This document shows positions 1 to 61,580 of a stretch of DNA of 61,580 nucleotides, one piece after another. The number at the start of each line of letters is the position of its first letter. Position 1 is the first letter of the stretch. The DNA lies in the NCBI RefSeq assembly GCF_002007215.1, contig NZ_MUHX01000015.1:1-61580 (forward strand), in the 5' to 3' direction. Made by a program: the position numbers and the translations under genes. A model generated the notes under the pieces. The model had not been told where the DNA came from. It ran no database searches and worked only from the letters and a program-made list of their open reading frames with translations. The DNA is from Pyramidobacter sp. C12-8. Lineage in GTDB: Bacteria; Synergistota; Synergistia; Synergistales; Dethiosulfovibrionaceae.

Positions 1-65
1 AGATTGTTCCGTTCAATAATCTGTCAACAAGTGCGACTACATTATTCTAGGAGGAGGAGTTTGTG

Positions 66-902
66 ATGACGAAAAAGAAAATGACTATTATGGATTTTCA
101 GAAGTACAAAGACGAGGGCAGGAAATTTTCCTACGTAACGGCTTATGATTATACTACGGCTTCAATCGTAAACGATAGTGAGGTAGAAGTGATTCTCGTC
201 GGAGATTCTCTCGGCATGATTATGCTTGGCTATAGCGGTACCACCGCTGTGACCATGGATGATATGATTCATCATATCCGCCCCGTCGTCAAGGGAGCTC
301 CGAATACCTTTATCGTGGGGGACATGCCCTTTGGTTCCTATAACGTGAGCTGCGAGCAGGCTATCATGAATGCGACACGCCTGATCAAGGAGACGGGATG
401 CGATTGCATTAAGCTTGAAGGCGGCGTCGAGATGGCTGATAAAGTCGCCGCAATCGTCAAGGCCGGCATCCCCGTAATGGGCCATATTGGCATGACCCCT
501 CAGACCGCTACTTCCTTTGGCGGATTTAAGGTGCAGGGTGGTACGCCTGAGAGCGCCCGCAAGATTATTGAAGACGCCAAAATTCTTGAAAAAAACGGGG
601 CGTTCTCCATCGTTCTTGAGTGTGTCCCCAACTGTGTTGCCAGGGCTATGTCCAAAGAAGTGAAAATACCCATCCTCGGAATAGGCGCTGGCCCCGACGT
701 AGACTGCCAGGTTCTGGTTACACAGGACCTTCTCGGCATGTACGGCGAGTTTAAGCCCAAATTCGTCAAACAGTTTGCCCAGATTCGCCAGGCTATGGTT
801 GAAGGCCTTAACGAATTTCATAAAGAGACCCTCGATGGCACGTTCCCTTCGCATGAATTCTGCTTCAACAAGCAGGTTGATATTCCTCCAGCATCGGAAT
901 AA
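66..902 (+). CDS. panB: 3-methyl-2-oxobutanoate hydroxymethyltransferase (PanB family)
   Basis: PanB-family TIM-barrel enzyme. The family moves a hydroxymethyl group from 5,10-methylene-THF to 2-oxoisovalerate to make ketopantoate, reversibly, in the cytosol. The 278-residue protein is full length and shows VTAYDYTTA near residue 25, VGDSLGM near 46, GDMPFGSY near 100, GHIGMTPQ near 140 and a C-terminal GIGAGPDVDCQ, the usual metal- and substrate-binding landmarks. A GTG lies one codon upstream, but the ATG at 66 sits 8 nt behind a strong AGGAGGAG and is preferred. No panC or panD is adjacent. It heads a TRAP transporter, symporter and amidohydrolase set, so a catabolic retro-aldol role is possible (inference). 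Base composition is lower in GC than most of the window. Confidence 0.93.
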   Translation: MTKKKMTIMDFQKYKDEGRKFSYVTAYDYTTASIVNDSEVEVILVGDSLGMIMLGYSGTTAVTMDDMIHHIRPVVKGAPNTFIVGDMPFGSYNVSCEQAIMNATRLIKETGCDCIKLEGGVEMADKVAAIVKAGIPVMGHIGMTPQTATSFGGFKVQGGTPESARKIIEDAKILEKNGAFSIVLECVPNCVARAMSKEVKIPILGIGAGPDVDCQVLVTQDLLGMYGEFKPKFVKQFAQIRQAMVEGLNEFHKETLDGTFPSHEFCFNKQVDIPPASE

Positions 903-975
903 CTTTGGCGTCTTTCAGTAAAACGGTTTTATGCGCGCGAATATACAAAAAACATATCATCAAGGAGGTAAAAAC

Positions 976-1944
976 ATGAAAAAATTGCTTGCACTCGCGA
1001 CAGTCCTTTGCACTATGTTAAGCACAAGCGCGTTTGCCGCAGAAGTCCTTAAAGCCTCACATTCTGTGGCACCTTCTCACCCTTACCATCTTGGACTTGT
1101 AAAATATGCTGAACTGGTCAAAGAGCGCACAAATGGCGAAGTGTCCATTGATATTTTCCACTCTGCGCAGCTCGGAAATGAACGCGATAACATCGAAGGG
1201 CTTCAAATGGGGACGCTGGATCTGTGCGTTTCCTCTACAGGCCCCATGGGTGGCTTTGAACCTAAATTCCTGATGTTTGATCTTCCTTTCCTATTCCGCG
1301 ACCGAGAACACGTTTATAAGGTGCTCGATGGAGCAATCGGCGAGGAGCTTTTAAAGAAACTAGCCGACGTTGGCATCGTGGGAGCTGCCTACTGGGAAAA
1401 CGGTTTCCGACAGGTTACGAACTCCAAGCGCCCGATTAACTCGGTAGCCGACATCAAAGGTTTAAAGCTTCGTACCATGGAGAACCAGGTCCATATGGAT
1501 GCTTTCCGCGCCCTTGGCGTTGACCCGACTCCTATGGCCTGGAGTGAGGTCTTCACAGCTCTTCAGCAGGGAGTTATTGACGGACAGGAAAACCCTGTGC
1601 CCATAATTTACGTACAGAAGCTTGTAGAAGCCAATCAGAAATATCTTGCCGTGACGAACCATGTTTATTCGCCATCACTCCTTCTGATCAGCGCAATCAC
1701 ACTCGAACGCTTTGACGAGAATACCCGCAGAATTCTCGTTGACACAGCCAAAGAGGTGGCACCCTATCAGCGCGGTTTGATCAAACAGATGGATGACGAA
1801 CAGATTGGCTTGCTCCAGGAAGCAGGCATGACAGTGACCTATCCCAATCAGGATGAATTTAAGGCAGCATGCGTACCTGTCTACGAGAAATATGAAAAGA
1901 AATTTACAAAAGAACTCATTGACAGCATTATAAATACGAAGTAA
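976..1944 (+). CDS. dctP: TRAP transporter solute-binding protein, DctP family
   Basis: Periplasmic binding component of a tripartite ATP-independent (TRAP) carboxylate transporter; it delivers ligand to the DctQM membrane unit. The start at 976 follows AAGGAGG by 7 nt and opens a clear signal peptide (MKKLLALATVLCTMLSTSAFA). The mature part has the DctP signature region around residues 160-215 with LKLRTMENQVH, ALGVDPTPMAWSEVF and QQGVIDGQENP; the conserved Arg normally contacts the ligand carboxylate. At 322 residues the length is typical. It lies 73 nt after panB and is separated from dctQ by a 196-nt gap holding a stable hairpin. The ligand cannot be read from sequence; a small organic acid is expected from the family. 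Confidence 0.95.
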   Translation: MKKLLALATVLCTMLSTSAFAAEVLKASHSVAPSHPYHLGLVKYAELVKERTNGEVSIDIFHSAQLGNERDNIEGLQMGTLDLCVSSTGPMGGFEPKFLMFDLPFLFRDREHVYKVLDGAIGEELLKKLADVGIVGAAYWENGFRQVTNSKRPINSVADIKGLKLRTMENQVHMDAFRALGVDPTPMAWSEVFTALQQGVIDGQENPVPIIYVQKLVEANQKYLAVTNHVYSPSLLLISAITLERFDENTRRILVDTAKEVAPYQRGLIKQMDDEQIGLLQEAGMTVTYPNQDEFKAACVPVYEKYEKKFTKELIDSIINTK

Positions 1945-2094
1945 AAGATGCGTTTAAAAGCATTAAGTTTCTGAAATTGAATTCATTATTTCGTAACAGA
2001 TAATACTATGCTTCTATAGATGCTTGATTGCGTTTCAATTTTACAAATCAAGTATTTCTATCTAAAGGCATGATAGCGAAGTTTAGTGTAGGTG

Positions 2095-2126
2095 AGAGGC
2101 TGCGTTGCAAAGACGCAGCCTCTTTT
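2095..2126 (+). terminator. Intercistronic hairpin between dctP and dctQ
   Basis: AGAGGCTGCGT (2095-2105) pairs perfectly with ACGCAGCCTCT (2113-2123) across a 7-nt loop and is followed by only three further T residues and then the dctQ ribosome binding site. The 11-bp stem with a short T-run suggests a partial terminator or 3'-end stabiliser that would give more binding protein than permease. The rest of the 1945-2140 gap is AT-rich and shows no gene. Confidence 0.7.
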
Positions 2127-2140
2127 AGGAAGGAGTGCGC

Positions 2141-2620
2141 ATGATGCATAATGTCAGCAACGCTCTGAATTACCTTGTGGAGAAAATTATCTGCGTGTTA
2201 TTGGCAGCTATGACGGTGGTGACCTTTGCACAGGTCGTTTTCAGAATAATGCATGGCTCTCTGCCATGGTCCGAGGAACTGTCGCGTTACATGATGGTCT
2301 ATCTGACGTTTCTTGGTTTGAGTGTCGGTGTCAAACGCGGTGCCTTAATAGAGATCGAAGCTTTTATGAGTTTTTTCCCCAAGTCAATACAGCGCTGGAC
2401 TGCCGTATTCGTAACGATGCTGAATATGGCATTCTTCTACATCTTGATTCGATATGGCATCAAGATAACGATGATCACACTTCGCCAGACATCCCCCGCT
2501 ATGGGCGTGAAAATGGGCTATATTTACGCTTCAATTGCCATTGGTGCGGCGTTGATGATGCTTCACTCTCTTGATAGTCTCATTCAGAGCTTTAAAAGGG
2601 CGGTAGATGGACATGAGTAA
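2141..2620 (+). CDS. dctQ: TRAP transporter small permease, DctQ family
   Basis: Small membrane subunit of the TRAP transporter, required with DctM for sodium-coupled uptake. The 159-residue protein has four predicted membrane spans and the family motif region QVVFRIMHGSLPWSEELSRY near residue 30, followed by FLGLSVGVKRGALIEIE. The ATG at 2141 follows AAGGAG by about 6 nt; an ATG at 2144 is equally plausible, while the GTG at 2135 lies inside the Shine-Dalgarno and is rejected. The 3' end overlaps dctM by 14 nt, so the two permease genes are probably translationally coupled. Confidence 0.93.
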   Translation: MMHNVSNALNYLVEKIICVLLAAMTVVTFAQVVFRIMHGSLPWSEELSRYMMVYLTFLGLSVGVKRGALIEIEAFMSFFPKSIQRWTAVFVTMLNMAFFYILIRYGIKITMITLRQTSPAMGVKMGYIYASIAIGAALMMLHSLDSLIQSFKRAVDGHE

Positions 2621-3899
2621 CGATATCGCATTGATACTTTTTGGATCGTTGCTGGTTCTGTTTTTCCTGAAGGTTCCTATCGGTTTTTCCATCGGAATAG
2701 CTTCGGTGCTCACTTTGATGCTATGCACTCGCGTTCCCCTACAAGTGGTACCTCAGAGGCTTTTTACCGCGACGGACTCATTTCCATTCATGGCTGTACC
2801 ATTCTTTATCCTGTCTGGTAGCTTGATGGAACAGGGGGGAATATCTCAAAGACTGATCTCCCTCGCAAGTGCCTTTCTTGGAGCTTGTCACGGAGGGTTG
2901 GGTATGGTATCCATCGTAGCCTGCATGTTTTTTGCGGCGATTTCCGGTTCCTCCGCCGCAACCACAGCCGCTATTGGAGGCATCATGATTCCCGCCATGG
3001 TCAAGCACAGCTACGACGTAGGTTTTGCTTCCGCGGTCAACGCCTCAGCGGGGACCATCGGAATCATCATTCCCCCCAGCATTCCCTTTGTTACTTACGC
3101 TGTGCTTACAGGCGCGTCAGTGGGAGCCATGTTTCTCGGCGGAATGATTCCCGGTCTGCTGATGGGGCTGTCTCTGATTGTCATAGTCTATGTGATTTCG
3201 CGTAAGCGTGGGTATAAAGATGAATATACGGCCAGCTGGCATGATTGCTGGGTTGCTTTTAAAGACGCGATTCTCGCGATCTTCATGCCTATCATCGTCA
3301 TAGGCGGCATTTACAGCGGCATGTTCACGCCGACAGAGGCGGCTGTCGTGGCTGTCGTTTATGCCTTTGTCATTGGAACTTTTGTCTATCGTCAGCTTAA
3401 ATTCAAGGTTATTGTAGATGTGCTGATCGAATCCGCGGTCAGCACGGCGGGTATCCTGTTTTTGATCGCTGCTGCATCGCTGTTCGGCTGGATTTTGACG
3501 AACAACAGAATCCCCGACGTGATCGCCAAATGGATGCTTTCCGTATCCTCAAATCCGGTGATAATCCTGTTGCTGATCAACGTGCTTCTGCTTGTTGTCG
3601 GCACGTTCCTTGACACCGTGGCGGCGTTAATCATCCTGGTTCCCATACTTTTCCCGATTTCTGTCCAGCTTGGCATTGATCCTATTCACTTTGGTCTGAT
3701 AATTTGTGTCAACCTGGCTATTGGACAGGTTACTCCGCCTTTTGGAATCTGCCTTTTTGTGGCTTGTGGTGTCTCTGGCATTAAACTTGAGAAAATCGCA
3801 AAGAGCGTTTTGCCTTTCATTCTGGCGCTCGTGGTGGATGTGCTTCTCGTCACTTATCTGCCCTGGCTCAGCACATGGTTGCCCCGAGCCCTGATGTGA
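2607..3899 (+). CDS. dctM: TRAP transporter large permease, DctM family
   Basis: Large membrane subunit of the TRAP transporter, the channel-forming part. The 430-residue protein has about twelve hydrophobic spans and typical DctM motifs: PFFILSGSLMEQGGIS near residue 70, AAISGSSAATTAAIGGIMIP near 112, NASAGTIGIIIPPSIPFV near 145, GMFTPTEAAVVA near 237 and NLAIGQVTPPFG near 370. It overlaps the end of dctQ. ATG codons at 2607 and 2613 are both possible; no strong Shine-Dalgarno separates them, as expected for a coupled start. A 111-nt stretch without a gene follows before the next open frame. Confidence 0.95.
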   Translation: MDMSNDIALILFGSLLVLFFLKVPIGFSIGIASVLTLMLCTRVPLQVVPQRLFTATDSFPFMAVPFFILSGSLMEQGGISQRLISLASAFLGACHGGLGMVSIVACMFFAAISGSSAATTAAIGGIMIPAMVKHSYDVGFASAVNASAGTIGIIIPPSIPFVTYAVLTGASVGAMFLGGMIPGLLMGLSLIVIVYVISRKRGYKDEYTASWHDCWVAFKDAILAIFMPIIVIGGIYSGMFTPTEAAVVAVVYAFVIGTFVYRQLKFKVIVDVLIESAVSTAGILFLIAAASLFGWILTNNRIPDVIAKWMLSVSSNPVIILLLINVLLLVVGTFLDTVAALIILVPILFPISVQLGIDPIHFGLIICVNLAIGQVTPPFGICLFVACGVSGIKLEKIAKSVLPFILALVVDVLLVTYLPWLSTWLPRALM

Positions 3900-4016
3900 C
3901 GACAATGCGGTGCGGGCATATCTGTCATGCCACAGCTGACAGATGGCTGTGAGGTTGTTGTGCATTACAATTGTTGATCCTGTGGTGCAAAATAATCATA
4001 AGGAGGAGGAATGAAA

Positions 4017-5453
4017 ATGACAGCTTTAGCGTGGATAGGGGTAATGTTTATTCTCGCAGTGCTATTGCGGGCAAAGATCTTCTTTTTAGGGAAATCTCTG
4101 GTACCTGCATGTGTCATTGCAGGTGTTGTCGGGTTCGCATTTATGAATACGACTGGACTTGGCGGTTCCTCATCGGCTGATTACAGCTACATTTCAGGGC
4201 AACTCTATACGTTCCTTTTTATTAACATGGGTATTACTCTCGCGGCGAAAAAAGATCAGGCGGCACATAAAACAATGCCACACCGTCTTTCGGGGTTCCG
4301 TGAAAAAATTGCTGGCAGCATGTTTTCAGGTATCCTTGGAATGGGCTCGTTCTGGGCTCTAGCCTATTCGTTCCAGGCTCTGATCGGTTTCGGCCTTCTG
4401 TGCCTGATTGGACAATACTGGGGGATGGATCCTACATATGGGCTCCTCATCTCTTTCGGTTTCGCTCAGGGGCCTGGACAGGCAGTCACATACGGAATTC
4501 AGATGGAGGCTGCGGGGTGGAGCCACGCTGTTCAGGTGGGCATTACCTTTGCGTCTATGGGCTTTCTGGTCGCGTTTATCTTCGGCGTACCCTACGCAAA
4601 GAGGGGCATCAAAATGGGAATCGCAAGTTCAAGCGTCCGCCTTGGCGACGACGTAGCCCTGGGATTTTATGAGCCTGAAAAACAAGAAAATTACGGCAAG
4701 CTCACAACTTTTGGCGGCAACCTTGATGTCCTGACATTCCACGTCGCTCTTGTTGGCGTGGCTTGGATTATGGGTATCTATGTCGGCAAGCTGTGGGGGT
4801 TCTTCCCCGGCTATTTTGGAAGACTCTTCTCTCAGTTGCTGTTCTTTAACGGCATGCTCTGCGCCTATGCCCTCCGCTGGTTCGTCGGCAGGTTCGGGCT
4901 GTTAAAGTATCTCGACAGAGGTACTCAGATCCGCATTGGCGCTCTCTGCACAGACCTGATGGTGGCTTCAGCTTTCATGGCCATTGACATGCAGATCGTG
5001 GGCAAGTGGATGGTGCCTATTCTGATCATCTGCGTAGTCGCCTCTCTTGTCACGTGGTACGCCATTCTTTACTTCGGCGCGCGCTTTGGCGGAAGTAACG
5101 ACTTTGAGCGCATTCTCGGTGAGTGGGGAACCGCGACGGGCACGAACGCTACGGGACTCTCTCTTGTCCGTATCGTCGACCCCGAAGCGGAGACAACAAC
5201 CGCGGCGGAACTGGGGCCAGCAAACATCGTGAACGTTCCCGCGTCATACTTTGTCATGCCTGCTATTCTGGCCTACTCAGCCCGTTCCATGAGCAGGAGC
5301 TCTATGATCTTCTGCCTTGTGGCTGTTCTCGTCAGCTATCTTGTCTTTATGCGCGTCGTCGGCGTTTGGGGCAAGAAGACCTTTGACATGGCAAAAGGCG
5401 AGAAGTACCAGGATGGCAAACTCATCATGAAAGACGGCAAAACGGTGGCATGA
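4017..5453 (+). CDS. Sodium:glutamate symporter-like permease (GltS/ESS superfamily)
   Basis: Integral membrane protein of about 478 residues with ten or more hydrophobic spans. It has two inverted half-motifs typical of the sodium/glutamate symporter superfamily: FGFAQGPGQAVTYG near residue 155 and GEWGTATGTNATGLSLVRIVD near 370, followed by ELGPANIVNVPASYFVMP. A strong AGGAGGAGG ends directly at the ATG at 4011, whereas the in-frame ATG at 4017 has a normal 7-nt spacing and is preferred. It follows the TRAP genes on the same strand, which makes two secondary carboxylate transporters in one cluster. The substrate is unknown; canonical GltS proteins are shorter (about 400 residues), so assignment to glutamate itself is not safe. 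Confidence 0.82.
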   Translation: MTALAWIGVMFILAVLLRAKIFFLGKSLVPACVIAGVVGFAFMNTTGLGGSSSADYSYISGQLYTFLFINMGITLAAKKDQAAHKTMPHRLSGFREKIAGSMFSGILGMGSFWALAYSFQALIGFGLLCLIGQYWGMDPTYGLLISFGFAQGPGQAVTYGIQMEAAGWSHAVQVGITFASMGFLVAFIFGVPYAKRGIKMGIASSSVRLGDDVALGFYEPEKQENYGKLTTFGGNLDVLTFHVALVGVAWIMGIYVGKLWGFFPGYFGRLFSQLLFFNGMLCAYALRWFVGRFGLLKYLDRGTQIRIGALCTDLMVASAFMAIDMQIVGKWMVPILIICVVASLVTWYAILYFGARFGGSNDFERILGEWGTATGTNATGLSLVRIVDPEAETTTAAELGPANIVNVPASYFVMPAILAYSARSMSRSSMIFCLVAVLVSYLVFMRVVGVWGKKTFDMAKGEKYQDGKLIMKDGKTVA

Positions 5454-5608
5454 CATTTATTGACAACTGAAATGCTGTGACTGTTCTCTGCGGGATCGGT
5501 CCTGAGGTGAGAATCGCAGGCAGGCTAATGGTTTGGCATGTTTGTGTCTGCGGGACACTGTGGGGCCGGTCCTTGAATTTATTATGAAATAGCTGAGGGA
5601 GTGAGAAT

Positions 5609-7297
5609 ATGAAGACGCGCGACCACAAAGGAAGAATATCGGAAAGCATGATTGGAGGCTATTCATATCTGGATACAGCTTTTATAAATGGCAAAGTGAT
5701 CACTGTGAACGAAGCCGACGAGATTGTTGAGGCCGTCGGCGTCAAGGGAAACAAAATCGCCTTTATCGGAAGCGACAGTGAGATAGACGGCCTCATCGCC
5801 CCTGAAACGCGGGTCATTGACCTCAAGGGACGAACGCTGATGCCTGGCATCAACGATACTCATTTTCACCCGATACTGAACGGAATGCTCGGCTGCGATC
5901 CCAACTCGGCTATTATTGACACAACGCTCAAGCGTTGCGGTTCCATTGTCGAACTTCTGGATTTGCTTCGCTGTGCAGTCCAGCATAAGAAGCCAGGCGA
6001 GTGGATATCCATGATGGGTTATGAACCACTGCTTCTGTGCGAGAAGCGGCATCCGACTTTAGAAGAGCTTGACGAGGTTGCTCCTTTAAATCCAGTCCAA
6101 TGCATGCACGGAGGCGGGCACATTTGCATGTATAACACCCTGGCGCTGGCGTGCCTTGGCGTGACATCGCCAAAGGACGCCGCGAAATTTCCCCCCGATG
6201 AGGTAGAAGTGGTAAATGGAGCCCTCACTGGCATGGTGAGAGGTCACACTCACTTTTTACTCTGGTCTCACGTCGGTTACACGGAAGACCAGCAGAAAGA
6301 AGCGGCGCTGGTGTCGCAACGGCAATTGCTTGAGGCTGGAGTCACTTCGGTTGGAGATATGGGAGAATGCGGGCGCACATCTTATCACGTTATGCAGAAA
6401 CTCTGCCGTGAAGGTGCGTTCAAAGTGCGTGTCAACATGGCGCTTCACAGCATCTTTGGCAAACCATTCTCTCTTGCTGAGAATCAGAGCTGGCTTGACC
6501 TAGGATTCCTCACGGGCCTTGGCGATGAACATTTCAGAGTAGGACCGTGCAAATTCATGATCGATGGCGGTTCAGGTGGTCCATCCTGCGCGACTCGTGA
6601 GCCCTATTCACATGCCCCCTCAATGGTTCGCGAAAGAGGCTGGGAGCGCCAGGAAGTTTCAGACTACATTAAGAAGATAAATGACGCCGAATGCCAGGCT
6701 ACAGCGCACGCCATTGGTGACCTTGCTATTGAATTCATGATAGAGGGCTTTGAAAGGGTCTTTGCTGAAGATCCTGACAGAGTGCGGCGTTTGCGCCATC
6801 GGATTGAGCACTGCACGATAGTCGATCAGGATCTGATTGACAGAATGGCGGTCATGAACATCTGCCCGTCTGTCAATGCCGGTCTCGTCGCCATGCTCGG
6901 AGCCAATTTCACGCGCTTTTACGGTGAACGAAACAGATATCTTGGGGCACTGAGAAGCATGATTGACAAAGGAGTAAAATGCTCGCTTCACAGTGACGCG
7001 CCCTCCGGACCAGTGGGACTTAAGTGCATTGACGGTTGTGTCAACAGGTATGACAGAGTAAAGGGCGTTCAGTGCGATCGTACTCAGGCTATAACCCCTC
7101 TTGAGGCGATTCGAGTCGCAACGCTTAACGGCGCATATTCTACTTTTGAGGAAAACATCAAGGGCAGCGTAGAGGTTGGCAAGCTGGCTGACTTGATAGT
7201 GCTTTCTGATGACATATTGAGCATTGCTCCTATGGACATTGACAAACTGAAAGTTGATATAACAATGATTGATGGTGATATCCTCTTCTCAAGATAA
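5609..7297 (+). CDS. Metal-dependent amidohydrolase, YtcJ/Amidohydro_3 type
   Basis: Predicted cytoplasmic zinc or iron hydrolase of the amidohydrolase superfamily, cleaving C-N bonds in an unidentified substrate. The 562-residue length and motifs fit the YtcJ-type branch: a small N-terminal beta domain (FINGKVITVNEAD), metal ligands in GINDTHFHPIL near residue 85, HAIGDLAIEFMIEGF near 370, RHRIEHCTIVDQ near 392 and the late Asp in SLHSDAPSGPVG near 465. The ATG at 5609 follows GAGGGAG at normal spacing. It is the last gene of the low-GC catabolic block and may release a carboxylate or oxo-acid imported by the neighbouring transporters. The 155-nt gap before it shows nothing recognisable. Confidence 0.88.
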   Translation: MKTRDHKGRISESMIGGYSYLDTAFINGKVITVNEADEIVEAVGVKGNKIAFIGSDSEIDGLIAPETRVIDLKGRTLMPGINDTHFHPILNGMLGCDPNSAIIDTTLKRCGSIVELLDLLRCAVQHKKPGEWISMMGYEPLLLCEKRHPTLEELDEVAPLNPVQCMHGGGHICMYNTLALACLGVTSPKDAAKFPPDEVEVVNGALTGMVRGHTHFLLWSHVGYTEDQQKEAALVSQRQLLEAGVTSVGDMGECGRTSYHVMQKLCREGAFKVRVNMALHSIFGKPFSLAENQSWLDLGFLTGLGDEHFRVGPCKFMIDGGSGGPSCATREPYSHAPSMVRERGWERQEVSDYIKKINDAECQATAHAIGDLAIEFMIEGFERVFAEDPDRVRRLRHRIEHCTIVDQDLIDRMAVMNICPSVNAGLVAMLGANFTRFYGERNRYLGALRSMIDKGVKCSLHSDAPSGPVGLKCIDGCVNRYDRVKGVQCDRTQAITPLEAIRVATLNGAYSTFEENIKGSVEVGKLADLIVLSDDILSIAPMDIDKLKVDITMIDGDILFSR

Positions 7298-7481
7298 GAA
7301 GTGCAACCTCTCAACGGAAAAGAGTTTTTCGATACCGTGTTGCATTTACTTTGGGGTTTGGCATGTCAGAAATTATATAATTAAGTTTCAGAATTCATCT
7401 TGCATCTCAGAACTGTTTTCCGCATAATAGACACCACAGAACGTACAATTTTGGGCGCTGGTTGCGCCGCAAGAATACAGA
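7298..7481. other. Intergenic junction before the IS remnant
   Basis: AT-rich sequence with no credible gene. AAGTGCAAC (from 7310) can pair with GTTGCATTT (from 7341) to make a weak hairpin that could end the amidohydrolase transcript, but there is no long T-run. This stretch joins the low-GC block to the IS3 fragment. Confidence 0.45.
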
Positions 7482-7760
7482 TGGCAGTATCAGCATGAAT
7501 TGAAAGCACACGGTATTATCCAGTCGATGTTAAGGAAAGGCAATTGCTACGATAACTGTATTATGGAGACGTTCTTCGGGAGACTGAAGAATGAGATGTA
7601 TTATAGACATGAGCAGGAATATAGGGCATTTAAGGATTTTACCAGTGCAATCAGAAAATATATAAAATACTATAACAATGAGCGGAACCAGATCAAAACA
7701 AAATGGATGCCGCCTGTAAAGTACAGGATAGCATCCATGTCTCGCGAGTTCGATCAGTAA
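7431..7760 (+). pseudogene. Truncated IS3-family transposase (OrfB C-terminus)
   Basis: Only the last ~90 codons of an integrase-core transposase remain. Recognisable homology begins at WQYQ (7482) and runs through IIQSMLRKGNCYDN, the catalytic Glu region METFFGRLKNEMYY and a C-terminal YIKYYNNERNQIKTKWMPPV, all typical of IS3/IS150-type OrfB. The two upstream catalytic Asp residues and OrfA are absent. The frame is open back to 7431 but the first ~17 codons do not resemble a transposase, so the break is near 7480. About 20-40 nt after the stop, a sequence containing TGTCCAGGATTCTGGGTACA could be the right end of the element. It lies exactly where base composition switches from low to high GC. 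Confidence 0.85.
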
Positions 7761-7811
7761 TCATTGTGTCCAGGATTCTGGGTACATATCAGGCTAACTT
7801 TGCGGCTTTTT

Positions 7812-8258
7812 TCAGCGTTTCTTCGCGGCGTTGTCGAGGTTCCGCAGGATCTCGTCCATGGTATGCCAGCCCAGCACGGCGCACTTGACGCGCGCCGGCA
7901 TGTGGGAAACGTCGCGCAGCGCGCCGGCCTCTTCGAGCTCTTCGATCTCTTCCTCGGAGGCCGCGCCCTGGATCATGCGCCGGAAGATATCCGACAGACG
8001 CAGGGCCTCCTCTTTCGTGCGGCCGATGACGAGGTCGAGCATGATGTCCGCCGAAGCCTGCGAGATCGCGCAGCCGTCGCCCGCGAACGCGCCGTCGACG
8101 ATGACGCCGTTTTCGATTTTGAGGCTGAGCGTGATGTCGTCGCCGCAGGACGGGTTGACGCCTTCCAGCGAGAAGCCGGCGTTTTCGAGCGCGTGTTTGT
8201 GCGCCGGACGAACGTTGTGTTCGGTGAGGATTTCGTTGTAAAACGTCCTATTCTCCAT
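7812..8258 (-). CDS. sufU: Iron-sulfur cluster assembly scaffold SufU
   Basis: SufU-type zinc protein that accepts persulfide sulfur from SufS and passes it into Fe-S assembly in the cytosol. The 148-residue protein begins MENRTFYNEILTEH, with the usual RPAHKHALENAG, and contains the three expected cysteines in NPSCGDD, GDGCAIS and RVKCAVLGW, plus the conserved Asp. It is the last gene of the suf operon and overlaps the 3' end of sufS by 11 nt; a longer frame upstream lies within sufS and is not used. Having SufU rather than SufE/SufA points to the Gram-positive-like SUF arrangement also found in many anaerobes. Confidence 0.93.
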   Translation of the reverse strand: MENRTFYNEILTEHNVRPAHKHALENAGFSLEGVNPSCGDDITLSLKIENGVIVDGAFAGDGCAISQASADIMLDLVIGRTKEEALRLSDIFRRMIQGAASEEEIEELEEAGALRDVSHMPARVKCAVLGWHTMDEILRNLDNAAKKR

Positions 8259-9489
8259 CGCGGCCCATCTTCTTTCGGATGCCCGCCAGGCAGGCGATAA
8301 AACGGCGGATGTCTTCCTCCGTGTTGTAAAAGGCGATGCTGGCGCGCGCCGTCGAGCGGCAGCCGAGATGTTCGAGCAGCGGCTGGGCGCAGTGATGGCC
8401 GGCCCGCACGCAGATGCCGGCTTCGTCGCAGATCGCCGCGATGTCGTGCGGATGCACCCCGTCGACCGTGAAGGAAAGGATGCCGTGGTGGTCGAGTGGA
8501 TCGCCGCTGCCGAGCACATGCACGTGCGGGATCTTTTTCATTTCCGCCAGCGCCAGCGCGCAGAGGGCGTTTTCGCGGCGCTGGATCGTTTCGAAGCCGA
8601 CGGACTGGATGTATTCGATCGCCGCCGCCAATCCCGCGGCGCCGCCGGCGTTGACGGTGCCGGCCTCGAACTTGTGCGGCACGGGCGCGTAGGTGGCGCC
8701 GTCGCGCCGGACGGACTCGATCATCTCGCCGCCGTAGAGGAAGGGCGGCATTTTGTCGAGCAGCTTGCGCCGTCCGTACAGCACGCCGACGCCCATCGGC
8801 GCCAGCATCTTGTGCCCGGAAAAGGCGAGAAAATCGACGCCGAGCTCCCGCACGTCCACGGGCAGGTGCGGCACGCTCTGCGCGCCGTCGGCGACGAGGA
8901 TCGTGCCGTTGCGGCGGCACAATTCGGCAAAAGTTTTGAGATCGTTTTCCACGCCCAGCACGTTGGAAACGTGCGTCACCGCCGCCAGCCGCGTGCGCGG
9001 CGTCAGCGCCACGGCGAACGTTTCCGCCGTCAGGGAGCCGTCCGGCGCGCAGTCGACAAACTTCAACGCCGCGCCGGCCGCGCGGGCGGCGTTCTGCCAG
9101 GGCAGCAGATTGCTGTGGTGCTCCATGACGCTGACGAGGATCTCGTCGCCGGGGCGCAAAAAGTTCATGCCCCAGCTGTAGGCGACGAGGTTCAAGCTCT
9201 CCGTGGCGTTGCGAGTGAAAACGATCTCCTCGGGCGCGGCGGCGTTGACGAACTTCTGAACGGCCGCGCGCGCGTTTTCGTAGGCCTCCGTCGCCGCCAC
9301 GCTCAGCCGGTACAGGCCGCGCAGCGGGTTGGCGTTGTTTTTCTCGTAATAATCCCGCACCGCGTCCAGCACGCGCTTTGGCTTCTGCGTCGTCGCCGAG
9401 CTGTCGAGATAGACCAGATCTTTATCGGCGAAAATCGGAAAGTCGCCGCGCAGGCGCTCGTCTTCCCGTTTCAGTTCCGTTTCATTCAT
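8248..9489 (-). CDS. sufS: Cysteine desulfurase SufS
   Basis: PLP-dependent group II cysteine desulfurase that releases sulfur from cysteine as a persulfide for Fe-S cluster assembly. The 413 residues carry the expected landmarks: YLDSSATTQKP near residue 28, NATESLN near 103, MEHHSNLLPW near 132, VADGAQSVPH near 207, the PLP lysine in FSGHKMLAPMG near 237, and the catalytic cysteine in RAGHHCAQPLL near 370. It overlaps sufD by 8 nt upstream and sufU by 11 nt downstream, so the three genes are probably translationally coupled. Confidence 0.95.
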   Translation of the reverse strand: MNETELKREDERLRGDFPIFADKDLVYLDSSATTQKPKRVLDAVRDYYEKNNANPLRGLYRLSVAATEAYENARAAVQKFVNAAAPEEIVFTRNATESLNLVAYSWGMNFLRPGDEILVSVMEHHSNLLPWQNAARAAGAALKFVDCAPDGSLTAETFAVALTPRTRLAAVTHVSNVLGVENDLKTFAELCRRNGTILVADGAQSVPHLPVDVRELGVDFLAFSGHKMLAPMGVGVLYGRRKLLDKMPPFLYGGEMIESVRRDGATYAPVPHKFEAGTVNAGGAAGLAAAIEYIQSVGFETIQRRENALCALALAEMKKIPHVHVLGSGDPLDHHGILSFTVDGVHPHDIAAICDEAGICVRAGHHCAQPLLEHLGCRSTARASIAFYNTEEDIRRFIACLAGIRKKMGRDGE

Positions 9490-10540
9490 CGTTCGTTCCT
9501 CCGTTCAACCAGCGTTCCACGCCGCGCCGCGTCGTTTCGTCGGGAATTTTCGCGGCCACGGCGGCGACGCGCGCGCGGGCCATCATCTCGTACGCGTCGT
9601 CGCGGGGCAGCCCGCGCGACTCAAGATAAAACAGCAGCCGGTCGTCGAGGCGTCCGATCGTGGCGCCGTGATTGCCCGTCACGTCGTCTTCGCCGCAGAG
9701 GATCAGCGGGATCGTCCGGTTGACGACGCCGTCGTCCAGCAGCAGCACGTCCTCTTTTTCGTCGCCCGACGCCTGCGCGGCGCCGCGGCGAAAGTCGATC
9801 GTACCGCGGAACAGTTTGAAAGCCTTCTCCCGCAGCACGCCGGAAGCGTTGATCTCGCTTTGCGTGCGGCGTCCTTCGTGCAGCGCCGTGTAGTTCATGT
9901 CGAGCCGTTCGGTTCCGCGCAACAGATAGCCGACGTCGGCCTTCAGCGCGCTGCGTCGCCCTTCGAGGGCACACTGCGCGCCCATGAAGACGTTCCCGCC
10001 GCCCAGCGCCAGCTGGATCAGCTCCACCCGCGCGCCGTCAGCGCACCGCGCGCCCACGTCGTTGAAAAACGTCAGCCCGCCGCCAAGCCGTTGGATCTGC
10101 ACCAGACGCAGCAGCGAGTTCCGTCCCAGCTCCATCTTCGTCTGCGCGCCGGCGAACCCCGCCGCGCCGGGGGCCGAACGGAAATCCATGACCGCCGTCA
10201 GCTCGCCGCCTTCGCCCGTCTCCAGCTCCACGGCGTTGAACGCTGCCGCGCCGTCCGCGTAATCAAAGCTGAAACGCAGCGCTTCGTCCACTTTTCCGGC
10301 GGCCGCGTATCTGCGGACCGGCAGCGCCGCCTCCTCCACCAACCGCTCCACGTCCGGCCCCATGCCGGACGCGCAGCGCAGCGACGGCGCGGGCAGCGTT
10401 TCATCCGCGACGCCCGCGGGGACTTCGGCGGCAAAAGCTCCCTCGCCGCCGACCCGCGCAGCCGTTTCCGTCCCGTTCATGCGCAGCCAGTTCCACGTCG
10501 GCGCGGGCAGGCGATTGACCTTCATCTCCATCGAATCCAT
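9482..10540 (-). CDS. sufD: SufD-like Fe-S cluster assembly protein
   Basis: Partner of SufB in the SufBCD scaffold complex. The 352-residue protein has the SufB/SufD core with the family-typical C-terminal region GATIGRLDDRLLFYLESRGL followed by a short helical tail. The start at 10540 is 9 nt behind AGGAGG. Sequence divergence from SufB and a short N-terminal domain are normal for SufD. It lies between sufB (15 nt upstream) and sufS (8-nt overlap). Confidence 0.9.
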   Translation of the reverse strand: MDSMEMKVNRLPAPTWNWLRMNGTETAARVGGEGAFAAEVPAGVADETLPAPSLRCASGMGPDVERLVEEAALPVRRYAAAGKVDEALRFSFDYADGAAAFNAVELETGEGGELTAVMDFRSAPGAAGFAGAQTKMELGRNSLLRLVQIQRLGGGLTFFNDVGARCADGARVELIQLALGGGNVFMGAQCALEGRRSALKADVGYLLRGTERLDMNYTALHEGRRTQSEINASGVLREKAFKLFRGTIDFRRGAAQASGDEKEDVLLLDDGVVNRTIPLILCGEDDVTGNHGATIGRLDDRLLFYLESRGLPRDDAYEMMARARVAAVAAKIPDETTRRGVERWLNGGTNDE

Positions 10541-10555
10541 GAAAGTTTTCCTCCT

Positions 10556-11965
10556 CTAGCCGATGCTGCCCTTCATTTCCAGGCGGATCAGATTGTTCAT
10601 TTCCACCGCGTATTCCAGCGGCAGCTCCTTGGAGACGTTGTCGGCGAAACCGCTGACGATCATGGCGCGCGCCTCGTCCTCGGGAATGCCGCGCGACATC
10701 AGGTAGAACACCGCTTCGTCGCTGATGCGGCCGATCTTGGCTTCGTGACCGACGTCGGCATCCGGCGTGCGGACGTCCACAGCGGGGATCGTGTCGCTGC
10801 GGCTGATCGCGTCGAGCATCAGCGACTGGCACGAGACCGACGACTTGGCGCACTTCGCTGCGGCGTTCATGACCACGGCGCTGCGGAAGGTGCCGACGCC
10901 GCCGTCCTTGGAGATCGAGCGCGTGGCGACGTACGACGACGTCGAGGGCGCGGCGTGCACGACCTTCATGCCCGTGTCGAGATTCTGCCCGCGCCCGGCG
11001 AAGGTGATGCCGGTGAACTCCATGCGCGCGCCGTCTCCGTTCAGGATCGTCATCGGATAGAGATACGAGATGTGCGAGCCGAACGATCCCGACACCCATT
11101 CCATAATTCCGCCCTCCTCGACGACGGCGCGCTTGGTGTTGAGGTTGTACATGTTCTTCGACCAGTTCTCGATCGTGGAATAGCGCAGCCGCGCGTTTTT
11201 GCCCACGAACAGCTCTACGCAGCCGGCGTGCAGGTTGGCCACGTTGTACTTGGGCGCCGAGCAGCCTTCGATGAAGTGCAGGTCGGCTCCTTCGTCGAGG
11301 ATGATCAGCGTGTGCTCGAACTGTCCCGCGCCGGGCGCGTTGAGGCGGAAATACGACTGCAGCGGAATCTCCACCTTCACGCGCGGCGGCACGTAGACGA
11401 AGGAGCCGCCCGACCAGACCGCGCCGTGCAGCGCCGCGAACTTGTGGTCGCGCGGCGGCACCAGCTTCATGAAATGCTCCCGGATCATCTCCGCGTACGG
11501 GCCGCGCAGCGCGCTCTCCAGATCGGTATAGACCACGCCCTGCGCCGCCACTTCGGCCTTGACGTTGTGATAGACCAGCTCGGAATCGTACTGCGCGCTG
11601 ACGCCGGCCAGCGACTGCCGCTCCGCCTGCGGGATGCCGAGGCGCTCGAACGTAGTTTTGATGTCCGCCGGCACGTCGTCCCAACTGGCGTGCATGCGCT
11701 CCGTATCGGGGCGCACGTAGGTGACGATGTTTTCCATGCGCAGCCCGTCGAGCGGCGGCCCCCAGTCGGGGAGCGGCAGCTCTCCGTAAACTTTCAGCGC
11801 GTTCAGGCGAAACTCGCGCATCCACGGCGGATCGTTTTTTTCCGCGGAGATCCGGGCGACGATCTCCGCCGTCAGCCCCTCTTCGACTTTATAGGCGTCC
11901 TTGCCGTCGAAACGGAAGTCGTAGCGGCTGCGGTCCAGGTCTTCGACGTACGTCTTTTCTTTCAT
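10556..11965 (-). CDS. sufB: Fe-S cluster assembly scaffold SufB
   Basis: Core scaffold of the SufBC2D complex on which Fe-S clusters are built. The protein is 469 residues from MKEKTYVEDL, close to the family norm. Conserved regions visible are NDPPWMREFRLNAL near residue 40, GAVWSGGSFVYVPP near 180, FIEGCSAP near 230, ENWSKNMYNLNTKRA near 267, GHEAKIGRISDEAVFYLMSR near 405 and the C-terminal LIRLEMKGSIG. The ATG at 11965 is 5 nt after the sufC stop, with AGGTGAG as ribosome binding site. A longer frame upstream runs through sufC and is rejected. Confidence 0.96.
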   Translation of the reverse strand: MKEKTYVEDLDRSRYDFRFDGKDAYKVEEGLTAEIVARISAEKNDPPWMREFRLNALKVYGELPLPDWGPPLDGLRMENIVTYVRPDTERMHASWDDVPADIKTTFERLGIPQAERQSLAGVSAQYDSELVYHNVKAEVAAQGVVYTDLESALRGPYAEMIREHFMKLVPPRDHKFAALHGAVWSGGSFVYVPPRVKVEIPLQSYFRLNAPGAGQFEHTLIILDEGADLHFIEGCSAPKYNVANLHAGCVELFVGKNARLRYSTIENWSKNMYNLNTKRAVVEEGGIMEWVSGSFGSHISYLYPMTILNGDGARMEFTGITFAGRGQNLDTGMKVVHAAPSTSSYVATRSISKDGGVGTFRSAVVMNAAAKCAKSSVSCQSLMLDAISRSDTIPAVDVRTPDADVGHEAKIGRISDEAVFYLMSRGIPEDEARAMIVSGFADNVSKELPLEYAVEMNNLIRLEMKGSIG

Positions 11966-11970
11966 GGAGC

Positions 11971-12717
11971 TCACCTGCCGAGAAAGCGTTCGAAACCGTG
12001 GGCGCCGATCTCGTCGACCAGCTCCGCGCCGCCGGAAGCGACGAGCCGCCCCCGAACGAGCACGTGCGCGGCGTCGACGCGCAGCGACTCGAGGATGCGC
12101 GCGTTGTGCGTGATGATCATCAGCGCCGCGTTTTCGTCCTTCTGATATTCGCGGATGCCGGCGGAAACGACGTGCACCGCGTCGACGTCGAGCCCCGAAT
12201 CCGTCTCGTCGAGGATGGCGAAGGACGGCTTGAGCATGAGCAGCTGAAGGATCTCCGCTTTCTTCTTCTCGCCGCCGGAAAAACCGACGTTCAGATCGCG
12301 GTCGGCGTAAGACGGATCCATGTGCAGGACTTCCATCGCCTTCGCCAGATCCTTGCGGAAAGCTCCAAATTTGACGCGCTCGCCCGTGCACTGCTCCAGC
12401 GCCGTGCGGAGAAAACCGCTCAGCGCCAGCCCGGGCACTTCCAGCGGCGCCTGAAACGACAAAAACATCCCCGCTTTGGCGCGCTGCGCCGCGGATGTTT
12501 CGGTCACGTCCCGGCCGGCGAAAAAAATTTTCCCCGTGCCGACCGTATAGCGCGGATCGCCCATCAGCGCGTACCCCAAGGTCGACTTGCCGGCCCCGTT
12601 CGGCCCCATGAGGACGTGCGTCTCGCCGGCGTTCACCGTCAGGCCGACGCCGCAAAGGATCTCCCGGTCCTCCACGCGCACGGTCAGGCGATCGACTTTC
12701 AACAGTTCTTTCAACAT
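11971..12717 (-). CDS. sufC: Fe-S assembly ATPase SufC
   Basis: ABC-type ATPase of the SufBC2D scaffold complex (cytosolic, no membrane partner). The 248-residue protein shows Walker A GPNGAGKSTLGYALMG near residue 35, the SufC-typical FLSFQAPLEVPGL, signature FSGGEKKKAEILQ near 145, Walker B FAILDETDSGLDVDAV and the H-loop IITHNARIL. The ATG at 12717 lies 4-5 nt from GGGGGAG; a GTG at 12747 would add ten uncharacteristic residues. First gene of the sufCBDSU operon. Confidence 0.95.
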   Translation of the reverse strand: MLKELLKVDRLTVRVEDREILCGVGLTVNAGETHVLMGPNGAGKSTLGYALMGDPRYTVGTGKIFFAGRDVTETSAAQRAKAGMFLSFQAPLEVPGLALSGFLRTALEQCTGERVKFGAFRKDLAKAMEVLHMDPSYADRDLNVGFSGGEKKKAEILQLLMLKPSFAILDETDSGLDVDAVHVVSAGIREYQKDENAALMIITHNARILESLRVDAAHVLVRGRLVASGGAELVDEIGAHGFERFLGR

Positions 12718-12756
12718 GGAACTCCCCCATTGATCTCGGATTGTCACGATAAACCT

Positions 12757-12783
12757 ATTATATCAATATGTTTTCCCCGACAA
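12757..12783 (-). promoter_or_regulatory. Candidate promoter of the suf operon
   Basis: On the minus strand a perfect TATAAT (12757-12762) lies 15 nt downstream of TTGTCG (12778-12783), about 40 nt before the preferred sufC start. The spacing is shorter than the ideal 17 nt, so the -35 element is less certain than the -10. No IscR/SufR-type regulator gene is adjacent. Confidence 0.55.
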
Positions 12784-12987
12784 GAATAAATTCCTATAAA
12801 AAAGATCGGCAATGATTTTTACGCAACGGGATTCCCGCCGCGGAAAATTCTTCGTCGCCTGTTTCCGCAAAGTCGTCCGAGGTGAAGCGAGCGATATGAA
12901 AGAGCCCTTTGCGCGTTTTCGACAAAATGAAGCGAAACTTTCGACGAACTTTGCCTGATCAATCGTCCGCTTGAAAAAATTCAGGCC
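12784..12987. other. Divergent intergenic region suf / amino-acid transporter
   Basis: About 200 nt between the back-to-back suf promoter and the ABC transporter promoter. It contains AT-rich patches and imperfect repeats of the type GCGAAACTTTCGACGAACTTT, but no gene, RNA or well-formed hairpin that I can support. Confidence 0.4.
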
Positions 12988-13015
12988 TTGTCAAAGGGGG
13001 AAATCACCCTATAAT
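12988..13015 (+). promoter_or_regulatory. Promoter of the amino-acid ABC transporter operon
   Basis: TTGTCA (12988-12993) and a perfect TATAAT (13010-13015) are separated by 16 nt. Transcription would start near 13022, leaving a leader of about 175 nt before the ATPase gene. Confidence 0.75.
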
Positions 13016-13198
13016 TATTATGACCTCGTCCTCGTGACGAGAGACTCCACTGCCGGCCATCCCAGCGCCGCGCAGTTGGAATACGAAGGGGCGAAAACTT
13101 TTACACAAAAAAATGCCGGACCCTGTGGGAGCAAACCGGCGCAGGCTATAGGGAGGACGACGGCTTCATGTCCGACCTGTAACAGGAGGATGAGACTT
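13016..13198 (+). promoter_or_regulatory. Structured 5' leader, possible cis-regulatory RNA
   Basis: The ~180-nt stretch between promoter and start codon is not coding but has several short hairpins: CTCGTGACGAG near 13028, GCCGG...CCGGC near 13116-13142, GGAC...GTCC near 13154-13173, and CCTGTAACAGG (13176-13186), the last of which would mask part of the AGGAGG ribosome binding site. It does not match a T-box, SAM, lysine, glycine or cobalamin aptamer that I can recognise. A regulatory role is inference. Confidence 0.4.
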
Positions 13199-13999
13199 TT
13201 GACCAACGCGGCTGTACCGTTGATCCAGGTGAAAAACCTGCGCAAGAGTTACGAAGACGGAGCGACCATTTTAAAGGGAGTCTCCATCGACATTGAAGAA
13301 GGGGACCTTGTTTCCATCATCGGCCCCTCGGGCTGTGGCAAATCCACCTTTCTCAGGTGTTTGAACTGCCTCGAATACATCGATTCCGGCACGATTTCCA
13401 TAGCCGGCGTAACGGTCAGCCGTTCCACTGAGGACGAAGAGAAAGACCGGGATTTCGACAAGAAGTTCCTCGACGCCTGCCACAAGATGCGTCAGGAAGT
13501 CGGAATGGTTTTTCAGAGTTTCAATCTCTTCCCGCACAAAACCGTTCTTGAAAACATCATGCTGGCCCCGATGGTGGTCAAGCATGTCAAAGAAGAGGAC
13601 GCCAAAAAACAGGGCCTTGAACTGCTCGACAAAGTCGGCCTGTCCGATTTTGTCGACAAGTATCCCGTCACCATGTCGGGCGGGCAGACCCAGCGCGCCG
13701 CGATCGCCCGCGCGCTGGCCATGCAGCCCAAGGTGATGCTGTACGACGAGCCGACTTCGGCGCTCGATCCGGAGCTGGTCGGAGAAGTCCTTCAAGTCAT
13801 GAAGGATCTGGACCGCGACGGCATGACCCAGGTCGTGGTCACCCATCAGATGAACTTCGCCCGCGACGCCTCGGACTACATCGTCTTCATGTACGACGGC
13901 GAAATCGTCGAGAAAGAAGACGGCGACGTCCTCTTCACCCAGCCCAAGGATCCCCGCACGCAGAACTTTCTGCGCCATCTCAACGGAGTGAGCTACTGA
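13199..13999 (+). CDS. Polar amino-acid ABC transporter ATP-binding protein
   Basis: Cytoplasmic ATPase of the polar amino-acid (GlnQ/HisP-like) ABC importer class. Walker A GPSGCGKSTFLRCLN lies near residue 38, Q-loop VFQSFNLFPH near 101, signature MSGGQTQRAAIARALA near 158, Walker B MLYDEPTSALDPELV near 181 and H-loop VVTHQM near 217. The frame stays open far upstream, but AGGAGG (13184-13189) is 9 nt from a TTG at 13199, giving a protein starting (M)TNAAVPLIQVKNL, 266 residues; the ATG at 13190 abuts the ribosome binding site and is less likely. Its stop overlaps the start of the next gene by 1 nt. It is the only ATPase beside two binding-protein/permease fusions, so it probably serves both. 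Confidence 0.93.
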   Translation: MTNAAVPLIQVKNLRKSYEDGATILKGVSIDIEEGDLVSIIGPSGCGKSTFLRCLNCLEYIDSGTISIAGVTVSRSTEDEEKDRDFDKKFLDACHKMRQEVGMVFQSFNLFPHKTVLENIMLAPMVVKHVKEEDAKKQGLELLDKVGLSDFVDKYPVTMSGGQTQRAAIARALAMQPKVMLYDEPTSALDPELVGEVLQVMKDLDRDGMTQVVVTHQMNFARDASDYIVFMYDGEIVEKEDGDVLFTQPKDPRTQNFLRHLNGVSY

Positions 14000-15564
14000 T
14001 GAAACGGCTGCGTACTCTTCTCTGCGCCCTGCTGGCGCTGCTGGCCATCGTCTCTCCGGCCCTGACGGCGGATCAGCCGATTCTGAGGTGGGGCGGCGAT
14101 TCCGAGGGCAACGTGCCGTACATGTTCATGGATCCCCGCGACGACAAGATCATGATCGGCTTCGAGATCGACATCGTCAACGCTCTGGCCGAACGCATGG
14201 GGATGACGCCTCAGTTCGTCCACAACGGCTGGGACAATCTGATCCCCGGCCTCAACCTCGGGCTGTACGACATCGCCCTGAGCGGCCTGGAGATCACGCC
14301 GGAGCACAAAGAAGAAGTCGATTTTTCGCTTCCTTATTACAAAACGTTCCTGCAGCTGGTCGTTCAGAGGGGCAATCCCGTCCGCATCAATTCGTTGGAG
14401 GACTGCGTAGGCAAACGCGTCGGCACGCTGAAACAATCCTACGCTTTTTTCACGCTGGCCGATGCCGGCGTGGATGAGATCCGCACCTACGACAACGAGA
14501 TCAACGCCTATCAGGACATGGCCCATGACCGTCTCGACGCGGTGCTGATGGATTCGCCGATCGCCATCTTCTACGCCGGTTTCAACACGGATCTGGAGTT
14601 CGTCGGCGAGCCGATCGGCGAGATCAGTTACGGCATTCCCGTGCGCAAGGGCGAGACCGAGCTGCTGGCCAAACTGAACGCAGCGCTGGTTTCCATCCGC
14701 GACGACGGCACGCTGCGCGGCATTTACGACCGATGGAACATGTGGACGCCCGTCATGGCAAAATTCTTCAACGACGATTCGCCGGCCCGCTTCGGCCCCG
14801 ACAAATTCAATGTCTGGGCGGAGTATCAGCGGCAGGGCATGACGCTGAAACAGCGCTTCGAACGCTACATGGGTTTTCTGCCCACGTTCGGCAAGGCCGC
14901 CGTCGTCACGCTGGAAGTTTCGGTCTGCGCGATGAGCCTGGCCATCGTGCTGGGGCTGCTGCTGGCGATCACGCGCCTTTTCGCGCCCAAACTCCTCTCC
15001 CGTCTGGCGACGGCCTACATCGAGGTAGTGCGCGGCACGCCGGTGCTGATCCAGCTGTTTTTCATCTTCTACGGTCTGCCCAACATCGGCATCAAACTGT
15101 CGCCGTTCATGGCCGGCGTGATCGGCCTGGGCATGAACTACGCCGCCTACGAGGCCGAAAACTACCGCGCCGGATTGATGGCAGTGCCGCGCGCTCAGAT
15201 GGAAGGGGCCCTCGCCTTGGGTATGGACAAACGCCAGGCGCTGCGCTACGTGGTCATCCCCCAGGCCGTGCGCGTCTCGCTGCCGCCGGTGACCAACGAT
15301 TTCATCTCGCTGCTCAAAGATTCGTCGCTGGTCTCCATGATCACGCTGATCGACCTGACCAAGGCTTATGGTCAATTGGCGAACACTTATTACGATTATT
15401 TCGGCATCGGCATTATGGTCGCCGTGATCTACTTCCTGTTGGGGCTGCCCTTTGTGCGTCTGGCCCGCTACACCGAACGCCGCCTCGCCGTGGCCATCCG
15501 CGGCAACCGCTCTGGAAAGCATGGCCGCGACGCGACGCTGCGCCCCGCGAGCTATCACAATTAA
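13999..15564 (+). CDS. Amino-acid ABC transporter binding protein-permease fusion 1
   Basis: Single 521-residue polypeptide joining a periplasmic amino-acid binding domain to an inner-membrane permease domain. Residues 1-24 are a signal or anchor segment (RLRTLLCALLALLAIVSPAL). About 28-255 is an SBP_bac_3-type domain (FEIDIVNALAERMGM, LSGLEITPEHKEEVDFSLPY, MDSPIAIFYA). About 285-500 is a HisM/GlnP-type permease with FLPTFGKAAVVTLEVSV, the motif VRGTPVLIQLFFIFYGLPN and the EAA loop EGALALGMDKRQALRYVVIP. The gene is coupled to the ATPase by a 1-nt overlap and followed by a close paralogue with the same architecture. Ligand unknown; polar amino acid expected. Confidence 0.92.
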   Translation: MKRLRTLLCALLALLAIVSPALTADQPILRWGGDSEGNVPYMFMDPRDDKIMIGFEIDIVNALAERMGMTPQFVHNGWDNLIPGLNLGLYDIALSGLEITPEHKEEVDFSLPYYKTFLQLVVQRGNPVRINSLEDCVGKRVGTLKQSYAFFTLADAGVDEIRTYDNEINAYQDMAHDRLDAVLMDSPIAIFYAGFNTDLEFVGEPIGEISYGIPVRKGETELLAKLNAALVSIRDDGTLRGIYDRWNMWTPVMAKFFNDDSPARFGPDKFNVWAEYQRQGMTLKQRFERYMGFLPTFGKAAVVTLEVSVCAMSLAIVLGLLLAITRLFAPKLLSRLATAYIEVVRGTPVLIQLFFIFYGLPNIGIKLSPFMAGVIGLGMNYAAYEAENYRAGLMAVPRAQMEGALALGMDKRQALRYVVIPQAVRVSLPPVTNDFISLLKDSSLVSMITLIDLTKAYGQLANTYYDYFGIGIMVAVIYFLLGLPFVRLARYTERRLAVAIRGNRSGKHGRDATLRPASYHN

Positions 15565-15613
15565 TCTTATTCACGTACCGCCATCTTCCAGAATGCGAGG
15601 TTGATACTACTTC

Positions 15614-17173
15614 ATGAGAATCAAGCCGAAGATAGGCGTCATCGTGTTCGCGACGCTGCTTTCCGCTTCATGCTCTTTCGCCGCCGAGTTCATGCCCGAC
15701 ACAGTGTTGAGATGGGGCGGCAACTCCGAGGGCGGAGTGCCCTTTATCCTGTACGACCCTTCCGAGCCCGAAAAACTGACGGGCTTCGAAACCGAAATCG
15801 CCGAGGCGCTGGCGGCTGAAATGGGATTGAAACCCCAGTTCGTGCAGAACGTCTGGGACATCCTCATCCCCGGCATGCAGCGCGGTCTTTACGACATCGC
15901 CATCAACGGCATCGAGGTGACGCCGGAGCGGCAGGAGATGATCAACTTTTCCATTCCCTACTACGTCACCTACCTGCAGATGGTCGTCCCCAAGGGCAAT
16001 CCCGCCGGCGTCAGCAACCTCGAAAACGCGCGCGGCCACACGATCGGTACGCTGCGCGGCTCTTATGCCTACGAGACGCTGGCCAAGGCCGGCATCGCCG
16101 ACATCCGCAGCTACGAAAATGAAGCCACGGCGTACCAGGACATGCAGAACGGCCGCCTTGACGCCGTCGTCATGGACGCCCCCATGTCGATCTATTATTC
16201 GCAATTCAATCCCATGTTCGAGTTTGTGGGCGAACCGATCGGCCGCATGGAATACGCCATGACGATCCGCAAGGGAGAAGAGGCGTTTTTAAAGCGCGTC
16301 AACGAGGCGATCGTGACGCTGCGCGACGACGGCACGCTGCGCCGCATCTACGACCGCTGGAACCTTTGGAACCCGCTCATGGCGGAATACTTCAACGACG
16401 ACCGTCCGGCGCTCGAGAGACCCGTCATGTACGAGCATTGGGCGGACATCCAGCGCGGCGCGCGCAGCTGGCCGGAGCGGATCAAACGCTACGTCGGCTT
16501 TTTGCCGTCGTTCGGCCGCGCCGCCGTCGTGACGCTGGAGGTTTCCATCGCTTCGATGGCTTTGGCGCTGGCCGTCGGCCTCTTCATCGCCGTCTGCCGC
16601 CTCTTCGGCCCGCTGCCGCTGCGAGCGTTCGCCACTTGTTACACGGAATTTATCCGTGGAACGCCGGTGATGATCCAGCTGTTTTTCATCTTCTACGGAC
16701 TGCCCAACGTCGGCGTGCAGCTCTCGCCCTTCGTGGCCGGAACGCTGGCGCTGGGGCTGAACTACGCCGCCTACGAGTCGGAGAACTACCGCGCCGGGCT
16801 GGAAGCGGTGCCGCGCGCCCAGATGGAAGGCGCGCTGGCGCTCGGCATGACCAAACGAGAAGCGTTGCGCCACGTGATCCTGCCCCAGGCGATCCGCGTT
16901 TCCCTGCTACCGATGACCAACGACTTCATCGCCCTGCTCAAGGACTCCTCGCTGGTTTCCATCATCACGCTCGTCGACTTGACTCGCACCTACGGGCAGC
17001 TGGCCACGGTCAACTACGACTACTTCGGCACGGGGTTCATCGTCGCGGTCATCTATCTGCTGATCGGCACGCCTTTCGTGCGCATCGCGCGCAAGCTGGA
17101 AAAGAAGCTCAACGTCTCCCTGCGCGGGCGCCGCGTCTTCGCCGTCCACCGCGCGGCGAATTACAACGAGTGA
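15614..17173 (+). CDS. Amino-acid ABC transporter binding protein-permease fusion 2
   Basis: Paralogue of the preceding protein, 519 residues, same order: signal segment (KIGVIVFATLLSASCSFAA), amino-acid binding domain to about residue 250 (FETEIAEALAAEMGL, INGIEVTPERQEMINFSIPY), then a permease domain with FLPSFGRAAVVTLEVSIASM, IRGTPVMIQLFFIFYGLPN and EGALALGMTKREALRHVILP. Identity to fusion 1 is highest in the permease half. The ATG at 15614 has only a distant GAGG (15597-15600), so translation may depend on upstream coupling. No second ATPase or free binding protein is present. The 3' end overlaps a dispersed repeat (17172 on) and a strong bidirectional terminator follows. Confidence 0.92.
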   Translation: MRIKPKIGVIVFATLLSASCSFAAEFMPDTVLRWGGNSEGGVPFILYDPSEPEKLTGFETEIAEALAAEMGLKPQFVQNVWDILIPGMQRGLYDIAINGIEVTPERQEMINFSIPYYVTYLQMVVPKGNPAGVSNLENARGHTIGTLRGSYAYETLAKAGIADIRSYENEATAYQDMQNGRLDAVVMDAPMSIYYSQFNPMFEFVGEPIGRMEYAMTIRKGEEAFLKRVNEAIVTLRDDGTLRRIYDRWNLWNPLMAEYFNDDRPALERPVMYEHWADIQRGARSWPERIKRYVGFLPSFGRAAVVTLEVSIASMALALAVGLFIAVCRLFGPLPLRAFATCYTEFIRGTPVMIQLFFIFYGLPNVGVQLSPFVAGTLALGLNYAAYESENYRAGLEAVPRAQMEGALALGMTKREALRHVILPQAIRVSLLPMTNDFIALLKDSSLVSIITLVDLTRTYGQLATVNYDYFGTGFIVAVIYLLIGTPFVRIARKLEKKLNVSLRGRRVFAVHRAANYNE

Positions 17174-17225
17174 TACTATTTCTTATTAAAAAGTCGAACG
17201 CGAGGGCGCTGCGGGAGAGATTCAC
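17172..17225 (+). repeat. Dispersed 3'-end repeat, copy A
   Basis: Starting in the stop codon of fusion 2, a sequence of the form ATACTATTTCT..ATTAAAAAG(T/C)CGAACGC, followed by GGGCGCTGCG, recurs at 53018-53075 directly after hutH. About 45 aligned positions match apart from a few substitutions and one or two indels. Both copies sit at the end of an operon just before a long hairpin. Confidence 0.7.
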
Positions 17226-17272
17226 AAAGCGAGCTGCGCAGACCGTATAGAGTGGTCTGCGCAGCTCGCTTT
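17226..17272. terminator. Bidirectional terminator, 19-bp perfect stem
   Basis: 17226-17244 (AAAGCGAGCTGCGCAGACC) is the exact reverse complement of 17254-17272, with a 9-nt loop. A/T at both ends lets it work for the plus-strand transporter operon and the converging minus-strand LysR gene. Confidence 0.8.
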
Positions 17273-17424
17273 ATCGATCTTCTCCACAATGCTTCTTCGG
17301 AGATCGTCCAATGTTTTATCGCTCGGGTCTGCCCTTGTCTTCTCGGCTTCTTCACGATACCCCTTGTTCTCATTGAGGACAAACGGGCGGCGACGCCGGG
17401 GATCGCCGCAAGTCTTTCGCTCTT

Positions 17425-18318
17425 CTACTGCGGCTGACTCAACTGCTGTTGTTCGGCTTTCTGGATCAGGAAAGAGATCAACACTTCCACGGCTTTGGTC
17501 TCGCACAGGCCGTAGACGAGATGAAAAGCGCGATACACTGCCGGTTTGAAGGTCAGCACGGCGACGGCCGGCGAGGTTTGGGCGGCGAAACGCGAGACGA
17601 TGCCCGCTTCGGCACCGTTAGCGACGGCGTTGACCACGCCCATGGTGTGACCGAACTGCAGCTCCGGCTCTTTGAAAGTGCCCGTGCGGCTCTTGTAGAT
17701 GCGCTCCCACGTCTGCCGGCTGCCCGAGCCGGAGGTGCGTCCGACGAGCTTGAGCCCGCCGATTTCTTCCATGGGGATGTATTTTCTCGCGGCGAGAGGA
17801 TGATTGTGGTTGACGATCAGCACCAGCTCGTCGTGATAAAAGGGCAGGCTGGTGAAACCCGGCAGGCTCCGGTCGGAGCCGATCACGGCAAGATCGGCCT
17901 TTTTGTCGGAAAGATCCTCGAGCGCCGACTGCGAATCGCCTTGCGTGACCTGTACGCTCACGCCGGGATGTTTTTCCATGAACTCCACGAGGATCTCCGG
18001 CAAAATGAAATCGCCGGGGATGGAACTGGCGCTGATGCGCACCGTGCCGTAAAGTTCCTGAGAGATCTCGGCGATCTGGATCCGCGCTTTCTTGCGGGTA
18101 TCCAGCATCTTCAGCGCCGCTTTGTAGAGCACCGCGCCTTCCGACGTGAGCGTAGAATGTTTATGGCCGTTGGCGAACATGGAAGCGCCCATTTCCGCTT
18201 CGATGCGGGCCACGCGTTTGCTCACCGCCGGCTGCGAGACTCCCAGAGCAGCGGCAGCGGCGGATATGCTTCCCTTTTCCACGATGGAAACGAACGTCTC
18301 CAACTCCTTGAAATCCAT
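17425..18318 (-). CDS. LysR-family transcriptional regulator
   Basis: DNA-binding regulator of 297 residues. The N-terminal winged helix-turn-helix (ELETFVSIVEKGSISAAAAA, then VSQPAVSKRVARIEAEM) is typical, and residues ~85-290 form the periplasmic-binding-like effector domain. Related members often respond to sulfur or amino-acid signals, but the inducer cannot be read here. The start at 18318 (MDFKELETF) lies 8 nt behind AAGGGAG; a longer version from 18384 adds a non-homologous 22 residues. It is divergent from the XRE/ImmA pair and convergent with the fused amino-acid transporter genes, either of which could be a target. The 150 nt after the stop (17273-17424) hold no supported gene. Confidence 0.92.
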   Translation of the reverse strand: MDFKELETFVSIVEKGSISAAAAALGVSQPAVSKRVARIEAEMGASMFANGHKHSTLTSEGAVLYKAALKMLDTRKKARIQIAEISQELYGTVRISASSIPGDFILPEILVEFMEKHPGVSVQVTQGDSQSALEDLSDKKADLAVIGSDRSLPGFTSLPFYHDELVLIVNHNHPLAARKYIPMEEIGGLKLVGRTSGSGSRQTWERIYKSRTGTFKEPELQFGHTMGVVNAVANGAEAGIVSRFAAQTSPAVAVLTFKPAVYRAFHLVYGLCETKAVEVLISFLIQKAEQQQLSQPQ

Positions 18319-18405
18319 GCAATCAGCTCCCTTGCCGTCAAAGTCTATAAATAAAAAGAATGAAGTGTCAGGGACATTATACATGAAATTCGCCGTTTGG
18401 GGTAC

Positions 18406-18434
18406 TTGTCAACAGAAATTTATTGTAGTATAGT
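18406..18434 (+). promoter_or_regulatory. Promoter of the XRE/ImmA pair
   Basis: TTGTCA (18406-18411), 17-nt spacer, TATAGT (18429-18434): close to the sigma-70 consensus. A perfect 8-bp palindrome GTGTACAC (18437-18444) covers the likely transcription start and is a candidate autoregulatory operator. Confidence 0.75.
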
Positions 18435-18436
18435 AC

Positions 18437-18444
18437 GTGTACAC
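18437..18444. promoter_or_regulatory. Candidate operator palindrome
   Basis: GTGTACAC lies 3-10 nt downstream of the -10 hexamer of the XRE gene promoter, where a bound repressor would block initiation. Short palindromes occur by chance, so this rests on position only. Confidence 0.35.
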
Positions 18445-18467
18445 TAATCAACAGGGAGGTCTTTTTG

Positions 18468-18851
18468 ATGACTCTAGGTCTTCGGATCCGCACGCTTCGC
18501 AAGGCGCTCAAGATGACGCAGCAGCAGCTCGCCGACGCGACGGAAGTCAGCAGGATTTACATTCAGGCGCTCGAGAGCAACCGCCGCAGTCCTTCGATGA
18601 AACTGCTCCACCGTCTTGCCGACAGGCTCGGCGTGGAGACCTCGGACCTTCTCGAGGAATTTCCTCGCGACACCGGCGGTCGTCTGCAGCTGGAAGAGCT
18701 CTTCGCCGGTCCCAAGCCGATGGAAATCTGGTACCGCAGCCACAAGCTCTCCGAAAAGGACGTGCACATGGTCCACCGGCTGATCGACGCCGCTCTGTCG
18801 GATTGGGAAGGCGAGCCGAAGCGTGGCAGATCGAGAAGAGCGAGAGATTAG
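18468..18851 (+). CDS. XRE-family helix-turn-helix regulator
   Basis: Small regulator of 127 residues. Residues 5-60 form a classic Cro/CI helix-turn-helix (LRIRTLRKALKMTQQQLADA, then YIQALESNRRSPSMKLLHRL). The C-terminal part is short and basic at the end (KRGRSRRARD). The ATG at 18468 is 8 nt from GGGAGG; a TTG one codon upstream is unlikely. The 3' end overlaps the ImmA/IrrE-type peptidase gene by 29 nt, a common regulator/anti-repressor peptidase pairing in mobile elements and stress switches. Confidence 0.92.
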   Translation: MTLGLRIRTLRKALKMTQQQLADATEVSRIYIQALESNRRSPSMKLLHRLADRLGVETSDLLEEFPRDTGGRLQLEELFAGPKPMEIWYRSHKLSEKDVHMVHRLIDAALSDWEGEPKRGRSRRARD

Positions 18852-19278
18852 CGCGGAGGAGGATTTCGTTTTTCCGCCGCCGCCCCGGTACATCGAGCCG
18901 TCGATCCTGAAAGAGGCGGCGGAGTGGCAGGGATTGGACGAGTTCGACGCGCTGGCCAAGCTGGAAGAGCGCGTTTCTCTCGAGGTCGAGACGGCGCGCG
19001 TGCCGATGAGCCCCGACATGTGGGGTTTCACCTACACCAATCGCGAGCTGCGCCGCTGCCGCATCCACCTCAACAGCCGCCTGCCCCGCTTCTGGCAGGG
19101 CTTCGCCCTGTTCCACGAGATCCACCATCTGCTGCACGACAGCCGCGGCTGCTACTTCTGGTCGCAGACCAACGCCAACATGAACGCCTACGAATATCAG
19201 GCCGACCAGTTCGCCTGGGCCGTGCTGATGCGCGAGTGGGGCGAGGGCGACGGGGAGAGCGAAGAGTTCGGCAAGTGA
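18823..19278 (+). CDS. ImmA/IrrE-family metallo-endopeptidase
   Basis: Predicted zinc peptidase of 151 residues. HEIHH near residue 97 gives the HExxH zinc motif, and a downstream AYEYQADQFAWAVLM supplies the third ligand (Glu) in the typical EyqAdqFA context. In known systems such peptidases cleave a cognate XRE repressor (ImmA/ImmR, IrrE/DdrO). Here the gene starts at GTG 18823 inside the regulator gene, with AAGGCGAG 8 nt upstream, so the two are co-translated. The regulon is not visible; the closest downstream gene is a secreted repeat protein on the same strand. Confidence 0.88.
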   Translation: MADREEREISAEEDFVFPPPPRYIEPSILKEAAEWQGLDEFDALAKLEERVSLEVETARVPMSPDMWGFTYTNRELRRCRIHLNSRLPRFWQGFALFHEIHHLLHDSRGCYFWSQTNANMNAYEYQADQFAWAVLMREWGEGDGESEEFGK

Positions 19279-19317
19279 TTTTCCGTGGGAAAAAGATCAA
19301 ACTGAGGAGGCCATTTT

Positions 19318-20319
19318 ATGAAAAAGATATTTCCGTTCCTCTGCGCTTTCGCGCTGGCGTCGTCCGCCGCCGCGGGTTTCGCCTATAACATCGACGTCAC
19401 CGTCGGCGGCGTCAGGTACACGGGGCGTACGTTCGGCAACGGCGTCGAATACCGCGTGGGCGGCAAAGTCGTCGGCTACGCGAAGACGATGGGCGGCGTG
19501 CTGACCTACACCGCGCCGAACAACGCCACGCTCGGCACCGTGCGCAAAGTGGGCAACTACTGGGAATATCGCGACGCCCGCAACGCCCCTATCGCCCGCG
19601 TGGAAGAGCTGGGCGGACGCCACACTTACAAGAGCGCGAACGGCAGCGTCATCGGCTACGCCGTGCCGCTCGGGGGCCGCACCGAATACCGCGCCGGCAA
19701 CAACGCCACGATCGGCAGCGCCGACACCAACACGCTGCCGTTCCGCCCCATCCCGCTGGAGAATTATCTGAAACGGCAAAAGAAAGCGCCCGCCGATGGC
19801 GTCTGCCTGACCCGCGTCATCAAGCTGACGCCCGGCGGGCAGGCGATCGGCGCGGGGCTGCAGCCGGGCGATTTCCTGATCACCTTCGCGGGCAAGGATT
19901 GGACGATTTTCGACCTGCTGAACGCTTCTCATGAAGTAATGCATCCTAAAGTCGCTGAAAAGGTCAAATCGACCCGTGAAGACGACCATCTCGTCATGAT
20001 CGTCTACCGTCCCGTCCCCGGCGAGCGCGACCACGCCGGCGGCGCGATCATCGCGCTGGCGCCGATGAACCCCGGCATGAAAGGATATACCTACACCACG
20101 GCGGCGAACTGCGAATATTACACGGTCGCCGGATCGAAAAAGTATGCCGCCGAGATCAAGGCCATCTATGAGCGCTGGCTTGAACAGGAAAAAGCCAAGG
20201 CGGAACAGCCCGCCGGCGCTCCGGAGAAGTCGCCCGAAGACGGCGGCGCGGCCGGGAAAAGCTCCGCTTTGAACGCCGCGCTTCGTGTGCTTGAACTGTT
20301 GGCCGCCATCCTTGGCTGA
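19318..20319 (+). CDS. Secreted protein with short beta repeats and a PDZ-like segment
   Basis: Unrecognised exported protein of 333 residues. Residues 1-22 are a signal peptide. From ~25 to ~140 there are about five Gly/Tyr-rich units of roughly 18-22 residues (for example YRVGGKVVGYAKTMGGVLTY, RVEELGGRHTYKSANGSVIG, VPLGGRTEYRAGNNATIGSA), suggesting a repeated beta-hairpin. Residues ~165-200 (RVIKLTPGGQAIGAGLQPGD, then FLITFAGKDW) resemble the ligand groove of PDZ domains. The C-terminus is low-complexity and rich in Ala, Glu and Pro. The ATG is preceded by GAGGAGG, and a terminator follows. It could be an envelope-associated scaffold or protease adaptor; no function is claimed. Confidence 0.85.
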   Translation: MKKIFPFLCAFALASSAAAGFAYNIDVTVGGVRYTGRTFGNGVEYRVGGKVVGYAKTMGGVLTYTAPNNATLGTVRKVGNYWEYRDARNAPIARVEELGGRHTYKSANGSVIGYAVPLGGRTEYRAGNNATIGSADTNTLPFRPIPLENYLKRQKKAPADGVCLTRVIKLTPGGQAIGAGLQPGDFLITFAGKDWTIFDLLNASHEVMHPKVAEKVKSTREDDHLVMIVYRPVPGERDHAGGAIIALAPMNPGMKGYTYTTAANCEYYTVAGSKKYAAEIKAIYERWLEQEKAKAEQPAGAPEKSPEDGGAAGKSSALNAALRVLELLAAILG

Positions 20320-20330
20320 TCCATCGAGCG

Positions 20331-20371
20331 AAAAAGGGGAACGCCGGAATTTTTTCGGTGCTCCCCTTTTT
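20331..20371 (+). terminator. Terminator after the secreted repeat protein
   Basis: AAAAAGGGGA...CCG on the left pairs with CGG...TCCCCTTTTT on the right with an internal mismatch of three bases, ending in a T5 run. Confidence 0.7.
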
Positions 20372-20447
20372 CGCGGCGTCTGGGGCGATTGCGACGCTTG
20401 GCCGGGAAAGGACAATCTCCATTTGATCGATCGGCGGATTTTCGCCG

Positions 20448-20476
20448 TTGACGGGCGGCGTCGCTTTTTGTAAAAT
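20448..20476 (+). promoter_or_regulatory. Promoter of the RpiR-family regulator
   Basis: TTGACG (20448-20453), 17-nt spacer, TAAAAT (20471-20476), 44 nt before the TTG start of the gene. Confidence 0.7.
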
Positions 20477-20520
20477 ATTAATGTACTTTTGTTTATTAGC
20501 GATGAAAGAGGTGTTATCCA

Positions 20521-21393
20521 TTGGAAGCGAATAAATTGCAGGAACTTCTGCGCAGCAATCTGGACTCGATGCCCTCCAAGGCGCGCCGCGTCGTCGAATA
20601 CCTTCTCACTCACATGCGCGAGGCGGCCTTCGTCTCCATCGGCGACGTGGCCGAGCAGCTGAACGTCTCCAAGGCGCAGCTCGTGCGCGTGGCGCGCATC
20701 CTCGGCTTCACCGGCTACGCCGACCTCAAGAGCGCGCTCAAGGAATCGGTGCTCGAACAGGTTAATCCCGCGGCGATGCTGGCCCGCGCCATGAGCGAAG
20801 AGGGCGATCTGTCGGAGCGCATCCGCCAGATGGAACACGCCAATCTCGAAGACACGTGGAACCGCCTGCGCGTCGAAGACGTGCGCGCGTTCTGCGAACT
20901 CGTCAAATCGGCCGAGGGCATTTACTGCGCCGGCTGGAGCATCTCCGGCATGATGGCCGAATGCCTGCACAGCCGCCTGCGCGAGTTGGGGCTGCGCGCC
21001 CATCAGATGTACCCCGGTTCCGGCTGCCTGACGCTGATCGAGCAGGCCCGCAGCGTCCGCAAAAGCGACCTGATCATCGCCTTCGACCTGCCCAGCTATT
21101 CGGTGCTGCTCACCGAGGCGCTGCAGCGGGGCCGGCGCAACGGCGCCAAAATCGTCACCATCACCGACAGTCCCGCCGCGCCGATCTGCAGCGACGCCGA
21201 CCTGTCGTTCTTCGTCAGCGACAACAGCCCCACCTTCGGCAGCAGCCTGATCGGACCGTTGTTTTTGATCCACATCCTCACCTCGCGTCTCTCCATCGAC
21301 ATGGGCGACGACGCGATGAACGCGCTGGCCGAGCAGAGCAAGATCCTCCGCGACGAGCGCCTGTACCATCCCGTCTACTCGCTGCGGTATTGA
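20521..21393 (+). CDS. MurR/RpiR-family transcriptional regulator
   Basis: Regulator of 290 residues with the RpiR N-terminal helix-turn-helix (KARRVVEYLLTHMREAAFVS, then IGDVAEQLNVSKAQLVRVAR, residues ~20-75) and a C-terminal SIS sugar-phosphate/ligand-binding domain (~115-260: GIYCAGWSISGMMAECLHSR, SDLIIAFDLPSYS, AKIVTITDSPAAPICSDAD). It starts at TTG 20521, 9 nt from GAGGTG. Members sense phosphosugars, but related ones beside amino-acid genes respond to other ligands. No metabolic target is adjacent on the same strand, so the regulon is unknown. Confidence 0.92.
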   Translation: MEANKLQELLRSNLDSMPSKARRVVEYLLTHMREAAFVSIGDVAEQLNVSKAQLVRVARILGFTGYADLKSALKESVLEQVNPAAMLARAMSEEGDLSERIRQMEHANLEDTWNRLRVEDVRAFCELVKSAEGIYCAGWSISGMMAECLHSRLRELGLRAHQMYPGSGCLTLIEQARSVRKSDLIIAFDLPSYSVLLTEALQRGRRNGAKIVTITDSPAAPICSDADLSFFVSDNSPTFGSSLIGPLFLIHILTSRLSIDMGDDAMNALAEQSKILRDERLYHPVYSLRY

Positions 21394-21405
21394 TTCTTTT
21401 TGAAT

Positions 21406-21464
21406 AAAAAAATCCAGCCTGAACGGCTTTTCCGATCGGAACAGCCGTTCAGGCTGGATTTTTT
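21406..21464. terminator. Bidirectional terminator between rpiR and cbiA
   Basis: An A7 run and ATCCAGCCTGAACGGCT (to 21428) are mirrored by AGCCGTTCAGGCTGGAT and T6 (21443-21464): a near-perfect 22-bp stem with a 14-nt loop that itself contains CCGATCGG. It serves both converging transcripts and touches the cbiA stop codon. Confidence 0.9.
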
Positions 21465-22842
21465 ATCGGGAGCGGGCGAAGCGTTCACAGGCGTCCACAA
21501 AATTGCGGGCGAGCTGCGGGCTGCCGGCGAAGTGCAGGTGGAGATACGAGGCCAGCACGTTCGCACTCGCGTAACCGGCGGCATACGCCGCACCGGTACG
21601 CTTTTTGACGAAACGCCAGGCGGCGCTCGCTTCCGTCCCCTCGTCGGGCTGCACCGAGGAAAAATGGAACTCGTGGCCGCGCACGACGGTTCCGGCGGGA
21701 CAGAGTACGGTGTCGCGCAGAGCTGTGGCCTCGACGTAGCCGACGGTCTGCAGCTTGGAGTTCATGCGGCACGCGGCGGGGATCAGGCCGGCCATGGCGA
21801 ATGCGCGCCCTTCGAAATCGGTCAGCGAGCGCGTCAGGTACATGTAGCCGCCGCATTCGGCGTAGATGGGCATGCCGGCGCGGGCCGCCGCGGCAAGTTC
21901 GCTTTTCATCGCGTCGTTGGCGGCGAGACGTGCGGCGAACATCTCCGGGAAGCCGCCGCCGAAGATCAGGCCGTCCGCGTCGGGAGGCTCCTTGTCGTCG
22001 AGCGGGCTGAAGAAGACGAGCCGCGCGCCGGCGTGCTCCAGTTCGGCGAGGCTTTCCGGATAATAGAACGAAAAGGCCTTGTCGCGCGCCACGCCGATCA
22101 CGGCCCGGCGATCCGCCGCGGGCGGGACGGGACGGGGAGAAAATTCCAGCGCCGGCGCTTCCGCGGCGATCCTCAGCAGCGTCTCGAGATCGACGGAACG
22201 TTCCACGCACTCGACCAGCGCGTCGAAGTCATGTTCCCCGCTTTCTTCCGCGGGCAGCAGGCCGAGGTGCCGTTCCGAGACGGCGAACCGTTCGTCGCGT
22301 TTCAGAGCGCCCAGCACGGGAATACCGAAGCGGTCCATGGCTGCCGCGATCATGTCGCGGTGCGCGTCCGAGCCGAGACGGTTGAGGATCACGCCGCAAA
22401 AGTCTACGCCGCGGTCGTATTCGCGAAATCCCAGCGCCAACGCCGCGGCGCTGTCGCCCATCGACTTGCAGTCGATCACCAGCGCCACGGGGGCGCGTAG
22501 CTTTTTGGCGATCTCCGCAGTGCTGCTGACGCCGCCGCGCCCGCCGTCGTACAGCCCCATCACTCCTTCGACGACGGCGAGATCGGCTTGCGAAGAGTTT
22601 TCTGCGAACAGGCGCTCCATCGCCGCCTCGTCCATCAGCCAGGTGTCGAGATTATGCGCGGGGCGTCCGCTGGCCTGGGCCAGATAGCCGGGGTCGATGT
22701 AATCGGGGCCGATCTTGCAGGCCTGCACGGCCAGGCCGCGCTTTTTCAGGGCGGCGAGGATGCCGCAGGTGAGCGTTGTTTTGCCGCAGCCGCTCTGAGT
22801 GGCGGCGATGACGAGACGGGGGAGCTTTTTCAGCGCGCTCAT
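21463..22842 (-). CDS. cbiA: Cobyrinic acid a,c-diamide synthase CbiA/CobB
   Basis: Glutamine-dependent amidation of the a and c carboxylates of (cobalt-containing) cobyrinic acid. The 459-residue protein has an N-terminal dethiobiotin-synthetase-like ATPase domain (VIAATQSGCGKTTLTCGILA near residue 11, KIGPDYIDPGYL, VVEGVMGLYDG) and a C-terminal class I glutamine amidotransferase domain with FGGGFPEMFA, the nucleophile Cys in YAECGGYMYL near 335, and the His of GHEFHFSS near 400. The start at 22842 follows AAAGGAAGTG. Last gene of the cobalamin series; a 206-nt gap with a repeat separates it from hemB. Confidence 0.95.
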   Translation of the reverse strand: MSALKKLPRLVIAATQSGCGKTTLTCGILAALKKRGLAVQACKIGPDYIDPGYLAQASGRPAHNLDTWLMDEAAMERLFAENSSQADLAVVEGVMGLYDGGRGGVSSTAEIAKKLRAPVALVIDCKSMGDSAAALALGFREYDRGVDFCGVILNRLGSDAHRDMIAAAMDRFGIPVLGALKRDERFAVSERHLGLLPAEESGEHDFDALVECVERSVDLETLLRIAAEAPALEFSPRPVPPAADRRAVIGVARDKAFSFYYPESLAELEHAGARLVFFSPLDDKEPPDADGLIFGGGFPEMFAARLAANDAMKSELAAAARAGMPIYAECGGYMYLTRSLTDFEGRAFAMAGLIPAACRMNSKLQTVGYVEATALRDTVLCPAGTVVRGHEFHFSSVQPDEGTEASAAWRFVKKRTGAAYAAGYASANVLASYLHLHFAGSPQLARNFVDACERFARSR

Positions 22843-22910
22843 GGTCGTTCACTTCCTTTCGCCGAAGCGCTCCCGCTCCGGCCTATGCTGTCGCTATAGC
22901 AAACGCACCG

Positions 22911-22932
22911 TAAAACAAGATCTCCCACGGAG
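22911..22932 (-). repeat. Dispersed intergenic repeat, copy C
   Basis: On the minus strand CTCCGTGGGAGATCTTGTTTTA matches 21 of 22 bases at 49279-49300. Both copies lie in a ~200-nt gap just upstream of a metabolic gene in the same orientation, with CGCGGAG-type inverted motifs further upstream (here CCGCGGAGAAGCGGCGACGC at about 23005). Confidence 0.6.
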
Positions 22933-23048
22933 GCACAAAGGCTCGAAGAAAAGCAGAAGAGAGACATGAGGGGAAAGTACCTTTCCCATTTCAATCTCCG
23001 CGTCGCCGCTTCTCCGCGGCGGCTGTCGTTCAAAAATTTCCGGCATTC

Positions 23049-24029
23049 CTAGAAGGTAACGCGCCCTTCTTTGAGCCAGCGGGCCAGGTCGAGGGCCGAG
23101 TAGGTGACGATCACGTCGGCTCCGGCGCGCGCCAGGCTGTACGCCGCTTCGGCGACGGCGCGCGATTCGTCGAGCCAGCCTTTGGCGGCCGCGGCCTTGA
23201 TCATGGCGTACTCGCCGCTGACGCAGTAGGAACCGACGGGCACGGGGCTGATCTCTTTGACGGCGCGCAGCACGTCCAGGTAGAGCAGGCCGGGTTTGAC
23301 CATGATCATGTCGGCGCCTTCTTCGATGTCGAGTTCTGCTTCCTTGAGTCCCTCGCGCGCGTTGCGCGGATCCATCTGGTAGCCCCGGCGGTCGCCGAAG
23401 GCCGGCGCGGAGCCGGCGGCGTCGCGGAAGGGGCCGTAGAACGCCGAGGCGTATTTGACGGCGTAAGAGAAGATGATCTTGTCCTTCATGCCGGCGGCGT
23501 CCAGTCCGGCGCGCAGGGCGGCGACGTGGCCGTCCATCATGTCGGAGGGAGCGACGACGTCGGCCCCCGCCGCGGCCTGGGAAACGGCGATGCGCGTCAG
23601 GTACTCGAGCGTCTCGTCGTTGTCCACCTTTTCGCCGTGAAGGATGCCGCAGTGGCCGTGCGAGGTATATTCGCACATGCACACGTCGCCGATGAAGGTG
23701 ATCTCGGGAAAAGCTTTTTTGCCGACGCGCAGCGCCTGCTGGATGACGCCGTTCTCGTCCCACGCGCCGGAGCCGGTCTCGTCCTTGCGCTCGGGCAGGC
23801 CGAAGAGCAGCACGGCTTTGACGCCGCAGCGCGCCATCTCTTCGAGGACGAGCGGGAAGGTGTCGGGGCTGTAACGTTTCTGCCCGGGCAGCGAGGGGAT
23901 GTCTTCGACGATGCCGCGGCCTTCGCGGATGAACACGGGGTAGATGAACATATCGGCGCTGAGGCGCGTTTCCGCGACGAGGTTGCGGAGCGCCGGGGTC
24001 TGGCGCAGTCTTCTCGGTCTGACGATCAT
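23049..24029 (-). CDS. hemB: Delta-aminolevulinic acid dehydratase (porphobilinogen synthase)
   Basis: Condenses two 5-aminolevulinate molecules to porphobilinogen in the cytosol. The 326-residue protein has RRLRQTPALRNLVAETRL at the start, the zinc-binding cysteines in GDVCMCEYTSHGHCG near residue 120, and the active-site lysine regions FSYAVKYASAFYGPFRDAAG near 197 and MIMVKPGLLYLD near 250. The ATG at 24029 overlaps the stop of the upstream cobA-hemD gene (ATGA). It is placed inside the cobalamin operon rather than with heme genes. Confidence 0.96.
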   Translation of the reverse strand: MIVRPRRLRQTPALRNLVAETRLSADMFIYPVFIREGRGIVEDIPSLPGQKRYSPDTFPLVLEEMARCGVKAVLLFGLPERKDETGSGAWDENGVIQQALRVGKKAFPEITFIGDVCMCEYTSHGHCGILHGEKVDNDETLEYLTRIAVSQAAAGADVVAPSDMMDGHVAALRAGLDAAGMKDKIIFSYAVKYASAFYGPFRDAAGSAPAFGDRRGYQMDPRNAREGLKEAELDIEEGADMIMVKPGLLYLDVLRAVKEISPVPVGSYCVSGEYAMIKAAAAKGWLDESRAVAEAAYSLARAGADVIVTYSALDLARWLKEGRVTF

Positions 24030-25477
24030 GATCTGCCATCTTCTTTCAAAGTATTGATAAGGTCTTCCAGCGTCGCGCGGGCGGCGACGCGGATGTTTTT
24101 CAGCCCCAGCCGTTCGGCTTCGCGCGCGGTCTGCGCGCCGATGCAGCAGGCCAGCGGCGCTTCCAGTTCGGGGCAGGCTTTTTTGAAGCCGCGCACGGTG
24201 GAGGCGCTGGTGAACAACACGGCGTCGACATTTACGGGCTGAAACGGAGCCGCGAGCGTTTCGGTTCGGTAGAGGGGCACTTCGCTGAAATCGACGCCGC
24301 GGGCGCGCAGCGTCTCGGTCAGCTCGGGCGAGCCGTCGAGCGCGCGGAACAGCAGCGCGGAGCCGCCTCGGCCGGCCAGTTCTTCGGCCAGATGGACGCC
24401 GTCGTAAACGGCGGGGACCAGATCGGGGCGGAGCCCGCGCTCGCGCAGCGCCGCGGCTGTGGCGGGGCCGATGGCGGCGATTTTGGCCGCTCCCAGTTCG
24501 CGCACGTCGCGCCCTTCCGCGGCCAGACGCGCGAAGAAGCATTCCGCGCCGGTGGCGCTGGTGAAACCGACCCAGTCGTAGCCGTCCAGCGGCGGCAGTT
24601 TCGTCTCCAGCGGCGCGGCGGCGATGCAGGGAAATTCCACCACTTCGGCGCCGAGGTCGCGGAGCATCCGCGACAACCGTCCCTGACGGTTGGCCGGGCG
24701 CGTGACGAGCACTTTTTTGCCCCACAACGGCAGTTTCTGCCGCCAGGCGAACCGCGACGCCAGAGCGGCCGCGGGGCCGACAAGGATGACGGCCGGCGCG
24801 CGCAGCCCGAAGTCGCGGGCTTTGCGTTCGAAATCGCCCAGAGTCCCGACGAGCGCGCGCTGGCGGGCGGTCGTGCCCGATTCGACGGCCGCCGTCGGCG
24901 TGTCGGCGGCGAAACCGCGCGCCAGCAGCTGCGAACAGATCTCCGCAATAGCGGCCGCGCCCATCAGAAACACGAGCGTGCCGTTCAGCCGCGCCAGCGC
25001 GTCGTAATCCTGCGCGGCGATGCCGCCCTCCTTGGTGTGGGCGGTGACGATGTGCAGCGAGTTGGCGAGGCCGCGGTGCGTGACGGGGATGCCGGCGCAC
25101 TCCGGCGCGGCGATCGCCGAAGCGACGCCGGGCACGACCTCGTAGAGGATGTCGTGCGCCAGCAGCGCTTCGATCTCCTCGCCGCCGCGGCCGAACAAAA
25201 ACGGATCGCCGCCTTTGAGGCGCACGACGTTATGTCCATTCAGCGCTTCGCGCACGATCAGAGCCTCGATCTCGCGCTGCGGCACGGGGTGGCGGCCGCC
25301 CTCCTTGCCCACGTCGATACAGCGCGCGGTGCGGGGCATGAGCGCCAGCACGCCGTCGCCGACGAGGCGGTCGAAGATCACGACTTCGGCGCGCTCCAGA
25401 ACTTCGCGGCCGCGGCAGGTGAGCAGCCCGGGATCGCCCGGACCGGCGCCGACGAGCCAGACTTTGCCGACGGACAT
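24026..25477 (-). CDS. cobA-hemD: Uroporphyrinogen-III C-methyltransferase / uroporphyrinogen-III synthase fusion
   Basis: Two-domain enzyme of 483 residues. Residues 1-245 are the SAM-dependent uroporphyrinogen-III methyltransferase giving precorrin-2 (VWLVGAGPGDPGLLT, VVRLKGGDPFLFGRGGEE, VVPGVASAIAAPECAGIPVT, THRG). Residues ~250-480 are uroporphyrinogen-III synthase, which closes hydroxymethylbilane (GKKVLVTRPANRQGRLSRML, VGFTSATGAECFF, AIGPATAAALRERG, VLFTSASTVRGF). The same fusion occurs in several anaerobes. It lies 4 nt after hemC and overlaps hemB, so three consecutive steps from porphobilinogen to precorrin-2 are encoded together. Confidence 0.95.
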   Translation of the reverse strand: MSVGKVWLVGAGPGDPGLLTCRGREVLERAEVVIFDRLVGDGVLALMPRTARCIDVGKEGGRHPVPQREIEALIVREALNGHNVVRLKGGDPFLFGRGGEEIEALLAHDILYEVVPGVASAIAAPECAGIPVTHRGLANSLHIVTAHTKEGGIAAQDYDALARLNGTLVFLMGAAAIAEICSQLLARGFAADTPTAAVESGTTARQRALVGTLGDFERKARDFGLRAPAVILVGPAAALASRFAWRQKLPLWGKKVLVTRPANRQGRLSRMLRDLGAEVVEFPCIAAAPLETKLPPLDGYDWVGFTSATGAECFFARLAAEGRDVRELGAAKIAAIGPATAAALRERGLRPDLVPAVYDGVHLAEELAGRGGSALLFRALDGSPELTETLRARGVDFSEVPLYRTETLAAPFQPVNVDAVLFTSASTVRGFKKACPELEAPLACCIGAQTAREAERLGLKNIRVAARATLEDLINTLKEDGRS

Positions 25478-25481
25478 GAGA

Positions 25482-26372
25482 TCACCTCGTCTTTCCGAGA
25501 ATTTTTTCGGCCAGCATTTCGCCGAGCCGCTGCGCTTCTTCGCGGCGTCCCGTCAACGACGCGCGAAGTTTCAGGCCGCGACTTTCGTCGGCGAAAAAGC
25601 CCGTCAGCTTCATCTCGCCGCCGCGAAGCTGCGCGCACGCGCCGACGGGCGACGCGCAGCCGCCGCCGAGCGCCGCCGAGAAGACTCGTTCGGCGCGGGC
25701 GCAGTCCGTCGCGTCGGGGTCGAAAACGGCGTCGAGCCAGTCTTCGTTTTTGTCGCCGGCGCGTCCTTGACAGGCGAGGATTCCCTGTCCCGGCGCGGGG
25801 ACGATCTCGTCGACCGAAAAGTAACGGCTGACGCGCGCGTTCAAGCCGAGGCGCGCCAGTCCCGCGGCCGCGAGGATCAGCGCCGAGAACTGGCCTTCGT
25901 CGAGCTTGCGCAGGCGCGTGCCGACGTTGCCGCGCACCGGACGCACCTCGGCGCCGGCAAACAGATCGAGCGCCTGCAGGCGGCGTCGCGCCGACGAGCA
26001 GCCGATCACAGCGCCGTTCATGGCCGAGACTCCGTCGGGCAGCACGAGCGCGTCGCGGGGATCGCCGCGACGGAAGCAGGCGAGCAACGGCAGCCGTTCG
26101 TCCTGCGCGGCGGGCAGGTCCTTGAGGCTGTGGACGGCCACGTCGATGCGGCCGTTGAGCAGGGCCTCTTCCAGTTCCCGCGTGAAAAGTCCCTTGATGC
26201 CGAACGCGTCCGACGCTTCCGAGAACGGTTTCATGTTCACGTCGCCGCTGGTGGCGATGGGCACGAGTTCGAGACGGTATTCGGGATGGGCGCGCCCGAC
26301 GGCATCCATGACAAGGCGCGTCTGCGCCAGCGCCAGATCGCTCTTGCGGCTGCCAAAACGAAGGATTTTCAT
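25482..26372 (-). CDS. hemC: Hydroxymethylbilane synthase (porphobilinogen deaminase)
   Basis: Polymerises four porphobilinogens to the linear tetrapyrrole hydroxymethylbilane. The 296-residue protein shows FGSRKSDLALAQT at the N-terminus, VAVHSLKDLPAA near residue 80, SSARRRLQ near 125, RGNVGTRLRKLDEGQFSALI near 148 and the dipyrromethane cofactor cysteine in ALGGGCASPVGAC near 236. Its ATG overlaps the stop of the upstream cbiJ-sirC gene (ATGA). Confidence 0.96.
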   Translation of the reverse strand: MKILRFGSRKSDLALAQTRLVMDAVGRAHPEYRLELVPIATSGDVNMKPFSEASDAFGIKGLFTRELEEALLNGRIDVAVHSLKDLPAAQDERLPLLACFRRGDPRDALVLPDGVSAMNGAVIGCSSARRRLQALDLFAGAEVRPVRGNVGTRLRKLDEGQFSALILAAAGLARLGLNARVSRYFSVDEIVPAPGQGILACQGRAGDKNEDWLDAVFDPDATDCARAERVFSAALGGGCASPVGACAQLRGGEMKLTGFFADESRGLKLRASLTGRREEAQRLGEMLAEKILGKTR

Positions 26373-27592
26373 CGGCGGTTTTCTTCTTTCCTATGGAGTT
26401 CTTCGGCGACGATCCCGGGCCAGATCTCTCTGAGGCGGTCGGCCAGGCGGCGCGTCAGAGCCGGATCGAGTCCGCCGCTCGACGCCGATACGGCGGCCGC
26501 GCCGCAATGAATCAGCGCGGGAAAGTAAAAAGTGCCCTCGGCGGCGTTGTCGGCGATGCTGACGGGGACGCCGCGTTTTTTCGCCGCGGCGGCGATCAGG
26601 CGGTTCTGTTCGCGATTGTCGGTGGCGGCCACGGCCAGGACCGCGCCGTCGAGGTCGCTCTCGCGCCATTCGCGCGCGGCGGTGTCGAAACCGTCCCATC
26701 CTTCGCAGAACGCGACGGCGACGGCGCGCACGTCGGCGCCGCAGCTTTTCAGCGTTTGCGCGCGCCGCAGGGCGACGGGGCCGCCGCCGATCAGCAGGGC
26801 TTTCTTGCCCTCGAGCGGCAGCAGCATCGGAAACAGCGGCGGACATTCGAGTTTCATCTCGCGCCGCAGCCACAGCATCGCTTCGTCGACAGTCGCCCCT
26901 TCTTCGTCACCGCGGCCGATAAGAATGACGCGCGCGCCGCGGTTCTGCGCCGCGCGCAGCTTTTCCTCCATGCCGCCGGACGCGCCGCCGTCCTTGGTGA
27001 CGATCACCGTCGCGCCGGTGGCCGCGAGCATTTGCTCGTTCATGGCGGCGCTGAACGCTCCCTGCATGGCGATCAGGTGCCCAGCGTCGTAGCCCAGTGC
27101 CTCGCATTGGGCGATCACGTCCGACGTGGGCAGCACGCGGGCGAAAAGACGCTCCTTTGCGCGGCTTACGCCCGCGAAGGCCGGCAGCTCTTTGCTGCCC
27201 ACCGTGAGCAGGACTTTCTCGCCGCCGCCGTCCAGCAGCGCCGCCGCCTCTTCCGGCGTGGCGACCGCGGTCACGTCGCCGAACAGCGGCGTTCTGGCGC
27301 GCGCCACGCGCAGCAGCTTCACGCCCGTGCGTTCGCAGGCGCGGCGCACGTTCTTCGTCACTTCCAGCGCGTAAGGGTGCGTGGCGTCGATCACGTGGGT
27401 GACCTTCTCGGCACGGAACAGATCTTCCATGGCCGTTTCGTCGAGACGGCCCGTGAGCACGCGCACGTTTTCGAGCCCTTCAAGCAGCTTGGCGCCGTAA
27501 GCGGTGGCCACGCAGCAAACGGCCGGCACGCCGCGGCGCAGCAGTTCGCGCGCCTCGGTCGTGCCGCCGAAGACCAGCAGCCGCCCGTTCAT
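26369..27592 (-). CDS. Precorrin-6A reductase fused to precorrin-2 dehydrogenase (CbiJ-SirC)
   Basis: Two-domain protein of 407 residues from MNGRLLVFGGTTEAREL. Residues 1-~248 are the CbiJ/CobK reductase (VIDATHPYALEVTKNVRRAC, LLTVGSKELPAFA, VLPTSDVIAQCEALGYDA, MQGAFSAAMNEQML, VTKDGGASGG). Residues ~260-407 match the NAD-dependent precorrin-2 dehydrogenase module of Met8/CysG/SirC (LEGKKALLIGGGPVALRRAQ, LAVAATDNREQNRLIAAAAK, ADNAAEGTFYFPA, SSGGLDPALTRRLADRLRE). The second domain makes sirohydrochlorin, the substrate for early cobalt insertion. A frame that continues upstream lies within cbiH and is rejected; the chosen ATG overlaps the cbiH stop. This pairing of non-consecutive steps is uncommon. 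Confidence 0.92.
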   Translation of the reverse strand: MNGRLLVFGGTTEARELLRRGVPAVCCVATAYGAKLLEGLENVRVLTGRLDETAMEDLFRAEKVTHVIDATHPYALEVTKNVRRACERTGVKLLRVARARTPLFGDVTAVATPEEAAALLDGGGEKVLLTVGSKELPAFAGVSRAKERLFARVLPTSDVIAQCEALGYDAGHLIAMQGAFSAAMNEQMLAATGATVIVTKDGGASGGMEEKLRAAQNRGARVILIGRGDEEGATVDEAMLWLRREMKLECPPLFPMLLPLEGKKALLIGGGPVALRRAQTLKSCGADVRAVAVAFCEGWDGFDTAAREWRESDLDGAVLAVAATDNREQNRLIAAAAKKRGVPVSIADNAAEGTFYFPALIHCGAAAVSASSGGLDPALTRRLADRLREIWPGIVAEELHRKEENRR

Positions 27593-28311
27593 GGCCGCTG
27601 ATAGCCGCGCGGCGTGACGAGGCGGCCGTCGAGGAATTTCGTGGCGCTGCTGCCGACGATGGCCGTGCAGAACATGTCGAGCTTCTCGTCGGCGAGTGCC
27701 CCCAGCGTGGTCAGATGCGCCTCTTCGCCGTCGCGCCCGGCGCTGCGCACCCAGCCAGCCGTCGTGTCGGCGCTTTTCGTCTTCAGCAGCGTTTCGCAGG
27801 CCAGACGCAGATTGTCGGGACGCCCGCGGCTCATGGGGTTGTAAAGGCAGATCACGAAATCGCCGGCCGCGGCCGCTTCGAGGCGGCGCGCGATCAGCTT
27901 CCACGGCGTGAGCAGGTCGCTGAGGCTGACGACGGCGAAGTCGTGCGTCAGCGGCGCGCCGAGCACGGCCGCGGCGGCGCAGGCCGCCGTGACGCCGGGC
28001 ACGACGGTCACCTCGTCGCGTCCCGCCGCCACTTCGAGCATAATGCCCGCCATGCCGTACACGCCGGGGTCGCCGCTGGAAACGACGCCTACCGTGCTCC
28101 CCGCCAGCGAACGGCGCAGCGCGTCTTCGCAGCGCTGCACTTCGCCCTTCATGGGCGAGACGACCAGTTCCTTGCGTCCCTCGAAACGGGGCGCGATCAG
28201 GTCGACGTACGTTTTGTAGCCGACGATGACGTCGCATTGTTCCAGCGCCGCGAGCGCGCGCGGCGTCAGCTGGTCTTCGCCTCCGGGGCCGAGGCCGACG
28301 ACGTAGATCAT
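27589..28311 (-). CDS. cbiH: Cobalt-precorrin-3B C17-methyltransferase CbiH
   Basis: SAM-dependent ring-contraction methyltransferase of corrin synthesis, 240 residues. Motifs: VVGLGPGGEDQLTPRA, SSGDPGVYGMAG near residue 80, VVPGVTAACAAAAVLGAPLT near 104, DFAVVSLSDLLTPW, and ICLYNPMSRGRPDNLR near 154, the last typical of CobJ/CbiH. It overlaps cbiG upstream and cbiJ-sirC downstream by 4 nt each. Confidence 0.94.
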   Translation of the reverse strand: MIYVVGLGPGGEDQLTPRALAALEQCDVIVGYKTYVDLIAPRFEGRKELVVSPMKGEVQRCEDALRRSLAGSTVGVVSSGDPGVYGMAGIMLEVAAGRDEVTVVPGVTAACAAAAVLGAPLTHDFAVVSLSDLLTPWKLIARRLEAAAAGDFVICLYNPMSRGRPDNLRLACETLLKTKSADTTAGWVRSAGRDGEEAHLTTLGALADEKLDMFCTAIVGSSATKFLDGRLVTPRGYQRP

Positions 28312-29309
28312 GCTTGCGCCTCCGTATCAGAAACGTTCTTCATGGATGGGTCCGCCTTCTCCGTGTGATCGAAAAATTTTCGCCGCGCCAGCGCGAAAGT
28401 GACGCCGGGATAGCGCGCTTTGCCGCGCAGCAAAACGCCGAGCCCCGAAGCCAGAACGGCCGCCCGTTCGCAGACGTTGCCCACGCCCGTGACGTCGAGG
28501 ACTTTTTGCGAATGAGAGAACTGCCCCGGCACGGCGGCGAGTTCCGCGGCCGGGAACGTGAGAAAGGGAACGCCCAGCTCGCGCGCCAAATCCGCCAAGC
28601 AGGGTTCGTTCTTTTTCAGGTCGATGGAAGCCAACGCGCAAAGCGACAATTTCGAGACTCCCGCGCCGCTTAAAAAATCGTCCAGCGCCGCGCGCAGAGC
28701 CGCGCTCGTCGTACCGCGCTTGCAGCCGACGCCGAGCGCAAGGTTGCGCGGCCGCAGCCACAGCGTCACCGGCCAGGGCGCGGGCTGTTCCATTTCGGTG
28801 ACGGCGACGCCGATTTTTTCGCCGTCGAGCGCGGCCGCGGAAACGCTTTTGACCGTGCCGATGTTTTCGATGGCGCAGTCGTGTTCTTTCGCCCACGCGT
28901 CCACGGCTTCGACCTTATGGACGTCGGTCGCCGTGGTGATTATCGGACGGCCGCCCGTCAGCGCCGCGACGCGGCGCGCCAGCTCGTTGGCGCCGCCGAG
29001 ATGCCCCGAAAGCAGCGAGATCACGTTCCGTCCCCGATCGTCGAGACAGACGACCGCGGGGTCGCGCGTCTTGTCCTTCAGGCACGGAGCGACGGCGCGC
29101 ACAGCGATGCCGCAGGCCGAGACGAATACCAGCGCGTCGCTGGAGGAAAAACGTTCGCGCGTCCAGACGGCGATCGAGCCCGTCAGAGGCGAGACGTCTC
29201 CGCCGGCGTAGCGGGGCGGGGCCCAGGCCCGCCCGCCGAGACGGGCGGCGATCAGCCGGGCCAGTTCCGTCCCGTCGCGCGTGAAGGCGACGGCGTGAAG
29301 GGACGTCAT
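28308..29309 (-). CDS. cbiG: Cobalt-precorrin-5A hydrolase CbiG
   Basis: Opens the delta-lactone of cobalt-precorrin-5A, releasing acetaldehyde, a step specific to the anaerobic pathway. The 333-residue protein has the CbiG N and core regions (FVSACGIAVRAVAPCLKDK, DPAVVCLDDRGRNVISLLSG, HLGGANELARRVA) and the C-terminal CobE/GbiG module (LALGVGCKRGTTSAALRAAL, GVPFLTFPAAEL). ATG 29309 is chosen because it overlaps the cbiF stop; a longer frame lies inside cbiF. Confidence 0.94.
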   Translation of the reverse strand: MTSLHAVAFTRDGTELARLIAARLGGRAWAPPRYAGGDVSPLTGSIAVWTRERFSSSDALVFVSACGIAVRAVAPCLKDKTRDPAVVCLDDRGRNVISLLSGHLGGANELARRVAALTGGRPIITTATDVHKVEAVDAWAKEHDCAIENIGTVKSVSAAALDGEKIGVAVTEMEQPAPWPVTLWLRPRNLALGVGCKRGTTSAALRAALDDFLSGAGVSKLSLCALASIDLKKNEPCLADLARELGVPFLTFPAAELAAVPGQFSHSQKVLDVTGVGNVCERAAVLASGLGVLLRGKARYPGVTFALARRKFFDHTEKADPSMKNVSDTEAQA

Positions 29310-30061
29310 CGGCTGGCCTTGCGGAAGCCGTGCGAGAACGAGGCGTCGTAGAGCTTCGACAGCTCGTAGTCCTCGCCGAGGAATCCACCCACGAGGATCA
29401 GCGCCGTGCTGCGGACGCCCGCTTCCGCCGCCATGGCCGCGATGGTCGAAACGTCGCCGCGCAGCACCTTCTGTTCGGGCCACGACGCCTTGTAGACCAC
29501 GGCCGCGGGCGTGTCGGGCGCGTAACCGCCCCGCATCAGCGCCGCGCAGGTCTCTTCCAGCAGACCGGAGGAAAGGAACAGCGCCATCGAAGCGCCGTGA
29601 GAGGCCAGCGACGCCAGCTTCTCGCCGGGAGGTACCGGCGTGCGCCCCTCCATGCGCGTGATGATCAGCGTCTGGCTGACGGACGGCAACGTGTATTCCG
29701 CCTCCACGGCGGCCGCGGCGGCGCAGAACGAACTGACGCCGGGCGTGATGTCGTAGGCGACGCCCAACGCTTTGAGCCGGTCGATCTGCTCGCGGATCGC
29801 GCCGTAGATCGACGGGTCGCCGGTGTGCAGCCGTACCACTTCAAGGCCGCGGCGGTCGGCGTCGGCCATTTTCTCTATCACCTCGTCCAGCGTCATCGAA
29901 GCGCTGTTGTAGATCTCGCAGCCTGCGGGCGTGCCGTTCAGCAGTTCGGGATTGACCAGCGAACCGGCGTAGATCACCATGCCCGCCCGCGCCAGCAGTT
30001 TCGCGCCGCGCAGCGTGATCAGGTCGGGCGCGCCGGGGCCGGCGCCGACAAAGTGGATCAT
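29306..30061 (-). CDS. cbiF: Cobalt-precorrin-4 C11-methyltransferase CbiF
   Basis: SAM-dependent methylation of corrin C11. The 251-residue protein starts MIHFVGAGPGAPDLITLRG and has AGSLVNPELL near residue 33, VVRLHTGDPSIYGAI near 75, DITPGVSSFCAAAAA near 102, the CbiF-typical QTLIITRMEGRTPVP near 128 and SLASHGASMALFLSSG near 149. It begins 1 nt after the cbiET stop and overlaps cbiG by 4 nt. Confidence 0.95.
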   Translation of the reverse strand: MIHFVGAGPGAPDLITLRGAKLLARAGMVIYAGSLVNPELLNGTPAGCEIYNSASMTLDEVIEKMADADRRGLEVVRLHTGDPSIYGAIREQIDRLKALGVAYDITPGVSSFCAAAAAVEAEYTLPSVSQTLIITRMEGRTPVPPGEKLASLASHGASMALFLSSGLLEETCAALMRGGYAPDTPAAVVYKASWPEQKVLRGDVSTIAAMAAEAGVRSTALILVGGFLGEDYELSKLYDASFSHGFRKASR

Positions 30062-30062
30062 G

Positions 30063-31292
30063 TTATCGTCCTTCTTTCTGTATGCCGGCGGTGAACGCCG
30101 AAAAGATGGTGACGGGGTTCTGCGCGGCCATGATGAGCGTGCCGCCGATCTTTTTGGCGCGGCCGACTGCCACCTGTACGGCGTCGAAATCATGGAAGCC
30201 GGCTCCGGCGAGGTTCTCGGCCGCGGCCGCGTAGGTTTTGAAGGCTACCGCCGAGACGACGACACGGATCCCTTCGCCGAGCGCGGCGACGGCGCGCAGC
30301 AGCTCCGGCAGTTCCGGGCCGCTGCCGCCGACGAAGACGTGCGTGGGGCGCGGCAGCGACGGCAGCACGGCGGCGTTGTCGCCCTCGTACAGCGCGACGT
30401 TGTGCCGGTGGAACTTTCTGACGTTGCGGGCGATCAGCGCCGCGGCTGCGGGATTTTTCTCCACGGCGCAGACCCGACCGTCTGCGCAGAACAGCGCCGC
30501 CGCGACCGTCACCGAGCCAGTGCCCGCGCCCAGATCCCAGAGCGTCGAATCGCGGCGCAGACGCAGCTCGTCGAGGATCGCCGAGCGCACGGTCTCGCGC
30601 GTCATCGGCACGTCCGCGCGGAGAAAATCGTCGTCTCGCGGGCGCGCCTGCGGCGCGCTCCACGGCGAAGGATTTTCGATCAGAACCAACGACAGATCGT
30701 CGTATTCCCGCGCCGCCAGTTCCGCGGGAGAACCGCGGCTGAGGCGCTGGTCGCCGTAGCTGAGCCGCTCGCCGACGGTGAGACGCAGGTGGTCCATGTC
30801 CCAGTCGGCAAGCAGGCGGCAGAGGCGGCGCGGGTTCCACTGCGGCCCGCAGAAGAAGATCGTCTTTCTGTTCTGGTCGGCGGCGTCGAGGACCTTCGCC
30901 TCGCCGAGATCGCGCCCGTGCCCGGAGAGGACAACGGCGTCGATCCACGTTTCGCGTGCGGCGGCGCACAGGCTTTGCAGCGAACTGACGCCGGGGATCA
31001 CTTCGAGGTCGTCGCCGGGGAAGCGTTTTTTGAGCAGCGGCAGTAAACTGAACACGCCCGCGTCGCCGGAGACGAGCACGGCCACGGAATTTCGGTCGAG
31101 CGCGGCGTCGACGGCGGCAAACGTCTCCTCGAATTTGCCGAGGGCGATGACGTTGGGATGGCCGCCCGCCAGCGCGCGATGGCGCGGCGCGGCGACCACA
31201 CACCCGGCGCGCCGGATCGTTTCGCGCGCGGCGGACGTCAGTTGATCGGCGCCGCCCGGGCCGACGCCGACGACGAAAAGTTTATTGCGCAT
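30063..31292 (-). CDS. cbiET: Cobalt-precorrin-6B/7 methyltransferase-decarboxylase CbiET fusion
   Basis: Two-domain enzyme of 409 residues methylating C5 and C15 and decarboxylating the C12 acetate. Residues 1-~205 are CbiE (FVVGVGPGGADQLTSAARE, LVSGDAGVFSLLPLL, VIPGVSSLQSLCAAARETW, IDAVVLSGHGRD). Residues ~215-400 are CbiT (DVPMTRETVRSAILDELRLR, LWDLGAGTGSVTVAAALF, VCAVEKNPAAAALIARN, VFVGGSG). Separate in the classical anaerobic pathway, the two are often fused, as in CobL. It overlaps cbiD by 11 nt. Confidence 0.95.
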   Translation of the reverse strand: MRNKLFVVGVGPGGADQLTSAARETIRRAGCVVAAPRHRALAGGHPNVIALGKFEETFAAVDAALDRNSVAVLVSGDAGVFSLLPLLKKRFPGDDLEVIPGVSSLQSLCAAARETWIDAVVLSGHGRDLGEAKVLDAADQNRKTIFFCGPQWNPRRLCRLLADWDMDHLRLTVGERLSYGDQRLSRGSPAELAAREYDDLSLVLIENPSPWSAPQARPRDDDFLRADVPMTRETVRSAILDELRLRRDSTLWDLGAGTGSVTVAAALFCADGRVCAVEKNPAAAALIARNVRKFHRHNVALYEGDNAAVLPSLPRPTHVFVGGSGPELPELLRAVAALGEGIRVVVSAVAFKTYAAAAENLAGAGFHDFDAVQVAVGRAKKIGGTLIMAAQNPVTIFSAFTAGIQKEGR

Positions 31293-32382
31293 GGGCGAGT
31301 TCCTCCGCGAAGGCCGCCGCGCCGGCGCTCGCGCCCAGCAGTCGGCCCTGATTGTCGATAAAAGCGGCTTCCACGGCGAGGTCGCCGAACATCCGCTCGC
31401 GGCAGCGCTTTGCCGTCACCTCGGCCAGCGTCGTCCAAAGGAAGTCGAGCTTTTCTTCGCGGACGATCTGCATGGCGACCTCGGTCGTAGTGCTCTCGTA
31501 AAGTTTCCTGACGATCTCGCGTCCCGCTCCGGCCAGAGCGGCCTGCGTGCAGAGGGCTTCGCGGCGGCCGTCGCCGGTGCGGTTGTAGGTGTCGAACGTT
31601 CCCGCGGCAACCTTGAGCAGCTTACCGGGGTGGCCGCAGATCAGCGCGCGTTCGAACTTGAGCCGCAGCGCCTCGTCGAGCACAAAGCCGATGTAGTTGC
31701 CCGTGTGCATGATGACGCGCCCGCCGATGTTCCATACGTGCCGCATGGCCTTTTCGCCGCTGTTGCCGAAGCACAGGCCGACGCACTTCAGCCCCGACGA
31801 AGCGAACGTGCTCAGTTCCAGCAAGAACGAAGCGTAGACCGACTCGACGTTGTACGGCTTGACGATGCCTGTGGTGCCCAGCACCGACAAACCGCCGGCG
31901 ATGCCGAGACGGGGGTTGAACGTGTGCGCGGCCTTTTCTTCGCCTCCGGGGATGGAGACGGTGACGCAGGCGCGGCGCGGGCCGATGACGGCGCGCAGCG
32001 CCTCTTCGATCATTTGGCGCGGCACGGGATTGACGGCCGCTTCGCCGACGGGGATTTTCAGCCCCGGCAGCGTCACTGTGCCCACGCCCGGGCCGGCCCT
32101 GAAGGAGACGGGGCCGTCGCCGTCGCCCAGTTCCACCGACGAGATCACCGTCATGCCGTCGGTGGCGTCGGGGTCGTCGCCGGCATCCTTGACGACGCCG
32201 CAGGCCGGAAAGGCGTACTCGACGATGTCGAGCGTGAGTTCCTTGCCGGCGGGCGTGACGATGCGCACCTGCGCGGGGCACCGCCCCGTCGTCAGGCGCA
32301 GCGCCGAAGCCTGCGCGGCCGCGGCGGCGCAGCTGCCGGTGGTGAAACCTTCGCGCAGGCCACGGCTATCGTGTAATTCCAT
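31282..32382 (-). CDS. cbiD: Cobalt-precorrin-5B C1-methyltransferase CbiD
   Basis: Anaerobic-pathway C1 methyltransferase, 366 residues, not homologous to the other methylases of the series. Typical regions are GLREGFTTGSCAAAAAQA at residue 8, GDDPDATDGM near 68, VGTVTLPGLKIPVGEAAVNP near 99, NPRLGIAGGLSVLGTTGIVK near 157 and ERALICGHPGKLLKVAAG near 245. It overlaps both neighbours (17 nt with cbiC, 11 nt with cbiET). Together with CbiG it is the clearest marker of the oxygen-independent route. Confidence 0.96.
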   Translation of the reverse strand: MELHDSRGLREGFTTGSCAAAAAQASALRLTTGRCPAQVRIVTPAGKELTLDIVEYAFPACGVVKDAGDDPDATDGMTVISSVELGDGDGPVSFRAGPGVGTVTLPGLKIPVGEAAVNPVPRQMIEEALRAVIGPRRACVTVSIPGGEEKAAHTFNPRLGIAGGLSVLGTTGIVKPYNVESVYASFLLELSTFASSGLKCVGLCFGNSGEKAMRHVWNIGGRVIMHTGNYIGFVLDEALRLKFERALICGHPGKLLKVAAGTFDTYNRTGDGRREALCTQAALAGAGREIVRKLYESTTTEVAMQIVREEKLDFLWTTLAEVTAKRCRERMFGDLAVEAAFIDNQGRLLGASAGAAAFAEELAHAQ

Positions 32383-32977
32383 AGAGCAGCGCGTTGAGGA
32401 CCGCCGAGGCGACGGCGGAGCCGCCCTTGCGTCCCATGGCGGCGATCGAGGGCACGGCGGTGCGCGCCAGGCGTTCCTTGGACTCGATCACGTTGACGAA
32501 ACCGACGGGCACGCCGACGACCAACGCCGGACGGGCCTCGCCCGCGTCGATCAGCTCGCAGAGGCGGATCAGCGCCGTCGGCGCGTTGCCGATGGCGAAG
32601 ATGGCCTGCGGCGTCTCGCGCACGGCCGCCTCCATGCTCACCACGGCGCGGGTGACGCCGCGCGACGCGGCTTCTTCGCGGACGGCGGCGTCCGACATGC
32701 GGCAGACGACCTGCACGCCCAGCGTCTGGCAGGCTTTTTTGTTGACGCCGGCGGCGGCCATCATCGTATCGGTGACAATGGTCGTCCCGGCGCGGAGCGC
32801 TTCGCGGGCGCGCCCGACCACGTTCGGCGTGAAGCGCAGGTTCTTCTGGAACTCGAAATCGGCGGTCGTATGGATGACGCGCATGACCACGGGCAGGTTC
32901 TCCTCCGGTCCTTGCCACGGTTCCATTTCGGCGACGATCGTTCTCATGCTCGCCTGTTCGATCTCTTCCGGTCTCAC
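32366..32977 (-). CDS. cbiC: Cobalt-precorrin-8 methylmutase CbiC
   Basis: Moves a methyl group from C11 to C12, giving cobyrinic acid. The conserved catalytic His is in MRVIHTTADFEF, followed by ALRAGTTIVTDTMMAAAGVN, RGVTRAVVSMEAA, FAIGNAPTALIRL and VVGVPVGFVNVIESKE. I place the start at GTG 32977 (VRPEEIEQASMRTIV), 6 nt from GAGGTG, giving 203 residues, which fits the family; starting at the later ATG would remove the N-terminal helix. It overlaps cbiD and follows the membrane-protein gene by 32 nt. Confidence 0.93.
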   Translation of the reverse strand: MRPEEIEQASMRTIVAEMEPWQGPEENLPVVMRVIHTTADFEFQKNLRFTPNVVGRAREALRAGTTIVTDTMMAAAGVNKKACQTLGVQVVCRMSDAAVREEAASRGVTRAVVSMEAAVRETPQAIFAIGNAPTALIRLCELIDAGEARPALVVGVPVGFVNVIESKERLARTAVPSIAAMGRKGGSAVASAVLNALLYGITR

Positions 32978-33009
32978 AGCGTTCACCTCTTCTAAGGCAA
33001 AATTTCGTT

Positions 33010-33903
33010 TCACAGACACAGCGGCAGCGCCGCCAGCGCCAGCGTCAGCAGGCTGAGCGCGGCCGACGCGGCGACGTTCCACAGCAGCATGGACTGGGCG
33101 ACGGCGCGCGGGAAAAAGCCGAAGTAATAGCCGGCGTTGGTGCGCACGAGCCGCGTGATCAGGCTCAGGCTGTTGCCGAAAAGCAGCGCGAAAACCGCCT
33201 GCGCGGTCGACAGCTCGCCCGCGGCCAGACTGCCCCCGGCCAGCGCCAGCGCCGCGGAAACGTGGGCGAAAGACGCCGCCGCCACCGCCATGGCGGGCAG
33301 GGGGAAAAAGGCGCTGCCGCGCAGCCAGAGCTGTAGATATTTTTCCGCCCATGGCACGACGAGCACGGCGAGCGCGTAGAAGAACCACGCCAGCGGCAGC
33401 GTTTTCAGCAGCTTGAAGCCGAATCTCCGCGCCGTTTCGCCGCCCGCCGCCGTTTCTTCCAGAGGCCGGTCGTCGTGTTCGCCGCGGTTGAGAATGAAAA
33501 GCTCGAGCGCGAATTTCGCCGCCGAGCGGAACAGCAGCGTCAGCGCGAAGAACGCGCCCGCCCAGCCGGCCAGACTGCACGACAAAACCATCGTCGCGAC
33601 CCAGCGGCGCGCGTAGGCCGGAAAAGCCAGCAGCAGCGTGCCCCATTTGGCCGTGCGCGGCGAAATGCGCCCGCTGTCCAGCGCCGAAGCTACCACGGCG
33701 GCGCCGGCTTTCGACGAGCCGATGCTGACGGTCAGCGCCGCGCCGAGCGTAGCGCCGATGCCCCATCGTTTCAGCCAGGGCAGGGCGCGCCGCAGCGCTT
33801 TGTCCGCCAGCCCCGTGCGGACGATCAGCGCGCCGATCAGAAAACCGGCGAGAATGTCGATCGTCAGCCGCAGTTCGCCGCGGAGCAGACGCGCCCAGTC
33901 CAT
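33010..33903 (-). CDS. Unassigned integral membrane protein in the cobalamin operon
   Basis: Membrane protein of 297 residues with about eight hydrophobic spans, inserted between cbiL (2-nt gap) and cbiC. Features seen: GLADKALRRALPWLKRWGIG near residue 32, a Gly/Ser-rich segment SIGSSKAGAAVVASALDSGR, RISPRTAKWGTLLLAFPAYA, and a polar loop (NRGEHDDRPLEETAAGGETA) in the middle. The pattern of two similar halves around small-residue-rich segments recalls nucleoside-recognition/Gate-domain proteins, but I cannot place it firmly. It is not CbiM, CbiN, CbiQ, CbiB or CobS. Position suggests cobalt or corrinoid movement (inference). Confidence 0.75.
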   Translation of the reverse strand: MDWARLLRGELRLTIDILAGFLIGALIVRTGLADKALRRALPWLKRWGIGATLGAALTVSIGSSKAGAAVVASALDSGRISPRTAKWGTLLLAFPAYARRWVATMVLSCSLAGWAGAFFALTLLFRSAAKFALELFILNRGEHDDRPLEETAAGGETARRFGFKLLKTLPLAWFFYALAVLVVPWAEKYLQLWLRGSAFFPLPAMAVAAASFAHVSAALALAGGSLAAGELSTAQAVFALLFGNSLSLITRLVRTNAGYYFGFFPRAVAQSMLLWNVAASAALSLLTLALAALPLCL

Positions 33904-33905
33904 GG

Positions 33906-34595
33906 TCAGCGCCACAGCAGCAGGATCGAAAGGTATTCCTCGGCGGGGCCCAGGGCCGCGGCGTCCGTGAAGATCTTTTGGTCGGGCAGACCGGCGCGGT
34001 CGATACGCAAAATCTTGTTCCACGGGCCGGCTTCTTCCACCGTCGAGCGGAGCTGTCCACGCAGCGCGCAGGGCTTGTAGACCGCGGCGGCGTCGGCCGC
34101 TTTCAGCGCAGCGGCGATCCGTTCGCGCGACGCCGTGGCGGGGACGATGGCGAGGATCTCGCTCCCCATGGCGAGGAACGAGCCGGACTTCGCCGCGGCC
34201 AGGCAGTGCGCCGAGATGCCGGGCGTCAGCTCGAGTTCCAGTTCGGGGACGATCTGCTTCCACAGCTCGTAAAGGTAGAAACCCGTGGCGTAGAGCGTAG
34301 AGTCGCCGATCACGGGCAACACGACCGTCTCGGCGTTTTGCCAGAGAGGGCGCAGCTCTTCCAGCTGCGCTTTCAGCGCCGCGTCGCGGGATGTCGCGTC
34401 GCCGGTCATCGGAAACAACACCGGCGTCGTTTTCAGATCGGGCAGATGCGGTCGTACGGCCTGTTCGGCCACGCTGGCCCGTTCCGCATGAGAATGGGGG
34501 CTGAGCACCAGGTCGGCCCGCTCGATCAGTTTCAGCGCGCCGGCGGTGACGAGATCGGGATCGCCGGGACCGACGCCGGCAACGATAAATTTCAT
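33906..34595 (-). CDS. cbiL: Cobalt-precorrin-2 C20-methyltransferase CbiL
   Basis: SAM-dependent C20 methylation, the first step after cobalt insertion. The 229-residue protein has IVAGVGPGDPDLVTAGALKL, VLPVIGDSTLYATGFYLYEL near residue 92, LELTPGISAHCLAAAKSG near 121 and AVYKPCALRGQL near 172. It starts 4 nt after the BtuF-like gene and is followed 2 nt later by the unassigned membrane protein gene. Confidence 0.94.
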   Translation of the reverse strand: MKFIVAGVGPGDPDLVTAGALKLIERADLVLSPHSHAERASVAEQAVRPHLPDLKTTPVLFPMTGDATSRDAALKAQLEELRPLWQNAETVVLPVIGDSTLYATGFYLYELWKQIVPELELELTPGISAHCLAAAKSGSFLAMGSEILAIVPATASRERIAAALKAADAAAVYKPCALRGQLRSTVEEAGPWNKILRIDRAGLPDQKIFTDAAALGPAEEYLSILLLWR

Positions 34596-34599
34596 GGGA

Positions 34600-35454
34600 T
34601 CACTCTCCGTAAAAAATGCGGATCAATTCCGCCCCGCCCGTTTTGAGCCCAAGCAGCGAGGGACGGCTCAGCCAGTACTCGGGGATCTGCGCGAGCTTGA
34701 CGGAAGCGAGCGCCGCCGCCCACGGGCGGGCTTTGACTTCGTCGAGCGAGGCGCGGTTCATCGGCCCGTGCTGGACGAGGTAGACGTCCAGTCCCCCGGC
34801 GAGCAGCTTCATGACGCGCTCTACTCCCCAGGGAGCGACGGCGCTGCCGCGGCGGATCGGTTCGGCTTCCGCGGCGGCGTTCGCGCCTCCGGCCAGTTCG
34901 ATCAGATGCGCCGCCCACGAATCGGGGGAACAGGTGTGCAGTTCCTTGGCCGTGGCTTCGACGAAGACCGACGGCGCGGGGCGGCCGCCTCGTCGCGCCG
35001 CCGCTGCCTGCCGGATTTCATCGCAGGCTTGCGCGAACTGGGCTTCCGCCGCCTGCGGAGCAACGCCGATCAGCGGCGCCAGCGCCCGCAGGTAGGCGGT
35101 GAAAGAGTCCCACGAGGGCGGATCGACGCGCATGACGGGAACTCCGGCGCGTTCGAGCACGCCGCGCAGTTCGGGATTTTGCTTTTCCACCAGCGTACGC
35201 GTCAGCACGAGATCCGGCTTGAGCGCCAGCAGCGCCTCGGCGCCGACGTTGAGGGCGAAGCGCGGCAGATCGGTGAGGCGCGATGGTTCGTCGTTTTTCG
35301 ACAGCGCGATCAACCTTCCCTCGCCGCCCAGGGCGATAATGTTGTCGGTGTGCCCCGAATAGAGCGAAACGATGCGCTCGTAAGCCGTCGCCGGCGCGGC
35401 CCAAACGAACGCCATCAGAAAAATGATCAGCGTTTTTTTGAAGAAGGATGCCAT
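34600..35454 (-). CDS. Periplasmic corrinoid/metal-complex binding protein, BtuF-like
   Basis: Substrate-binding component of the adjacent type II ABC importer, 284 residues. A signal peptide (KKTLIIFLMAFVWAAPATA) is followed by a PeripBP_2 fold: RIVSLYSGHTDNIIALGGEG, VGAEALLALKPDLVLTRTL near residue 75, VMRVDPPSWDSFTAYLRALA near 107 and FVEATAKELHTC near 163. It overlaps the ATPase gene by 28 nt. Cobalamin, cobinamide or another metal-tetrapyrrole is the likely ligand because of the riboswitch and neighbours; a siderophore cannot be excluded. Confidence 0.85.
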   Translation of the reverse strand: MASFFKKTLIIFLMAFVWAAPATAYERIVSLYSGHTDNIIALGGEGRLIALSKNDEPSRLTDLPRFALNVGAEALLALKPDLVLTRTLVEKQNPELRGVLERAGVPVMRVDPPSWDSFTAYLRALAPLIGVAPQAAEAQFAQACDEIRQAAAARRGGRPAPSVFVEATAKELHTCSPDSWAAHLIELAGGANAAAEAEPIRRGSAVAPWGVERVMKLLAGGLDVYLVQHGPMNRASLDEVKARPWAAALASVKLAQIPEYWLSRPSLLGLKTGGAELIRIFYGE

Positions 35455-36212
35455 GCTTTATCACCTTCGGGCGAAATGTAGGGGACGAACGGCGTGTCGT
35501 AAAGTTTTTCCAGCACGCCGCCGTCGATGCGATCCGCGCGCCCGGCGGCGATCAGTTCGCCGCCGCGGAGAGCGAGATAACGGTCGGCGCAGGACAGCGC
35601 GGCGTTGATGTCGTGGGCGACGACGATCACAGTTTTCCCGCCGGCGGCAAGCCCGCGCATGAGGCGGAAGGCATGCTGGGCCTGGCGGGGATCCATGGCC
35701 GAAGTCGGTTCGTCGAGCAAAAAGATGGGCGGATCCTGGGCCAGTACCATGGCGAGGAGCACGCGCTGCCGCTCGCCGCCCGACAGTTCGGTGACGGGGC
35801 GGAAGAGCAGCGACGCGATTTCCAGACGCTCGGCTGCCGCCTGAATGGCACGGTCGTCCGCGGGCGAGCGCCGAGCCAGCAGACGCTGGTACGGCAGACG
35901 GCCGAAACCGATCACGTCGTAGACGCTGAAAGCCGCTTTCATGACCGCCTGCTGGGCGACGACGCCGAGCAGGCGGCCGAGCTCGCGGCGAGGACAGCGC
36001 CGGATCTCGCGCCCGCCGAGCGCGAGGCTGCCCCGATAGGGCAAAAAACCGCCCAGCGTTTTGAGCAGCGTGCTTTTGCCGCTGCCGTTGGGGCCGATCA
36101 GAGCCGTCACCAACCCCGGTTCGACCGAGCCGGAAACGCCTCTGAGGACTTCGCGGTCCCCGTAGCCGGCGCTGAGATCGCGCAAACAATACGAAAGAGA
36201 CGGCGCGGTCAT
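35427..36212 (-). CDS. ABC transporter ATPase, BtuD/FecE type
   Basis: Cytoplasmic ATPase of the corrinoid/metal-complex importer, 261 residues. Walker A LIGPNGSGKSTLLKTLGG near residue 38, Q-loop VVAQQAVMKAAFSVYDVIGF near 83, signature ELSGGERQRVLLAMVLAQ near 142, Walker B IFLLDEPTSAMDP near 164 and H-loop VVAHDINAAL near 197. It overlaps the permease gene by 4 nt and the binding-protein gene by 28 nt, so the three are one transport unit (order permease, ATPase, binding protein). Confidence 0.9.
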   Translation of the reverse strand: MTAPSLSYCLRDLSAGYGDREVLRGVSGSVEPGLVTALIGPNGSGKSTLLKTLGGFLPYRGSLALGGREIRRCPRRELGRLLGVVAQQAVMKAAFSVYDVIGFGRLPYQRLLARRSPADDRAIQAAAERLEIASLLFRPVTELSGGERQRVLLAMVLAQDPPIFLLDEPTSAMDPRQAQHAFRLMRGLAAGGKTVIVVAHDINAALSCADRYLALRGGELIAAGRADRIDGGVLEKLYDTPFVPYISPEGDKAWHPSSKKR

Positions 36213-37225
36213 TTTCTTTTCACCAGAATCCAGCAGAAAAAAGGGCCGCCGATCAGCGCCGTGATCACGCCGACGGGCAGTTCCCCGAGACGCTGGGCCG
36301 CTCCGTCCGCCAGCGCCGTCAGCAGAGCGCCGGCGAGGAAGCTGAAGACCAGCAGCGGCCGGTGCGAGGGCCCGATGAGGAGCCGCAGGACATGCGGCGC
36401 CACCAGCCCCACGAAACCGATGATGCCGAAACTGCTCACGCTCATGGCCGTGCCCAGCGACGCGGCGCAGAGCAGACGCCGCCGCAGTTTTTTCTCGTCG
36501 ACGCCGAGCATTTCCCCCTGCCCTTCGCCGAGCGAGACGGCGTCGAGCCGTCGCCCGTAAAGCCAGGCCGGGACCAGCGTGATCGCCGCGCCCAGCCAGA
36601 CCAGACGCGCCGCCGCGGGCGAAGCGCCGGAAAAACTGCCCATCAGCCAGAGCACGATCGCTCCCAGCTTGTCGTCGGCGACGGCCTTGAGAAGCGTCAC
36701 CCCCGCCGAGAGCACGGCGTTGGCGACGATGCCCGCCAGCACCAGATACGCGCCGCTGCCGCCGTTTTTGCGCGCGATCAGATTGACCAGCGCCAGCGAA
36801 CCGAGCGCGCCGGCGAACGCCGTCGGCGTCACCGCCAAGCGGTCGAAGAAAAATCCCACCGCGCCGCCGAACGCCGCGCCCGCGGCGATGCCCAGCGTGT
36901 AAGGTTCGGCCAACGGATTGGCCAAAAGCCCCTGCAGGACGACACCCGAGACGGCGAGCAGCCCCCCGGCTCCCGCCGCCGCGAAGAACCGCGGCAGGCG
37001 GACGGCGCGGATCACCAGCGCCTCGGCGGTCTCGCTCTCGGCGGCGGGAAGAAACGGCGAGAGCAGTTCAAAGACGCGGGAGAGTGGAATATTCCACTCT
37101 CCCTGCGTGATTCGCCACAGCGCCGTCAGAAAGAGCAGAACGCCGAGCGCCGCTCCGAGGCGGAAGTATCGCGCACGAAGTTGCGAACGCCAGCGCTCGA
37201 GATTTCCGACAGGCGACGGAGGCAT
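36209..37225 (-). CDS. ABC transporter permease, BtuC/FecCD type
   Basis: Inner-membrane permease of 338 residues with about ten spans and FecCD-family motifs: VIRAVRLPRFFAAAGAGGLL near residue 70, SGVVLQGLLANPLAEPYTLG near 92, AGAAFGGAVGF, WLMGSFSGASPAAARL near 190, FVGLVAPHVLRLLIGPSHRP near 270 and the C-terminal GELPVGVITALIGGPFFCWI. The start at 37225 is 2 nt after the cbiK stop. A much longer frame upstream runs through cbiK and is rejected. First gene of the BtuCDF-like set. Confidence 0.92.
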   Translation of the reverse strand: MPPSPVGNLERWRSQLRARYFRLGAALGVLLFLTALWRITQGEWNIPLSRVFELLSPFLPAAESETAEALVIRAVRLPRFFAAAGAGGLLAVSGVVLQGLLANPLAEPYTLGIAAGAAFGGAVGFFFDRLAVTPTAFAGALGSLALVNLIARKNGGSGAYLVLAGIVANAVLSAGVTLLKAVADDKLGAIVLWLMGSFSGASPAAARLVWLGAAITLVPAWLYGRRLDAVSLGEGQGEMLGVDEKKLRRRLLCAASLGTAMSVSSFGIIGFVGLVAPHVLRLLIGPSHRPLLVFSFLAGALLTALADGAAQRLGELPVGVITALIGGPFFCWILVKRK

Positions 37226-37227
37226 GT

Positions 37228-38121
37228 TTACTTCATCATTTCCTTCAGGTGTTCCACGAAGGCGGCGGTAACGTTCTTGTCCTCGCCAAGGCCCTTGATG
37301 TAAGTCTCGACGGCGAAGCCTTCCTTCTTGAGGATGCTGTACCAGGACTCCGGATCGTCTTTGTCGGCCATGTCGTTGTTGGCGTGGTCGCCGGCCACGA
37401 TCATCAGCGGCGAGACGAGCGTCTTCTTGTAGCCGGCTTTCTTCAGCGCGGCGACGACGTCTTCGATCAGCGGCGTGTTCTCGACGGTGCCGATGAAGAA
37501 ACGGCCGTCGGCGACTTTGTTTAGGGCGACCTGAAGCTGGCTGTACATGGCGTTGGCGATATGGTGCGGCGTGCCGTGTCCCATCAGCACGACGGCGGTG
37601 TCCTTGCCGGCGAGTTTTTCGAATCTCTTCACGAGGATCGCGGCCATCTCGTCGCAGCCTTCGACGCTGGACAGGAACGTCTTGCCGAGGCGCAGATCCT
37701 TGATGCCGTATTTGCCTTTCAGTTCGCCCCAAGCTTCGACAACGTTCTTGATCTCGTCGTATTCGGCGCCGGGGATGATGTGCGTCGGCATCACGCCGAC
37801 CGTAGCGAACCCTTCGTCGTTCAGCTGCGCCAAAGCCATGACGGGCGTGGGGGGAACGTTCTTCTTGCCTTCGCGGGCCAGCTTGCGGCGGATGATGTTG
37901 GAGGTAAAGGCCAAGCGCACCTCGGCGCCGGGGAACGCCTTTTTGGCGGCGACGACCAGATTGTCGATCGCTTTGCGGGCGCTGGGCATGGAGGTGCCGA
38001 AAGAGGTGATCAGGATGGCCTGTTTCTCTTCCTTTTTGGCTTCCTTGGCGCAGGCGATCCCGGAGAAAGCGACGGCCACGAGGGTGACGGCGAGAATCAT
38101 GGACTTAAAGGACATATTCAT
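37228..38121 (-). CDS. cbiK: Exported sirohydrochlorin cobaltochelatase, CbiK type
   Basis: CbiK-family chelatase, which inserts Co(II) into sirohydrochlorin. The family core is clear: AILITSFGTSMPSARKAIDN, AFTSNIIRRKL, VMPTHIIPGAEYDE, the metal-binding His in VVLMGHGTPHHIANAMYSQL and SPLMIVAGDHANNDMADKDD. The N-terminus (MNMSFKSMILAVTLVAVAFS, then GIACAKE) is a signal peptide with a probable cut after ACA, so the protein should be periplasmic, like the Desulfovibrio CbiKp form. I choose ATG 38121, 7 nt behind GAAAGG (297 residues); longer starts would run through the riboswitch terminator. First gene of the operon. Confidence 0.9.
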   Translation of the reverse strand: MNMSFKSMILAVTLVAVAFSGIACAKEAKKEEKQAILITSFGTSMPSARKAIDNLVVAAKKAFPGAEVRLAFTSNIIRRKLAREGKKNVPPTPVMALAQLNDEGFATVGVMPTHIIPGAEYDEIKNVVEAWGELKGKYGIKDLRLGKTFLSSVEGCDEMAAILVKRFEKLAGKDTAVVLMGHGTPHHIANAMYSQLQVALNKVADGRFFIGTVENTPLIEDVVAALKKAGYKKTLVSPLMIVAGDHANNDMADKDDPESWYSILKKEGFAVETYIKGLGEDKNVTAAFVEHLKEMMK

Positions 38122-38170
38122 CAGACGACCTTTCATGAAATTTTTTTCCGAAGCTCGGGCCTCGGGAGAC

Positions 38171-38198
38171 AAAAAAAGACACGACCCTGCGTCGTGTC
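38171..38198 (-). terminator. Terminator of the cobalamin riboswitch expression platform
   Basis: Read on the minus strand, GACACGAC and GTCGTGTC (8-bp stem, 5-nt loop; 38178-38198) are followed by T7 (38171-38177), 50-75 nt before the cbiK start. This is the likely OFF-state terminator of the riboswitch. Confidence 0.85.
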
Positions 38199-38280
38199 CT
38201 TCCGCCGCGGCTGTCACTGGTCAGCCGCACAGGAGTTCGCCCACGCAAACATTCCCCCTTTGCAAGCTCCCTTTAAAGAA

Positions 38281-38402
38281 TATTCTGGCTTCTCTTCATC
38301 CTCGTCCGAGTCTTCCCAATAACGCGATCAGTGACGTGCTTCGGATTTGTCCGAGTTACAGCGGCGGGGCCGCGCCGGATTTCCACCGGCTTCCTCTTTA
38401 AA
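38281..38402 (-). promoter_or_regulatory. Cobalamin (B12) riboswitch aptamer
   Basis: On the minus strand this stretch holds the conserved cobalamin aptamer landmarks in order: GAAGCCGGTGGAAATCCGGC, the core CCCCGCCGCTGTAA, CGTCACTG, then GGGAAGACTCGG and the B12-box end GAGAAGCCAGAATA. It lies between a consensus promoter and an intrinsic terminator, upstream of cbiK. Ligand binding is expected to end transcription before the operon. The sequence between aptamer and terminator (38199-38280) is the probable switching region. Confidence 0.95.
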
Positions 38403-38427
38403 CGGAGTTCCATGTTCGATTGCCGTC

Positions 38428-38456
38428 ATTATAACACGGAGTCGCAGCCGCTTCAA
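38428..38456 (-). promoter_or_regulatory. Promoter of the cobalamin operon
   Basis: Minus strand: TTGAAG (38451-38456), 17-nt spacer, perfect TATAAT (38428-38433). Transcription would start near 38421, about 20 nt before the riboswitch aptamer. Confidence 0.85.
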
Positions 38457-38668
38457 TGAAACATAACGAAGATGAAAACGTTTTTTGCGCGGCGGAAAAT
38501 GACGAAGCCCCGGCTCCGTGCCGAAGAAACGCGCCGCCGAATTTTTGGGGGCGGACGCGGCGACAAAATTCTGCAATCGGCGCTTGCCAATTTGGCGGCG
38601 AAAAATTACCATATAACCGGTGATCGAAGAAAATATCGCGTTACATTTCTCATGGAGGTGCTTCTTAA
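38457..38668. other. Intergenic region between cobalamin promoter and GNAT gene
   Basis: About 210 nt of mixed composition with imperfect hairpins around 38515-38570 (CCGGCTCCGTGCCG, and CGCCGCC facing GGCGGACGCGGCG). A weak TATAAC at about 38611 could be a -10 for the GNAT gene, but no convincing -35 accompanies it. No gene supported. Confidence 0.35.
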
Positions 38669-39079
38669 TTGGAAAATTCACTGCGCCTTGAAGTGGTTAC
38701 ATCGCTCCGCCCCGAGGCGGTCGTCGATCTTTACATGGATGCCGGCTGGTGGGAAGAGGGCTGGAGCGAAGACGTCATCCCCGCGATGGTGGCCAATTCC
38801 TTCCGGTTCGTGGCGCTGTTCGACGGCGGCGAGCTGGTCGGCATGGGACGCGCCCTTTCCGACGGCGTCAGCGACGCTTACATTCAGGACATCGTGGTGC
38901 GCACCGATTACCGCGGTCAGGGCTGGGGGAAGAAGATCGTTTCCCGGCTTGTGAAGGAACTCCGCGCCGTCGGGATCGACTGGATCGGTCTGGTCGGCGC
39001 TCCGGGCACCCAAGCCTTTTACGAGAAGCTCGGCTTCAGCGAAATGCCCCAGTTCGTGCCCATGAAGTATCAGTGCTGA
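38669..39079 (+). CDS. GNAT-family N-acetyltransferase
   Basis: Small acetyltransferase of 136 residues. The acetyl-CoA-binding motif A is YIQDIVVRTDYRGQGWGKKI near residue 70 (R-G-Q-G-W-G), and the C-terminal motif is VGAPGTQAFYEKLGFSEMPQ. The start is TTG 38669, 9 nt behind GGAGGT. The acceptor is unknown; the architecture matches small-molecule GNATs such as aminoglycoside- or amine-acetylating enzymes rather than RimI. It stands alone, divergent from the cobalamin operon. Confidence 0.9.
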   Translation: MENSLRLEVVTSLRPEAVVDLYMDAGWWEEGWSEDVIPAMVANSFRFVALFDGGELVGMGRALSDGVSDAYIQDIVVRTDYRGQGWGKKIVSRLVKELRAVGIDWIGLVGAPGTQAFYEKLGFSEMPQFVPMKYQC

Positions 39080-39107
39080 GCCGGACTGAAGACATAAAAG
39101 CATCCGT

Positions 39108-39136
39108 TTGCCTTGAAAAGGAGAATCGTGTAGAAT
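39108..39136 (+). promoter_or_regulatory. Promoter of the acyl-CoA ligase gene
   Basis: TTGCCT (39108-39113), 17-nt spacer, TAGAAT (39131-39136), about 95 nt before the start codon at 39230. Confidence 0.55.
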
Positions 39137-39229
39137 TCTTGAAATGCGTCCTTGCCAGGGCGCGCCAAGCTGAGAAATGAGCCGGCCGGCGCGGAGATTC
39201 TGCCGCCGCTTTATCTGAGGAGGAAACAA

Positions 39230-40702
39230 ATGGAACGTCTTGAAGATCTCCTGCTGGAGAGTTTGAGAAAACGCGCCGCCGCGGATGTGTTTTGGTGGGA
39301 CGGGGAGTGGCTGAAGGGGCAGGCGCTGCTGGACGCCGTCGCCGCGGAACGCGAAGCGCTGACGGCGGCCGGTTTCAAAGAAGGGCAGCGGCTCATGACG
39401 CTGCTGCCCAACTGCCCGGCGCTGCTGACGTTGACTCTTGCCGTCTGGACCCTGAAAGGCACGCTGGTCCCGCTGAACATGCGCGCCGGCACCGACAATC
39501 TGCTGCCCACCATCGACCTCGTGCAGCCGTTCGCGATCGCGGTCGCGCGCGGCGACGCCAAAGCCGCAGCGGGCGTGCTGCGCTACCCCGTCGTGGAGAT
39601 CGAGCCGACGACAGGCACGCTTGACAAATTCCGCGGCGTGGAACGCAAAACGACGACGTCCGACTGGGCCGTGTTCTTCACGACCTCGGGCACGACCGGC
39701 CTGCCCAAGGCCGTGCCGCTGAGCCACGAAAATTTCGTCGACAACGTGCGCTCGATCTGCAAACATTTCCCGATTTATCCGAGCGACACGATCATCTGGG
39801 CGCTGCCGAACTTCCACTCCTTCGGCCTGACGCTCTCCATGCTGCTGCCCCAATACGCCGGCGCGAAAGTCGCCGCCGTGCCCGCATTCATGCCGCCGCT
39901 GAAAACGCTCGAGGCGATCCGCGACGCCGGCTGTACCGTGCTGTTCCTCGTGCCCGCCATGCTCGAGTTCCTGAAGCGTTCGGCCGCACACAATCCCATC
40001 GAGATCAACTCGGTCCGCGCCGTCATTACCGGCGGCGACCGGCTCAATACGATGCTCGACCAGGCCAGCATGGAGCTGTTCGGCCATCCCATTCTCGAAG
40101 GCTACGGCACGACCGAGTGCTCACCCGTCGTCACCTTCAACAACGACGAAAAGACGCGCAAGCTCGGCACCATCGGTCCCGTCCTGCCCGGCTACGAGTG
40201 GAAAGTCTGCGATCAGCAGGGCAACGCGCTGCCGCCGGAAACGCCCGGCGTGCTCAAACTGCGCGGCAAGTCCGTGTTCCACGGCTACTACGAAGCGCCC
40301 GAAGTCACCGCCGAGCGCCTCGCCCCCGACGGCTGGTACGACACCGGCGACGTCGTCAAATACGACGCGGACGGCTACATCACCGTGCTCGACCGCCTCA
40401 CCGACATCATCATCGTCGGCGGTTTCAACGTCTATCCCCAGGAAGTGGAACGCATCCTCAACGTCCATCCGTCGATCGCCCAGGCGGCCGTCGTGGCCAT
40501 GCACCACCTCGTCAACGGCGAGATCCCGCGCGCTTTCGTCGTGCTCAAGGAAGGCGCTTCGGTCACCGACCGCGACATCATCGAATACTGCAAGGGCAAA
40601 CTCGCCAACTACAAGATCCCGCGCAAGGTCGATTTCGTCGAGAGCCTGCCCGTGTCGCCTTCGGGCAAGATCCTGCGCCGCAAGCTGAGAGAGCTTGAGT
40701 GA
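39230..40702 (+). CDS. AMP-forming acyl-CoA ligase
   Basis: ANL-superfamily adenylating enzyme of 490 residues that activates a carboxylic acid, probably a fatty acid, as acyl-CoA via an acyl-adenylate. Motifs: P-loop FFTTSGTTGLPKAVPLSHEN near residue 148, GYGTTECSPVVTF near 289, WYDTGDVVKYDADGYITVLD near 366, the hinge RLTDIIIVGGFNVYPQEVE and the C-terminal catalytic Lys in VSPSGKILRRKL. ATG 39230 follows GAGGAGG by 6 nt. The 3' end abuts a gene for an M23 peptidase. Chain-length specificity cannot be inferred. Confidence 0.92.
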   Translation: MERLEDLLLESLRKRAAADVFWWDGEWLKGQALLDAVAAEREALTAAGFKEGQRLMTLLPNCPALLTLTLAVWTLKGTLVPLNMRAGTDNLLPTIDLVQPFAIAVARGDAKAAAGVLRYPVVEIEPTTGTLDKFRGVERKTTTSDWAVFFTTSGTTGLPKAVPLSHENFVDNVRSICKHFPIYPSDTIIWALPNFHSFGLTLSMLLPQYAGAKVAAVPAFMPPLKTLEAIRDAGCTVLFLVPAMLEFLKRSAAHNPIEINSVRAVITGGDRLNTMLDQASMELFGHPILEGYGTTECSPVVTFNNDEKTRKLGTIGPVLPGYEWKVCDQQGNALPPETPGVLKLRGKSVFHGYYEAPEVTAERLAPDGWYDTGDVVKYDADGYITVLDRLTDIIIVGGFNVYPQEVERILNVHPSIAQAAVVAMHHLVNGEIPRAFVVLKEGASVTDRDIIEYCKGKLANYKIPRKVDFVESLPVSPSGKILRRKLRELE

Positions 40703-40763
40703 CGTCTGGCCGGCCCAAAAGCTTTCGCCGCCCGGGCGAATTTTTTCAGAGGTGAGAGAAGAA

Positions 40764-41654
40764 GTGAAGAAATTTGTCCTGGCGCTGCTGCTGACGTTCG
40801 CATTCATGCCGGCGGCGTTTGCCGCGCGCATGCGGCTGACGGTGCCGGAAGAGGCGCCGATCGGTCAGCCTTTTTTTCTGGAGCTGCGCGCCAACGAAGC
40901 GATCGGCGACGTCACGGTGACGTGGCGCGGGCAAAAGTTTGTCCTCGCGCCGCGCCGCAACGCCGTGCGCACGATCCTCGGCGCGCCCAACGACGCCAAA
41001 CTGGCCGGATCGACGCTGCCCGTGCAGGTAGAGTTCGACTGCGGCGCCAAAGGCCGGATCCGGGCCGAACGAAAAATCAAAGTGACCGGCTACCGTTACC
41101 CCAAACAGGTGCTCACAGTCGCGCCGAAGATGGTCACTCCGCCTCAGTCGGAGTTGAAACGCATCGCCGAAGAGCGCCAGCTCGTGCGGAAAGCGCTGGC
41201 GACGCGCAGCAAAGGCGGCGTGCTGCCGCGCCGTTACGTGCCCCCCGTGCCGGGGATCCCCACCGCGTATTTCGGCGGCTTCCGCGTCTACAACGGCGTG
41301 CCCCGCAGCGGCCATGGCGGCCTCGACCTGCGCGCCGCCGTCGGTACGCCGGTCAGAGCGATCGCCGACGGTACGGTCGTGCTCGAAGGGGCCCATTATT
41401 TTTCCGGCGGCGCCGTCTACGTGGATCACGGCGGCGGCGTGCTGTCCGCCTATTTCCATCTTTCGAAGAACCTCGTCGAAGCCGGCCAGAAAGTGAAAGC
41501 CGGCGACGCGATCGCCCTTTCCGGCGCGACGGGGCGCGTCACCGGACCGCACCTCCACCTCGGCCTTTTCAGCGGCGGCGCGGCGCTCGATCCTCTGCCG
41601 CTGCTCGAACCACAAAGATTGCCCAAAGGCGTGGAAGTGCTGTACGAAATTTAG
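40764..41654 (+). CDS. Secreted M23-family metallopeptidase
   Basis: Exported LytM/M23 peptidoglycan endopeptidase-type protein of 296 residues. The GTG at 40764, behind AGAGGTG, opens a signal peptide (KKFVLALLLTFAFMPAAFA). An N-terminal beta domain (~20-125) precedes the peptidase domain, with zinc ligands in RSGHGGLDLRA near residue 186 and GPHLHLGLF near 270; the catalytic second His is in SAYFHLSKN near 230. All expected residues are present, so it is probably active on cross-links. An upstream start overlapping the ligase gene is possible but would precede the signal peptide. Confidence 0.9.
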   Translation: MKKFVLALLLTFAFMPAAFAARMRLTVPEEAPIGQPFFLELRANEAIGDVTVTWRGQKFVLAPRRNAVRTILGAPNDAKLAGSTLPVQVEFDCGAKGRIRAERKIKVTGYRYPKQVLTVAPKMVTPPQSELKRIAEERQLVRKALATRSKGGVLPRRYVPPVPGIPTAYFGGFRVYNGVPRSGHGGLDLRAAVGTPVRAIADGTVVLEGAHYFSGGAVYVDHGGGVLSAYFHLSKNLVEAGQKVKAGDAIALSGATGRVTGPHLHLGLFSGGAALDPLPLLEPQRLPKGVEVLYEI

Positions 41655-41687
41655 GCTTCGATTTTATTTATCCAAGGAGGAACCACG

Positions 41688-41948
41688 ATGAAAAAAATCA
41701 CCATGTTCATGTTCGAAAGCTGCCCTCACTGCAAGCTGGCCCGCAAGTGCCTCGACGAGCTGAAGGCCGAACACCCCGAGTACGCCGCCGTTCCGTTCGA
41801 GATGGTCGACGAGAAGAAACAGCCCGACGTCGCCGCGAAGTACGATTACTATTATGTGCCCACGTTTTTCGTGGACGGCGAGAAAGTTCACGAAGGGCAC
41901 GCCGAGAAGGCCGACGTGGAAAAAGTCTTCAAGGCCGCCCTGGCATAG
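41688..41948 (+). CDS. Small thioredoxin/glutaredoxin-like protein
   Basis: Cytoplasmic 86-residue thioredoxin-fold protein with redox motif ESCPHCKLAR at residue 10 and cis-Pro in YVPTFFVDGEKVHEGH near residue 56. No signal peptide. It follows the M23 gene by 33 nt, with AAGGAGG upstream, and is closed by a strong terminator. Likely a thiol reductant for an unknown partner. Confidence 0.9.
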   Translation: MKKITMFMFESCPHCKLARKCLDELKAEHPEYAAVPFEMVDEKKQPDVAAKYDYYYVPTFFVDGEKVHEGHAEKADVEKVFKAALA

Positions 41949-41965
41949 CGAGAAAATCGCACGCG

Positions 41966-41994
41966 AACGCCCCGCCTCACGGCGGGGCGTTTTC
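41966..41994 (+). terminator. Terminator after the thioredoxin-like gene
   Basis: AACGCCCCGCC (41966-41976), loop TCAC, GGCGGGGCGTT (41981-41991), then TT, C, G and TTT: perfect 11-bp stem. Confidence 0.9.
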
Positions 41995-42038
41995 GTTTCG
42001 AACAGGTTACAGGAACTGAACAAAATTGCCGCTGCGGC

Positions 42039-42067
42039 TTCTTGATTCCCGCAAATTTATGTATAAT
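42039..42067 (+). promoter_or_regulatory. Promoter of the TolC-family gene
   Basis: TTCTTG (42039-42044), 17-nt spacer, perfect TATAAT (42062-42067), about 55 nt before the start. Confidence 0.7.
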
Positions 42068-42121
42068 GGCGGCAACGCATCTTTCGTCGGGCGCGAAAAA
42101 GCCCGACCGATCAGGAGGCTG

Positions 42122-43540
42122 ATGCCCGTGTACAAGGAAACGATCGCCGCTCTTCTGGCGGCCGCTGTGCTGGCCGTCCCCGCCGCGGCGAAGGACGGCC
42201 GCGCCTCAAAACGCCCCGAACGTCCCGTGCTGACGACGGAGACGGCCCTTGAACTGGCCTGCGCGAACAATCCCTCGCTGGCGGCCGCCGAGGCCCGCAT
42301 CGAACAGGCCCGGCAGCAGCTCGCCCAGGCCCGCGCCGACAAACTGCCCAAGCTGTACGCCGCGCTCGCCGGGGCGTGGCAGGGCGAGGAGGGAAAAGTT
42401 CCTGCTGTTGTAACCGTCGATCCAAAGTCCGATCCGCCTAAAGTTTTCAGCGGTTACGCCCTCAATTCCTTCGAAGAGGCGTATCAGGCCGCGCTCGGCG
42501 TGCAGTGGCTGCTTTTCAGCAGCGGCGCCGTCGAGAACACGATCGCCGCGCGCACAATGGCCTTCCGCGGCATTCAGACCCGCGAAGTCCGCACCGGCCA
42601 GGCCGTGGAGAACGCCGTGCTCGTCTCCTATTACAACCTGCAGCGCGCCCGCGCCAAGCTGGCCGTGGCCGAAGAGGTGCTCGCGCTTTCCAAAGAACAT
42701 CTGTCGCAGGTCAGGAACTTTTTCAAGTACGGCGTCGTCGCTCAGGACGAAGTGCTGCGCGTGGAAGTCGACGTGTCCAACGGCGAGCTGAACGTGATCT
42801 CCGCCAAAAACGCCGTGGACGTGCGCTGGCGCGCGCTCGAACGCGCCGTCGGCACCGAGCTGCGCTCGAAATTCGACCTGCCGGAGCCGGACCGGAACGC
42901 GGCGCCGAAAGACGCGCCCCACTGGGACGAGGCCAGCCTTTACGCCCTGCGTCCCGAGCTGAAGGCGCTCGATTTCTCGCGCCGCGCCGCGCTGGCCGTC
43001 GCCGCCGCGTCGCGCGCGTCTACCGGTCCGAAGATTGTCGCCGGCGGAGAAGTTTTCAACACGGGGCGCGATTTCTGGCCCGACGATCTGGACACGTGGA
43101 AGCTGTCGCTCAGCCTGCGATGGGATTTCTACGACGGCGGCAAGGCCCGCGCCCAGGTCAAGGAGTACAGAGCGCGGGCGCAGGAACTGCTCGCCCAGAT
43201 CGAAGACGTGAAACGGCAGGTCGCGCTGGAGGTCTCGTCGGCGCAGCTGAACTTCGAATCGGCGCGCCAGCGCATCGACGTGGCTTCACGCCAGGTCGCC
43301 AGCGCGCAGGAAGATTACCGCATGGCCCTGTTGCGCTATAAATCCAGCGTCGGCACCAACCTCGACGTGCTCGACGCCCGCACCGCCCTGACCAACGCCC
43401 GCACTCAGCTCGTCGACGCCGTTTACGACATGAACAGCAGCCGCGCCGATCTCGACTACGCGCTCGGCCTTTCGGAACGGTTCAAGCTGCCCGACGCCGT
43501 TCCGCCCGCGGCGGCAGGACGGAACGGCGCGAAAAATTGA
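42122..43540 (+). CDS. TolC-family outer-membrane efflux protein
   Basis: Outer-membrane channel component of about 472 residues. A signal peptide (TIAALLAAAVLAVPAAA) is followed by two OEP repeats: first TTETALELACANNPSLAAAE, second beginning near residue 285 (ASLYALRPELKALDFSRRAA). Long amphipathic coiled helices (EARIEQARQQLAQARADKLP; RQRIDVASRQVASAQEDYRM) and SSVGTNLDVLDARTALTNAR are typical. AGGAGG lies 3 nt before the ATG at 42122 and 9 nt before an in-frame GTG at 42128, so either may be used. No membrane-fusion or inner-membrane pump gene is adjacent, so it probably partners with unlinked systems. Confidence 0.92.
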   Translation: MPVYKETIAALLAAAVLAVPAAAKDGRASKRPERPVLTTETALELACANNPSLAAAEARIEQARQQLAQARADKLPKLYAALAGAWQGEEGKVPAVVTVDPKSDPPKVFSGYALNSFEEAYQAALGVQWLLFSSGAVENTIAARTMAFRGIQTREVRTGQAVENAVLVSYYNLQRARAKLAVAEEVLALSKEHLSQVRNFFKYGVVAQDEVLRVEVDVSNGELNVISAKNAVDVRWRALERAVGTELRSKFDLPEPDRNAAPKDAPHWDEASLYALRPELKALDFSRRAALAVAAASRASTGPKIVAGGEVFNTGRDFWPDDLDTWKLSLSLRWDFYDGGKARAQVKEYRARAQELLAQIEDVKRQVALEVSSAQLNFESARQRIDVASRQVASAQEDYRMALLRYKSSVGTNLDVLDARTALTNARTQLVDAVYDMNSSRADLDYALGLSERFKLPDAVPPAAAGRNGAKN

Positions 43541-43548
43541 AAAGCGAG

Positions 43549-43600
43549 GCGGCGGAGCGGTCGTTTTCATCGAACAAGCGGCCGTTTCGCCGCGCTCTTT
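43549..43600 (+). terminator. Probable terminator after the TolC-family gene
   Basis: GCGGCG and GCGGTCG on the left pair (with G-T pairs and a 2-nt bulge) with CGGCCGT and CGCCGC on the right, then GCTC and TTTT. Less regular than the other terminators here. The rest of the gap to 43702 shows nothing else. Confidence 0.5.
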
Positions 43601-43702
43601 TCGCGCTTTTTCGCCCGCCGAAGGCTCGTCGAAAGGACGACACAGGATGGAGGTTGTTCTCCCGAGCCGCACGCCGCGAACGAAGAAATTTGCATTTGCC
43701 CG

Positions 43703-43730
43703 TTGACTTTTGACGAAAACCCTTTATAAT
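43703..43730 (+). promoter_or_regulatory. Promoter of the tRNA cluster
   Basis: TTGACT (43703-43708), 16-nt spacer, TATAAT (43725-43730). The predicted start is only about 7 nt before the first tRNA, leaving almost no 5' leader. Confidence 0.85.
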
Positions 43731-43743
43731 GTCTTCCTGTCAG

Positions 43744-43819
43744 GCCGGCGTAGCTCAGTTGGTAGAGCAGCTGACTTGTAATCAGCAGGTCATCAGTCCG
43801 ACTCTGATCGCCGGCTCCA
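43744..43819 (+). tRNA. tRNA-Thr (anticodon UGU)
   Basis: 76-nt cloverleaf with encoded CCA: acceptor GCCGGCG/CGCCGGC, D arm GCTC/GAGC, anticodon arm GCTGA-CTTGTAA-TCAGC with anticodon TGT, T arm ATCAG-TCCGACT-CTGAT, discriminator T. The T loop begins TCC instead of TTC, so position 55 is C, not the near-universal U. Confidence 0.95.
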
Positions 43820-43842
43820 GTTTTGACAACTTCATACGACGT

Positions 43843-43928
43843 GGTAGTGTGGCCGAGTGGTCAATGGCATCAGACTGTAAATCTGACGGCGAGAGCCTAC
43901 GGTGGTTCAAATCCACCCGCTACCACCA
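43843..43928 (+). tRNA. tRNA-Tyr (anticodon GUA)
   Basis: 86-nt type II tRNA with long variable arm and encoded CCA: acceptor GGTAGTG/CGCTACC with one G-T pair, anticodon loop CTGTAAA (anticodon GTA), normal T arm GGTGG-TTCAAAT-CCACC, discriminator A. Confidence 0.95.
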
Positions 43929-43936
43929 TTTTTTAA

Positions 43937-44012
43937 GCCGACTTAGCTCAGTAGGTAGAGCACATCCATGGTAAGGATGGGGTCCCCGGTCCGAATCCGG
44001 GAGTCGGCTCCA
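43937..44012 (+). tRNA. tRNA-Thr (anticodon GGU)
   Basis: 76-nt cloverleaf with encoded CCA: acceptor GCCGACT/AGTCGGC, anticodon arm CATCC-ATGGTAA-GGATG with anticodon GGT, T arm CCCGG-TCCGAAT-CCGGG, discriminator T. As in the UGU isoacceptor, T-loop position 55 is C. Position 32 is A, which is also uncommon. Confidence 0.95.
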
Positions 44013-44030
44013 TTTTTTACCGCGAAAAAC

Positions 44031-44072
44031 AAAAAAGCGCAGACCTTTGGGATCAAGGGTCTGCGCTTTTTT
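44031..44072. terminator. Bidirectional terminator after the tRNA cluster
   Basis: A6-GCGCAGACC (44031-44045) and GGTCTGCGC-T6 (44058-44072) form a 9-bp GC stem extended by A/T on both sides, shared with the converging SYLF-domain gene. Confidence 0.9.
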
Positions 44073-44095
44073 GTTCCGGGACCGAAAGAACGAGT

Positions 44096-44779
44096 TTACT
44101 TTGCCAGGGAAATCAGCCGGTTGAGTTTTCTGATCAGCGCCTGCACGTCCTTACGCGCCGGTCTGCGGTGAAAGATCTGGACGTTGTTCAGGTGTCTGCC
44201 CCAGCAGGCATCGTTGACGCGGGGCAGTTCGCTGATCACCGAGCCGTCGAGGGCCACGCCGGCGAAAACGCCTTTGGTGATCGAGTAGCTGAAGATCGGC
44301 GCGTCGGCGTTGATGTTGGTGCCGACGTAGGAGTTGCGTCCGCTCGGGCCGGCCACGGCAGCGACGTCGGCCCCCAGCGTGAAGGTGCCGCCGCGGAATG
44401 CCTTCATGCCTTTTTCATTGTTGACGGTCAAAACCAGCGCCGTCGAAGAAGCGCCGATCTGCAGTCCGACCGACCCGCCGCTGATGCTGAAAAACGCCGG
44501 TCCGTACCATTGGCCCGTCTTGGGATCATGACGCAGCATCAACCCCTCGCCGTAACGGCCGCCGACGATGAGTCCCGCCTTGACGACGTTGGGGAAAATG
44601 GCCACGCCGACGCCTTCCTTGACTGACTGTGCCAGTCCCGCCGCCGATTTGGAGCGGATCATTTTATCCACGGCCGCCTGCGCTTCCTTCACCCGCGCCG
44701 CCACGTGATAATCCTTCGCCTGAACTGCCGTGCAGCATGAAACCGCCAAGAACAAAATCACACCGAGAAATTTTTTCAT
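44096..44779 (-). CDS. SYLF (Ysc84-like) domain protein, exported
   Basis: Exported 227-residue protein with signal peptide (KKFLGVILFLAVSCCTAVQA) and a SYLF/Ysc84 lipid-binding domain: VKEGVGVAIFPNVVKAGLIV near residue 55, GGRYGEGLMLRHD, FFSISGGSVGLQIGASSTAL near 95, FTLGADVAAVAGPSGRNSY near 132 and YSITKGVFAGVALDGSVIS near 163. The start is behind GGAGGT. In bacteria the domain is linked to envelope or outer-membrane lipid association, but the precise role is unknown. It is divergent from the aspartoacylase-like gene. Confidence 0.9.
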   Translation of the reverse strand: MKKFLGVILFLAVSCCTAVQAKDYHVAARVKEAQAAVDKMIRSKSAAGLAQSVKEGVGVAIFPNVVKAGLIVGGRYGEGLMLRHDPKTGQWYGPAFFSISGGSVGLQIGASSTALVLTVNNEKGMKAFRGGTFTLGADVAAVAGPSGRNSYVGTNINADAPIFSYSITKGVFAGVALDGSVISELPRVNDACWGRHLNNVQIFHRRPARKDVQALIRKLNRLISLAK

Positions 44780-44842
44780 GTGACACCTCCGCTTTTAAGG
44801 TGCTTTTATTTTATCATCATCCGCGTAGAAAGTCGCAGACGT

Positions 44843-44851
44843 TGGTATAAT
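44843..44851 (+). promoter_or_regulatory. Extended -10 promoter of the aspartoacylase-like gene
   Basis: TGG directly precedes a perfect TATAAT (44846-44851), giving an extended -10 (TGnTATAAT); no good -35 is present. The start codon is 65 nt downstream. Confidence 0.5.
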
Positions 44852-44915
44852 GATCCCGGAAGAATAACGGCACAGCGTGGAATGCGGCAGCGAAATCCAA
44901 CGGAGGGGGACAAAA

Positions 44916-46001
44916 ATGGTCTGCACACGTTTTCAAAAATTTGCGGCAGCCGCCGGGATGGCGACGGTTTTAGCTCTGAACGGCGCGGCGGCGCGGGCGG
45001 CTTTTCGGCTGGACGTGCGGCCGGGATACGGCGTGACGGGGATCAAATGGCTTTCCGACTACAATCCCAATCTCAGAGGCACCGATTACGACACGGCGGT
45101 CTACGTGATGGAGGGCAAGAAGCCGGGCGCGACGGCGCTGATCCTGGCGGGGACGCATCCGCGCGAGATCGGCGGCGTGCTGACGGCGGAAGTTCTTCTC
45201 GAAAACGCGGAAGTCGAACAGGGCAAGCTGTTCGTCATCCCCTGCCTGAACGCCGCCGGCATGTCGGTGCCGGACGCGCTCGGGCAAGTGCCCCATCAGC
45301 TGCCGTTCGAAAGCCGCCAGGGCAAGCGCTGGCTGTATTACGGCGATCGCCGCATACCGCTGAAGAAAGGCGAGAGCGACCCCGAACATTTCGTCCACCC
45401 GCTCGGTTACGTTCACAAAGACGGCTCCGAATGGCGCAACGTCAACCGCAATTATCCCGGCGTCGCCGACGGAACGCCTGCGCAGATGGTGACGTTCGGC
45501 GTCATGGAGCTGATCCGCCGCGAAAAGCCCGGTTCCTGTCTCGACATGCACGAAGCGACCGCGCCGGAGGAAGTGTTCGATCCCCGCGACGGCAAAAAAC
45601 ATCCCGGCGGTTCGCTCTCTTACTCTCTGATCACTCATCCGAAATACCTCGAGCCATGCATCGAGATGATCCTGGAGCTCGAAGAGCGAGGCGTTTCTCT
45701 CAAGCCCAAACAGTCCGTCCCCGGCTTTCGGGGCATCTCCCACTACGAGATCGGCGAAGGGACGCCCTGCGTCCCGTTTCTCAGCGAAACGCCCAATCCG
45801 GCGATGAACGCGCATGCAGTCGGCGCCGATCCGCTCCGCGACGCCAGACATCCGCTCGAAGAGCGCGTCGGCATTACGGCGGAAGTGTTGAGAGTCTGGT
45901 TCGAAAAGTTTCCCGAACTGACCGGCGCGCCGCTGGCGGTGAACGGTCTGCCCTCCAAAAAGCAGATCGAAGCGCAGGGCGTGGGGGCGTGGCTGCAATA
46001 A
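44916..46001 (+). CDS. Exported succinylglutamate desuccinylase/aspartoacylase-like zinc hydrolase
   Basis: Predicted zinc carboxypeptidase-fold hydrolase (M14/AstE-ASPA group) of 361 residues with a signal peptide (RFQKFAAAAGMATVLALNGA). Zinc ligands are suggested by AGTHPREIGGVL near residue 77 (HxxE) and SCLDMHEATAPEE near 208; NVNRNYPG near 182 matches the substrate-binding Arg-Asn region. The ATG at 44916 is 6 nt behind GGAGGGGG; an upstream start adds 13 residues ahead of the signal peptide and is rejected. Export suggests a role on a peptide or N-acyl amino acid outside the cytoplasm rather than in arginine catabolism. Substrate unknown. Confidence 0.82.
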   Translation: MVCTRFQKFAAAAGMATVLALNGAAARAAFRLDVRPGYGVTGIKWLSDYNPNLRGTDYDTAVYVMEGKKPGATALILAGTHPREIGGVLTAEVLLENAEVEQGKLFVIPCLNAAGMSVPDALGQVPHQLPFESRQGKRWLYYGDRRIPLKKGESDPEHFVHPLGYVHKDGSEWRNVNRNYPGVADGTPAQMVTFGVMELIRREKPGSCLDMHEATAPEEVFDPRDGKKHPGGSLSYSLITHPKYLEPCIEMILELEERGVSLKPKQSVPGFRGISHYEIGEGTPCVPFLSETPNPAMNAHAVGADPLRDARHPLEERVGITAEVLRVWFEKFPELTGAPLAVNGLPSKKQIEAQGVGAWLQ

Positions 46002-46178
46002 CGAAAGCGCGGCAGCGAAGGCGAAAACGGCGCGTTCGCAGACGGATTTTGGCCGCTTGCCGAGACCTTCCGCCCGTGTTATATTCTTTGTGATTTTAAA
46101 GCGTGGTCCGACGGAAGCCGGAAGAGGGCTTCGGGCGTCGAGAGAGAGAGACGAGAGCGACGAAAGGAGCGAATGAAG

Positions 46179-46802
46179 ATGAAAAAGTTTGCACGCGTGA
46201 TGGCAGCGTGCGCGCTGGCTGCCTGCGCCGCGGCCTCGGCCGGGGCGAAAACGCTGGATCCCGGCGCGGCGGAACTGAAAAGGATGAGCATCTTCCTGAG
46301 CAATTTCACCGAGCTGGGCTACTACGGCTTCGACGTGGGGGAAGACGGCAGCGACGGCCTGCTGCACATGAAGAGCGAAGAAGGTCTGGCCGAGCTGATC
46401 CGTTTCGGCGTCTGGCACAATTACGTGAACAACTTCAAAAGCCGCGTCAAACGCTGCGCCGACAAAAACTGCCCGTACGGCTCGCTGACGATCGACGGAA
46501 AATTCGTGGCCGAGACGGTGAAAAAGTATTTCGACATCGATCTGAAGAATCGCAACATGGAGGGTTCCGACTTCCATTACGACGGGAAACTCTACCACTT
46601 CGAGGGCGCCGACGGCGAGTCCGTCTATTACGCGCAGGTGAAGCAAGTCTTCGAAGAAGCCAGGATGCTGCGCATGACCGGCGATATCTACAACGTCGAG
46701 GACGAGAGCGACCGCCCCGCCACGTTCGAGGCCTGGGTCACGCCCAAGACCAAACAGCGGAACCGCTACACGATCCTGTCGCTGGAAACGCAGTGGAAGT
46801 GA
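46179..46802 (+). CDS. Exported protein of unknown function
   Basis: Unrecognised secreted protein of about 207 residues. The signal peptide (KKFARVMAACALAACAAASA) ends near residue 23. The mature part is mixed alpha/beta with two close Cys residues (RCADKNCPYGSLTID) and aromatic-rich segments (NFTELGYYGFDVGEDGSDGL; LIRFGVWHNYVNNFKSRVKR). AAGGAG lies 3 nt from an ATG at 46173 and 9 nt from ATG 46179; the latter is preferred. Monocistronic, closed by a terminator. No function is proposed. Confidence 0.8.
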   Translation: MKKFARVMAACALAACAAASAGAKTLDPGAAELKRMSIFLSNFTELGYYGFDVGEDGSDGLLHMKSEEGLAELIRFGVWHNYVNNFKSRVKRCADKNCPYGSLTIDGKFVAETVKKYFDIDLKNRNMEGSDFHYDGKLYHFEGADGESVYYAQVKQVFEEARMLRMTGDIYNVEDESDRPATFEAWVTPKTKQRNRYTILSLETQWK

Positions 46803-46822
46803 TTTTTTCAGAAAAACTCAAC

Positions 46823-46868
46823 GAGGGAAGCTCTTTCGCGCCGCAGCGCGGAGGAACTTCCCTCATTT
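46823..46868 (+). terminator. Terminator after the unknown secreted protein
   Basis: GAGGGAAG (46823-46830) pairs with CTTCCCTC (46857-46864), with an inner CGCG/CGCG stem, followed by ATTTTA. Confidence 0.75.
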
Positions 46869-46998
46869 TAATGCAAAAATCCCGCCGGCATCGGGCCGGC
46901 CAGCCTCATCCGAATGGTACGGACCTGTGCCATTGAGCCGCCGCGCGCCAAATCATCGGCGCCGAATGAAGAAAATCTAAGTTTCTCTTTTTTCTCGA

Positions 46999-47026
46999 TT
47001 GACAAGGGATATTTTTTTAGTATAGT
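46999..47026 (+). promoter_or_regulatory. Promoter of the IclR/hut genes
   Basis: TTGACA (46999-47004), 16-nt spacer, TATAGT (47021-47026): near consensus, 47 nt before the IclR gene start. The AT-rich start region (TATATTAAACAATTTTTAAG) could hold an autoregulatory site. Confidence 0.85.
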
Positions 47027-47072
47027 TATATTAAACAATTTTTAAGACGGAGCGTCCCACTTTTGGAGGTTC

Positions 47073-47831
47073 ATGATGGATTCGACAGGACAGCAGAGCA
47101 AAAACGACGCCGTGGGCAAAGTCATTCGCCTGATGGAGGCGCTGGTGCGCTCCGAACGGGTGACGAGCGTGCGCGATCTGGCTGCGGCGGCGGGCGTTCC
47201 GCGCAGTACGGCGCATCGTTTTCTGGCGGCGCTGGAATCCTACGGCTGGGCGGTTCAAGACGCCGAAAGCGGCGCCTACCGCGCCGGGCTTCGTTTCTTC
47301 CTGCTCAACCACCGCCCCGTGCTCTTCGAGGCGCTGGTACGCTGCGCCAGAGAGCCGATGCGGCGGCTTGTGGAACGCACGGGGAAAACCGCGATCCTGA
47401 GCGTGATCGAGGGCACGGGCGGCCTGTGCGTCCACACCGAAGAGCCGGAGATCGCCGTCAAGTTCGTGGCGCGCGAGGGCATGAGCGTGCCGCTCTGCGC
47501 CGGCGCCACGGGGCTGGTACTGCTGGCGTTCTGCGAGACGAGCCTGCGCGAGCGGATCCTGGCCTCGCCGCTGAAAATGCCCGACGGCTCGGCGGCCGAC
47601 GCGCTACGGCTGCGGGAGCGCGTCGCCGGGATCCGGCGCGCGGGCTGCGCCCATTCGCGCGAAGAGTGGATGGCCAACGCCGAGGATCTGAGCGTGCCGC
47701 TGTACGACCGTCACGGCCATTTTGTGGCGCAGCTGGGCATCGCCGGCGTGGCGGGAACGTTCGGGAACTGGGAAGCCGATCTGCTGCCGGCGCTGAAAAG
47801 CGCGGCGGCAGAGATCGCTTCGTTGATGTAA
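47073..47831 (+). CDS. IclR-family transcriptional regulator (probable hut regulator)
   Basis: Regulator of 252 residues. Residues ~12-70 form the IclR winged helix (AVGKVIRLMEALVRSERVTS, VRDLAAAAGVPRSTAHRFLA) and ~80-250 the GAF-like effector domain (LVERTGKTAILSVIEGTGGL, VPLCAGATGLVLLAF, RAGCAHSREEWMANAEDLSV). ATG codons at 47073 and 47076 both lie behind GGAGGT. It is 22 nt upstream of hutI on the same strand, so it probably controls histidine degradation; hut operons are more often run by HutC or HutP, so effector identity (urocanate?) is inference. Confidence 0.9.
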   Translation: MMDSTGQQSKNDAVGKVIRLMEALVRSERVTSVRDLAAAAGVPRSTAHRFLAALESYGWAVQDAESGAYRAGLRFFLLNHRPVLFEALVRCAREPMRRLVERTGKTAILSVIEGTGGLCVHTEEPEIAVKFVAREGMSVPLCAGATGLVLLAFCETSLRERILASPLKMPDGSAADALRLRERVAGIRRAGCAHSREEWMANAEDLSVPLYDRHGHFVAQLGIAGVAGTFGNWEADLLPALKSAAAEIASLM

Positions 47832-47853
47832 CGATTCAAAAGGAGGCGAAGGG

Positions 47854-49104
47854 ATGAGCGGAAAACTGTTTTACAACACGGCGATCGCCACGCCGCTGAT
47901 GGGCGGCGCGCCGGCGGCGGGGGCCGCGCAGGGGCGCGTCGCGTCGTGGGAGAAGGGCGCGCTGTTCGTCGAGGGCGGCCTGATCGCCGCCGTCGGCGAC
48001 GAGGCGGAAGTGCGCGCGGCTCTCGCCGCGAAGGACGCGGAGATCGAAGAGGAGCGCGACTGCGAGGGCGCGGCGATGATCCCCGGCTTCGTCGATCCGC
48101 ACACGCACATTTGCTTTGCGGCGCGGCGCGAAAAGGAATTCACGATGCGCCTGCAGGGCAAAACGTATCTGGAGATCCTCGGCGCGGGCGGCGGCATCCT
48201 TTCCAGCGTCAACGCCGTCAAGGCGGCCAGCGAGGAGGAACTGTTCGAGACCACGCGCGAGAACGTGCTCTCGGCCCTGAACTTCGGCACTACGACCATG
48301 GAAGTGAAAAGCGGTTACGGTCTGGACACCGCCGAAGAACTGAAAATGCTGCGCGTGATCGCCCGCCTCGGCGAGGAGACGCCGCTGGACATCGTGCCCA
48401 CGTTCATGGGCGCTCACGCCGTGCCTGCGGAATACAAGGGGCGCGCCGACGATTTCGTCGATATTCTCGTCGATGAAATGCTGCCCGCCGTTAAAAAACA
48501 GGGCATCGCGCGCTACTGCGACGTGTTCTGCGAGACGGGCGTGTACACCGTGCCGCAAAGCCGCCGCATCCTCGAAGCGGCTCGCACGCTGGGCATGAAG
48601 CTGCGCATCCACGCCGACGAAGTGGACGACACGCAGGGCGCGGGGCTGGCGGCGGAACTGCGCGTCGCCTCGGCCGAACACCTGCTGGCGGCCAACGAAA
48701 AGAATCTCAGGGCCATGGCGGAAGCCGGCGTCATCGCCGATGTGCTGCCCGCCACGGCGTACAGCCTGCGCAAGCCCTATGCCGACGCGCGCCGCATGAT
48801 CGCACTGGGCGTGCCCATGGCGCTGGCCACCGACTGCAACCCCGGCTCCTGCTTCTGCGAGTCGATGCCGTTCGTCTTCGGCCTGGCGGTGATGAACATG
48901 AACATGACCGTAGAAGAGGCGCTGACCGGCTGCACGCTCAACGCTGCTTGGTCCGTCGGCCTGCAGGACAGAGTCGGCAGCCTGGAGATCGGCAAACAGG
49001 CCGACTTTTTGCTGCTCGACGGCGATTCGCCGACGATCCTGGCTTATCACGCCGGCGTCAGTCCCGTCATGGAAGTGTACAAAAAAGGCGTTTACGTGGC
49101 GTAA
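47854..49104 (+). CDS. hutI: Imidazolonepropionase
   Basis: Third step of histidine degradation: hydrolyses 4-imidazolone-5-propionate to N-formimino-L-glutamate. Amidohydrolase superfamily member of 416 residues: metal ligands in VDPHTHICFAARREKEF near residue 81, KTYLEILGAGGGILSSV near 103, KSGYGLDTAEELKMLR near 150, LRIHADEVDD near 250, HLL near 275 and the Asp in ALATDCNPGS near 325. AAAGGAGG precedes the ATG. First enzyme gene of hutI-hutU-hutH. Confidence 0.95.
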   Translation: MSGKLFYNTAIATPLMGGAPAAGAAQGRVASWEKGALFVEGGLIAAVGDEAEVRAALAAKDAEIEEERDCEGAAMIPGFVDPHTHICFAARREKEFTMRLQGKTYLEILGAGGGILSSVNAVKAASEEELFETTRENVLSALNFGTTTMEVKSGYGLDTAEELKMLRVIARLGEETPLDIVPTFMGAHAVPAEYKGRADDFVDILVDEMLPAVKKQGIARYCDVFCETGVYTVPQSRRILEAARTLGMKLRIHADEVDDTQGAGLAAELRVASAEHLLAANEKNLRAMAEAGVIADVLPATAYSLRKPYADARRMIALGVPMALATDCNPGSCFCESMPFVFGLAVMNMNMTVEEALTGCTLNAAWSVGLQDRVGSLEIGKQADFLLLDGDSPTILAYHAGVSPVMEVYKKGVYVA

Positions 49105-49278
49105 AGACGCATCGAACGTTCTCGCGGAGACGTAGAAAAATAAAAAGCTGTCGGCCGCGAGGCAATTGGGTTGTTTTTGTTTGTCGTAAAACGTTCGTTC
49201 GCTTGATGGAAGTCCGTGGGGAAAAAGATCGGCAGGACGCGGTTCATCGGAAAAGGATTTTTCTCCGCTGTTCCGCTT

Positions 49279-49300
49279 CTCCGCGGGAGATCTTGTTTTA
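49279..49300 (+). repeat. Dispersed intergenic repeat, copy D
   Basis: CTCCGCGGGAGATCTTGTTTTA, 21 of 22 bases identical to the minus-strand sequence at 22911-22932. It lies directly before the hutU ribosome binding site. The rest of the 215-nt hutI-hutU gap contains another CGCGGAGACG motif near 49123, so the repeat element may be longer. No gene is supported in this gap. Confidence 0.6.
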
Positions 49301-49319
49301 TAAAAGGAGAGAAAAACAC

Positions 49320-51365
49320 ATGCAGGAGAATTTGCTCAACAGTGAAGCGATGGTCATCAAACTGGACGAGGTTCTGCCCGAATATCCCGAGTTCGCGGCG
49401 GGGATCCGCCGCGCCCCCGACCGCGGCTGGACGCTTTCGCAGTCCGAGACGGAGCTAGCGCTGCGCAACGCGCTGCGCTACGTGCCCGAGAAGTACCACG
49501 AGCAGCTGATCCCCGAGTTCATGGAAGAACTGCGCACGCGCGGCCGCATCTACGCCTACCGCTTCCGCCCCGCCGGCCGCATCTGGGGCCGCCCGATCGA
49601 CACCTACGAGGGCAAGTGCCTGGCCGGCAAAGCTTTTCAGGTGATGATGGACAACAATCTCGACTTCGAGACGGCGCTCTATCCCTACGAACTCGTCACC
49701 TACGGCGAGACGGGGCAGGTCTGCCAGAACTGGCTGCAGTACCGCCTGATCCAGAAGTATCTGCGCGAGCTGACCGACGACACCACGCTGGTGCTCGAGA
49801 GCGGCCATCCCGTGGGACTGTTCGCCTCGCATCCCGGAGCGCCGCGCGTGATCCTCACCAACGGGCTGCTCGTCGGCCTGTTCGACAACCAGAAGGACTG
49901 GCACCGCGCCATGCAGCTGGGCGTCAGCAACTACGGCCAGATGACCGCCGGCGGCTGGATGTACATCGGGCCGCAGGGCATCGTACACGGCACCTTCAAC
50001 ACCGTGCTCAACGCCGCGCGCCTCAAGTTCGGCGTCGGGCCGCGCGACAATCTGGCCGGCATCCTTTACGTGACGTCGGGACTGGGCGGCATGAGCGGCG
50101 CGCAGCCCAAGGCCATCGAGATCGCCGGCGGCGTCGGCATCGTCGCCGAAGTCGATTATTCCCGCATCGAGACCCGCCACCGCCAAGGCTGGGTCGGCGA
50201 GATCACCGACAGCGCCGAAAAGGCCTTCCGAATGGCTCAGGAAGCGCTGGACGCCAAAAAGCCTCTTTCGATCGCCTATTACGGCAACGTCGTCACGCTG
50301 CTCGAGTACGCCGAGAGCCGCCATATCGCAATCCAGCTGCTTTCGGACCAGACTTCGTGCCACGCCGCTTACGAGGGCGGGTACTGCCCGGCGGATCTGA
50401 CCTTCGAAGAGCGCACGAAAATGCTGCACGAGGATCCCGAAGAGTTCCGCAGGCACGTCGACGCCAGTCTGCGCCGTCATTTCGACGTGATCAAGAAGCT
50501 GGTCGACCGCGGCTCCTATTTCTTCGACTACGGCAACAGCTTCATGCGCGCCGTCTTCGACGCCGGCGTCACCGAGATCGCCAAGAACGGCAAAGACACC
50601 TACGAAGGCTTCATCTGGCCCAGCTACGTCGAAGACATCATGGGCCCCCATCTGTTCGACTACGGCTACGGTCCCTTCCGCTGGTGCTGCCTGAGCGGCA
50701 AACACGAAGACCTGCGCGCCACCGACGAGGCCGCCATGGCCTGCATCGACCCCGACCGCCGCAGCCAGGACTACGACAACTGGGTCTGGATCCGCGACGC
50801 CGAAAAGAACAACCTCGTCGTCGGCACGCAGTGCCGCATCCTCTATCAGGACGCCGAAGGACGCACCAACATCGCCCTCGCGTTCAACAAGCTCGTGCGC
50901 GAGGGCAAGATCGGCCCCGTCATGCTGGGGCGCGACCACCACGACGTTTCCGGCACCGACGGCCCCTTCCGCGAAACGGCCAACGTCAAAGACGGCAGCA
51001 ACATCTGCGCCGACATGGCCACCAACACCTTCGCCGGCAACGCCGCCCGCGGCATGACGCTCTGCACGCTGCACAACGGCGGCGGCGTGGGCATCGGCAA
51101 GTGCATCAACGGCGGCTTCGGCCTGCTGCTCGACGGACGCCCCGAGACCGACGCGATCATCAGGTCGGCGATGATGTGGGACGTGCTCGGCGGCGTCGCG
51201 CGCCGCGCCTGGGCCCGCTGCGAACACGCCGAAGAGGTCAGCCGCGAAGTGAACGCCAAGTATCCCGGCAAGTACCACATCACGCTGCCGTACCACGTCG
51301 ACGGCGACTCGGTGCGCCGCGCGGCCGAAGCGGCCTGCGCCCAAAGAGAACATCACGAAGCCTAG
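49320..51365 (+). CDS. hutU: Urocanate hydratase
   Basis: Second step of histidine degradation: NAD-dependent hydration of urocanate to imidazolonepropionate. At 681 residues it is of the longer anaerobe-type urocanase. Visible landmarks: QMTAGGWMYIGPQGIVHGTF near residue 203, SGLGGMSGAQPKAIEIAGGV near 250, HRQGWVGEITDSAEKA near 286, DQTSCHAAYEGGY near 342, RWCCLSGKHEDL near 455 and TLCTLHNGGGVGIGKCINGG near 580. The ATG at 49320 follows AAAGGAGAG. A frame that stays open upstream passes through the gap and the hutI end and is not used. Confidence 0.95.
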   Translation: MQENLLNSEAMVIKLDEVLPEYPEFAAGIRRAPDRGWTLSQSETELALRNALRYVPEKYHEQLIPEFMEELRTRGRIYAYRFRPAGRIWGRPIDTYEGKCLAGKAFQVMMDNNLDFETALYPYELVTYGETGQVCQNWLQYRLIQKYLRELTDDTTLVLESGHPVGLFASHPGAPRVILTNGLLVGLFDNQKDWHRAMQLGVSNYGQMTAGGWMYIGPQGIVHGTFNTVLNAARLKFGVGPRDNLAGILYVTSGLGGMSGAQPKAIEIAGGVGIVAEVDYSRIETRHRQGWVGEITDSAEKAFRMAQEALDAKKPLSIAYYGNVVTLLEYAESRHIAIQLLSDQTSCHAAYEGGYCPADLTFEERTKMLHEDPEEFRRHVDASLRRHFDVIKKLVDRGSYFFDYGNSFMRAVFDAGVTEIAKNGKDTYEGFIWPSYVEDIMGPHLFDYGYGPFRWCCLSGKHEDLRATDEAAMACIDPDRRSQDYDNWVWIRDAEKNNLVVGTQCRILYQDAEGRTNIALAFNKLVREGKIGPVMLGRDHHDVSGTDGPFRETANVKDGSNICADMATNTFAGNAARGMTLCTLHNGGGVGIGKCINGGFGLLLDGRPETDAIIRSAMMWDVLGGVARRAWARCEHAEEVSREVNAKYPGKYHITLPYHVDGDSVRRAAEAACAQREHHEA

Positions 51366-51402
51366 GCGCTTTTCGAAAAAAAACGGAACGTTAAACGAAA
51401 GA

Positions 51403-51425
51403 GCCGCCGCGAAGCCCGCGGCGGC
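51403..51425 (+). terminator. hutU-hutH intercistronic hairpin
   Basis: GCCGCCGCG pairs perfectly with CGCGGCGGC around a 5-nt loop, with no T-run; more likely an mRNA-stabilising or attenuating element than a full terminator. Confidence 0.55.
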
Positions 51426-51457
51426 CCGTCAAACCCAAACAATCAGGAGTGATCGCC

Positions 51458-52996
51458 ATGAACCGCGCCAATCCCGTCGTCCTTACCGGCCGTAACCTGA
51501 CCCTCGAACAACTGATCAACGTCTCGCGCTGCGGCGCTCCGGTGAAACTTTCCGCAGAGGCCGTCGGCCAGATCAACCGGGCGTCCGCCCTGATCGAGAA
51601 CTGGGTCGCCGGCAACCGTATCGTCTACGGCGTGACGACGGGATTCGGCGATCTCGCCACCGTAAAAGTCGACGCCGCGCGCACCCGCTTGCTTCAGGAG
51701 AACCTGATCCGCAGCCACGCCGTCGGCGTCGGCGAACCACTGCCCGTCGACGTGGTGCGCGCCATAATGCTGCTGCGCCTCAACGGCCTGCTCTGCGGCC
51801 ACTCCGGCATCACGCTGGAAACGCTGTCGCAGCTCGTCAACTTCCTCAATCTCGGCATCACGCCCATGGTGCCCGAGCAGGGTTCCGTCGGCGCGTCGGG
51901 CGATCTCTGCCCGCTGTCGCACATCGCCGCCGCCATGCTCGGCGAAGGCGACGTGTTCTATCAGAACCGGCGCATGACCGCGCTCGATGCCATGAAGCTG
52001 ACGGGACTCAACCCCGTGTCCCTGCATCCCAAAGAAGGGCTGGCGCTCAACAACGGCACCGCGGCGCTGACCGGACTCGGCGCGTTGGCGCTGTACGACG
52101 CGCTGAAACTCGAAAAGAACGCCGACATCGTCGGCGCCCTGTCGCTGGAAGCGCTGCACGGCGTACCCTACGCCTTCGACGCCCGCACCCACGCGCTGCG
52201 CCCCCACAGCGGCCAGATCGCCGTGGCGCAGAACATCCGCCGACTCATCGAAGGCAGCGAGATCATCGACAAGTACAAAGGCTCCCGCGTGCAGGACGCC
52301 TATTCGCTGCGCTGCATGCCCCAGGTGCACGGCGCCAGCCGCGACGCGCTGGATTACGTGAAGTCGAAGATCGAGATCGAGATGAACTCCGTCACCGACA
52401 ACCCGCTGATCTTCCCCGACGACGAGGCGGCGCTCAGCGGCGGCAACTTCCACGGCCAGCCCATCGCCCTCGCCATGGACTTTTTCGCTATCGCCGTTTC
52501 CGAATTCGGCAGCATCTCCGAGCGCCGCAGCGCCCGCATGGTCGACAAAAGCCTCTCCAACGGCCTGCCGCCCTTCCTGATCGACGACAGCGGCGTCAAC
52601 AGCGGCTTCATGATCACCCAGTACACCCAGGCCGCCGTGGCCTCGGAGAACAAGACGCTGACCCACCCCGCCTGCGTCGACTCCATCCCCACCTCCGCCA
52701 ATCAGGAAGACCACGTCTCCATGGGCTATTGGAGCTCGCTCAAGGCTGCGCGCGTGCTGCGCAACGTGGAAAAGATCCTCGGCATCGAAGCCATGGCCGC
52801 CTGCCAGGGCGTCGACTTCTCGCTGCCGCTCAGTCTCGGCCGCGGCACGAAAGCCGCCTACGAAGCCTTCCGCGCCCAGATCCCCTTCCTCGAAAAAGAC
52901 CACTTCATCCATCCGCTCATGACCCAAGCCATCGACTTCGTCCGCAGTGGCGCTCTGATCGAAGCCGTCGAGAACGCCATCGGCGAGTTGAACTGA
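51458..52996 (+). CDS. hutH: Histidine ammonia-lyase
   Basis: First step of histidine degradation: removes ammonia from L-histidine to give urocanate. The 512-residue protein has the self-forming MIO cofactor tripeptide Ala-Ser-Gly in QGSVGASGDLCPLSHIAA near residue 142, YGVTTGFGDLATV near 53, KEGLALNNGTAALTG near 193, QDAYSLRCMPQVHGASRDAL near 282, TDNPLIF near 313 and SANQEDHVSMG near 412. ATG 51458 is 8 nt behind AGGAG. Last gene of the hut set; a dispersed repeat and two long hairpins follow. Confidence 0.96.
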   Translation: MNRANPVVLTGRNLTLEQLINVSRCGAPVKLSAEAVGQINRASALIENWVAGNRIVYGVTTGFGDLATVKVDAARTRLLQENLIRSHAVGVGEPLPVDVVRAIMLLRLNGLLCGHSGITLETLSQLVNFLNLGITPMVPEQGSVGASGDLCPLSHIAAAMLGEGDVFYQNRRMTALDAMKLTGLNPVSLHPKEGLALNNGTAALTGLGALALYDALKLEKNADIVGALSLEALHGVPYAFDARTHALRPHSGQIAVAQNIRRLIEGSEIIDKYKGSRVQDAYSLRCMPQVHGASRDALDYVKSKIEIEMNSVTDNPLIFPDDEAALSGGNFHGQPIALAMDFFAIAVSEFGSISERRSARMVDKSLSNGLPPFLIDDSGVNSGFMITQYTQAAVASENKTLTHPACVDSIPTSANQEDHVSMGYWSSLKAARVLRNVEKILGIEAMAACQGVDFSLPLSLGRGTKAAYEAFRAQIPFLEKDHFIHPLMTQAIDFVRSGALIEAVENAIGELN

Positions 52997-53017
52997 TTGT
53001 CCGACAAGATCATCGCT

Positions 53018-53075
53018 CATACTATTTCTCAATTAAAAAGCCGAACGCAGGGGCGCTGCGAGGGAGTTCCAAGCG
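53018..53075 (+). repeat. Dispersed 3'-end repeat, copy B
   Basis: Second copy of the element at 17172-17225 (ATACTATTTCT, AATTAAAAAG, CGAACGC, GGGCGCTGCG), starting 22 nt after the hutH stop. Here its 3' half becomes the left arm of a hairpin. Confidence 0.7.
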
Positions 53076-53097
53076 ACTGAACTCCCCCGCAGCGCTC
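53052..53097 (+). terminator. Hairpin within repeat copy B
   Basis: GGCGCTGCG and GGGAGTTC pair with GAACTCCC and CGCAGCGCT, leaving one A-C mismatch and a 9-nt loop. No T-run follows, so it may act as an RNA end or processing structure after hutH. Confidence 0.55.
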
Positions 53098-53188
53098 AGA
53101 AAATTACGTTTACACTTTCTATCAAGAATCAATGTAACTCGCCGCTTCCCAAAATCCCAACGTCTGCGCATGAAGCGCGCTCCCCCGT

Positions 53189-53250
53189 CAGCAGGACGAA
53201 CAAGGCGCCGGAAGAAAAATCTTCCGGCGCCTTGTTCGTCCTGCTGTTTT
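53189..53250 (+). terminator. 27-bp perfect hairpin with T-run
   Basis: 53189-53215 is the exact reverse complement of 53220-53246, with loop AAAA and then TTTT. It lies between hutH and the convergent asparaginase-like gene and is far longer than a standard terminator stem. Confidence 0.8.
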
Positions 53251-53274
53251 CTCAAGAGCAAACGTCATTTTTCG

Positions 53275-54264
53275 TCACTGGTCCAACAGATATTTCTGCA
53301 GCTCTTCGCCCTTCAGATTTGCGCCAATGCCGACGGCCAACTTGAGGCGCGCCTGCAAGGGAGAAAGGAAGCCGCCGTCCATGACGCCGAACTCCTTCAG
53401 CTTCAGGAAGGCTCCCTCGAAGGAAGAATCCTCCATCACACAGCCCCGCAGGCAGCGCGACACGACCACCACGGGGACGCCGTCGCGCACAAGGGCCTTC
53501 AGGTAAGGGACCCAGGCGGGATAGACATGGCCGCCGCCGAAGCCGGCGATGACAAGGCCGTCGAGGGGATTGCCCTCGTCGCCGGTGAGCAGCTGCAGAA
53601 AACGTTCCCCGGCGCCCAGCGAAGCGTAGAGCAGCTCCACATTGCGGGCCGGCGTAAACGGCGCGTCAAAAATTTTGCTGCGCTTGGGAGCCTGCCAGAG
53701 ATGGACCTTGCCGGCGACAATGGCGCCGATGGCGCCGCGGAAATTGCCCGAGAAACCGAGACGGCCGTAGTCGGCATACTCAACGATATCGGAAGCCGCA
53801 AAAAGCTGTCCGCCGGCGCAGACCAGCACGCCCTGCCCCCACGCTTCGCGCGACAGGGCGGTGAGCAGCGCCTCGTTCAGCACGGTCAGCGCGTCGCTGC
53901 CGGGAACACCCGCCGGCGCATGAGTCGCGGCAAATATCAGCGGCTGCGGATACACCCAGAGCAGATCGGCCAGATAGGCCATCTCCTCCACGGCGTCGGA
54001 GCCGCAGAAGACGACGACGGCATGAGCGCCCGCTTCGACCTGCTGGCTCAACAGTTCGACGAGGTCGGCCGTCATGCGCACCGAATAATGACTGCTGGGC
54101 TGATGGCTCCAGTCCACCAGGCGCACCGCTCCCGCCAGCTCGGGCGAAATCCACGACTGGATCGTCTCCGCCGAAACCGGCTGCTGCGAGGTGACGATGC
54201 CGTCGGCCAGTCCCATGGAGATTTCGCCGCCGGCGATGACAAGTGAAATATTCTGATCTGCCAT
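53275..54264 (-). CDS. Asparaginase-family protein with altered catalytic motifs
   Basis: Fold-level match to type I/II asparaginases (329 residues): N-terminal ISLVIAGGEISMGLADG, VDWSHQPSSHYS, VVVFCGSDAVEEMAYL near residue 88, VLVCAGGQLFAASDI near 145, PKRSKIFDAPF near 190, GLVIAGFGGGHVYPAWVP near 235 and the C-terminal SPLQARLKLAVGIGAN. In active enzymes the first motif is T-G-G-T-I and the second is H-G-T-D-T; here they read A-G-G-E-I and C-G-S-D-A, so the nucleophilic Thr is Glu. It may act on a different substrate or be a pseudoenzyme. ATG 54264 overlaps the end of the LUD gene. Confidence 0.82.
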   Translation of the reverse strand: MADQNISLVIAGGEISMGLADGIVTSQQPVSAETIQSWISPELAGAVRLVDWSHQPSSHYSVRMTADLVELLSQQVEAGAHAVVVFCGSDAVEEMAYLADLLWVYPQPLIFAATHAPAGVPGSDALTVLNEALLTALSREAWGQGVLVCAGGQLFAASDIVEYADYGRLGFSGNFRGAIGAIVAGKVHLWQAPKRSKIFDAPFTPARNVELLYASLGAGERFLQLLTGDEGNPLDGLVIAGFGGGHVYPAWVPYLKALVRDGVPVVVVSRCLRGCVMEDSSFEGAFLKLKEFGVMDGGFLSPLQARLKLAVGIGANLKGEELQKYLLDQ

Positions 54265-54266
54265 TC

Positions 54267-54941
54267 TCAATACCCCAATTCTTCGCCTACGAGAACCACG
54301 TAGGATTTCCTGCCGTCTGGCATGGTCGGCGCCTGCTCCATGATCAGCACGGCGCGGCAGAGGCTGTCGGGACCGAGACAGCCTTTCTCGTCATGACAGC
54401 CCATGACGGCGCAGGGCGTCTTGCTCTTGAGCCGCAGCGCGTTGGGCGGCGCAGCGCGGTCGCGCACACGCGCAAGGGCGCTTGCCACGTCGGGACAGAC
54501 CTTGTTCATGCCGACGACGTAGATCCGGTCGCCGCGGCTCCAGCACATGGCCGCCACGCGATTGCCGGAACCGTCGATATTGACGAGCACGCCGTCTTTG
54601 GTGATCGCGTTGGAACTGGCGAGAAAGACGTCGCACTGCGCTTCTTCAAAACGCGCTTCCAGCTTCTCCGCCGCCGTCGCCTTCGGATCCCAGTGCTGCA
54701 CCACCTTGTGCCCGCGCCCCCGCAGCGCTTCGACGGCGCCGATCTCGCGAATCGTCACGGAGCCGGGGATCCCCACGCTGGCGCCGGCGGGGATCAGGTC
54801 CAGAACCTTTTCCAGAGCTTCCGACGCGGTCGCGGCGTAAAAGGGAACGTGCCCCCGTCGGACCAGATGCTTCTCCATGCTCACCGCAAGATGGCGGTAG
54901 TTGTCTCGCACAGCCTCATTCATCGTCGTTTCAGTCTTCAT
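54267..54941 (-). CDS. LUD-domain protein (LutC/YkgG-like)
   Basis: 224-residue protein of the LUD family, which includes LutC and LutB of lactate utilisation. Visible are RGHVPFYAATASEALEKVLD, GASVGIPGSVTIREIGAVEA near residue 53, DVFLASSNAITKDGVLVNID near 103 and VVGMNKVCPDVASALARVRD near 145, a pattern typical of stand-alone LUD proteins. Four Cys residues near the end (AVMGCHDEKGCLGPDSLCRA) may bind metal. ATG 54941 is behind GGAGGAG. No lutA or lutB is adjacent; instead it is coupled to the asparaginase-like gene. Confidence 0.87.
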   Translation of the reverse strand: MKTETTMNEAVRDNYRHLAVSMEKHLVRRGHVPFYAATASEALEKVLDLIPAGASVGIPGSVTIREIGAVEALRGRGHKVVQHWDPKATAAEKLEARFEEAQCDVFLASSNAITKDGVLVNIDGSGNRVAAMCWSRGDRIYVVGMNKVCPDVASALARVRDRAAPPNALRLKSKTPCAVMGCHDEKGCLGPDSLCRAVLIMEQAPTMPDGRKSYVVLVGEELGY

Positions 54942-55234
54942 TTTCTCCTCCAGTTCGGGCTCGGCGAAGCGTTCGCTCTGCCTCAGCCCATGGCGCAAAC
55001 GCGTTCGTTTTTCCACATTCAAACGCGAAACAAAAAAAGATTAAAAACAGAGCCGAGCTTATTTTATCATACCTATCCCCGCAGAAAAAGAGAATTCTTG
55101 CCCGCCGAAATGCAAAAATCAAATCCCGCCTCCCGGCAACCGGCACAATCATCTCAGAGGAAGCCGCACGATGAAGAAAACGGGGACAGCGAACACAACC
55201 TTTCTCGGATCCCTCACGGGTCAAGCAAAACATC
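54942..55234. other. Intergenic region upstream of the LUD gene
   Basis: About 290 nt (350 to the ylxM start) with no supported gene or RNA. On the minus strand TATGATAAAAT near 55060-55070 could be the -10 region for the LUD/asparaginase genes, without a clear -35. Confidence 0.35.
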
Positions 55235-55263
55235 TTGACACCCTCGTTACGATCGCTTATAAT
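55235..55263 (+). promoter_or_regulatory. Consensus promoter of the ylxM-ffh-rpsP operon
   Basis: Perfect TTGACA (55235-55240), 17-nt spacer, perfect TATAAT (55258-55263), 29 nt before the ylxM start. Confidence 0.95.
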
Positions 55264-55292
55264 GCTCGCGTCGCGAAGGGAGTGGGGACAGA

Positions 55293-55640
55293 GTGAGCGA
55301 AAACGAAGTGCTGGAACGGCGCATTCAGCTTTCGCGGCTGTACGATCTCTACGGGCCGCTCCTCACGGAACGGCAGCGCCGCGTCTACGAAATGCACGAG
55401 CTCGACGATCTCTCGCTCTCGGAGATCGCCGACGATCTGGGGATCAGCCGTCAGGGCGTTTCCGACCAGCTGCAGCGGGCACGCGACCGCCTCGACGAGA
55501 TCGAAACGCTGCTCGGCCACGCCGAGAGCTTTCGCCGTATCGAGGAGGAAGCCCGCGCCATCTGCGGCGGCGAAAATCCCCAACAGCACGCCGCGGCCAT
55601 TGTCGAGGCGTGCGCCGGAAGGACGATGAATCATGTTTGA
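55293..55640 (+). CDS. ylxM: YlxM/p13-like DNA-binding protein
   Basis: Small sigma-70-region-4-like helix-turn-helix protein of 115 residues (LLTERQRRVYEMHELDDLSL, SEIADDLGISRQGVSDQLQR, near residues 23-62), usually encoded next to ffh and thought to influence the signal recognition particle pathway. It starts at GTG 55293 behind AAGGGAG. Its stop overlaps the ffh start by 8 nt. The C-terminus ([17 protein letters not shown]) is short, as in the family. Confidence 0.92.
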   Translation: MSENEVLERRIQLSRLYDLYGPLLTERQRRVYEMHELDDLSLSEIADDLGISRQGVSDQLQRARDRLDEIETLLGHAESFRRIEEEARAICGGENPQQHAAAIVEACAGRTMNHV

Positions 55641-56982
55641 CTCGCTCAAAGAACGGCTGGAAAGCATTTTCAGCGGACTGCGCGGCCGCGGCAAGCTGAC
55701 CGAAGAAGACGTTCAGCAGGCTCTGCGCGAAGTTCGCCGCGCCCTTCTCGAAGCCGACGTCAACTACAAAGTCGTCAAGGACCTGGTCGAAAAGATCCGC
55801 GTCCGCGCCGTCGGCGCCGAGGTGCTCGAGTCGATCATGCCCGCCCAGCAGGTCGCCGCCGTCGTCTACGAAGAGATCGCCCGCATCATGGGCGAAGGCA
55901 GCCGCGGCATCGACATCGCCTCCCAGCCTCCGACGCTGGTGATGATGGTCGGACTTCAGGGCGGCGGCAAAACGACGAGCAGCGCCAAGCTCGCCAAAAA
56001 GCTGAGCAAGAGCCACAAGCCCATGCTCGTCGCCTGCGACCTGCGCCGCCCCGCCGCGGTGGATCAGCTGCGCGTGCTGGCCGGCCAGGCCGGCGTCGCC
56101 TTCTTCGGCCCCGAAGCCGGCGAGACCGACGTCGTGGCGCTCTCCCAACGGGCTCTCGCCTACGCCGCCTCGCACCTGATCGACGTCCTCGTCTTCGACA
56201 CGGCCGGACGTCTCGCCGTCGACGAGGAGATGATGGCCGAGCTCGACCGCATGAAAGCGGCGCTCGATCCGCACGAAATCCTTCTGGTCGTCGACGCCAT
56301 GTCGGGACAGGAAGCCCTGAACGTGGCCGAAGCCTTCAACAAACGCCTCGGCGTCACCGGCGTCGTGCTCAGCAAGCTCGACGGCGACGCCCGCGGCGGA
56401 GCGGCTCTGGCCGTGCTGGCCGCTACCGGCGTGCCGGTCAAATTCGCCGGCGTCGGCGAAGGACTCGACGCCATCGAGCAGTTCGATCCCCGCCGCATGG
56501 CCGAACGCATCATGGGCATGGGCGACATGGCCGGCCTGGTGGAAAAGATCAAGGAGGCCGCGACCGAAACCGACATCCGGCAGATGGCGCAGAGCTTCAA
56601 AAAGCAGCGCTTCACGATGGACGACCTGCTCGCGCAGTTCGCTCAGGTCGAGAAGATGGGCCCGCTCGACAAGGTGATGGAGATGCTGCCCGGCGCGATC
56701 ACCAGCAAAATGAAGGATCTGCCGTCGGAAGCGTTGGACGACAAGCGCCTGCTGCGCATGAAAGCCATCATCCAGTCCATGACGAAGGCCGAGCGCCGCG
56801 ATCCCTCGATCATCAAGGGCAGCCGCCGGCGCCGCATCGCCGAAGGCTCGGGCACCACGGTGCAGATGGTCAACCAGCTGCTGAAGCAGTTCGAGCAGAT
56901 GAGCGAGTTGTGGAAGCGCTTCGGCAAGATGGGCAAAAAAAGAGGCCTCATGGGAGGTCTGGGCGGCATGTTCCGCCGCTGA
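55633..56982 (+). CDS. ffh: Signal recognition particle protein Ffh
   Basis: SRP54 GTPase that binds signal sequences and 4.5S RNA for co-translational targeting. 449 residues: N domain (1-~90), G domain with [18 protein letters not shown] near residue 107, [20 protein letters not shown] near 137, [13 protein letters not shown] near 190, [18 protein letters not shown] near 238, and the Met-rich M domain (~300-449) ending in [19 protein letters not shown] and [15 protein letters not shown]. It overlaps ylxM, and a short attenuator-like hairpin follows. Confidence 0.97.
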
Positions 56983-56992
56983 AAAACCGCAG

Positions 56993-57015
56993 AAAATCCC
57001 CAAACGGGATTTTTT
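56993..57015 (+). terminator. Attenuator-type hairpin between ffh and rpsP
   Basis: AAAATCCC (56993-57000), loop CAAAC, GGGATTTT followed by further Ts to 57015: a weak AT-rich intrinsic terminator that may partly separate ffh from the ribosomal genes. Confidence 0.65.
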
Positions 57016-57050
57016 ATAAACGACAAATTGTCTCAGGAGGTGTTGCAGAA

Positions 57051-57317
57051 ATGGCAGTAAGAATTCGTCTTTCACGTCACGGCCGCAAAAAGGTCCCCTT
57101 CTATCGTCTCGTGGTGGCCGACTCCCACAGCCCCCGCGACGGCCGCTTCATCGAGGAGCTCGGCACGTACGATCCCATGAAGGATCCCGCCGAGATCAAG
57201 ATCAACGAGGAGTCCGCCGTGAAGTGGCTCCGCAACGGCGCTCTTCCGTCCGACACGGCCCGCGCTCTTCTCAAGAAGGCCGGCGTCTGGGCCAAGTTCT
57301 CCGAGAAAGCCGAGTGA
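57051..57317 (+). CDS. rpsP: 30S ribosomal protein S16
   Basis: 88-residue S16 with the standard start [20 protein letters not shown] and [23 protein letters not shown], and [20 protein letters not shown]. The ATG at 57051 is behind CAGGAGGTG. It is 6 nt before khpA. Confidence 0.97.
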
Positions 57318-57322
57318 CGCCC

Positions 57323-57589
57323 ATGGATTATCAGAACCTCGTCAAGACTATCGCCGTCTCGCTCGTGACCAAGCCCGAAGCGGTTGAAGTCAGCGCCGAA
57401 AAGGACGCCGAAGGCGTCCTCCGCGTGCTGATCCACGTCGCCGAAGAAGACACCGGCCGCGTCATCGGCCGCCGCGGCGCCACCATCAACGCCATTCGTC
57501 AGATCGTCCGCGTCTCCTCCGTCAAGGGCGGAGACAGCGTCGAAGTCGACGTCGCCGAGACCGGCGACAGGAACGCCGACGCCGAATAA
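57323..57589 (+). CDS. khpA: KH-domain RNA-binding protein KhpA
   Basis: 88-residue protein consisting of one KH domain; the GxxG loop is in GRVIGRRGATINAIRQIVR near residue 50. KhpA proteins bind RNA (often with KhpB) and affect cell-envelope and ribosome functions; the rpsP-khpA-rimM-trmD order is standard. ATG 57323 (MDYQNLVKTIA) is chosen; upstream codons lie in rpsP. Confidence 0.94.
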   Translation: MDYQNLVKTIAVSLVTKPEAVEVSAEKDAEGVLRVLIHVAEEDTGRVIGRRGATINAIRQIVRVSSVKGGDSVEVDVAETGDRNADAE

Positions 57590-57591
57590 CG

Positions 57592-58119
57592 ATGCCTGAC
57601 ACCGTCAGAGTCGTCATCGGACAGGTCCAGGGTACTCACGGCCTTCGCGGCGAGCTCAAGATCCGGCCGCTCACCGATTTTCCCGAGCGTTTTTTCGATA
57701 TGGAGAGCCTCAGCTTCTACCGTGACGGAAAATGCGCGGGGAGCTATCGCGTGGAAGGCATGCGCGACGCGCTGACGCGCGGTTATTTTCTGGCCGCGCT
57801 GGAAGGCGTCGACACCATCGAGCGGGCCGAACTTCTGCGCGGCTGCTCCGTGGAGATCGCCTCGGACGAGCGCATGCCGCTAGCGCCTGGCGAGTTCTGG
57901 ATCAGCGACCTGATCGGCCTTGACGCGTGCGACGACCAGGGGCGCAAGCTCGGCGTCGTCAAAGACATCGTCGACAGCGGAGCCTCTCAGCTCGTCGTCG
58001 TTAGAGATCCCGACGGCAAGGATCACCTGATCCCCGCCGCGCCGGAATTCCTCCGCGACGCCGACCTGAAAGCGCGCCGCGTCACGCTCCGTTTGATCGA
58101 AGGACTGTGGGAACTGTGA
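57592..58119 (+). CDS. rimM: Ribosome maturation factor RimM
   Basis: 175-residue 16S/S19 assembly factor. N-terminal domain IGQVQGTHGLRGELKIRPLT and the C-terminal PRC-barrel domain (WISDLIGLDACDDQGRKLG, VVKDIVDSGASQLVVVRD, DHLIPAAPEFL). It starts 2 nt after khpA and its stop overlaps the trmD GTG start. Confidence 0.95.
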   Translation: MPDTVRVVIGQVQGTHGLRGELKIRPLTDFPERFFDMESLSFYRDGKCAGSYRVEGMRDALTRGYFLAALEGVDTIERAELLRGCSVEIASDERMPLAPGEFWISDLIGLDACDDQGRKLGVVKDIVDSGASQLVVVRDPDGKDHLIPAAPEFLRDADLKARRVTLRLIEGLWEL

Positions 58120-59258
58120 AAGTCACCGTCGTCACCGCGTTTCCCGATTTTCTCGACAGCTTCGCGCGCACCAGCATCGTCGGCCGCGCCGTGGAAAAAG
58201 GGCTGATCGACGTGGAGATCGTGAACCTGCGCGACTTTGCGCAGGGCAATTACCGGCAGATCGACGATTACAGCTTCGGCGGCAAAGGCGGCATGACCCT
58301 CATGCCCGAAGTGCTGGAGCGGGCGCTGCATTCCGTCCGCGGCGAAAGGACGAAAGTTCTCTTCCCCACGCCCGTCGGCGCCGTGCTGACGCAGGACCTC
58401 GTCGAAGCGCTTGCGCGCGAAGAACATCTTGCGATCTTCTGCGGCCATTACGAAGGACTGGACGAGCGTTTCGTCGAGAAGTACGTCGATCTGGAATACT
58501 CCATCGGCGATTACGTCCTCACCGGCGGCGAGATCCCCGCCATGACGCTGATCGACGCGCTCTCGCGCCTCGTTCCCGGCGTCGTCGGCAAAGAGCTTTC
58601 CGTCGCCGACGACTCGTTCTACAACGGCATGCTCGACACGCCCCACTTCACCCGCCCCGCCGTCTGGCAGGGCATGGAAGTCCCCGCCGAACTCACGTCC
58701 GGCGACGACGCCCAGATCGAGAAATGGCGCCGACGCGCCGCGGCCGGCCGCACGCTCTCGCGCCGTCCCGATCTGCTCAGCCGCGCCAACGTGATGGACT
58801 ATCTGCAAGACGAAGTGTATCTTGGTCTTTCAATCGATCCCACCGCGCCGGAACTGGCCGCCGAACTCGCGCAGATCGTTCAAACCGCAAAAGCCTACGG
58901 CCTCGCGCGCGTGATCGCCGCGCCGCAGAAGTGCGAAGACTTTGACGCGCTCCGCAGCCGGCTGTCCGAAGTTCCCGAAATCAAGTGCGTCCCCTCCGTC
59001 AGCCGCATGGCGGAGTGGGTCGCGAGAAAAAAACATGGCCCGCTCCTCACCATCGCCGTGCAGATCCCTTCAGGCATCCCATGGATGGAAGCCAAACGGC
59101 AAATGGTCGGAGCGTCCGGTCCCGCGCTGATCCTTTTCGGCGCCGCGCCGGCGCAAGGCCGCGTCATCGCCATGCGGCCCCAGGAGACTACCGGTGGAGA
59201 ACTGCCTCGCACCGCTCTGATCTCCGCTACGCTGGACCGGTTTTTCGGTTCCAGATAA
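58116..59258 (+). CDS. trmD: tRNA (guanine-N1)-methyltransferase TrmD with C-terminal SPOUT-like domain
   Basis: Residues 1-~230 are TrmD, which methylates G37 of tRNAs: VTAFPDFLDSFARTSIVGRA, DYSFGGKGGMTLMPE near residue 50, FCGHYEGLDERF near 108, YSIGDYVLTGGEIPAM near 129, the knot region typical of the enzyme, and LLSRANVMDY near 220. Residues ~238-380 (VYLGLSIDPTAPELAAELAQ, TAKAYGLARVIAAPQKCEDF, GPALILFGAAPAQG) match the additional SAM-dependent SPOUT module (PF09936 type) attached to TrmD in some phyla. Start GTG 58116 overlaps the rimM stop. Total 380 residues versus ~240-250 for ordinary TrmD. Confidence 0.92.
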   Translation: MKVTVVTAFPDFLDSFARTSIVGRAVEKGLIDVEIVNLRDFAQGNYRQIDDYSFGGKGGMTLMPEVLERALHSVRGERTKVLFPTPVGAVLTQDLVEALAREEHLAIFCGHYEGLDERFVEKYVDLEYSIGDYVLTGGEIPAMTLIDALSRLVPGVVGKELSVADDSFYNGMLDTPHFTRPAVWQGMEVPAELTSGDDAQIEKWRRRAAAGRTLSRRPDLLSRANVMDYLQDEVYLGLSIDPTAPELAAELAQIVQTAKAYGLARVIAAPQKCEDFDALRSRLSEVPEIKCVPSVSRMAEWVARKKHGPLLTIAVQIPSGIPWMEAKRQMVGASGPALILFGAAPAQGRVIAMRPQETTGGELPRTALISATLDRFFGSR

Positions 59259-59288
59259 AACACCCGACAAACAGGGAGGTAATGCAGT

Positions 59289-59642
59289 ATGGATCCCAGA
59301 GTAAAACTCGTTGAGCAGAAATACATGAAGCCGGAGGGCGAAATCCCCGCCTTCCGCGCGGGCGACACCGTGCGCGTTTCCGTCAAGGTCAAGGAAGGCG
59401 CCCGCGAGCGTCTTCAGGCCTTCGAAGGCATCGTTATCGCCCGCAAGCACGGCGGCATCGGCGAAAGCTTCACCGTCCGCAAGATCAGCAACGGCGTCGG
59501 CGTGGAGAGGATTTTCCCCCTTCACTGCCCCAGCGTCGCCCAGATCGAAGTCAAGCGCCTCGGCCGCGTCCGTCGCGCCAAGCTGTACTATCTGCGCAAG
59601 CTCAGCGGCAAGAGCGCCCGCATCAAAGAGCGCCGCGCTTAA
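59289..59642 (+). CDS. rplS: 50S ribosomal protein L19
   Basis: 117-residue L19: [20 protein letters not shown] near residue 22, [40 protein letters not shown] and [23 protein letters not shown] precedes the ATG at 59289. Last gene of the ribosomal/SRP operon; a strong terminator follows. Confidence 0.97.
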
Positions 59643-59674
59643 TATCTTCGTAGAGGCATTGAGCTTAGTAACGG

Positions 59675-59724
59675 AAAAAGAGTTCTTTCGGGCGGTTTTA
59701 CACCGTCAGAAAGAACTCTTTTTT
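59675..59724 (+). terminator. Terminator of the rplS operon
   Basis: AAAAAGAGTTCTTTC (59675-59689) pairs with GAAAGAACTCTTTTT (59709-59723), with an inner CGG/CCG pairing and a final T-run of six. Confidence 0.92.
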
Positions 59725-59744
59725 ATATCCGCGCATTCCCTAGA

Positions 59745-60050
59745 TTACTCCACATTCCACAGCAACACATTCGGATTGTCTGGACTGGGATACCCCTTCG
59801 TCTTGCCCGTCATCTTGAGGACATCGAACTTTCACCCTGAGAGCACACAGACGATTATCCCGATAGTCGTAGTTCAGCGGCCGCACATACGGCTCCCCGC
59901 CGTCGATCATCGCCGTCTTCAGAATCAGCGTCTTGCGGAGAATCGATTCGGGGAAAGCATTCAATACCGTCGGCAGAATCTCAAGCGCCGCGCAAACAAT
60001 TTCGTTTCGTCCTCTGGATCACGTGCGCAGCGCGTAAATTATAAAACCGC
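59745..60050 (-). pseudogene. Frameshifted remnant of an unknown gene
   Basis: On the minus strand protein-like sequence is split between frames: AALEILPTVLNAFPESILRK and TLILKTAMIDGGEPYVRPLN-YDYRDNR in one frame, then FDVLKMTGKTKGYPSPDNPN and VLLWNVE in another, ending at a TAA at 59745. A single indel near 59825-59850 would rejoin them, and MPLRFYNLRAAHVIQRTKRN upstream may be a third piece. I do not recognise the family. The remaining part of the 59725-60057 gap holds no other gene. Confidence 0.45.
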
Positions 60051-60057
60051 AGAGGCA

Positions 60058-60086
60058 TTGACATAAAATTTTTATTCCACTATCCT
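60058..60086 (+). promoter_or_regulatory. Promoter of the C45-type hydrolase gene
   Basis: Perfect TTGACA (60058-60063), 17-nt AT-rich spacer, TATCCT (60081-60086), 55 nt before the start codon. Confidence 0.65.
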
Positions 60087-60140
60087 TCTGTTCAGGAGTT
60101 GCCGGCAGCCCCTTATTACAAAAATAAGGAGCGCAATCTC

Positions 60141-61145
60141 ATGAATCATGAAATATTCTCGGGAACGCATTACAATATCGGCCGTCAGTGGGGACAAAAA
60201 CTGGCGCAGCGAAACGTTTCACTCCTCTCTCAGATTCCCTTTCCGCTTTCCGAAGAAGCAGGAAACTTCGCTTCGGCCTGTCTGCCCGTTTATCAAAAAT
60301 TTTTTCCGGAAATCCTCGATGAAATCCAAGGCGTCGCGGATGGGCAAGACTGTTCCCCCGAAAAGCTGCGGACGCTTCTGTTCAGCCTCTATTCGATAGC
60401 GCCGGGCGCCAACTGTTCCTGCTTTGCGCTGTCGGGCAAAGGACAGATCCTGCTTGGCCGCAACAGCGATTTCTTCTCGGAGCTCAAAGAACAAAATATG
60501 AACGTCATTTACGACGTTCCCGCCGCCTCGCAGGGCTTCACCGCGAACACGACCAGCTTCATACAGATGGAAGACGGCGTCAACCGCCTCGGTCTTGCCG
60601 TCGGTCTTACCTCGGTTCTGCCGCGACGCATAAAGCCGGGAATGAACGCGGGACTGCTGCTGCGCTTCTTTCTGGAAAAATGCCGTAACGTCGACGACAT
60701 GCTTCAAAGCATTGCCAAGATCCCCATCAGCTCTTCACAAACCTTCACCGCCGCCGATCCATCGGGCAGAATCGCTTTGATCGAATGCAGCTCCGAACAC
60801 GTGAGCGTCAGTTCCACCCCTCTACCGCAGAACTTTCTCTGCGCCGTCAACAGTTTTCATATGAGCCCAATGGACAGCCTCCAGAAAGCCGCGGCCGAAG
60901 AGTGGTCCTCGGAACGCCGATATCGGACGATGAGAGATTCCCTCATAAAGGGGCGCGTCACCGACGCCTCTTCCGCCCAAAAACTGTTGAGCGGCAAACA
61001 CGGCTTTCTGAGTCAGTATCCCCCCAGTACAGGCAAAGATACCGTCTGGTCCGTCGTCTACGATCTCGCAAACAGAAAAATCTACCGCGCCGAAGGCAAT
61101 CCGCAGCGTTGTCCTTTCCGTCACGATCAGCGATTCCCGCTTTAA
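60141..61145 (+). CDS. C45-family autoproteolytic acyltransferase/hydrolase
   Basis: Ntn-hydrolase of the C45 (acyl-CoA:6-aminopenicillanate acyltransferase-like) family, 334 residues, self-processing before a cysteine. The nucleophile is likely the first Cys of GANCSCFALSGKGQILLGRN near residue 94, followed by the usual RNSDFF; other typical parts are DVPAASQGFTANTTSFIQME, NRLGLAVGLTSVLPRRIKPG, TAADPSGRIALIECSSE and GKDTVWSVVYDLANRKIYRA. ATG 60141 is 9 nt behind AAGGAG. No signal peptide, so probably cytoplasmic. The physiological substrate is unknown (N-acyl amino acid or peptide amide). Confidence 0.88.
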   Translation: MNHEIFSGTHYNIGRQWGQKLAQRNVSLLSQIPFPLSEEAGNFASACLPVYQKFFPEILDEIQGVADGQDCSPEKLRTLLFSLYSIAPGANCSCFALSGKGQILLGRNSDFFSELKEQNMNVIYDVPAASQGFTANTTSFIQMEDGVNRLGLAVGLTSVLPRRIKPGMNAGLLLRFFLEKCRNVDDMLQSIAKIPISSSQTFTAADPSGRIALIECSSEHVSVSSTPLPQNFLCAVNSFHMSPMDSLQKAAAEEWSSERRYRTMRDSLIKGRVTDASSAQKLLSGKHGFLSQYPPSTGKDTVWSVVYDLANRKIYRAEGNPQRCPFRHDQRFPL

Positions 61146-61164
61146 GAAAAAAGAGCCAAAAAAG

Positions 61165-61211
61165 GCCGGCCCGCGGCGGGAAGGATTTTCCGCAGCGGGC
61201 CGGCGATTTTT
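61165..61211 (+). terminator. Terminator after the C45 hydrolase gene
   Basis: GCCGGCCCGC (61165-61174) pairs exactly with GCGGGCCGGC (61195-61204), with an inner GCGG/CCGC pairing, then GATTTTT. Confidence 0.9.
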
Positions 61212-61243
61212 GAACGAAGATTTTTAAGCGAAGATTTTCGAGC

Positions 61244-61306
61244 GGAGAAAGGAAGAGAAAAAGAGAAGAAGGAAGAAGAAGAAGGAAGAAGTAAGGAAGA
61301 AAAAAC
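61244..61306. repeat. Homopurine low-complexity tract
   Basis: 48 consecutive purines (61244-61291), one T, then 13 more purines, built from GAAGAA/GGAAGA units. It lies between the C45 gene terminator and the 5S rRNA gene; on the rRNA strand it is a pyrimidine tract downstream of 5S. A short tandem (CGAAGATTTT followed by TAAG or CGAG) precedes it at about 61215-61242. Confidence 0.8.
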
Positions 61307-61437
61307 AGAGACACGGGCGACGACCTACTCTCCCGCGAAGCGAATCGCAGTACCATCGGCGCGTGAGGGCTTAACTGCCGGGTTCGGCATGGGACCGGGT
61401 GGACCCCCTCCGCTTTTATCACCAGTATCTCTGTTCA
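61300..61437 (-). terminator. Outer stem and T-run enclosing 5S rRNA
   Basis: Minus strand: ACAGAGATAC just before 5S pairs (one G-T) with GTGTCTCTGT just after it, immediately followed by TTTTTT. This can serve both as the RNase processing stem for the 5S precursor and as the intrinsic terminator of the rRNA operon. Confidence 0.65.
61314..61425 (-). rRNA. rrf: 5S ribosomal RNA
   Basis: Minus-strand sequence with conserved 5S segments: GTCCCATGCCGAACCCGGCA, AGTTAAGCCCTC, GCGCCGATGGTACTGC and GGGAGAGTAGGTCGTCGCC. Helix I pairs GGTGAT at the 5' end (61420-61425) with GTCGCC at the 3' end. The ends are approximate within a few bases. Flanking ACAGAGATAC and GTGTCTCTGT form an outer stem followed by T6, so processing and termination elements directly enclose the gene. 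It is the last gene of an rRNA operon reading into the window from the right. Confidence 0.95.
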
Positions 61438-61492
61438 ATTCGACTTCCGCAACTGCCATGGACGCGTCCACAGTCAGTGCGAAAGCGAAACC

Positions 61493-61547
61493 TTTTCGTT
61501 GTTCTTTTTTCGTTTCTCTTTTTCGTTTCTTCTTTTCGTTTCTCTTC
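61493..61547. repeat. Tandem repeat in the 23S-5S spacer
   Basis: About four units of 12-15 nt of the form TTTTCGTTTCTCTT (plus strand), with small variations, between the 5S gene and the right edge. On the rRNA strand the unit is AAGAGAAACGAAAA. The last ~30 nt of the window may approach the 23S 3' end but are too short to assign. Confidence 0.75.
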
Positions 61548-61580
61548 TCTCGAACAGCACGAAACTGAAACAGGTTAAGG

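Follow-up and report, generated by a model that had tools for sequence, protein, structure and literature searches.

A CbtX-like membrane protein in the cobamide operons of Synergistota, a candidate exporter of sirohydrochlorin

How do bacteria that make vitamin B12 with a seemingly exported cobaltochelatase, some of them without CbiM, get cobalt into the ring? The question is raised by an operon of Pyramidobacter sp. C12-8, a member of the Synergistota, on contig NZ_MUHX01000015.1 of assembly GCF_002007215.1, whose 61,580 nucleotides (positions 1 to 61,580) are called the window here. The analysis described below leads to an answer that can be tested. At its center is a protein of 297 residues, which we call X. 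A sequence-only reading of the window had placed the gene 2 nt past cbiL and just before cbiC, with a riboswitch upstream, and both the coordinates and the RF00174 match agree with this placement (Table 1). The minus-strand frame begins with an ATG at 33903 and its stop ends at 33010; the 2-nt gap runs from the end of cbiL at 33906, and the probable GTG start of cbiC at 32977, which was picked by hand, lies 32 nt past the stop of X. A plus-strand reading of the same interval was rejected because it contains an internal stop.

Table 1. Features of the cobamide operon in the window
Feature	Positions	Strand	Basis
Cobalamin riboswitch, 5′ of the operon	38258..38435	-	RF00174, 79.5 bits
CbiK, sirohydrochlorin cobaltochelatase	37228..38136	-	PF06180, E 4e-66; start codon picked by hand
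BtuC-like (FecCD) ABC permease	36209..37225	-	PF01032, E 7.5e-74; best NCBIfam model BtuC, below cut-off
BtuD-like ABC ATPase	35427..36212	-	PF00005; best NCBIfam model haem ABC ATPase, below cut-off
BtuF-like periplasmic binding protein	34600..35454	-	PF01497; best NCBIfam model BtuF, below cut-off
CbiL, cobalt-factor II / precorrin-2 C20-methyltransferase	33906..34595	-	PF00590; TIGR01467, 150.4 bits (cut-off 163.25)
X, CbtX-like (Gate-type) membrane protein, 297 aa	33010..33903	-	ORF, homologues, predicted fold
CbiC	32366..32977	-	PF02570, E 1e-73
CbiD	31282..32382	-	PF01888
CbiE-CbiT fusion	30063..31292	-	PF00590 and methyltransferase domains; CbiET name assigned here
CbiJ fused to SirC/CysG-N-like NAD-binding domain	26369..27604	-	PF02571 and PF13241

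The operon runs on the minus strand in the order riboswitch-cbiK-btuC-btuD-btuF-cbiL-X-cbiC-cbiD-cbiET-cbiF-cbiG-cbiH-cbiJ-sirC-hemC-cobA-hemD-hemB, with cbiF, cbiG, cbiH, hemC, cobA-hemD, and hemB named by eye. The position of X within this order suggests that it is under control of the riboswitch. CbiK of the window carries a hydrophobic, signal-peptide-like N-terminal segment ahead of its catalytic domain, and the fusion with CbiJ would fill the SirC role in the step that forms sirohydrochlorin. A second genome of the same species (G011, locus L322) is identical to the window across 8.8 kb except for one substitution and a gap of a single base. That gap sits in cbiK, which is intact in the window, and breaks the reading frame, as a natural change or a sequencing error. 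That no other cobalt transporter is visible, as the sequence-only reading had it, holds for the window apart from its BtuFCD-type ABC importer but not for the genome, where a sole CbiM match (PF01891, E 7e-50) lies on a separate contig (G000:C174:69266-69847). Genes for DUF4198, CbiL-type, and CbiQ proteins were seen by eye around CbiM (L011, L044), an arrangement that we take to be reminiscent of the nickel version, NikKLMQO.

Family searches do not place X among the known cobalt importers. With the limit set at E 1, the window protein has no match in Pfam; the one NCBIfam model reported for it gives 16.6 bits where 300 are required, and tblastn at E 0.01 found no copy on plasmids. CbiM (PF01891), NiCoT, and HupE/UreJ are likewise missing from the 10 families matched by 32 Synergistota members of the X family, as had been judged by eye from the sequence; what X would have in common with CbiMNQO, NiCoT, and HupE is a role in the cobalt supply for cobamides (PMC7689651, excerpt). 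The suggested comparison with the nucleoside-recognition or Gate families gave a mixed outcome, since weak matches to Gate (PF07670), the best at 6.6e-5 and the limit set at E 1, were obtained for 7 of the 32 members, whereas the window protein gave none and so falls short of the Pfam gathering cut-off. A homologue encoded beside cbiK in another order (see below) reaches 28.0 bits against Gate, under the gathering cut-off of 29.6 bits.

A relative with a name exists nevertheless. The accessible part of Rodionov 2004 (PMC545781) gives the name cbtX (COG3366) to a gene of delta-proteobacteria and some archaea that clusters with cbiK and whose product is predicted to transport cobalt. It places cbiK-cbiL and btuCDF of such genomes under the control of a B12 element, the last of these being termed a vitamin B12 transport system in Desulfovibrio. 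An excerpt of a 2009 paper (PMC2667541) lists CbtX among the predicted cobalt transporters of seven archaeal species. Among the papers listed in a literature search on CbtX/COG3366, cobalt transport stands as a prediction and no experimental paper was seen. A contig scan with one narrow peptide pattern gave 39 relatives, nearly all of them Synergistota by title, a restriction that the narrowness of the pattern makes uninformative about wider spread. A search of 389 relatives went beyond the phylum, matching G207 at 3e-30, G205 and G352 at about 1e-13, and G280 marginally. In the order to which G207 belongs, hereafter the second order, the profile matches 193 of 219 sampled genomes and CbiK is found in 212 of the 219. 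We take this order to be Desulfovibrionales because its clusters share the published layout. Two of its proteins that adjoin cbiK match the X profile at E 3.5e-23 and 3.0e-22. In 20 chosen stretches, the match lies upstream of CbiK-BtuC-BtuD-BtuF-CbiL in two and away from that cluster in the others. At the best-scoring CbiK locus of each of 30 genomes, an X-like match stands upstream on the same strand in seven; BtuC and BtuD follow CbiK in six of these, and the seventh stretch ends there. X is thus homologous, by sequence, to proteins that occupy the published place of CbtX, upstream of cbiK-btuCD, and its kind is therefore not new. The proposal that X is a new cobalt or corrinoid transporter is borne out in the sense that fold, family, and context point to a transporter that serves the cobalt-related portion of cobamide synthesis, but the novelty falls away with the naming of cbtX in 2004. 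Like CbtX, X is a membrane protein encoded in a cbiK cluster, as seen in the window operon and in the 57 of 60 X loci that have cbiL, btuF, or cbiK directly upstream. In contrast to the second-order copies, which precede cbiK, X mostly follows cbiL; the Synergistota proteins also form a clade of their own and differ in candidate site residues.

An AlphaFold2 model of X built from 38 rows (pLDDT 88.7) is all helix, with helix breaks at 63 (51-62/64-76) and 214 (202-213/215-227) that in the model resemble the two hairpins of elevator transporters. The nearest solved structures are concentrative nucleoside transporters (CNT), 8tzd with Z 11.7, rmsd 5.9, and 274 aligned residues and 5l2a with Z 10.4 over 272 residues, although a Z of about 11 is within reach of unrelated helical models; Pho90, NaDC3, INDY, TRAP, and ArsB follow in the ranking. 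Foldseek with the model gave nothing at E 0.001 (best 5l2b, 0.28), and when the X alignment was compared with the sequences of solved structures, no match appeared up to E 1. Within the set of CNT-type and elevator proteins compared (CNT3, CNTnw, INDY, TRAP, and ArsB), the likeness to CNT extends over almost the whole length of X, but X is shorter, its identity to the three best CNT rows is 7-10%, and likeness of fold shows no cargo.

Several basic residues are conserved in X. Across 59 Synergistota rows (60 less the fragment L045), positions K/R65, R100, K/R130, R251, and R254 are basic in all 59, and position 214 is basic (H/K/R) in 54, with His in 50. Acidic columns are E10 and D/E34, each at 56 of 59. 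No column of the 59 rows has Cys, Asp, or Met at 90% or more, and His reaches at most 85%. In 26 rows from the second order, position 65 is not basic, position 100 is His, and position 214 is Glu in all; R130, R251, and R254 are common to both groups, with R251 replaced by Lys in two second-order rows. The two sets of proteins share a scaffold and differ at positions that are likely to contact the cargo.

Which step X serves is indicated by its neighbors. Sixty X loci were read (the window and 59 from other genomes), a subset of the 93 genomes with X. The gene directly upstream is cbiL in 49, btuF in seven, cbiK in one, and another gene in three, one of which ends at a contig edge. These neighbors belong to cobalt insertion or the step that follows it, and the idea of a membrane factor for late steps accordingly finds no support. 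Genes of the cbi set lie within the stretch in 57 of the 60 loci. In one large genus (g19), X stays beside cbiL and CbiK, mostly followed by BtuC, sits elsewhere. A replacement for X was sought in members of this genus that lack it and rejected, as in the nine loci found (L196-L204) a crude hydropathy count gave no multi-span protein for the gene that follows cbiL.

The phylum-wide distribution agrees with a biosynthetic role. The X protein sequence matches 92 of 185 Synergistota genomes and the 32-row profile 93, and CbiC, CbiK, and CbiM are present in 107, 114, and 135 of the 185, respectively. X and CbiC occur together in 85 genomes, X only in eight, CbiC only in 22, and neither in 70 (p 4e-22), and the counts for X and CbiM are 73 both, 20 X only, 62 CbiM only, and 30 neither (p 0.10); these p values ignore kinship, and many of the 185 genomes are fragmented. 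For X and CbiK the counts are 87 both, six X only, 27 CbiK only, and 65 neither. No X genome among the 185 lacks both CbiC and CbiK. Nearly all genomes with X thus have genes of cobamide synthesis. The refuting case, in which most homologues would stand apart from cobalamin genes and have some other known function, does not apply in Synergistota; in the second order the stretches that were read mostly do lie away from cbi genes, and no established role was found for those copies. A CbiM match is absent from 17 of the 85 genomes that have both X and CbiC, and X as a substitute for a missing CbiM was rejected for want of any anti-correlation between the two. In sum, X very probably belongs to the elevator-like secondary transporters of the inner membrane, is of the CbtX/Gate kind, and works for the step of cobamide synthesis in which cobalt is inserted.

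The N-terminus of CbiK is where the cargo question takes shape. A signal-peptide-like hydrophobic segment precedes the catalytic domain at 68 of 73 Synergistota loci. Calls were made by eye and from hydropathy, the best 11-residue mean being at least 2.23 in these and at most 1.5, or without any extension, in the other five (G003, G008, G093, G049, and G047). The table holds 73 of 77 hits, leaving out L066 and L070 (both stretches end inside cbiK), L156 (a second copy), and L181 (a repeat of one locus); L155, whose N-terminus is incomplete, was scored as signal-peptide from L156 of the same genome. The comparison covers CbiK; cytoplasmic chelatases of the CbiX type (PF01903) may be present as well. 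In Synergistota genomes with CbiK, one match per genome is the usual number, but in one genus five genomes (G085, G086, G088, G090, and G091; loci L172 and L174) have a second, divergent match at E about 5e-25 to 3e-28 besides the strong one. A gene for BtuC, BtuD, or BtuF lies directly after CbiK at 59 of the 67 segment-bearing loci with room for one and at none of the five without the segment (p 9e-5), and the segment-bearing genomes divide into 46 with X and 22 without as against one with X and four without among the others (p 0.051), related genomes being counted separately in both tests. A version of the second test confined to CbiC genomes was discarded, since G163, which it counted, has no CbiC match. 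Absence of the segment thus tracks absence of the btu ABC gene strongly and absence of X weakly. The exception among the five is G047, where X stands beside a CbiK that has neither the segment nor a BtuC; CbiC is present in three of the other four, and the fourth, G049, has no X, no CbiC, and no segment. X was not found in 22 of the 68 genomes with segment-bearing CbiK, of which 16 have CbiC and some, such as G058 and G095, are nearly complete, and therefore X is not always needed. The sequence of the segment suggests that CbiK is exported. In the second order, the signal-like segment is present in all 32 CbiK rows, drawn from the best-scoring CbiK of 30 genomes and two stretches with two rows being the same gene; most genomes of that order have a second CbiK match besides. 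Six Synergistota loci (L086, L089, L092, L093, L094, and L179) have a single BtuF-like gene between cbiK and cbiD with no adjoining BtuC or BtuD, and its permease, if any, must sit elsewhere.

A seemingly exported CbiK, btu genes that accompany only that form, the linkage of X to CbiL, and a basic site in X together suggest an export loop. X would carry sirohydrochlorin, the ring still without its metal, out of the cytoplasm and into the periplasm; exported CbiK would insert cobalt that has crossed the outer membrane; BtuFCD would return cobalt-sirohydrochlorin to the cytoplasm, and CbiL would then methylate it. We tentatively favor this loop over import of Co2+, with both cargo and direction deduced from the surrounding evidence. 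Sirohydrochlorin is a poly-carboxylate, which the conserved basic residues of X would suit. A need to bring the product back into the cell would explain why a btu gene follows segment-bearing CbiK only, and the linkage of X to cbiL, btuF, and cbiK, its co-occurrence with CbiC, and its absence from four of the five genomes with segment-less CbiK are in favor as well. Several observations pull the other way. The 22 genomes that have segment-bearing CbiK and no X found, 16 of them with CbiC, count against the loop, and a cytoplasmic CbiX-type chelatase may exist. G047 pairs X with a segment-less CbiK, and the test of segment against X is weak; G049, one of the X-less genomes without the segment, has no CbiC. 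E10 and D/E34 are conserved and arginines can be structural, the structural match is at Z about 11 with weak Foldseek support, and cobalt is the cargo that the literature predicts for the homologue. We know of no example of an exporter for a cobalamin ring intermediate. A literature search for sirohydrochlorin export found none, with a narrow query that makes this a weak test.

The serious rival is that X imports Co2+ for the cobaltochelatase or the cytoplasm, the role that the 2004 paper (PMC545781, accessible part) assigned to CbtX because its gene clusters with cbiK, a possibility that we rate as real if somewhat doubtful. The X homologues upstream of cbiK in seven of 30 second-order loci fit it, as do the X genomes with CbiC and no CbiM match, the retention of X beside a segment-less CbiK in G047, and the conserved acids E10 and D/E34. 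However, a periplasmic CbiK, if such it is, needs no cytoplasmic cobalt, and the genomes most in need of imported cobalt, those with segment-less CbiK, lack X in four of five cases. X and CbiM show no anti-correlation, and the His100 and Glu214 of the second-order proteins are replaced in X by Arg100 and His214 with a basic residue at 65.

Two further readings give the Btu proteins another task. BtuFCD could be an ordinary vitamin B12 importer, with X moving a corrinoid or helping to do so in salvage; BtuC and BtuF do score best against vitamin B12 models, below cut-off, a riboswitch lies upstream of the operon, and in the 2004 paper, in its accessible part (PMC545781), btuCDF of Desulfovibrio is regarded as a system for vitamin B12 transport. 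We consider salvage unlikely, since X is nearly absent without CbiC and CbiK and so tracks synthesis rather than uptake, a btu gene follows only segment-bearing CbiK, and in one large genus X adjoins cbiL with CbiK and BtuC elsewhere. Less probable again is that haem or a different metallo-tetrapyrrole is what the cluster deals with and that X moves that compound. Haem binding by the Desulfovibrio protein CbiKP, reportedly found by Lobo in 2017, would fit, as would the best NCBIfam model for BtuD, a haem ABC ATPase below cut-off. CbiKP is also described as periplasmic in the accessible part of PMC4063343. Yet cbiL is the most constant neighbor of X, and the single CbiK of most CbiK-bearing genomes would have to serve cobamide synthesis.

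If sirohydrochlorin is exported by X, toxic free cobalt would be kept from the cytoplasm and a biosynthetic pathway would cross the inner membrane twice. It is conceivable, if doubtful, that in Synergistota the step that commits the pathway to cobamides takes place beyond the inner membrane, with X exporting a ring intermediate so that free cobalt need never enter; as part of that same uncertain picture, X would be a CbtX-like scaffold with changed site residues. New here are the signal-like N-terminus of the partner chelatase CbiK, its coupling with a btu gene, the lack of X in four of the five genomes without it, and the changed basic residues of Synergistota X. The label of cobalt transporter given to CbtX in 2004 should not be transferred to X without a test.

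The tree of the family places the 32 Synergistota rows in one clade (100/100) and nests the cbiK-linked second-order rows within their own order with 83-94% support, on long stems. Recruitment beside cbiK may, judging from this topology, have happened twice, or the long branches may mislead. Second-order X-like copies that were read (L272, L274, L276, L279, L285, L288, L290, and L239) are for the most part not near cobalamin genes and have varied surroundings, and no constant neighbor was obvious in eight loci outside cbi clusters, seven of them from the second order. One genome (G535) has three X-like copies, and the 16 kb stretch of L290 contains cbiC about 6 kb from the X-like gene. Within Synergistota, one locus (L175, G139:C130) from a 65% complete genome with CbiC and no X found has CbiM about 0.2 kb past a cobalamin riboswitch, a location that would suit an ECF importer of cobalt.
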